A DNA stretch of 23,042 nucleotides from a virus: IMG/VR virus record IMGVR_UViG_3300002460_000171, positions 1 to 23,042 of that record; one strand, 5' to 3'. Made by a program: the position numbers and the translations under genes. The notes beneath the pieces were generated by a model that did no database searches, was not told where the DNA came from, and saw nothing but the letters and a program-made list of their open reading frames with translations. Within the stretch, counting starts at the first letter, position 1, and every line of letters starts with the position of its first letter. Of the stretch, positions 1 to 23,042 are shown in pieces.

Positions 1-216
1 ATTATTTTTTTGTTATGTGTTTTTATGACTCTATAATAATAAAAAAAAAACACCTTGAGTAAAATGCAGAAAGTGGTATCTGATATATAAATATTTAGTT
101 TCTGGATATATTTTATTATAGGGATTTCTATAGTAACTCATAATTAAATTTAAAATTAAAAATATATGTTCTCAATAGACTACGTAGTACGTACGTATAT
201 GTATATATAGTAATTA
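1..216. other. AT-rich intergenic region with palindromes
   Basis: No convincing gene is seen. It is very AT-rich and holds adjacent perfect palindromes CTACGTAG (180-187) and GTACGTAC (187-194), followed by a long TA-rich run (195-240). Such AT-rich palindromic DNA could be a DNA-unwinding or regulatory site, but no iterons or replication-initiator gene are identified beside it. A Tyr-rich minus-strand reading frame of 36 codons starting at 141 lacks a ribosome binding site and is not called. Confidence 0.4.
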
Positions 217-351
217 TTATATAAATAATATTATATAAAATAATACAATACACAGTTCTACAAAAGTTTTATAAGTCTTTTTATGAACCTTTTTAAATCT
301 TTTGGTGTTCTCTCTGTGTTTTTTACACACTTTCCAAAAACATTTAATCAT
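217..351 (-). CDS. small basic protein with C-terminal hydrophobic tail
   Basis: Family not recognised. A 44-codon minus-strand frame starts with ATG at 351 and stops with TAA at 219-217. The start is supported by a strong Shine-Dalgarno sequence (AGGAGG at 366-361 on the minus strand) nine bases upstream. The first 30 residues are rich in Lys/Arg; the last 14 or so (from FVELC to the end) are hydrophobic and could be a membrane anchor. The stop lies in the TA-rich tract next to the palindromes. The gene is co-oriented with the AAA+ gene but about 350 bases downstream of it, so it may have its own promoter. Function unknown. Confidence 0.5.
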   Translation of the reverse strand: MIKCFWKVCKKHRENTKRFKKVHKKTYKTFVELCIVLFYIILFI

Positions 352-700
352 GGCTGTTTTCCTCCTTTATTACTTTTTCTATAGCATATTTTACAATCTA
401 CACCTACGTGTATATGAAAGCCATGATTTTAAATAATATTATCAAAACACCTAGTTCTTATACCATAACTAATATATACTCAACCATATAATTTTTAATA
501 TTATAAATAATTAAGAAACACCTTCCCTAAAAATTCCTCCCCAAATCTCTAATTAACCCAATCCTATTCCAATCTTACCTATCCAAAACACCAAAAAAAC
601 CTAAACCAACACCCCCTCCCTTTCTTCTTAATACTCCTAACCTTATTTCTTAAAACAAACAACCTCCTCTTACCATCAATCTTATACTCTTTCCTTTCTT
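352..700. other. Intergenic, G-depleted (+ strand) tract
   Basis: No gene is seen between the 44-residue protein and the end of the AAA+ gene. From 455 to 734 the + strand has a single G (at 515); 516-734 has none. The tract crosses the end of the AAA+ gene at 701. The minus strand is therefore C-free and has G runs, for example the complement of ACCCCCTCCC near 611-620. AAACACC recurs in this end region (48-54, 445-451, 516-522, 585-592). This is a strand-composition anomaly; its role is unknown. Confidence 0.55.
361..366 (-). promoter_or_regulatory. Shine-Dalgarno site for the 44-residue protein
   Basis: CCTCCT on the + strand reads AGGAGG on the minus strand, nine bases before the ATG at 351. 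This is one of the strongest ribosome binding sites in the window and is the main reason for calling the small gene. Confidence 0.6.
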
Positions 701-2053
701 TTAATTAAAATCTCTATTATAAAAAATATAAACTGTTTCTGGTCTTCCTGCTCCTTCTTTATCTACTGTAATTCCTAATCTATTTTCACTTACACATTTA
801 GAAAGAAAATCAGTTGTCCTATTAAGTCCTAGGTCCCATCTCCCATCTTGTTTTAATTTTTTTAACTTCCTAATTAAATCTCCTTTATTCATCCTCGTCA
901 TACCTTCTGAAACAAATAAATCTGCTATTGTATCCCATCTATACCTTGCCAAATCAATTCCATAATCCTTTTTCACCATATTATCTAATAAAGACCTAAC
1001 TGCTTTCATATTATCTTTACCCATTCCTATCCCATAATCTATGTCCTCTGTATTAATATATTCCCTTTCATCTAAACAACATCTATGAACTGCCACTTTA
1101 TAACATAAAATATCTATCCTATTAAAAAATGAATATAAAATATCCTGCCTCTTATCTGTGTATTGTTTTAATATATTATCATTCTTTAATTCCATTAATT
1201 TAAGAGAAAAATATTTTGTAACATCTTCATTAATTCTAATTATTTGTGATTTTATTTTTACTCCTTCAAAAACCCCTTTAATTGTTCTCATTAAATCATT
1301 AACCCTATCTACATCCATAACATTATACAATTTATATTTGTTTTTTGAAAGTATGTCAAATTTTTCACCTCCAAAATCTTCAAATGTAACAATCATTCTT
1401 TGCATTAATCCTCTCTGCATAACTGCCTCATTTATACTCCCTGCAGGATAACTACCTGTAACTATACTTGTATTAGTATAAAATTGTATAAGTCCTGCTT
1501 TTAAATTATGAGAAACTAAACCTGGGTCATCCATTGCCATTTGTAAAACATCCATAACTGTGGCCATGTAAGAAGTCTTACCACTACTAAGAAGCAAGGA
1601 ACCTTCATCCCAACATATCAAATCATATTTTTCCAATAATCCATTAGTCCTTACATATAAATTTCCCTTTCTAGTAGGGTCTAATTCAAAACTTCCTGTT
1701 AAACCTGCATCAGTCGTTTTTGTTATATAAACACACTTTTTTTTAAATTCAGGCAGTCCTTTGTTATCATATTTCTCTACTCCTAATGAATCTAATTTTA
1801 TTCCTCCTGTATATTCTAATAATCTTGACAAAGATTTCATTCCTTCTCCTTTTCCTGTTCCTGATGGTTGTACTATAAAAGAATGTAATCTCGGATTTCT
1901 AGACCTACCTCCAAAATAATAATTTACATCTAACATTTGACCCAACCATACATGAAATAAAGGCTTTTCAAGATGAGGATTTGCTGTACAACATAAGTTA
2001 AAATATTCTTTCCACAAACTAAATAAAAGTTCAAATTTTGACAATTTCAACAC
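701..2053 (-). CDS. AAA+ ATPase, possible replicative helicase
   Basis: About 450 residues. A Walker A motif (P-S-G-T-G-K, residues 63-68) and a Walker B motif (ICWDE, D149-E150) define a P-loop ATPase. A QRGLMQR segment near residues 213-219 could hold an arginine finger. The C-terminal 80 residues (RYRWDTIADLF onward) look like a winged-helix DNA-binding domain. AAA plus winged helix would suit an MCM-like or DUF3987-like viral helicase, but the exact family is uncertain. It is the last gene of a minus-strand unit and overlaps the HExxH gene upstream by 23 bases. The start is uncertain: GTG at 2053 directly abuts a GAGGGG element, so TTG at 2050 or 2044 could be the true start. Confidence 0.7.
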   Translation of the reverse strand: MLKLSKFELLFSLWKEYFNLCCTANPHLEKPLFHVWLGQMLDVNYYFGGRSRNPRLHSFIVQPSGTGKGEGMKSLSRLLEYTGGIKLDSLGVEKYDNKGLPEFKKKCVYITKTTDAGLTGSFELDPTRKGNLYVRTNGLLEKYDLICWDEGSLLLSSGKTSYMATVMDVLQMAMDDPGLVSHNLKAGLIQFYTNTSIVTGSYPAGSINEAVMQRGLMQRMIVTFEDFGGEKFDILSKNKYKLYNVMDVDRVNDLMRTIKGVFEGVKIKSQIIRINEDVTKYFSLKLMELKNDNILKQYTDKRQDILYSFFNRIDILCYKVAVHRCCLDEREYINTEDIDYGIGMGKDNMKAVRSLLDNMVKKDYGIDLARYRWDTIADLFVSEGMTRMNKGDLIRKLKKLKQDGRWDLGLNRTTDFLSKCVSENRLGITVDKEGAGRPETVYIFYNRDFN

Positions 2054-2546
2054 CCCTCACTGTGTTTTTAATTGTAATTGGAACTGTAATTGATTTATCA
2101 TATTTTAAATTTACTATTATATCTTCTTCTGCTAAAGCTGATACAACATATTCATTAGCTATTTTAGAAAACATTTTATTATGTTTAAAAAAATAATGCC
2201 AAAAATTACTTTTAACTTCTTTCCATATTAATGAATGTAAATGTTCATGTACTATTACACATTCTAATAATTTAAACAAATGTTTTTCTTCATAATCACC
2301 TTGTTTTGATATTTTATTTATTTTTGTAAGATTTATTTGTGGTGTATATCCATCAAATTTAAAATATTTAAAAATTAAAAATTGATTTAATTTATGTGAA
2401 GAAGTAGGAGTTAGTGTTAATCCTAATACACCATTCCTTAAATTTTGTATTTTAACAGATTTTTTAATAACTTTTCTAATATTATCATTAGTTGGAATAT
2501 AATGGTCAAAATCTATCTTAAATTTATAAACAAAATCAACCACCAT
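2031..2546 (-). CDS. HExxH putative zinc metalloprotein
   Basis: 171 residues. The motif VHEHLH (H100, E101, H104) is a zincin-type HExxH site, and Glu residues in ALAEED (140-141), about 36 residues downstream, could supply the third ligand as in gluzincin-like folds. The N-terminal 90 residues look beta-rich and match no family I recognise. It starts at ATG 2546 with AAGGA about eight bases upstream, overlaps the preceding small gene by 11 bases and the following AAA+ gene by 23, so it is probably translated with them. Protease activity is an inference from the motif only. Confidence 0.65.
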   Translation of the reverse strand: MVVDFVYKFKIDFDHYIPTNDNIRKVIKKSVKIQNLRNGVLGLTLTPTSSHKLNQFLIFKYFKFDGYTPQINLTKINKISKQGDYEEKHLFKLLECVIVHEHLHSLIWKEVKSNFWHYFFKHNKMFSKIANEYVVSALAEEDIIVNLKYDKSITVPITIKNTVRGVEIVKI

Positions 2547-2745
2547 CTTTAATTTCCTTAGGAATTATGTTTATTATCCTCATTACATTTAAAACAGAAG
2601 TTTTTCCTTCTAATAAAACATTAGAAAATTCAAATAAAAATTCATCTATAGAAATAATAGTTCCTAACTTACTTTTAGGACCCCCATCATCATATATAAG
2701 AATAACTTCTTTACCTATATATTTTTTTAAGATTTTAGATTCCAT
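2536..2745 (-). CDS. small barrel-like hypothetical protein
   Basis: 69 residues, first gene of the leftward unit. Sequence is beta-strand rich (IGKEVILIYDDG, KLGTIISID, EFLFEFS), suggesting a small beta-barrel such as an Sm- or SH3-like fold, but no family is recognised. It starts at ATG 2745 without a clear Shine-Dalgarno sequence. A minus-strand TATA-like stretch about 25-35 bases upstream (complement of TATTTATAATA, 2766-2776) fits a short leader. It overlaps the HExxH gene by 11 bases. Confidence 0.55.
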   Translation of the reverse strand: MESKILKKYIGKEVILIYDDGGPKSKLGTIISIDEFLFEFSNVLLEGKTSVLNVMRIINIIPKEIKDGG

Positions 2746-2788
2746 CGCCAGCCAACCATCATAGATATTTATAATAGTAAATTTTATA

Positions 2789-2836
2789 AGTATTTATATA
2801 CTCTAGTATTTATATACTCTAGTATATAAATATTTA
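2789..2836. promoter_or_regulatory. divergent promoter with tandem palindromic operators
   Basis: Two perfect tandem 16-base units AGTATTTATATACTCT (2789-2804, 2805-2820) run into AGTATATAA. Read as dyads, 2810-2829 is TTATATACT-CT-AGTATATAA with perfect 9-base arms, and 2794-2813 is an overlapping, weaker copy. It is followed by ATATTTA (2830-2836), an archaeal TATA-like stretch about 45 bases before the Cys-rich gene at 2878. The same element occurs at 7408 and 19161. It lies between divergent units and could control both. Confidence 0.65.
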
Positions 2837-2877
2837 AATATATACAAATCTATTATGTATAGTAAGGAAAAAATAAA

Positions 2878-3141
2878 ATGGCAAAAATAAGAGAAATAAA
2901 AAATGTTTGTGATGGATGTAAATTAGAAGTTAGTGAATGTTATACTTGTAAAGATAAATTAAGAAATAAAATTTTTTGTTTGGATGATATTAAAAATAAT
3001 GAAGAAATTAATAATAAACATTTTTGTGACGAAGCATGTAGAGGGTCTTTTTTAGTTGATACTTTTAAATTTCCAGAAAAAATAATTTGTTCTGAAATTA
3101 AAAGAATAATAGCGGAAAAAGAAGAGGAAGTGGAAATATGA
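2878..3141 (+). CDS. small Cys-rich zinc-finger-like protein
   Basis: 87 residues. Cys at 11, 14, 21, 24, 34, 50, 54 and 71 suggest one or two small metal sites: CxxC, CxxC, then a HFCDEAC-xxxF segment resembling treble-clef or TRASH/MYM-type fingers. The C-terminus is acidic and charged. It starts at ATG 2878 after a weak AAGG. It is the first gene behind the operator-like promoter and its TGA overlaps the next ATG (ATGA at 3138). A role as an early regulatory or adaptor protein is possible but not shown. Confidence 0.6.
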   Translation: MAKIREIKNVCDGCKLEVSECYTCKDKLRNKIFCLDDIKNNEEINNKHFCDEACRGSFLVDTFKFPEKIICSEIKRIIAEKEEEVEI

Positions 3142-3269
3142 ATAAAGAAAAAATTAAAGATTTATTAAAAGAAATAATAAATTTGAATGATAAATTACAT
3201 CAAAAATGTAGTTTATTAAAAGGTGAATTAATAAAAATGAAAATTAATAGAGGAAATATAGCAAAATGA
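3138..3269 (+). CDS. 43-residue coiled-coil-like small protein
   Basis: A 43-residue frame (MNKEKIKDLL to RGNIAK) bounded by ATGA overlaps at both ends: its ATG overlaps the stop at 3139-3141, and its own TGA (3267-3269) overlaps the next ATG at 3266. This tight coupling is the main evidence. The sequence is helical and charged with heptad-like Leu/Ile spacing. No family is recognised. Confidence 0.5.
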   Translation: MNKEKIKDLLKEIINLNDKLHQKCSLLKGELIKMKINRGNIAK

Positions 3270-3622
3270 CATTAAAAATATATGAATGGGAAATTAAAGA
3301 GTATGGAGAATTTGAAAAGATTAAATTATGCAAGTTTGAACAAAATAAAATATTAAGAAAATTGTCAAGGCATTTTAAAATAATAACTCCTTGTTTAGCA
3401 CAAAGTTATAGACGTGGTGGTGCTGGTTCATATGAGTATAATTCTAATATAATTAGAACTGGAGTAAATTCTACATTAGGTGATATATGTCACGAATTTG
3501 CTCATCATTTAACTTCACAACAACACAATAAAAGAATGGGTCACTGTAAATATTGGAAAAAGAATTTAAAGAAAGTTTATACTTTTGCAAAGAGGTATTT
3601 ACCTAAAAAGGATTTGAAATAA
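3266..3622 (+). CDS. SprT-like zinc metalloprotease domain protein
   Basis: 118 residues. The motif CHEFAHHL (H76, E77, H80) followed by GHCKYW (H93) matches the SprT/Spartan pattern, HExxH with a third His 13-17 residues on and a nearby aromatic. SprT-like proteins are metalloproteases linked to DNA-protein crosslinks or to phage functions. The protein is short and consists of little more than the catalytic domain, without the zinc-ribbon tail of cellular SprT. It starts by ATGA overlap with the 43-residue gene and its stop directly abuts the next ATG. Confidence 0.65.
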   Translation: MTLKIYEWEIKEYGEFEKIKLCKFEQNKILRKLSRHFKIITPCLAQSYRRGGAGSYEYNSNIIRTGVNSTLGDICHEFAHHLTSQQHNKRMGHCKYWKKNLKKVYTFAKRYLPKKDLK

Positions 3623-3997
3623 ATGAAAATACAAATAAAAGATGTATATTTTGGGCGAATAATTTGTGAATACGACGCTAAAAATATAAAAGAGGTTGTA
3701 GAAAAAGCTGTTAATAAAAAGATTGATTTAACTAATGCTAATTTAAGAAATGCTGATTTAAGAAATGCTGATTTAACTGATGCTAATTTAACTAATGTTA
3801 ATTTAATTGATGCTAATTTAACTAATGCTGATTTACAAAATGCTAATCTAACTAATGCTGATTTAAGAAATGCTGATTTAACTGATGCTAATTTAACTGA
3901 TGCTAATTTAACTGGTGCTAATTTAAGAAATATAACAATAAATGAAAAAAGTTTCAAATTTATACAATCTTGGTTTAGATGGACTATTGAAAAATGA
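3623..3997 (+). CDS. pentapeptide-repeat protein
   Basis: 124 residues. After about 32 N-terminal residues there are some 13 tandem A(N/D)LxN/D pentapeptides (for example ANLRN, ADLRN, ANLTD) to about residue 108, predicting a right-handed quadrilateral beta-helix. The DNA shows a matching 15-base periodicity. Some relatives (Qnr, MfpA) mimic DNA and bind topoisomerases; whether this one does is unknown. The tail is aromatic (SWFRWTIEK). It abuts the SprT-like gene and overlaps the next gene by ATGA at 3994. Confidence 0.85.
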   Translation: MKIQIKDVYFGRIICEYDAKNIKEVVEKAVNKKIDLTNANLRNADLRNADLTDANLTNVNLIDANLTNADLQNANLTNADLRNADLTDANLTDANLTGANLRNITINEKSFKFIQSWFRWTIEK

Positions 3998-4314
3998 AAT
4001 ACAAAAGCGTAATAAAAGACAGAAAAAAAGTAAGTCGTAAAGAAGCAGAAGAGAAATTTCCTTGGTTGAAAGACGCTTCTTTTAAAGATGCAGAAATAGA
4101 TATTTCTGATAGTTTTTTGGTTTGGAATGGTGGAACTTGGAGAGATGGAAATTGGGAAAATGGAATTTGGAACAATGGGCTTTTTAAAAATGGACTTTGG
4201 CAAAAAGGAGATTGGGAAGATGGGATTTGGGAAGATGGATTTATGTGGAATAATCTAAAGCAAAAATACTGCAAGGTAAAATATAATGGAAGAACTTTTG
4301 AGGAGTTGGAATGA
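3994..4314 (+). CDS. G-x-W pentad repeat protein
   Basis: 106 residues. The centre (about residues 45-82) is a strict five-residue repeat with consensus G-x-W-x-(D/N): GTWRD, GNWEN, GIWNN, GLFKN, GLWQK, GDWED, GIWED. The spacing equals that of pentapeptide-repeat proteins, but the repeated core residue is Trp rather than Leu. A solenoid fold is likely. It is translationally coupled by ATGA to the true pentapeptide-repeat gene upstream and to the 175-residue gene downstream, so the proteins may act together. No function is recognised. Confidence 0.7.
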   Translation: MKYKSVIKDRKKVSRKEAEEKFPWLKDASFKDAEIDISDSFLVWNGGTWRDGNWENGIWNNGLFKNGLWQKGDWEDGIWEDGFMWNNLKQKYCKVKYNGRTFEELE

Positions 4315-4838
4315 AAAATAAAAGTCAAGGAGAATTAGTTTGGAAACCAGAACAAGAACAAATAAAGGAATTTGAAAAAATTAAAATAAGAATTAAGAAG
4401 TATGGACACTTTGGGCGAGATGGAAAAATAGTTGTAGCAGAAGGAGAGTTTATTTATCATGGCATAGCTTACTTAATAAAGGTTATGAGGTATTTTACTT
4501 ATAGAGATGGATTTACTACAATGGGTAGAGATAGAATTTCAGACCATCATGCAGTTGTAGAATATCCTGACGAAACAAAACTAATAATAGATTTGATTCC
4601 AAATAATTATTCTTCGGAGTTTTTATATCACGATACTCTTCATTCTTGGAATGATAAGCAAACAACACAACAGCAAATTGAAGTTTGTCATAAATTAGCT
4701 AAAAGGGATATTGATAATTTATTAGATGGAGATATAAGTAAACAAATTGATGAAAGTATAAAAGCACTTCAAAAAGCAAAGGATAAGTTAGATAAAAAGA
4801 TTAAGGAGATTAAAAAGATTAAGGAGATTAGGAAATGA
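4311..4838 (+). CDS. hypothetical protein with C-terminal coiled coil
   Basis: 175 residues, family not recognised. The first 120 residues appear to be a mixed alpha/beta globular domain (EGEFIYHGIAYLIKVMRYF, HHAVVEYPDE). The last 50 are Lys/Glu/Ile rich and likely a coiled coil, ending in a perfect tandem duplication KKIKEI encoded by an 18-base repeat. It is coupled by ATGA to genes on both sides. Confidence 0.6.
   Translation: MKNKSQGELVWKPEQEQIKEFEKIKIRIKKYGHFGRDGKIVVAEGEFIYHGIAYLIKVMRYFTYRDGFTTMGRDRISDHHAVVEYPDETKLIIDLIPNNYSSEFLYHDTLHSWNDKQTTQQQIEVCHKLAKRDIDNLLDGDISKQIDESIKALQKAKDKLDKKIKEIKKIKEIRK
4794..4829 (+). repeat. perfect 18-base tandem duplication
   Basis: AAAAAGATTAAGGAGATT occurs twice in tandem (4794-4811, 4812-4829) inside the coding end of the 175-residue gene and encodes KKIKEI twice. 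It keeps the frame and probably arose by slippage. Confidence 0.85.
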
Positions 4839-4936
4839 GAAATATATCTATTGAAGAAGCACATAAATTTGGCAGAAAGTCAGGTATAATTTTTTCTAAA
4901 AAAGAGAGAGTTGTTTTTATATGTCAGAAAAAATAA
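4835..4936 (+). CDS. possible 33-residue peptide upstream of the helicase
   Basis: A 33-residue frame starts at ATG 4835, overlapping the preceding TGA (ATGA), and ends at TAA 4934-4936, overlapping the first 16 bases of the helicase gene in another frame. It bridges the 82-base gap between the two genes and may serve translational coupling. No domain is recognisable. The call rests on the overlap pattern seen throughout this operon. Confidence 0.35.
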   Translation: MRNISIEEAHKFGRKSGIIFSKKERVVFICQKK

Positions 4937-6738
4937 CAAAATTGGTTAAGGAACTTCAAGAGAAGAATGAAGAATTACAAACAGAAATAAATAGTTTATC
5001 AAAAACTAATCTATCTCTTTTAGATGACTTAAAGAAAAAGTTTGAATGGGATAAAGACTTATTAAAAGAATGGTATGAAGAATATTGGCATACCTACTCA
5101 AATCAAACTGGTGAGAATGAGTGGTTTGTTGCTGTGCCTAAGTTTATTCCTTTTTCTATTGGTTGGTTAGACCATACAACAAAAGGATATAACATTTTCA
5201 AAATAAATCAATATACTCAATGGCTTGGAGATATGCCAGACTTTTTGAGAAAAGAGTTAAACATAAAAGAGCCAGAAAAGATTTTTGTAAGTGATGGGAA
5301 TTTAGTATTTACAGAAGGAAAAGAAGATGAAGTTAAAGATAGATATGGGGATTTACTTTCATCAATTAGTAAAGGAACTGCAAGAGTTAAGTTAGGAAAA
5401 GAATTTGACTTAATAGCAAAGATTATAGAAAATGGAAGCTTACCTTTTGTTCCAAAACAAGTAGAAGAAAAAGATATAATACCAAATCCAACAATCATAA
5501 AATTAGAAGGTAAATATGTTTTTCAACAACAAGCATGGAATAATTTCTTAAAGTATGGTGCTATTGGAATTTATTGGATGACTGGTGCAGGAAAAGATAT
5601 TTTTTCTTGTTATGCTTTAAGCAGAATTAAGGTTATTAAAGATGGAAAGCAATTACCTAATTTGTATATTTCTCCAAATTTAACAATCTTGGAACAAATG
5701 AAAAAAGAGTATTTTCCAAAATATGCCCCAGAACTTTTAAAAGATATTGAAGAAGGGAATTTAATTTTATCTACATATCAAGGTTATGAAAAGATAAAAG
5801 ACAAAGAATTTGGATTAACAATTTATGGAGAGTGTCATGTTCTTCCAGCAGATACATTTAGCAGATTAGCTACTGTAAAAACTAAATATCGTATTGGGCA
5901 ATCAGCCAGTCCTTATAGAGAAGATTCAAGAACTAATTATATTTTTGCATTAACGGGATTTCCTATTGGATTAAATTGGCAAGATTTAATGAAACTTCTT
6001 GGAAAGAAATATCACGATGTCAATGTTTATATTTTTGATACAATGGAACAGAAGATTAGATTTGCTACTAACCTTGTTGCAAAAGATACAAAGACATTAT
6101 TATTTGTTGATAAAATAGAGATTGGAGAAAGGTTGGCTAATATTCTGGGGGTTCCATTTATTCATGGTGCAACTAAAAATAGAATTGAAATAGTAAAATC
6201 AAGCAAAGTGTTTATCGCTTCAAGAGTTATGGAAATGGGAATTTCTATTAAAGATTTAGAACATATAATTGAAGTAGACTTTTTATTTGGAAGTAAGAGG
6301 GAAGAAATACAAAGAACAGGAAGATTATTTCATAGTGAATCTAAAGAAGCAAAAAAGCATGATATTTTAATGACTAAAGAGGAATTTGAGGCTTATGGAA
6401 AAAGACTTCATGGATTAGTTGAGAAAGGATTTAAAATTAATTTAAGACCAATGGTTACTGGAAGTTTTCAGATTAAGAAGCCAGAAATAATTAGAGGAAG
6501 TGGAAAATCTAAAACAACTGGTAAAGATTATAACCAGATTATTTCTGATTTATTTGATGAAGGAGTTTTTACAGTTCCGTTAACAATACAAGATGTTAAA
6601 GATAGGGTTGCTAAAAGAGGAATTGTTATCAGTTCAAGAATTTCTATGAATATCAATAATAAATTAGTTAATATGGTTTTAGCAAAGAAATTAGCTAAAT
6701 TTAAGCAGAATGGACGTTCTGTTTATCAAGAGAGATAA
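4921..6738 (+). CDS. XPB-like SF2 helicase with altered motifs I and II
   Basis: 605 residues. An N-terminal coiled coil (about 1-45) and accessory region precede an SF2 helicase core: Q-motif-like FQQQAW (201-206), motif I TGAGKD (221-226), motif II GECH (303-306), motif III SASP (328-331) and motif VI QRTGR (464-468) followed by LFH. The SASP-Y-RED and FGSKREEIQRTGR patterns resemble XPB/RadD-type helicases. Motif I has Asp where Thr/Ser is expected, and motif II has Gly in place of the Mg-binding first Asp of DExH. ATP hydrolysis may thus be impaired or unusual. The C-terminal 90 residues may be a winged helix. It ends the 2878-6738 operon. Confidence 0.8.
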   Translation: MSEKITKLVKELQEKNEELQTEINSLSKTNLSLLDDLKKKFEWDKDLLKEWYEEYWHTYSNQTGENEWFVAVPKFIPFSIGWLDHTTKGYNIFKINQYTQWLGDMPDFLRKELNIKEPEKIFVSDGNLVFTEGKEDEVKDRYGDLLSSISKGTARVKLGKEFDLIAKIIENGSLPFVPKQVEEKDIIPNPTIIKLEGKYVFQQQAWNNFLKYGAIGIYWMTGAGKDIFSCYALSRIKVIKDGKQLPNLYISPNLTILEQMKKEYFPKYAPELLKDIEEGNLILSTYQGYEKIKDKEFGLTIYGECHVLPADTFSRLATVKTKYRIGQSASPYREDSRTNYIFALTGFPIGLNWQDLMKLLGKKYHDVNVYIFDTMEQKIRFATNLVAKDTKTLLFVDKIEIGERLANILGVPFIHGATKNRIEIVKSSKVFIASRVMEMGISIKDLEHIIEVDFLFGSKREEIQRTGRLFHSESKEAKKHDILMTKEEFEAYGKRLHGLVEKGFKINLRPMVTGSFQIKKPEIIRGSGKSKTTGKDYNQIISDLFDEGVFTVPLTIQDVKDRVAKRGIVISSRISMNINNKLVNMVLAKKLAKFKQNGRSVYQER

Positions 6739-6820
6739 TTGTAAAAATCAAGATGAATTAAAAAATTTAGAACCAATAAAAAACAAAAAGGGTTATAATA
6801 TATAAAAAATAAAAAACAAT

Positions 6821-6994
6821 ATGAAAGACAATAAGAAAAAAAGTAAATGTAGTATATGTAATAAAACTTATTTAAATTATGGACATAATCCACAACCTTT
6901 TAAAGAATCTTATGAAAGGTGTTGTGATGAATGTAACAAAAATTTAGTAATTCCTGCGAGGATAAAATACTTACAAGAACAACATAAAATTTAA
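6821..6994 (+). CDS. small phage-type zinc protein
   Basis: 57 residues. CSIC (C10, C13), a YGHNPQPF segment, RCCDEC (C34, C35, C38) and VIPAR form a pattern I associate with tiny zinc-binding proteins common in phages, of unknown role. It starts at ATG 6821. A TATA-like stretch TTATAATATATAAAA (6793-6807) lies only about 15-25 bases upstream, suggesting a short-leader or leaderless transcript. It lies between the helicase and the VanZ-like gene. Confidence 0.65.
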   Translation: MKDNKKKSKCSICNKTYLNYGHNPQPFKESYERCCDECNKNLVIPARIKYLQEQHKI

Positions 6995-7018
6995 ATATAT
7001 TAACCCAATAATATAACA

Positions 7019-7056
7019 GCTCGGTATATATACCTCCTTAGTATTCTATACTGAGC
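7019..7056 (+). promoter_or_regulatory. hairpin or dyad with anti-SD-like loop
   Basis: GCTCGGTATA (7019-7028) and TATACTGAGC (7047-7056) pair over 10 positions with one G-U wobble and an 18-base loop. The loop contains ACCTCCTTA, identical to the anti-Shine-Dalgarno end of 16S rRNA. It lies just before the ATG at 7066, which lacks its own Shine-Dalgarno sequence. It could be a DNA operator dyad or a leader RNA hairpin. Confidence 0.45.
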
Positions 7057-7065
7057 GTTATTATT

Positions 7066-7377
7066 ATGAAAAAAATTAAAAAAGAAACACTTGAAACTAT
7101 TATAGCGGGAGCAGTAATATTAAGCGGAGCAAGTATAGCTTATCAATACAATATAGATAACGCAGACAAAGTAGCCCATTTATTTAAAGGTTTTTTAGCA
7201 ACAGGAGTTTTATACAATATTTCAGAACGTATTAAGGATAGTCCAAGATTTTACGGAACAATACAACCTTTTATATTTGAATTGGGACAATACATTACGA
7301 GTTTAGGAACGTTTAGTGGTTTAGATATAATAGCAGATTTAGTTGGAATGACAATTTATACCTCAATAATCAAATAA
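7066..7377 (+). CDS. VanZ-like small membrane protein
   Basis: 103 residues with about three or four hydrophobic segments (11-28, 38-52, 64-82, 86-101). The polar residues inside them follow the VanZ-like pattern: DKVAH (D34, K35, H38), E72/Q75 in FELGQ, and D87/D91 in LDIIADLVG. VanZ-like proteins are membrane proteins of cell-envelope or phage association with unclear biochemistry. In a virus it could act on the host membrane or take part in lysis, which is an inference. No Shine-Dalgarno is present; a hairpin precedes the start. Confidence 0.6.
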   Translation: MKKIKKETLETIIAGAVILSGASIAYQYNIDNADKVAHLFKGFLATGVLYNISERIKDSPRFYGTIQPFIFELGQYITSLGTFSGLDIIADLVGMTIYTSIIK

Positions 7378-7380
7378 ACC

Positions 7381-7405
7381 CATAATTTAGTTTAGTTAAA
7401 TTATG
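7381..7405. promoter_or_regulatory. perfect 9-bp inverted repeat after VanZ-like gene
   Basis: CATAATTTA (7381-7389) and TAAATTATG (7397-7405) are perfect inverse complements around a 7-base spacer, starting 3 bases after the VanZ-like stop. There is no T-run after it, so an operator or mRNA 3'-end hairpin is as likely as a terminator. The promoter element at 7408 follows directly. Confidence 0.45.
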
Positions 7406-7407
7406 TA

Positions 7408-7443
7408 TTATATACTATACTAAATAAATATTTATATATTACC
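7408..7443 (+). promoter_or_regulatory. promoter of the replication/modification operon
   Basis: TTATATACT-AT-ACTAAATAA (7408-7427) is a two-mismatch version of the palindrome at 2810 and 19161, followed by ATATTTATATATTAC, which is shared with the 19161 site. The AT-rich core is a probable archaeal TATA box. Transcription would begin about 25 bases downstream and give a leader of roughly 40-50 bases before ATG 7505. Confidence 0.6.
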
Positions 7444-7462
7444 ATATATTATAAATAGTATC

Positions 7463-7500
7463 AACTTAAGGTAAGGCAAAATAAATTTAAGTTAGGTGAT
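7463..7500 (+). promoter_or_regulatory. leader hairpin abutting the ribosome binding site
   Basis: AACTTAA (7463-7469) can pair with TTAAGTT (7487-7493), directly before AGGTGAT (7494-7500), the Shine-Dalgarno sequence of the gene starting at ATG 7505. The stem is only 7 bp of mostly A-U pairs, so stability is modest. It supports ATG 7505 over GTG 7496 as the start. Confidence 0.4.
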
Positions 7501-7504
7501 AAAA

Positions 7505-8512
7505 ATGGTAGATAGAAAAGAATTGTTTTTAAAATGGAAAATAAAATTGACTGTAAGTGAAGACGACTTAGAAAATGAATATCAAAAATTCTTTAGTGAA
7601 TATCAAAATGCAAATTTAAATATAGAACAAAAAGAACATTACATCTTATCAAGAATGCAATCTAGATATAAAAGACAATTTATGAGCAACGCTAAGTCAT
7701 ATGAAGGTATAATAATTGGATTTGGTGGTAAAATTGACTATGTAAGAAAAGCCCGACAATTTGCTTTGGAACAATATGAAAAAGACCCTCAAAGAGCAGT
7801 TGAAAGTGGACTTGTAAATGAAGAAGGAATTCCAATATATCAATCACCAGATTGGAAACGCGGCCAAATCATGCCTTTGAATGATTATGGTAGAAACATA
7901 TTTCTTTTAGCATCCTTGGAAAACAGTAATGAACAATTATCTACATATGTTATGAATGTTAGAAATGAATTAGTAGATAATCTACCTCCGTTATTTAAGA
8001 AAGTTAAATTTAGATGTAATCCGAGTAAAACACCAAATATGTTAAACTCTACATCAGTAACAAAATTTGAAATTACAGGTGATATAGAATTTACAAGAAT
8101 TTTAGAATTGCTCGGAAGTTATAAAGTGAATATAAAAAATTTAAAAGATTGGGCTATACAACATCAAGATGATTTTAACAGGTTTTGTATAGTAAAAGCA
8201 AATGTAATGAGTTTATCACCTACACCAACTGAATATGGAACAATAATTATGTCCATTGATGATTTAGAAGCAGGATTTGATGACCCAGCAACATTAGCTG
8301 GAATTACATGTTGGGTTCCTTCTGAAATTCCAATAGAGTTTGGTGAAAATAGTGTAGTTTATGTAATAGGTTCACCTTCTTATAGAAATGACCCTGAAAG
8401 AGGAGAACAAGTATCTATAAATGTATATGGTTTAAAAGCTGACCCAAAATTCATCGTAAAACCAGAAAATGCACCTAAACCAGTTACAAGTGATAATGTG
8501 GAGAGTTGGTGA
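7505..8512 (+). CDS. putative single-stranded DNA-binding protein
   Basis: About 335 residues from ATG 7505 (AGGTGAT upstream); the GTG at 7496 is less likely. No catalytic motif is seen. Position first in a unit with a RecA-like ATPase and PCNA, the beta-rich central and C-terminal parts (FRCNPSKTP, FCIVKANVMSL, VVYVIGSPSYRN), and a tail ending in Trp after acidic residues (NVESW) suggest an OB-fold/RPA-like ssDNA-binding protein. This is largely contextual. Its TGA shares one base with the next ATG (TGATG). Confidence 0.45.
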   Translation: MVDRKELFLKWKIKLTVSEDDLENEYQKFFSEYQNANLNIEQKEHYILSRMQSRYKRQFMSNAKSYEGIIIGFGGKIDYVRKARQFALEQYEKDPQRAVESGLVNEEGIPIYQSPDWKRGQIMPLNDYGRNIFLLASLENSNEQLSTYVMNVRNELVDNLPPLFKKVKFRCNPSKTPNMLNSTSVTKFEITGDIEFTRILELLGSYKVNIKNLKDWAIQHQDDFNRFCIVKANVMSLSPTPTEYGTIIMSIDDLEAGFDDPATLAGITCWVPSEIPIEFGENSVVYVIGSPSYRNDPERGEQVSINVYGLKADPKFIVKPENAPKPVTSDNVESW

Positions 8513-9267
8513 TGGGATTTATAGAAGAAACCTTACCAAAAGAAACTTTATTTAAATCTGCAGAAGAAACTAAAAGAGGACTAAAGATTGCTATCTATGG
8601 ACCTTTTTCTACAGGTAAAACACATTTTGCCTTAACAGGTAAAGAACCTGTATATATAATTGATACAGAAATGGGAAGTGCCCCTATTATGAAATCTATA
8701 CATTTTAAAAACAAAAATACTAAAATATTAGAAGTATTAGAGGTTAGCGAAGATGTTTTAGAAAGAGATGATGTAAAAAGTTATGAAAAAATTAAAGAAG
8801 CAATTGAATATCTATATAAAAATGTACATGAAGGAACATTAGTTGTAGATTCTATAACAGATATATGGAAAATTGTACAAGGATATTCTAAAGTAAATTT
8901 ATTAAAAATTAAAGCTGAGGATAGACCTAAATATCAATTTGATTGGGGACTAATAAATAATGTGTACAGGCAAATGTTACTTAAATTAATAGCCTTGCCT
9001 GTAGATGTTATAATTACTAGTAGAACTTCAGTTGATTATGATGGAAATGGAAACAAACTAAATTCTGAAAGTCCTCAATGGCAAAAAGATACCCCTTATA
9101 TGGTTGATATTGTAATAGAATCTGTTAAAACTTTCAATAAAATGGATGGTCCAGGATTTGAATATGAAATTAAGAAAGCTAGAGGATATGACAAAAAAAT
9201 AATTGGAAAAAAATTTAAAGAACTAAATATAGAACAACTAAAAAAGGTGTTAAATGGGGAAATTTAA
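8512..9267 (+). CDS. RecA-like (Sak4-type) recombination ATPase
   Basis: About 251 residues from ATG 8512. Walker A GPFSTGKT (30-37) and Walker B LVVDS (D113) sit in a RecA-like core, with TSRTSVDY downstream as in phage Sak4/AAA_24-type ATPases. Such proteins act with an SSB in strand annealing or recombination. The adjacent putative SSB and PCNA genes support that role. The start is chosen because TGATG joins it to the preceding stop; a TTG six bases upstream is less likely. It overlaps PCNA by 14 bases. Confidence 0.7.
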   Translation: MGFIEETLPKETLFKSAEETKRGLKIAIYGPFSTGKTHFALTGKEPVYIIDTEMGSAPIMKSIHFKNKNTKILEVLEVSEDVLERDDVKSYEKIKEAIEYLYKNVHEGTLVVDSITDIWKIVQGYSKVNLLKIKAEDRPKYQFDWGLINNVYRQMLLKLIALPVDVIITSRTSVDYDGNGNKLNSESPQWQKDTPYMVDIVIESVKTFNKMDGPGFEYEIKKARGYDKKIIGKKFKELNIEQLKKVLNGEI

Positions 9268-9976
9268 AATAGATAGTAAAGAATTAAGTGATTTTCTTAG
9301 AAATATGTTTATAAATAATGAATTTGATACAAAAGATATTATTTTCAGATTAAAAAAAGATGGTTTGTATATAAATGCTACATCAGCTTCGCAATCACTT
9401 TTTGTAAGTGGTCATTTGAATGAAGAAATCTTTCACGAAATTGTTCCATTCAATTTTATACTAAATAATATATCAGAATTTATTAAATTAATAGAAAATT
9501 TTGATACAACTATAACAGTAACAGAAGAAACTGGAAAATTAATAATAAGGTCTGAAAAAGAAAAGTTTTCTGTTCCTTTAATAAATGGAGAAATTTCTGA
9601 ACAAGATAAAGTTCCAAATCTTAGTTTTGAGGAATATATATCTTTATCTGGGCCAAATGTATTAGATGGCAAAAAAATAGCTAGATTTAGAAACACAATC
9701 AAAGAAGGTAATATAATTTTAGAGGTACTAGATAAACATTTATTGATACATATAGGAGATAATAAATTTAAAAAATATATTTATAGATTAGAATTAAATT
9801 TAGAAAAAGAATTAAATTGTAAATCTTCTTTTGGTGAACAATTGTTAAATATATTACAAGTAATAGATAAAAAAACTTGTAAATTGTTTTTAAAAAATGA
9901 TTATCCTATGCAAATTAATTATAATCCTACAAATTTTTCAGAAGTAAAATATATTTTAGCTCCGAGGGCAGATTAA
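9254..9976 (+). CDS. pcn: PCNA-like sliding clamp
   Basis: 240 residues, the usual length of an archaeal PCNA. Evidence is the alternating beta/alpha clamp pattern, the central TGKLIIRSEKEKFSVPLI segment and the C-terminal YILAPRAD, matching the highly conserved LAPR region of PCNA. It would tether the family B polymerase encoded downstream. A virus-encoded PCNA points to an archaeal host. Its TAA shares a base with the queD ATG (TAATG at 9974-9978), so replication and modification genes are co-transcribed. Confidence 0.85.
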   Translation: MGKFKIDSKELSDFLRNMFINNEFDTKDIIFRLKKDGLYINATSASQSLFVSGHLNEEIFHEIVPFNFILNNISEFIKLIENFDTTITVTEETGKLIIRSEKEKFSVPLINGEISEQDKVPNLSFEEYISLSGPNVLDGKKIARFRNTIKEGNIILEVLDKHLLIHIGDNKFKKYIYRLELNLEKELNCKSSFGEQLLNILQVIDKKTCKLFLKNDYPMQINYNPTNFSEVKYILAPRAD

Positions 9977-10341
9977 TGGAAATATACAAAACATTTACAT
10001 TTGACTCAGCACATCAATTATTTTTGCCATATGATAGCAAGTGTAATGAATTACATGGTCATACATATAAAATTGAAGTTTGGATAAAAGGAACAGTAAA
10101 TAAAGAAACAGGATTGATAGCAGATTTTACACATATTAAGAAAATGATAAATGATAATTACGACCATAAAAATTTAAATCAAATACCTCCTTTTTTAAAT
10201 AAAAATATTCCTACAACAGCAGAAAATATTGCTACAGAAATAATGTTAAATATATTTGTTAAATTTGGATTTCCTTGTAAAGTAAGAATTTGGGAAACTA
10301 GTAATTCCTATGCAGAGGCAGATTCATCTGAATTAAAATGA
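9976..10341 (+). CDS. queD: QueD, 6-carboxytetrahydropterin synthase
   Basis: 121 residues, full length for the family. It converts dihydroneopterin triphosphate to 6-carboxy-tetrahydropterin, the second step towards preQ0. Zn-binding His are H13 (SAHQL) and H27/H29 (LHGHTY), catalytic Cys is C23, and YDHKNLN (D63, H64), the PTTAEN Glu (E83) and WET (E107) match QueD. A eukaryal-type PTPS is excluded by length and context. It overlaps queE by ATGA at 10338. Confidence 0.95.
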   Translation: MEIYKTFTFDSAHQLFLPYDSKCNELHGHTYKIEVWIKGTVNKETGLIADFTHIKKMINDNYDHKNLNQIPPFLNKNIPTTAENIATEIMLNIFVKFGFPCKVRIWETSNSYAEADSSELK

Positions 10342-11000
10342 AAGTTCATGAAGTATATATGGCATTCCAAGGGGAAGGTAGAAATTTAGGTGTTTATAGT
10401 TATTTTATCAGAACCTTCGGATGTCCTGTACAGTGTAACTGGTGTGATATTCCAGAAAGTTGGAATGGTAAAGAAAAACCATTTACAGTAACACCTGAAA
10501 AATTATCAAAGGAAATTTTAGAAAACAAACTTGCAGATAATGTAGTAATAACAGGAGGAGAACCTACTATACAAAAAGACCTAGTTGATTTAGTAAAAAT
10601 AGTAAAACAAGGTGGAATGGGAGGAATAGAAATAGAAACTAGTGGAATAAATTATAATTCTGAGTTACAACAATATGTCAGGTTCAATGTAAGTCCAAAA
10701 TTATACAGTGCTGAAGCAAAAATAAATTTAAATGAAGAAGCATTAAGACAATATAATAAATTTTTAGAAAATGATTTTAAATTTGTAATTAAAAATTTAG
10801 GAGATTTTAAAATGGCATTATCCTTAAAAAAGAAATTAAAATTAAGAAATGTTTATTTTATGGCAGAAGGTGTTACATCAAACATACAAATAAAAAGATT
10901 AAGAGTCATTGAAAACATGTTAACAGAGTCAGGACAATATGATATAAAATTAACACCGAGGTTACATGTGATGATGTATGATAATAATAGGAAAAGATAA
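10338..11000 (+). CDS. queE: QueE, 7-carboxy-7-deazaguanine synthase
   Basis: 220 residues. Radical SAM enzyme that makes 7-carboxy-7-deazaguanine from 6-carboxy-tetrahydropterin. The N-terminus (YMAFQGEG) is typical of QueE; GCPVQCNWCD holds the CxxxCxxC [4Fe-4S] site (C29, C33, C36); ITGGEPT (71-77) is the SAM-binding GGEP motif; ETSG and NVSPKL are also conserved. ATGA coupling to queD and TAATG coupling to the phosphoribosyltransferase gene (base 11000 shared) show tight translation. Confidence 0.95.
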   Translation: MKVHEVYMAFQGEGRNLGVYSYFIRTFGCPVQCNWCDIPESWNGKEKPFTVTPEKLSKEILENKLADNVVITGGEPTIQKDLVDLVKIVKQGGMGGIEIETSGINYNSELQQYVRFNVSPKLYSAEAKINLNEEALRQYNKFLENDFKFVIKNLGDFKMALSLKKKLKLRNVYFMAEGVTSNIQIKRLRVIENMLTESGQYDIKLTPRLHVMMYDNNRKR

Positions 11001-11428
11001 TGGTAGAAAAAAATAAAAAACAAAAAATTATTAAAATGACATGGTCTGAATTAGAATATGCAATTGACAAATTAGCAAAAAATATCTTATTTGAAGTAGA
11101 ACAAAATGATTTAAAAATAGGATTATTGGCAGGAATTCCAAGAGGTGGATTTATAATAGCTACAATGTTATCACATAAAATTAAAAAATATACAGGACTA
11201 AGTCCTATAGTATGGTCATCAAAAGAATTAGACCATGGTAATATTAATTCAACTATTGTATGTGATGATATAGCAGACACAGGAAAAACATTAAGTAAAT
11301 ATATAAATTTTAAATTAGCCACAATACATTATTGTAAAAAATCTAAAATTCAACCAGAATTTTGGGCGATAGAAAAAAAAGAAGATGAATGGATACAATA
11401 TCCATGGGAAAACAATGATGAAAATTGA
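11000..11428 (+). CDS. xanthine/guanine phosphoribosyltransferase-like
   Basis: 142 residues. The PRPP-binding motif VCDDIADTGKT (87-97), PRGG (47-50) and the C-terminal WIQYPWE (131-137) match type I purine phosphoribosyltransferases, closest in pattern to E. coli Gpt (N-terminal TWxxL helix and WIEQPWD near its end). The likely reaction is guanine or a related purine base + PRPP to the nucleotide. It lies inside the deazaguanine cluster, where it could recycle the guanine freed by DpdA to GMP and so to GTP for FolE. Activity on a deazapurine base is an alternative. Confidence 0.8.
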   Translation: MVEKNKKQKIIKMTWSELEYAIDKLAKNILFEVEQNDLKIGLLAGIPRGGFIIATMLSHKIKKYTGLSPIVWSSKELDHGNINSTIVCDDIADTGKTLSKYINFKLATIHYCKKSKIQPEFWAIEKKEDEWIQYPWENNDEN

Positions 11429-11921
11429 ATACTCAGATGATTTATTTACAAAGGAAGAATTAAAAAATACACCGAAAAGACATAAAAAATTTATTAAGGA
11501 ATGGGTAGATGATAGTTTAAACTTTAATTTTACTACTTTTGAAAGTAAAATTGATGAAATGATAATTATTAGGGGTAAATTTTATTCTATGTGTTCACAT
11601 CATTTAGTTCCATTCTTCGGAGATTTTTATATTGGTTACATACCAAACGGTAAAATAGCAGGATTAAGTAAATTTTCAAGAACAGTAAATATGTTTGCAC
11701 ATAGACCACAAGTGCAAGAAAAATTAACAGATGAAATCGCTACATATTTAGATGATAAATTAAAACCTAAAGGATTAATAATAATAATGAAAGCCAGACA
11801 TTTATGTATAGAAATAAGAGGTATAAAAACCGAAGGAGAAACTACCACATCATCATTAAGAGGAATATATAAAACAGATAGTGATGCTAGAAAAGAATTT
11901 TTAGATTTAATGAGGAGATAA
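11415..11921 (+). CDS. folE: FolE, GTP cyclohydrolase I
   Basis: About 168 residues. It opens GTP to dihydroneopterin triphosphate, the first step to preQ0. Zn ligands C60, H63 (CSHH, where the family usually has CEHH) and C131 (RHLC) are present, as are GYIPNGKIAGLSK, the R-x-QVQE-L-T block and a Thr/Ser-rich TTTSS. This is type IA GTP cyclohydrolase; archaea normally use other types (GCYH-IB/MptA), so it was probably acquired from a bacterial or viral source. The frame is open from 11385, but ATG 11415 or 11418, overlapping the previous gene by 11-14 bases, best fits the family. Confidence 0.93.
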   Translation: MMKIEYSDDLFTKEELKNTPKRHKKFIKEWVDDSLNFNFTTFESKIDEMIIIRGKFYSMCSHHLVPFFGDFYIGYIPNGKIAGLSKFSRTVNMFAHRPQVQEKLTDEIATYLDDKLKPKGLIIIMKARHLCIEIRGIKTEGETTTSSLRGIYKTDSDARKEFLDLMRR

Positions 11922-11925
11922 AATA

Positions 11926-12666
11926 ATGACAATGACAACAACACAAACAGTAAATAAATCATTTGTAGATGATGATTTTTTTAAAGAGATTACTAAAGGA
12001 ATACAAAATGAAAAATGTATTATAATATTATCAGGAGGAATGGATTCTACTACTTTGTTATATGGATTAGTTAAAAACAGAGCAAAAGTAATAGCATTGT
12101 CTTTCAATTATGGACAAAAACATAAAAAGGAACTAGAAATGGCCATGATTAATTGTAAAAAATTAGGAGTACCTCAAATAATTTTAGATTTAAATGTATT
12201 AAATCAAGTAGCAGACTCAGCTTTAACAAGAGATTATATTAACATACCAGAAGGATATTATACAGATGATAATATGAAACAAACTGTAGTTCCAAATAGA
12301 AATATGGTTATGCTCAGTTTAGCTACATCATTCGCTATAAGTAATGGAGCTAAATATTTATTTTACGGAGCCCATTCTGGAGACCATCATATTTATCCTG
12401 ACTGTAGAATAGAATTTATATCTTCTATGAAAAAAAGTATTGGTTTATGTGATTGGAATCCTCCTATTTTATCTGCACCTTTTATTAATATAGATAAAAG
12501 CGATATAGCATTATGTGGAAAAAAATGGAATGTAGATTATTCATTAACTTGGACTTGTTATAAAGGAAGAGAAAAAGCTTGTGGTAAATGTGGTAGTTGT
12601 ATAGAAAGATTAGAAGCATTTAAAAAAATAGGAATGGAGGACCCTATACAATATGAAAATAAATAA
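11926..12666 (+). CDS. queC: QueC, preQ0 synthase
   Basis: 246 residues. ATP-dependent conversion of 7-carboxy-7-deazaguanine to the nitrile preQ0. PP-loop SGGMDST (36-42), FNYGQKH (60-66), VPNRNM and the C-terminal Zn site (C211, C219, C222, C225) are all present, so it should be active. No glutamine amidotransferase domain is fused, so it is not a Gat-QueC. A GAGGAGA Shine-Dalgarno sequence lies about seven bases before the ATG, inside the end of folE. It overlaps the next gene by 14 bases. Confidence 0.95.
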   Translation: MTMTTTQTVNKSFVDDDFFKEITKGIQNEKCIIILSGGMDSTTLLYGLVKNRAKVIALSFNYGQKHKKELEMAMINCKKLGVPQIILDLNVLNQVADSALTRDYINIPEGYYTDDNMKQTVVPNRNMVMLSLATSFAISNGAKYLFYGAHSGDHHIYPDCRIEFISSMKKSIGLCDWNPPILSAPFINIDKSDIALCGKKWNVDYSLTWTCYKGREKACGKCGSCIERLEAFKKIGMEDPIQYENK

Positions 12667-13345
12667 ATCTGCACTAATCAAAGATTTCTATGTAGAAATG
12701 AAATATATAGCTTTAATTGCAAAAGAAGATGTTGAAATAGAATATGAAGGAAAAAAATATCATTTTAACGCTCCTAAAAAAATCAGGATAAGTTCATTAT
12801 TTTTTAGAAATTACACATGTATGAGTAATGCTGGATGTTGCAAAATTCCTTTTTATAAATTTTGGGGTCAAATAGAATATAAAGAAATTCCTGAAGAAAA
12901 TAAAAAAGATTTACAAGAAATAGAAATGAAAGTTAATGGACATATTAAAAAGATTTATGTGGGTCAAAGACATAAAAATGAATGTCAATATTTAAAAAAT
13001 AATAAATGTTTAATACATAATTGGAAACCATTGCATTGTAAAATGCCTCTTATAAAATTTATATATAATAAAAATTTAAGAAGGACTAACATTATTAAGT
13101 CTCCATTTGCACGTAATCTTTGTAAAAATTGTTGTGCAACATTAATAGAAGGTCTAAATGAAAAACAGTTTAAAGATGATATGGTTATGTTTGATTGGAT
13201 TGAAAAATTATCTAAAGAATGGAATATTAAAACATATATCAAAGAAATTAAGAAAATATTGGAATATATGTATCATAAACAACCTTATCAAACACCATTT
13301 ATTTTAGATAGTAGTAATACAAAATTGAGGTATAACAATGAATAA
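12653..13345 (+). CDS. YkgJ-like Cys-rich metal-binding protein
   Basis: 230 residues. The pattern C56-x5-C62-C63, C111, C119-x2-H122 with KP and C129 matches the YkgJ/UPF0153 zinc- or iron-chelating family, and a further CKNCC cluster (C157, C160, C161) follows. The family has no general biochemical role. Placement between queC and the QueF-family gene, overlapping both, suggests a part in forming or altering the deazaguanine, perhaps a redox or transfer step. Phage DNA-modification enzymes of unusual fold (for example the dPreQ1 methyltransferase DpdM) are worth comparing; I cannot establish homology by eye. Confidence 0.7.
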   Translation: MKINKSALIKDFYVEMKYIALIAKEDVEIEYEGKKYHFNAPKKIRISSLFFRNYTCMSNAGCCKIPFYKFWGQIEYKEIPEENKKDLQEIEMKVNGHIKKIYVGQRHKNECQYLKNNKCLIHNWKPLHCKMPLIKFIYNKNLRRTNIIKSPFARNLCKNCCATLIEGLNEKQFKDDMVMFDWIEKLSKEWNIKTYIKEIKKILEYMYHKQPYQTPFILDSSNTKLRYNNE

Positions 13346-13808
13346 AATATCAAAACAAGTGAAAGATATAACCGGTTATGAAAATAAGCATAAAAACATA
13401 ACAGAACAATTAAAACAACTTTCAAAACTGCAAACTGTTGATAATATACATAAAGATGTCAAATATGAAGTAATTTACACTTCTAAAGAACTCAATAGTC
13501 TATGCCCTAAAACAGGACTTCCGGATTTTGGAACCCTTACAATAAAATATGTTCCTGATATGGTTGTTGTAGAAGAAAAATCTCTAAAACTTTATTTAAA
13601 TGGATATAGAAACATAGGAATGTTTAAAGAATTTATAGCTGTACAAATAATAAAAGATTTAGTGAAAATATGTTTACCACATAAATTAAATGCAAAATTT
13701 GTTTTTGAACCAAGAGGTGGAATACCATCTGAAGTAATTATAAGATATGAAAAAAATAATGATGAAGAAAAATTTTATGTAAATTATCTTTTATTTTCAC
13801 AATGGTAG
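13338..13808 (+). CDS. QueF-family protein (reductase or QueF-like)
   Basis: 156 residues, single-domain size. LCPKTGLPDFG places the thioimide Cys (C56) and Asp (D63) at the same spacing as B. subtilis QueF (C55, D62). VEEKSLKLYLNGYRN resembles the QueF NADPH-binding motif E-S-K-S-h-K-L-Y with Glu for the first Ser. Where QueF has the conserved His-Glu pair, this protein has K97-E98. PRGGI (125-129) is retained. QueF reduces preQ0 to preQ1; the archaeal QueF-like enzyme instead converts preQ0 in tRNA to archaeosine without NADPH. The features are mixed, so the reaction cannot be assigned. GAGGT six bases before the ATG; overlaps neighbours on both sides. Confidence 0.8.
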   Translation: MNKISKQVKDITGYENKHKNITEQLKQLSKLQTVDNIHKDVKYEVIYTSKELNSLCPKTGLPDFGTLTIKYVPDMVVVEEKSLKLYLNGYRNIGMFKEFIAVQIIKDLVKICLPHKLNAKFVFEPRGGIPSEVIIRYEKNNDEEKFYVNYLLFSQW

Positions 13809-14932
13809 AAATTAAATATATTCCAGCAATAGGAGGGGCATTTAATAATAAACCAAAAACTCCTTATTCTGAATGTATTTATTGGTGGAAAAAAGAATGT
13901 ACTTTTTATTATCCTTATATTCTCTCATCTGCTTTTTATAATTTTGATAGACATAATTACAGAGAAGAATTAGATATAGCTCCAAATGTAACCATAATAG
14001 CTGATAGTGGTGGATATCAAAGTGTTAGTATGAGTAAAGATATTGATGTAATTAAAATTTTAAGATGGCAGGAAAAGGTTGCGAACATAGGATTAACACT
14101 TGATACACCTCCTTATACAATGTCCGAAACAATGCAATTTGGTTCTAAATTAACAGGAGAAGGGTTTATTAAAAAAATGGAGCAAACTGCTGTTAACAGT
14201 GAAAAAGCGATAGAAAGTAGAAAAAATAATAATCTTAAATTATATGCTACAATACAAGGAGAAACTTATCAAGAAATGAAATCTTGGTATGATAGATTAA
14301 CTAAAAACCATCAATTTGATGGTTACGCATTAGCCCCAAAACCATCTACAAGTCCTGAACAAATAGCAAAATATCTTATTTTTGCTAAAGAAAATTTTCC
14401 AGATAAACCAATTCATATATTACAGGTTAGTGGTAAAACAAGTATCCCTATGATAACTTATTATGGTTTATTATCCAAACATCCTCTTATTACTTTTGAT
14501 AGTTCCTCTTATATTATTGGTAGTAAATATAAAGCTATTTTTAATCCTTTAAAATATTTTGATATGATTAAATTATCTAGTGATAGAGAAAGGATACTTA
14601 CAGAAAATAATATTGTAGCTGATTTTAAACAATCACCTTGCATATGTGAAAGCTGTAAAATGATTAATAAATACAATATATTATCAGAAGAAGGTAAAGA
14701 TGATACATTTGGATTAAGTTTGTTATCTTTACATAATTTAAATCATATTGTTGATTACACTAGTATAATAACAGGAATAAAGGATAAAGAATATCTAAAA
14801 TTTTTTATATCAAAACATTCTAGAAATGCTTTAAAAGGAATAGAATATATTGATGGATGTATTGAAAATGGATTAGAAAATTATGAAAAAGGTGTAAGAC
14901 ATAGAACTAAAAATTTACTTGATTACTACTAA
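13802..14932 (+). CDS. dpdA: DpdA-like DNA guanine transglycosylase
   Basis: 376 residues, TGT superfamily. ADSGGYQ (D68), LTLDTPP (D101) and ITFDSSSY (D233, the probable nucleophile) line the active site. A Zn site C280-x-C282-x2-C285 plus H311 has exactly the TGT spacing. It lacks the PUA tail of archaeal tRNA transglycosylases, and with the viral preQ0 genes this favours DpdA, which swaps guanine in DNA for a 7-deazaguanine base. An archaeal-virus DpdA subfamily (DpdA4) has been described and is the natural candidate. A role on tRNA is less likely but not excluded. Overlaps the QueF-family gene by 7 bases; PolB starts two bases after its stop. Confidence 0.85.
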   Translation: MVEIKYIPAIGGAFNNKPKTPYSECIYWWKKECTFYYPYILSSAFYNFDRHNYREELDIAPNVTIIADSGGYQSVSMSKDIDVIKILRWQEKVANIGLTLDTPPYTMSETMQFGSKLTGEGFIKKMEQTAVNSEKAIESRKNNNLKLYATIQGETYQEMKSWYDRLTKNHQFDGYALAPKPSTSPEQIAKYLIFAKENFPDKPIHILQVSGKTSIPMITYYGLLSKHPLITFDSSSYIIGSKYKAIFNPLKYFDMIKLSSDRERILTENNIVADFKQSPCICESCKMINKYNILSEEGKDDTFGLSLLSLHNLNHIVDYTSIITGIKDKEYLKFFISKHSRNALKGIEYIDGCIENGLENYEKGVRHRTKNLLDYY

Positions 14933-14934
14933 CA

Positions 14935-17271
14935 ATGGAATTAAAAACATTACCTTTGGTGTGTATAGAATTAGATGGAAAAAATGATTTAATGCTATTT
15001 ACAAGAAATCCTGAAACAAGAAAAAGAGAACAAATACTGATAACAGATTTTCAACCTTATTTTTATATAGAAGATGAAGGAGGAGAATTTAAAGGATTGT
15101 ATGGAGATAATATTAAAAGAATTTATGTCAATGTTCCTGGAGATGTAATAATTGAAAGACAAAAATATCTAAAAACCTGGGAGGCAGATATAAGATATAC
15201 TACTAGATATTTAGTTGATAGAATAAAACAAATATCTTATACACCTTTAGAAATATTATATTTTGATATTGAAACCGCTGATTCATTAGATGTTATTAAC
15301 ACACCTAAACCTGTAACCATGATTTCTTTTATGACAAACCATGATTTAATTCCTACTGTTATAACATTTGATTTAAAAGAAAAAATTTTAGATACTGTAA
15401 TATGTGAAAATGAGAAAGAAATGTTTTTATATTTTATAAATAAAATAAGAGATTTAGACCCAGATTTAATAGTAGGATGGAACAGTAATAATTTTGACCT
15501 TCCATATTTATTTAATAGATGTAAAAAATTAGGAATAGATAAACAATTCAAAACCATTTCACCTATGAATTGGTGTATCAGTGATAAAAATGATTTTAAA
15601 GTAAAAGGCAGAGTATGTTTTGATTTATTAAAAGGGTATAAAATATTAACTGCAGGTGAAAAAGTAAGTTACAGATTAAATTCTATATCAAAATTAGAAT
15701 TAGGAGAAGAAAAAGTTAAATTACCTATTAATATGTCATTTGAAGAATTAAATAAACAAAATAAACCTAAATTAGTAGAATATTCAAGACAAGATACATT
15801 ACTTTTAAAATTATTAAATGAGGAAAAAGGTATCATAGATTATTTTGATACATTGAGAAGAGAAATAGGTTGTAATTGGGAAGATTTACAATATAATACT
15901 AGAATAGCAGATGTATTATTAATAAGAAAACTAGATAAAAAGTTTATTCTGCCTACCACAATACCACATAAACGTAAAGATTTAAAGGGTGGATTAGTTC
16001 TAACTCCTAAACCAGGATTGCATAAAAATGTAGGAGTATTAGATTTAAAATCGCTATATCCTTCCATAATTATCTCTTATAATATGAGCCCAGAAACAAT
16101 TAATAAAGAAGGTAAAATAGATGTAGGTAATGGAATTAAATTCAAAAGTAAAGAAGAATGTAAAGGTTTAATTCCTGATATATTGATAGAATTATTTAAA
16201 TTAAGAAAACACTATAAATCTTTAATGAAACAATATCCTTACAGTACTTCTCTTTATAACAAATACTATAATCAACAATATGCAATTAAAATAATATTAA
16301 ATAGTTTTTATGGTGTATTAGGTTCTCCTCACTACCGTTTGTATAGGGAAGAAATAGCAGGAAGTGTTACATACATAGGAAGAAAAATCATAAATTGGAC
16401 AAAAGAAGAAGTAAATAAGAAAGGAATGGATGTTATATATGCAGATACAGATAGTAATTTTATAAAAGTAGAAGGTGAAAATGCTGTAGAAAGGTTAAAG
16501 GAAATATGTTCTTATATTAATTTTATTTATAAAGATTTTGCACAACAACATAATATTCTGGTACATAATTTTGAAATGGAATTTGAAAAATTATTCAGTA
16601 AAGTATTTTTTGGGGAAAGTAAAAAACGTTATGCTGGTTTAGTAAATTATTTAGATGGTGAAATACTTAATCCTGAAAAATTAGTTATAGTAGGTTTTGA
16701 AGTTATAAGAAGTGATAGTTCTTATATTGCACAAAAAATACAAAAGAAATTATTTAGGATGGTATTAGAAGAAAAAAATAAATCTGATATTGATGAATTC
16801 ATAAAAACAGAAAAGAAAAAATTGATAGAAGGATTTTATACTTTTGATGATATAGGAATTCCAAAAGCAATAACTAAACCATTGAATACATATAAATCAA
16901 ATGTTCCACATGTGAGAGGAGCAAAATACTCTAATAAATATCTTAAAACACAGTTCAAAGAAGGAAATAAAGTAAAATTTATTTTTATTTATCCTTACTA
17001 TGATAAAGGAATTGGAACAGATGTAATAAGTTTTGAATTTAGTTGGCAGTTACCTAAAAATATAAAAGTAGATTGGTCAAAAATGATGCCTAGTACAATT
17101 GATAATAAAGTGGAAAGAATTTATTCTGCATTAGGATGGAATTATTCTTTCGGTGTGAAATCTATTTCATCAAAATTATTTATAACAAACTCAAAAAACC
17201 TTGAATCAGAATATAATTGGATTGAAAAGGAGGAAAATAAAATAATTAAAGAAGATTTATTTGAATATTAA
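14935..17271 (+). CDS. polB: family B DNA polymerase
   Basis: 778 residues, full length for archaeal or viral PolB. Exonuclease motifs: FDIET (D111, E113), NNFD (D188), YSRQD (D287). Polymerase motifs: A DLKSLYP (370-376), B K452-IILNSFYG, C YADTDS (502-507). All catalytic acidic residues are present, so both polymerase and proofreading should be active. No intein or protein-primed TPR insertions are evident. It would work with the PCNA and primase of this operon, copying unmodified DNA that DpdA then modifies. Confidence 0.97.
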   Translation: MELKTLPLVCIELDGKNDLMLFTRNPETRKREQILITDFQPYFYIEDEGGEFKGLYGDNIKRIYVNVPGDVIIERQKYLKTWEADIRYTTRYLVDRIKQISYTPLEILYFDIETADSLDVINTPKPVTMISFMTNHDLIPTVITFDLKEKILDTVICENEKEMFLYFINKIRDLDPDLIVGWNSNNFDLPYLFNRCKKLGIDKQFKTISPMNWCISDKNDFKVKGRVCFDLLKGYKILTAGEKVSYRLNSISKLELGEEKVKLPINMSFEELNKQNKPKLVEYSRQDTLLLKLLNEEKGIIDYFDTLRREIGCNWEDLQYNTRIADVLLIRKLDKKFILPTTIPHKRKDLKGGLVLTPKPGLHKNVGVLDLKSLYPSIIISYNMSPETINKEGKIDVGNGIKFKSKEECKGLIPDILIELFKLRKHYKSLMKQYPYSTSLYNKYYNQQYAIKIILNSFYGVLGSPHYRLYREEIAGSVTYIGRKIINWTKEEVNKKGMDVIYADTDSNFIKVEGENAVERLKEICSYINFIYKDFAQQHNILVHNFEMEFEKLFSKVFFGESKKRYAGLVNYLDGEILNPEKLVIVGFEVIRSDSSYIAQKIQKKLFRMVLEEKNKSDIDEFIKTEKKKLIEGFYTFDDIGIPKAITKPLNTYKSNVPHVRGAKYSNKYLKTQFKEGNKVKFIFIYPYYDKGIGTDVISFEFSWQLPKNIKVDWSKMMPSTIDNKVERIYSALGWNYSFGVKSISSKLFITNSKNLESEYNWIEKEENKIIKEDLFEY

Positions 17272-17272
17272 A

Positions 17273-17923
17273 ATGAGATTATCAAAATCTAAAATACAAA
17301 CATGGTTAGCATGCAAAAAACAATATAAATATAGATATATAGAAAATTTTGAAATATTTAAAACCAGTTATGCAGCAGAAAGAGGAATTTTAATACATAA
17401 ATATCTTGAAAATATTTATGATGATAAAGAAAAAGTATTTAAAGATTTAGAAATAAGATTTCCAGAAATTGTAACTCCTATAAAAGAATTATTGAAAAAA
17501 GTCCCAAATAAACCTTATAAAAGTGAAATGAACATATATGATGAAGAATTAAACATAATTGGAATTATTGACAGAATAGAAAAAGAAGGAAATAATACTA
17601 TTATAATTGATTATAAAACAGGAAAAGAAAAAGATAATTTAGATTATTTTAGATTTGAATTATCTCTATATACTTATCTATATGAAAAAGAAACAAAAGA
17701 TATTGTCACACATTGGGGCATACATTTTGTAGATACCAATAAAACAATAATAGAAAAAGTTAATAGAAAAAGTATAGAATATATGAAAAAAAAAGTTTTA
17801 AAAGTTAGAGAAGATATTAGTAATGAAATAATGTTTGATAGAACAATTTCACCTTTATGTGATTATTGTGATTATAAAGAGCATTGCTTCAGTAAAAATC
17901 AAGTAGGAGATGGGAACAGTTGA
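17273..17923 (+). CDS. Cas4/RecB-like Fe-S nuclease
   Basis: 216 residues from ATG 17273, one base after the PolB stop; a TTG at 17261 is less likely because LSKSKIQTWLAC is the usual beginning of this family. A PD-(D/E)xK core is shown by H42, D100 and D113-x-K115 (IDYKTGK). Cys C14 with C196, C199 and C205 match the four-Cys [4Fe-4S] site of Cas4 and AddB nucleases. There are no cas1/cas2 genes nearby, so a viral end-processing or recombination role is more likely than CRISPR adaptation. Confidence 0.85.
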   Translation: MRLSKSKIQTWLACKKQYKYRYIENFEIFKTSYAAERGILIHKYLENIYDDKEKVFKDLEIRFPEIVTPIKELLKKVPNKPYKSEMNIYDEELNIIGIIDRIEKEGNNTIIIDYKTGKEKDNLDYFRFELSLYTYLYEKETKDIVTHWGIHFVDTNKTIIEKVNRKSIEYMKKKVLKVREDISNEIMFDRTISPLCDYCDYKEHCFSKNQVGDGNS

Positions 17924-17997
17924 CACTAGGAATGCTAGAATCTGTGGCCTGATACTAGCATAACTTCTGCCAATTCCTTAAATTTCCTACTTACTGT
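17916..17997 (+). ncRNA. predicted structured intergenic RNA element
   Basis: The 76-base gap before the primase is richer in G+C than its surroundings. It can fold as nested stems: ACAGT 17916-17920 / ACTGT 17993-17997; AGGAAT 17928-17933 / ATTCCT 17973-17978; ATGCTAG 17932-17938 / CTAGCAT 17955-17961 (perfect 7 bp; the two inner stems share two bases). TGGC in the 16-base loop (17945-17948) can pair with GCCA at 17969-17972, giving a pseudoknot. It matches no RNA family I recognise. It could be a cis-regulator of the primase, an mRNA processing site, or a small RNA. Confidence 0.5.
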
Positions 17998-17999
17998 CT

Positions 18000-18956
18000 A
18001 TGAAATATCCATTGGAATTTGGTAAAGGAAGGTCATTAATTAAAGATAAAAATAATCTAGATAAAGTATTAAAAACTATGAATGGATTAACAGATTGTTT
18101 CTTAAATATATATTCCACTAAATTATATTTAGATAATGGACATCCTGATTATATTACTTCTGTAATTGATAGAATATTTTTTGATTTTGATGGGGATTCA
18201 GCATTTGATATGGCTAAAAAATTACATACTTATTTAATAAATAAACAGCTTAAACATTCTATTTATTTTTCAGGAGGTGGATATCATATTTATGTATATA
18301 CAAAAAATTATCAAGATTTAAAGTATCCAAAAGGTGCGTTATTTAATGCACAAAAACAAATTATAAAAGAAAGTGATATAATATGTGATGATAAAATTAT
18401 AGGAGATACAGCAAGATTGAGTAGGATACCTAATACTTATAATTTAAGAAGGAGTAGATATTGTATTCCTATTACTGAATTACAACATCCAGATTTAATT
18501 AAACAAGCAGCTTTGAAACAACAATATTGTAATAATAAGTATGGATTAGAATATTTTGATATGAGTAAATTTGATTTTCAAACAGATGAAGTAATTGTTT
18601 TTGATAAAACATTTGTAAATCATACAGTAGATTTAGATGTAGATTTTAAAAATAAATTACCTCCTTGTATTTTAAAAATAATGTCTAACCCAGAAAGTAA
18701 TTATGTTGATAGATATAGTGTTATAATGTATTTAAAAGATGCATTAGGATTAATTTATCCAGAAACTTTACAGGTCATGAGAAAATTTTTATCTACTAAA
18801 AAATTCTTACACAGTGTAAAAATAGAAAAACAACCTTATTATCTTTACAGAAGAAATAATTTATTTTTTATGTGTAATAAAATAAAACAATTAGGACATT
18901 GTCCTTATCAAAATAAGATATTATGTAATAAAAATGACACGTTCATATACAAGTGA
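18000..18956 (+). CDS. compact PriS-PriL-like primase
   Basis: 318 residues. The N-terminal half is an archaeo-eukaryotic primase: catalytic FFDFD (D62, D64), SGGGYHIY (91-98, H96) and GDTARLSRIPNT (R142). The C-terminal part resembles the Fe-S domain of the large subunit PriL: PPCI (C223), C292 in FMCN, GHCP (C301) and C309, four Cys in the right order. Cellular archaea split these over two proteins, each about this size or larger; here both are condensed into one chain, as in some archaeal plasmid primases. It follows the folded RNA element and has no clear Shine-Dalgarno sequence. Confidence 0.85.
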   Translation: MKYPLEFGKGRSLIKDKNNLDKVLKTMNGLTDCFLNIYSTKLYLDNGHPDYITSVIDRIFFDFDGDSAFDMAKKLHTYLINKQLKHSIYFSGGGYHIYVYTKNYQDLKYPKGALFNAQKQIIKESDIICDDKIIGDTARLSRIPNTYNLRRSRYCIPITELQHPDLIKQAALKQQYCNNKYGLEYFDMSKFDFQTDEVIVFDKTFVNHTVDLDVDFKNKLPPCILKIMSNPESNYVDRYSVIMYLKDALGLIYPETLQVMRKFLSTKKFLHSVKIEKQPYYLYRRNNLFFMCNKIKQLGHCPYQNKILCNKNDTFIYK

Positions 18957-19146
18957 TTATGAAGAAGAATTAAAATGGATTGATTATAAACAGAAAGAAC
19001 TAACAGCTAAAAAAGAAAAGTTAATTTCATATAATGTACCAATATTGGATTTTAAAATATTTTTTATAAATAAAAAATGGTTATTTTTATTAAAAAGAAA
19101 AAAATTTATAAAGAATAGGATACAAAAAAGAAAAAAAATACAATAA
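18934..19146 (+). CDS. small basic hypothetical protein
   Basis: 70 residues, not recognised. It starts at ATG 18934 inside the end of the primase gene (23-base overlap). The N-terminal 30 residues are charged and helical, the middle has an aromatic hydrophobic stretch (DFKIFFINKKWLFLL), and the C-terminus is very basic (RKKFIKNRIQKRKK), so nucleic-acid or membrane binding is possible. It ends the long replication operon. Confidence 0.45.
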   Translation: MTRSYTSDYEEELKWIDYKQKELTAKKEKLISYNVPILDFKIFFINKKWLFLLKRKKFIKNRIQKRKKIQ

Positions 19147-19160
19147 ACTAATGTTATTTA

Positions 19161-19195
19161 TTATATACTATAGTATATAAATATTTATATATTAC
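19161..19195 (+). promoter_or_regulatory. promoter with perfect 20-bp palindrome
   Basis: TTATATACTATAGTATATAA (19161-19180) is a perfect palindrome followed by ATATTTATATATTAC. The same arms occur at 2810-2829 and, degenerate on one side, at 7408-7427, with nearly the same downstream sequence. The TATA-like core lies about 20-35 bases before ATG 19213. Confidence 0.65.
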
Positions 19196-19212
19196 AAATT
19201 TTTATTATTAAT

Positions 19213-19395
19213 ATGAAAAATATAAAAATACACGAAAAATATGATAGAAAGAATGATATTAGAATATATGAAGATATGATTGAAGGATATAATAAAGATA
19301 TTGAAGTTGCGGGTTTGGATTTTAATAAAGTAGATAAAATACAAGAAAAAAAGCAATTAATTGAAAGAAGTCTTAAAAAAATAAAGGAAATATAA
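19213..19395 (+). CDS. small helical hypothetical protein
   Basis: 60 residues, highly charged (Lys, Glu, Asp) and predicted helical; no family recognised. It is the first gene behind the palindromic promoter at 19161 and is followed one base after its stop by the next small gene, so the two are likely co-transcribed. A leader of very few bases is expected. Confidence 0.5.
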   Translation: MKNIKIHEKYDRKNDIRIYEDMIEGYNKDIEVAGLDFNKVDKIQEKKQLIERSLKKIKEI

Positions 19396-19396
19396 A

Positions 19397-19621
19397 ATGG
19401 AAAATATAAAATTTAAAGAAAAAGAAATGGAACCAAATCTTTATGAAAATGATAAATTTGAAAAATTAATGACATCTTCAAAAGAATATATAGAAAAATC
19501 AAGAGAAGAATGGGCAGAAAGAATAATTAATTTAATAGATGATGAATTGTTAGCTGAAAAAGTTGTAACTAAATTATTAGGAAGATATAATAAAGGTATT
19601 AATTTTGTGGTTGAAAAATGA
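19397..19621 (+). CDS. small acidic helical hypothetical protein
   Basis: 74 residues, not recognised. It is charged and helical, with an amphipathic C-terminal half (WAERIINLIDDELLAEKVVTK). Its TGA (19619-19621) overlaps the ATG of the next gene at 19618 (ATGA), indicating translational coupling. Confidence 0.5.
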   Translation: MENIKFKEKEMEPNLYENDKFEKLMTSSKEYIEKSREEWAERIINLIDDELLAEKVVTKLLGRYNKGINFVVEK

Positions 19622-19800
19622 AAATGGAACAAATAACAGTAGGAGATATATTTGATTATTTAGATAATTTAGAAAATGAAAAATTAACAAATGAATTTGA
19701 AAAAGAAATAATAATATACAAAATAATGAATACATTTAATTTAGATTTTACAGATGCCAAAAAATTAGTACAGACATGGAAAAAAACAAAATTAAAATAA
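19618..19800 (+). CDS. small helical hypothetical protein
   Basis: 60 residues, not recognised. Helical and amphipathic, with Asp/Glu-rich first half and a basic end (WKKTKLK). Coupled by ATGA to the gene before it and overlapping the zinc-ribbon gene at 19776 by 25 bases. Confidence 0.45.
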   Translation: MKMEQITVGDIFDYLDNLENEKLTNEFEKEIIIYKIMNTFNLDFTDAKKLVQTWKKTKLK

Positions 19801-19949
19801 AAGAAGCAACAAAAATAAAAAAGAAAACAACATATTGGAGATGCTCAAACTGTAAACATGAATGGCCTCCTAACAAAAGAACTAGAAAAGGTTCAAGAAA
19901 AACAATACAATGTCCTAAATGTCATTGTGAATTTAATAATTGGAAGTAA
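19776..19949 (+). CDS. 57-residue zinc-ribbon protein
   Basis: A 57-residue frame from ATG 19776 to TAA 19949. A basic N-terminus (about 18 residues, one third Lys) precedes WRCSNC (C23, C26) and CPKCHC (C46, C49, C51), a classic four-Cys zinc ribbon. It probably binds nucleic acid or a transcription component. It overlaps the gene before it, as is usual in this segment. Confidence 0.6.
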   Translation: MEKNKIKIKEATKIKKKTTYWRCSNCKHEWPPNKRTRKGSRKTIQCPKCHCEFNNWK

Positions 19950-19954
19950 ATAAA

Positions 19955-20230
19955 ATGATAAATTATGAAAAAGTAAAAAAATTTGAAACTTTTGATTCAG
20001 ATGAAATTTTAAAAGAATTGGAATTATTAAGTAAAAGTAGTGGTAGGTGGAAATTATTAATAAATAATTTCTTATTACAATCTAATAAAATATTAAAAAT
20101 TACACCCAATTCTGAAGAAGATTTAATTAAAAATAAACAATCTGTATACTCATATATATTTAAAAATGAATTAAAAGAAAAAATAAAAGTATTAAATTAT
20201 AAAGGAGATACATATGTTTATAAATTATAA
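19955..20230 (+). CDS. hypothetical protein
   Basis: 91 residues from ATG 19955; an in-frame TTG at 19940 would lie inside the zinc-ribbon gene and is less likely. Helix-rich with a final beta pair (KIKVLNYKGDTYVYKL), which could be a small winged-helix or mixed DNA-binding fold. No family recognised. It sits five bases after the zinc-ribbon stop. Confidence 0.5.
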   Translation: MINYEKVKKFETFDSDEILKELELLSKSSGRWKLLINNFLLQSNKILKITPNSEEDLIKNKQSVYSYIFKNELKEKIKVLNYKGDTYVYKL

Positions 20231-20244
20231 TAAGGATAATAAAT

Positions 20245-20439
20245 ATGACACAACTTTTGTATTGTAAGAATTGTAAAGCAACTGTACAACCTACTACTTA
20301 TGGTGTGGGTTGGGGTATATTAACAATGATATTGTTATTTGCCTTTGTAATTCCGGGTTTAATTGTTGCTGTTTGGAGATTTATGGATAAAGATAAATGT
20401 CCTGCTTGTAAACAAAAAAACTTTACAATTAGAAAATAA
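20245..20439 (+). CDS. membrane-spanning zinc-ribbon protein
   Basis: 64 residues. CKNC (C7, C10) and CPAC (C52, C55) flank one hydrophobic segment of about 23 residues (24-46). This zinc ribbon split by a membrane segment resembles LITAF-like small proteins, in which the hydrophobic part is embedded in one leaflet. AAGGATAA lies about nine bases before the ATG. Last gene of the rightward set; its stop is about 20 bases from the end of the converging leftward unit. Confidence 0.6.
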   Translation: MTQLLYCKNCKATVQPTTYGVGWGILTMILLFAFVIPGLIVAVWRFMDKDKCPACKQKNFTIRK

Positions 20440-20455
20440 AAAAAATAAAAAAGAT
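20433..20455 (-). terminator. T-rich terminator of the leftward virion operon
   Basis: Read on the minus strand, the sequence just after the holin-like stop is CTTTTTTATTTTTTTTATTTTC. T-runs of this kind terminate archaeal transcription without a hairpin. It lies exactly between the converging units. Confidence 0.55.
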
Positions 20456-20460
20456 AAACA

Positions 20461-20652
20461 CTATTGTTTTAGTATTGGTGCAATAGGTTTACCTATTCCG
20501 TCTCTTAAAGCATATAGACCAAATGCAGCTAATACTCCTCCAATTGTTTGGAATTGGCTAGCATCTACATATCCTAATTGATATATAGTAGTCAATACAC
20601 CTGCCGCAATAGCGGTCCATATCGTCTTACTTTTATACCATTCTTTTCCCAT
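20461..20652 (-). CDS. small holin-like membrane protein
   Basis: 63 residues from ATG 20652. A strong GGAGGT (20662-20657 on the minus strand) lies five bases before this ATG and inside the first codons of the longer frame from 20664, which decides the start. WYKSKTIWTAIAAGVL, a second hydrophobic stretch (TIGGVLAAFGLYAL) and RDGIGKP give a two-helix hairpin of the kind seen in small phage holin or minor tail-associated membrane proteins. Function is inferred from size and place at the end of the virion operon. Confidence 0.55.
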   Translation of the reverse strand: MGKEWYKSKTIWTAIAAGVLTTIYQLGYVDASQFQTIGGVLAAFGLYALRDGIGKPIAPILKQ

Positions 20653-20667
20653 TTTAACCTCCATTTT

Positions 20668-20701
20668 ATCTTAAATTTATCCTATTTATATATTTTAAGA
20701 T
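20668..20701 (-). promoter_or_regulatory. promoter of the holin-like gene inside an 8-bp dyad
   Basis: On the minus strand AAATATATAAATAGG (20697-20683) is a good archaeal TATA box about 35 bases before the ATG at 20652. It is flanked by a perfect inverted repeat, ATCTTAAA (20668-20675) and TTTAAGAT (20694-20701), which could be an operator covering the TATA box. Confidence 0.5.
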
Positions 20702-20714
20702 TATAGTTAAAATA

Positions 20715-21071
20715 TTAAATCACATTTAATGAAATTTGTATTTGTAATTCTTCAGTTCCATCAAATTGTAAAGCTGCAAATCCATCTCCTGCGTGTGTTT
20801 TTCCTCCTGATGATAAAGGAAATAAACCAAATCCTTTTAAACTTAAACCTGACATTTCCACTGAATTAAAATCTACAGTCCATGTAACTTGTTGCAATGT
20901 AGATAAATCTATAGATGATACCAAATTTCTATCTGATTCTGTTGTTAATCCTGTTGTGGAATTAGACCATGCTTGTGAACCTGTATCTATTGCTATATAA
21001 GCAGGAGAACCTAAAGCACTGCCTCCATATATCGCAGCAATATATTCTCTAGCTATGTTTGTAACTGTCAT
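20715..21071 (-). CDS. putative virion structural protein
   Basis: 118 residues. Ser/Thr/Gly-rich and beta-rich with few charged residues, as in small tail or virion proteins (YIAIDTGSQAW, TWTVDFNSVEMSGL, GFAALQFDGTEELQIQISLN). The pattern is close to short phage tail-associated proteins that report sign-flipping beta sandwiches, but no family is certain. It follows the 412-residue gene by 22 bases in the same direction. Confidence 0.5.
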   Translation of the reverse strand: MTVTNIAREYIAAIYGGSALGSPAYIAIDTGSQAWSNSTTGLTTESDRNLVSSIDLSTLQQVTWTVDFNSVEMSGLSLKGFGLFPLSSGGKTHAGDGFAALQFDGTEELQIQISLNVI

Positions 21072-21093
21072 TTTTAATTTTTAAATTCCTCTT

Positions 21094-22332
21094 TTAGTAT
21101 AAATTCCAAGTTGTAGCATATTCAGATATAGATTGTCTGGCAGCATTAGTGCCGCTTGTTAATATCCATCCTTTTATAAATAAATTACTTCCTGCTGAAT
21201 TTGAAAATCTGAATATCTGATTTAATGTAACCGCTTCCATATCTTCAATAGTTCTATTAGATGTTTCCCAAGAGGTTGTTGCGTTAGTTCCGCTCGTAGC
21301 TGTGTTTGCTACAACTATTACATTAGTAATACTTCCAGTTCCTCCTCCATAATTATTTGATACGAAATATTCACTTCCAGGATGCGTTAAGGCCGAAAAT
21401 ACAGGCATTCCATCATCAACATTAAAATCTTTAGTTGCTGCTACAGTTACAGAACCTGCTTGAGAATATAGTGCATTAAATGTAGTTACTCCTGACATAA
21501 GCCACATCGCTGCAACTCCTCCAGTACCATCTGCTCCTGTATCTGTCATTTTTAAATGTGCAGAAGTTTCGTTTACTTTTATATCTGCAGTTAAATCTGT
21601 GTAAAATTCATCCGTATTACCATCGTTAAGCACAGTTTCGGCTGGTAATTCCCACCTACCTACTGGTGCTGCACTAATTACGCTTGACCAAGATTCAATA
21701 CTACCTACACTTGCTGGAAAAGTTAAAGTTCTTCCCCCAGATTGATTATTAGTTAAATCTATTTTAGCTACAATAGCTGTTGAGGCTCTTCTACCATAAT
21801 CCATCGGGTCTGGACTTGCGAATTTTGTTGGTGTTGTAATGTATGTACTGCTCGCTCTCGGAGAATTAAATTGATATGGTGAACCTGTAAAGGGCGTAGG
21901 ACTTCCTACGAATAATACACCCATAACTCTTGCTCTATTTGTACCATATAACGCTCCTCCTGTAGATAGCAATCTCCATCTATTACTACCTATTTGTGCA
22001 AAGTTACAACCATAAATTCCAAAACTTCCTGTATTAGTAATTGCGTCTGCATCAATATCTACATAGAAACCTGTTGGAGCTCCACCACTGAAATTAGATT
22101 GATTATATGTCGGACTTCCTATATGTAAAGTAGTTCTGCGTTGAGAACTTCCAAGAGTAATAAAAGGGTCTGCAGCAAAATTAGTATAGTTAGGAGTTCC
22201 GCTTACGTTAAGATTAGCATCCCATCCTTTATAATATTGATTAAATATCGCTTGTGAAGAATTTTTAATAATCTTACCAAATGCGTTCATTACATCATCT
22301 GCAGCTATTTGTTGTCCTGCTATAATTGCCAT
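21094..22332 (-). CDS. putative virion surface or tail-fibre protein
   Basis: 412 residues, strongly enriched in Gly, Ser, Thr, Asn and beta-branched residues, with no catalytic motif. The N-terminal 45 residues are helical (ADDVMNAFGKIIKNS) and could attach to the virion; the rest appears as repeated beta-sandwich segments, compatible with a fibre or receptor-binding protein. Codon use is visibly less AT-biased than in the replication genes. Located between a tail-hub gene and small virion genes. Exact role is not identified. Confidence 0.5.
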   Translation of the reverse strand: MAIIAGQQIAADDVMNAFGKIIKNSSQAIFNQYYKGWDANLNVSGTPNYTNFAADPFITLGSSQRRTTLHIGSPTYNQSNFSGGAPTGFYVDIDADAITNTGSFGIYGCNFAQIGSNRWRLLSTGGALYGTNRARVMGVLFVGSPTPFTGSPYQFNSPRASSTYITTPTKFASPDPMDYGRRASTAIVAKIDLTNNQSGGRTLTFPASVGSIESWSSVISAAPVGRWELPAETVLNDGNTDEFYTDLTADIKVNETSAHLKMTDTGADGTGGVAAMWLMSGVTTFNALYSQAGSVTVAATKDFNVDDGMPVFSALTHPGSEYFVSNNYGGGTGSITNVIVVANTATSGTNATTSWETSNRTIEDMEAVTLNQIFRFSNSAGSNLFIKGWILTSGTNAARQSISEYATTWNLY

Positions 22333-22366
22333 ATTTTTATAATTTCTTTTATATATTTAAATTTAT
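22333..22366 (-). promoter_or_regulatory. probable promoter of the fibre-like gene
   Basis: On the minus strand the gap reads TAAATTTAAATATATAAAAGAAATTATAAAAAT before the ATG at 22332. AAATATATAAAAG is a good archaeal TATA box about 15-25 bases before the start codon, suggesting a nearly leaderless transcript separate from the hub gene. Confidence 0.45.
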
Positions 22367-23042
22367 TTAGAAGGTTCCTCCAGACCTTTGTGTTGTAACT
22401 GCATTGGTTCCTGATTTATCCCACGTAAATGTAGCACTATCCCACTCAGTATGTCCTGCATCCCAAATAGATGCTCCACTTACATCTGTTGTTTTAACAT
22501 ACCATGATAACATACTAATTTGTACAGAACCTGCAAGATTCATTAACCTAGATAATATATCACTTACATCTATTTTTTCAGCTTGTAATTGACGCTGTGA
22601 TATCATGTAATCTGCGAAAGCATCAGAAATATTTCCTTTCCTTGTACCAGCTTGTAAAGATAAAATTTGTTCAGACTTTAAAGTATTTTGATTTATATTA
22701 TAAGAAACATTAGTTACTTTCATAGTCCCACTTGCTGCAGTATAAGGTATGTAAACATCTACAGTATGACCTGGTTGTATCATATTAATTCCTTTTACAT
22801 TGAATTGACCATTCAATCCAGGAGTAGAAAAATCTTGTATTTCTGCTAATGCTATATCTCTTGCCTGTCTTGGGTCTTTAATTTCTTCATTAACAATTAC
22901 TTTTTCTTTTTTTCCATATTTATCTATACTTATTCTATCTTCTGCTAATTTAACTACAGGTACTTGTTTATTGTAATCAACAGTTACTACATTTGTACCT
23001 GAAGAGGGAATATTATTTCCTGCTTCTGTCCCAGAAGTAAAA
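22367..23042 (-). CDS. tail/baseplate hub-like protein (5' partial)
   Basis: The frame is open from the right edge to its stop at 22367, so at least 224 residues of a longer protein are present; an internal TTG at 22816 is not the true start. The visible part begins with a Ser/Gly-rich segment, then RISIDKYGKKEK, KDPRQARDIALAEI, TPGLNGQFNVKGINMIQPGHTVDV. This order (D-x-x-RI-x-x-YG, Ala-rich helix, P-G, G-x-x-x-I-x-PG-x-x-V) is that of XkdQ/gpD-like tail hub proteins, and marks a tailed virus. The C-terminal 90 residues (TQRSGGTF end) are an extra domain. Confidence 0.65.
   Translation of the reverse strand, partial: FTSGTEAGNNIPSSGTNVVTVDYNKQVPVVKLAEDRISIDKYGKKEKVIVNEEIKDPRQARDIALAEIQDFSTPGLNGQFNVKGINMIQPGHTVDVYIPYTAASGTMKVTNVSYNINQNTLKSEQILSLQAGTRKGNISDAFADYMISQRQLQAEKIDVSDILSRLMNLAGSVQISMLSWYVKTTDVSGASIWDAGHTEWDSATFTWDKSGTNAVTTQRSGGTF

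Follow-up and report, generated by a model that had tools for sequence, protein, structure and literature searches.

A predicted 7-deazaguanine DNA-modification block with a phosphoribosyltransferase among the replication genes of a probable archaeal tailed virus

Viral systems that place 7-deazaguanine bases into DNA are already known, as is their position beside a sliding clamp and a DNA polymerase. In the archaeal tailed virus HVTV-1 (Druskaviridae) dPreQ1 takes the place of about 30% of G, and dPreQ1 was measured in the DNA of both Dp-1 and HVTV-1, two viruses with a QueF-family gene; resistance to nucleases has been reported for other 7-deazaguanine phages (all PMC6884629). Here we describe a new variant of such a system, encoded on IMG/VR record IMGVR_UViG_3300002460_000171, and a likewise new link of these systems to a phosphoribosyltransferase (PRTase). 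The features of the locus suggest, with a probability that we put at roughly 0.72, that a tailed archaeal virus exchanges guanine in its own DNA for a 7-deazaguanine at the preQ1 level. This figure covers neither methylation of preQ1 nor recycling of guanine, two steps that are discussed separately below.

The window, by which we mean the whole stretch of DNA analysed, comprises 23,042 bases, and a second IMG/VR record (the twin) is 100% identical to it over 17,020 bases. An eight-gene block from QueD through the transglycosylase lies inside DNA-replication genes, with the clamp as left and the polymerase as right border, all on one strand (+) between positions 9254 and 17271:

9254..9976, + strand: PCNA-like sliding clamp, left border (archaeal sliding clamp model NF002222, 2.9e-12, below cut-off; phrog_947, 7.3e-5)
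9976..10341, + strand: QueD, 6-carboxytetrahydropterin synthase (PF01242, 1.2e-30; active-site motifs)
10338..11000, + strand: QueE (TIGR03365, 3.1e-25, below cut-off; phrog_2076, 7.1e-36; CxxxCxxC)
11000..11428, + strand: xanthine/guanine-type PRTase (PF00156, 5.3e-7; phrog_8995, 5.2e-12)
11385..11921, + strand: FolE, GTP cyclohydrolase I (PF01227, 5.2e-51)
11926..12666, + strand: QueC, preQ0 synthase (PF06508, 4.4e-66; TIGR00364 above cut-off)
12653..13345, + strand: cysteine-cluster protein, PF03692-like and related to phrog_16018 (PF03692, 1.4e-4; phrog_16018, 3.2e-4)
13338..13808, + strand: QueF, predicted unimodular preQ0 nitrile reductase (TIGR03139, 9.8e-35, above cut-off)
13802..14932, + strand: TGT-fold guanine transglycosylase (DpdA) with CxCxxC (TIGR00449, TGT superfamily, 9.3e-15, above cut-off)
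14935..17271, + strand: family B DNA polymerase (PolB), right border (PF00136, 9.1e-57)

Family profiles matched all genes named in the initial annotation (folE, queD, queE, queC, a QueF-family gene, a DpdA-like gene, PCNA and PolB) at the places given there; the PRTase and the PF03692-like gene had been overlooked. The genes had also been described as joined by overlapping starts and stops, which holds for most neighbours (1-44 bases) and fails at FolE-QueC and DpdA-PolB, where gaps of 4 and 2 bases were found. The start of FolE is uncertain, the 44-base overlap with the PRTase being that of the frame as listed. The clamp protein had no Pfam match at 0.05, and no tRNA genes were found in the window.

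FolE, QueD, QueE and QueC were all present together in the window, as seen from profile matches and residue alignments. Alignment to solved structures located the catalytic residues, and the earlier claim that these are intact was borne out: QueD keeps the Cys within KCxxLHGH as well as the DHxxLN motif, FolE its Cys/His/Cys zinc ligands, and QueC the SGGxDS loop and the C-terminal cysteines. QueE keeps CxxxCxxC and matches Radical_SAM PF04055 above that model's own cut-off. We take the aligned residues of these four enzymes and of QueF to be catalytic or ligand-binding. Together the four enzymes, assigned to their families by sequence, would convert GTP to preQ0, in agreement with the proposal that the virus encodes its own pathway and makes the base itself.

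The QueF of the window had nitrile reductases as its best solved relatives, with a B. subtilis-type QueF structure at 2e-21 versus merely 0.24 for QueF-L 5jyx. It keeps Cys55, Asp62 and Glu97 and the QueF motif with Glu78 (B. subtilis numbering), this motif reading EEKSLKLY and departing from the NADPH/QueF motif at the second position. These Cys, Asp and Glu residues and the QueF motif are described as defining nitrile reductases (PMC5372742). Since the protein retains them, QueF may be expected to reduce preQ0 further, and preQ1, possibly methylated, is probably a likelier end product than preQ0, in line with the dPreQ1 of Dp-1 and HVTV-1. The cluster is thus still best read as one for 7-deazaguanine DNA modification, as initially annotated, with the amendment that the route from GTP to preQ0 probably does not end there. 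Beside the substrate-binding Glu a Lys replaces the His of B. subtilis QueF (FKE instead of FHE), which is unique to the window among 78 aligned viral QueFs, the His being absent also from 28 others. A connection between loss of this His and presence of the PF03692-like gene, plausible at first sight, was rejected, as the gene accompanied 9/29 non-His and 10/49 His QueFs (Fisher p 0.41).

The transglycosylase carries TGT-like DSGGYQ and CxCxxC motifs. Its structural model, weak in part (pLDDT 62), had only two Foldseek matches at E<=0.001, namely TGT 3bll and DpdA 7ui4, and a second aligner gave a Z of 19.9 to ArcTGT and tRNA TGTs as best fold matches. There was no PADLOC DpdA match at E<=1 and no PHROG match, and both absences weigh against the enzyme acting in DNA modification. 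Closer relatives in viral contigs were limited to the twin record, and among phage records only Vibrio phage GR11A matched, at 1e-5. For comparison we used DpdA1, the DpdA2 of Vibrio phage nt-1, the Campylobacter/immuto type (which we take to be DpdA3), HVTV1_69 (assumed here to be a candidate DpdA4) and bacterial DpdA; L269 and L281, labelled TgtA and picked in the wrong frame, were left out of the tree. The window enzyme stands apart from the DpdA1 clade of 9g, PaMx25 and Dp-1 (22 rows, 100/100), whose references match phrog_887 whereas the window protein does not. The Campylobacter/immuto type (phrog_19058) formed a 12-row clade at 100/100 that likewise excludes the window, and four rows of bacterial DpdA grouped apart from it at 94/98. 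Closest to the group of the window, L144 (IMG/VR 3300035698_019908) and L066 was cellular TGT, with support 97/84. A profile of window relatives matched nt-1 DpdA2 (YP_008125322) at 3.3e-10, compared to 0.09 for the window sequence alone, and the tree puts this DpdA2 on another branch. HVTV1_69 had no match to the window relatives at 0.1 by family profile and scored 0.078 in a second profile comparison. The profile of a zinc-motif group including the window enzyme matched a DpdA2-like group at 2.3e-24 versus TGT at 1.6e-7, both zinc-motif and DpdA2-like groups being hand-chosen and the former holding proteins picked for their likeness to the window.

Judged from its sequence, the transglycosylase belongs to none of DpdA1, the Campylobacter-phage type or bacterial DpdA; its nearest kin are DpdA2-like viral proteins and cellular TGT, a kinship that keeps tRNA among its possible substrates. 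The phylogeny that had been suggested as a check on the enzyme therefore sets it apart from these three DpdA types and, with cellular TGT as nearest group, leaves the tRNA alternative less closed than was implied there. On our preferred reading this TGT-fold enzyme would swap the modified base into DNA with release of guanine, and the modified base would likely protect the viral DNA from host nucleases.

The released guanine directs attention to the PRTase. This protein scored 29.5 bits against the PF00156 cut-off of 26.3, which places it in the phosphoribosyltransferase superfamily, and it aligns with purine PRTase structures. It carries DDxxDTGKT, RGG and WIxxPW, presumably serving as PRPP loop (the first) and purine-site motif (the last). 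Its match to the xanthine PRTase model NF006613 (2.1e-8, 33.9 bits) is far below the cut-off of 138; because of such low scores against NCBIfam cut-offs its base specificity is not fixed and we name it xanthine/guanine-type only. PreQ0/preQ1-pathway genes were found at 74/80 viral loci with relatives of this PRTase versus 2/80 dUTPase control loci, at least two such genes at 62/80 versus 0/80, and a DpdA-like gene at 54/80 versus 1/80. In 58 of 78 loci the PRTase had a FolE, QueE or QueC gene no more than 300 bases away. Among the six loci without pathway genes the PRTase was less than 1.5 kb from one of the locus ends in four, and farther in at L071 (3.1 kb) and L085 (8 kb). Two loci, L298 and L022, paired the PRTase with a DpdA-like gene and no detected pathway gene, the L022 contig starting 1.4 kb before the PRTase; this pairing fits recycling of guanine better than the building of a nucleotide. 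The PRTase match in PaMx25 does not share the frame of the annotated gene, and the one in MT835497 had no detected pathway gene at distances up to 6 kb. Conversion of the exchanged guanine to GMP, which could feed FolE again, has in our estimate an even chance of being the function of the PRTase. Our literature search found no description of a PRTase linked to viral 7-deazaguanine systems, though one may stand in Cui et al. 2023, which lay outside that search. The term 'phosphoribosyl' is absent from the main text of PMC6884629, and the PRTases mentioned in passages of PMC9025141, PMC5587285 and PMC11309003 are nicotin(amid)ate PRTases.

The second overlooked gene encodes a protein scoring 22.9 bits against the PF03692 cut-off of 23. 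Among its relatives L140, L124, L148 and L181 are above this cut-off, L150, L166, L178 and L133 below it, and L169 had no PF03692 match. In an alignment of 16 rows (the window protein and 15 relatives from QueF loci) three of the four N-terminal motif cysteines are present in the window protein, with Ala in the fourth column, where at least 90% of the rows have Cys; the alignment here is locally uncertain by one residue. The metal site may therefore be altered or lost, and on account of the missing cysteine we label the protein PF03692-like rather than classing it as a PF03692 or FliB-like member. Relatives were present at 19/80 viral QueF loci, in 16 within 300 bases of QueF, although the gene types at seven of these 80 loci, and at some elsewhere, come solely from models built from few proteins, which miss more distant genes. 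A match of the PF03692-like family model at L065 in the PRTase set (15.6 bits) was dismissed as it falls on the QueE frame. A search for PF03692 in four viral records had no match, even for the gene of the twin, and is therefore uninformative. The predicted structure was fair (pLDDT 77, pTM 0.77) and resembled no solved structure (Foldseek best E 0.47; second aligner best Z 2.4); no phage record matched the protein at 0.01, and closer relatives in viral contigs were confined to the twin. FliB uses a [4Fe-4S] cluster and SAM to transfer a methyl group to a lysine amine, and its cysteine motif has been compared with PF03692 (PMC8598068). The window protein may be distant kin of this lysine N-methylase and a candidate preQ1 N-methylase. 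Methylation of the aminomethyl group of preQ1 by this protein seems to us about as probable as its contrary. The combined proposal, in which small xanthine/guanine-type PRTases provide dedicated guanine salvage across many virus lineages and refill the GTP pool for FolE, here beside a FliB-like iron-sulphur methylase that would make N-methyl-preQ1 the DNA base, is put forward tentatively and is rather doubtful as a whole.

This tailed virus probably has an archaeal, methane-making host; the best cellular matches of PolB were Methanomicrobiales and point to a host of this kind. Among 120 sampled Methanomicrobiales genomes none gave a QueF match, so that preQ1 would have no evident use in host tRNA. 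The likely host type carries its own QueC, and the viral pathway is thus not strictly needed for preQ0. The viral primase also had no match in 120 genomes of this order, which shows little without a positive control.

The kinship of the transglycosylase bears on the possibility that it targets host or viral tRNA, the operon boosting tRNA modification and leaving DNA unchanged. Cellular TGT as nearest group, the TGT-like motifs and the tRNA TGT folds speak for this. We nevertheless regard it as unlikely, because the window has no detected tRNA gene, the transglycosylase gene overlaps QueF and ends just before PolB, and the hand-chosen zinc-motif group, selected partly by likeness to the window, is nearer to DpdA2-like proteins than to TGT. 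Archaeal tRNA is moreover described as containing archaeosine and not queuosine (PMC5485725), and the likely host order had no QueF match. Kinship to TGT is also compatible with a DNA substrate, given the labelling of DNA hairpins by the E. coli enzyme (PMC10103133). The archaeal setting could also suggest deoxyarchaeosine as end product, with the QueF-family protein acting as a QueF-L-kind amidinotransferase, and QueF and QueF-L are reported to be hard to separate by sequence alone (PMC6884629). The match to TIGR03139 above cut-off, the NADPH motif kept bar one position and the structural preference for nitrile reductases over QueF-L make this very unlikely.

In another reading, which is quite unlikely, the modified base enters DNA as a nucleotide that the PRTase makes and PolB uses in replication, leaving the transglycosylase a secondary role. 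The closeness of the PRTase to pathway genes and, in the window, of PolB to the block would agree with this, but a DpdA-like gene accompanies the PRTase at most loci, in two of them with no pathway gene detected, and a dNTP would still require ribose reduction and kinases. An auxiliary metabolic or folate-related gene set with no nucleic-acid use is hardly credible: the FolE and QueD families also serve pterin metabolism, but to our knowledge QueC, QueE, QueF and a transglycosylase together are used only for 7-deazaguanine bases. If exchange of guanine in the viral DNA for a preQ1-level base is correct, whole-pathway 7-deazaguanine DNA modification would extend to a probable methanogen virus whose transglycosylase stands near the point where tRNA and DNA enzymes part. 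The PRTase, a candidate guanine recycler found with these systems in many viruses, would possibly be a missing general part of them.

Compared to described systems, the window resembles HVTV-1 in FolE, QueD, QueE, QueC and QueF and in a cluster few kb from the virus's own DNA polymerase. In HVTV-1, however, the genes are scattered, the candidate transglycosylase HVTV1_69 has no clear kinship to the window enzyme, and the annotation of the 16 kb examined, in which many genes are 'hypothetical', lists neither a PRTase nor a cysteine-cluster gene. In Enterobacteria phage 9g and Pseudomonas phage PaMx25 (Queuovirinae) pathway genes also adjoin DpdA, sliding clamp and DNA polymerase; these phages differ in bacterial hosts, the DpdA1 type, no QueF annotated in the stretches examined, and QueC frames some 470 aa long, taken here to be Gat-QueC. 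Vibrio phage nt-1 has its profile-matched DpdA2 beside QueC. Flavobacterium phage immuto has QueD, QueE, PRTase, FolE, DpdA and QueF in one region, as in the window, but with a Campylobacter-phage-type DpdA, a long QueF of bimodular size and a family A polymerase. The PF03692-like protein is distant from FliB and lacks one conserved Cys, and DpdM of Cui et al. 2023, reportedly a dPreQ1 methylase, is likened to it by described function; our searches for DpdM, DpdL and DpdN found nothing relevant. L144 has an FNR-like reductase at the place of the PF03692-like protein and a much more distant polymerase, but shares with the window the order QueC-x-QueF-DpdA-polymerase-PDDEXK-primase and a DpdA that is 34% identical.

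The window, an IMG/VR virus record of 23,042 bases, carries an authentic viral 7-deazaguanine cluster, which is probably one at the preQ1 level. All genes named in the initial annotation were present, although a xanthine/guanine-type phosphoribosyltransferase (PRTase, 11000-11428) and a cysteine-cluster protein resembling PF03692 (12653-13345) had been overlooked. The following block was assigned by family matches:

9254-17271, + strand: PCNA, QueD, QueE, PRTase, FolE, QueC, PF03692-like protein, QueF, TGT-fold enzyme (the transglycosylase), PolB

As had been described, PCNA and PolB flank the block and its genes are joined by overlapping starts and stops, except for gaps of 4 bases (FolE-QueC) and 2 bases (TGT-fold enzyme-PolB). 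The claim of intact catalytic residues also held in alignments to solved structures, where we found the cysteine and His motifs of QueD, CxxxCxxC of QueE, the zinc ligands of FolE, the P-loop and cysteines of QueC, and the cysteine and aspartate of QueF. A twin record, IMGVR_UViG_3300002460_000149, has 17,020 bases in common with the window at 100% identity and extends 8,581 bases further right; by eye, we read this extra stretch as holding genes of tail type, among them a long frame that resembles a tape-measure gene. Elsewhere in the window, two frames were seen by eye to be made up of repeats, pentapeptide-like of the ADLxN type (3623-3997) and short GNWENG-type units (3994-4314). A SprT-like match at 3266-3622 was weak and below cut-off (PF10263, 0.0037); in HVTV-1, too, a SprT-like gene lies close to the cluster.

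QueF is defined in PMC5372742 by the residues Cys55, Asp62 and Glu97 together with a motif that contains Glu78. The window QueF has each of these, with a single departure within the motif; a Lys precedes the motif Glu. Among 78 aligned viral QueFs this position held His (49), Met (22), Tyr (5), Ile (1) or Lys (1, the window twin), so that the His beside the substrate-binding Glu was absent in 29 of 78, mostly replaced by Met or Tyr. Since this loss is common and Cys, Asp and Glu were kept in 78 of 78, it is by itself no argument against QueF activity.

The transglycosylase scored over the cut-off for the TGT superfamily. For its structure model, which is of modest confidence, the two Foldseek hits among solved structures at E<=0.001 were a TGT and DpdA, which inserts preQ0 into DNA; a second aligner matched the model to archaeosine TGT (Z 19.9, rmsd 3.7, 285 residues). 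The initial annotation had proposed a phylogeny against known DpdA types. In the resulting 58-row tree, which has several long end branches, the enzyme fell outside the DpdA1 clade (22 rows, 100/100), the Campylobacter/immuto type clade (12 rows, 100/100) and the separate group of bacterial DpdA (94/98). It paired with the enzyme of viral contig locus L144 (100/96), followed by that of locus L066 (95/63) and three cellular TGTs (97/84). A profile of a zinc-motif group that we defined ourselves (window, L144, L106, GR11A) matched best to a DpdA2-like group (2.3e-24), a lead that is partly built in because members were picked for likeness to the window. Next came phage nt-1 DpdA2 alone (4.5e-9), bacterial DpdA (6.8e-8), bacterial TGT (1.6e-7), archaeal TGT (2.3e-7), the Campylobacter/immuto type (4.3e-7), DpdA1 (1e-5) and HVTV1_69 (0.078). 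A profile of the window enzyme's relatives matched phage nt-1 YP_008125322, which is called DpdA2 in PMC6884629. In our reading, the transglycosylase is a DpdA from a lineage of its own that lies near TGT, with DNA as its predicted substrate.

A second virus, represented by viral contig locus L106, has a similar layout. There a 386-aa frame (8750-9907) with a weak DpdA profile match (22 bits) lies directly before PolB and is preceded by AAA_24, QueD, QueE, PRTase, a PCNA-type frame and FolE; QueC was not detected in this stretch.

PolB matched 2,575 phage records, with Halorubrum tailed viruses ranked top. In a genome scan restricted by search patterns, the best four among the matches listed (E 4e-125 to 2e-106; next 4e-63) were a Euryarchaeota archaeon, a Methanocalculaceae archaeon and two Methanoregula, the latter three belonging to the order Methanomicrobiales; one of the four sits among cellular genes. 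From the order to which one matching Methanoregula belongs, 120 genomes were sampled; 116 had a PolB match at 1e-30 and none a QueF match at 0.001, compared with QueF in 9 of 14 control genomes (6 over cut-off). These matches suggest that the host is likely Methanomicrobiales-like. QueC was found in all four genomes with the best listed PolB matches (three full, one in pieces), and the host may therefore make preQ0 itself, in which case the virus may boost the supply and not be its sole source.

The PRTase gave 11 matches at 0.01 in 50,697 phage records. Of five of these 11 that were viewed, four (Flavobacterium immuto, Brevundimonas StAshley, PaMx25 and Synechococcus ZZ01) encoded it beside FolE, QueD or QueE; no pathway gene was seen within 6 kb of it in MT835497. 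For scale, the window QueC was matched by 330 of the 50,697 records. We then compared the best 80 of at least 327 PRTase relatives on viral contigs with 80 dUTPase control loci collected the same way.

Gene content of the PRTase loci (best 80 of at least 327) and dUTPase control loci
At least one of FolE, QueD, QueE, QueC, QueF: 74/80 versus 2/80
At least two pathway genes: 62/80 versus 0/80
DpdA-like gene: 54/80 versus 1/80

The p-value of this comparison (2.5e-35) exaggerates the difference because loci are non-independent and three of the four seeds were taken from clusters of this kind. Even so, the two sets contrast strongly. A pathway gene was kept in 44 of 48 representatives after grouping at 60% identity. 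Where a PRTase frame had been scored (78 loci), a pathway gene lay within 300 bases of it in 58, most commonly FolE (43). In loci L298 and L022 (the latter near a contig end), a DpdA-like gene accompanies the PRTase, and no pathway gene was detected. In locus L081, a FolE2-type GTP cyclohydrolase (PF02649, 8396-9202) adjoins PRTase, QueE and QueD, and no ordinary FolE was detected there.

By analogy with TGT, DpdA would expel guanine, and recycling of guanine to GMP would thus be the simplest predicted role of the PRTase. The Campylobacter/immuto DpdA type, reportedly the one that replaces guanine completely, dominated the PRTase loci (35 of 50 typed), and complete replacement would fit a high guanine flux. 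The PRTase is no constant part of such clusters, since it occurred in only 7 of 79 QueF loci, one of the seven with this DpdA type.

The PF03692-like protein, with a Pfam score at the border, aligned with 15 others from QueF loci over seven common cysteine columns. Five of these columns are invariant and two almost so; at one of the seven (position 60) the window protein has Ala. Its family model found members in 19 of 80 QueF loci, twin counted, and no accepted member in the 80 PRTase loci; 16 of the 19 lay within 300 bases of QueF, the exceptions being L128, L150 and L169. According to PMC8598068, Salmonella FliB N-methylates lysine and depends on [4Fe-4S] and SAM; the authors liken its cysteine motif to PF03692. 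Since the preQ1 side chain is a primary amine like the lysine target of FliB, a putative preQ1 N-methylase is a natural guess for this protein. The same slot between QueC and QueF is taken in L144 by an FNR-like NAD-binding reductase (PF00175, 497-1180). In the related DpdA cluster of L066, a Rossmann-fold methyltransferase (PF13489, 9024-9722) lies between FolE and QueC and is a possible alternative route to base methylation. A dPreQ1 methylase, DpdM, has reportedly been described (Cui et al. 2023).

This type of system and its clamp-polymerase setting are already known; the novelty lies in the system variant and the DpdA lineage, and most of all in the association with the PRTase.
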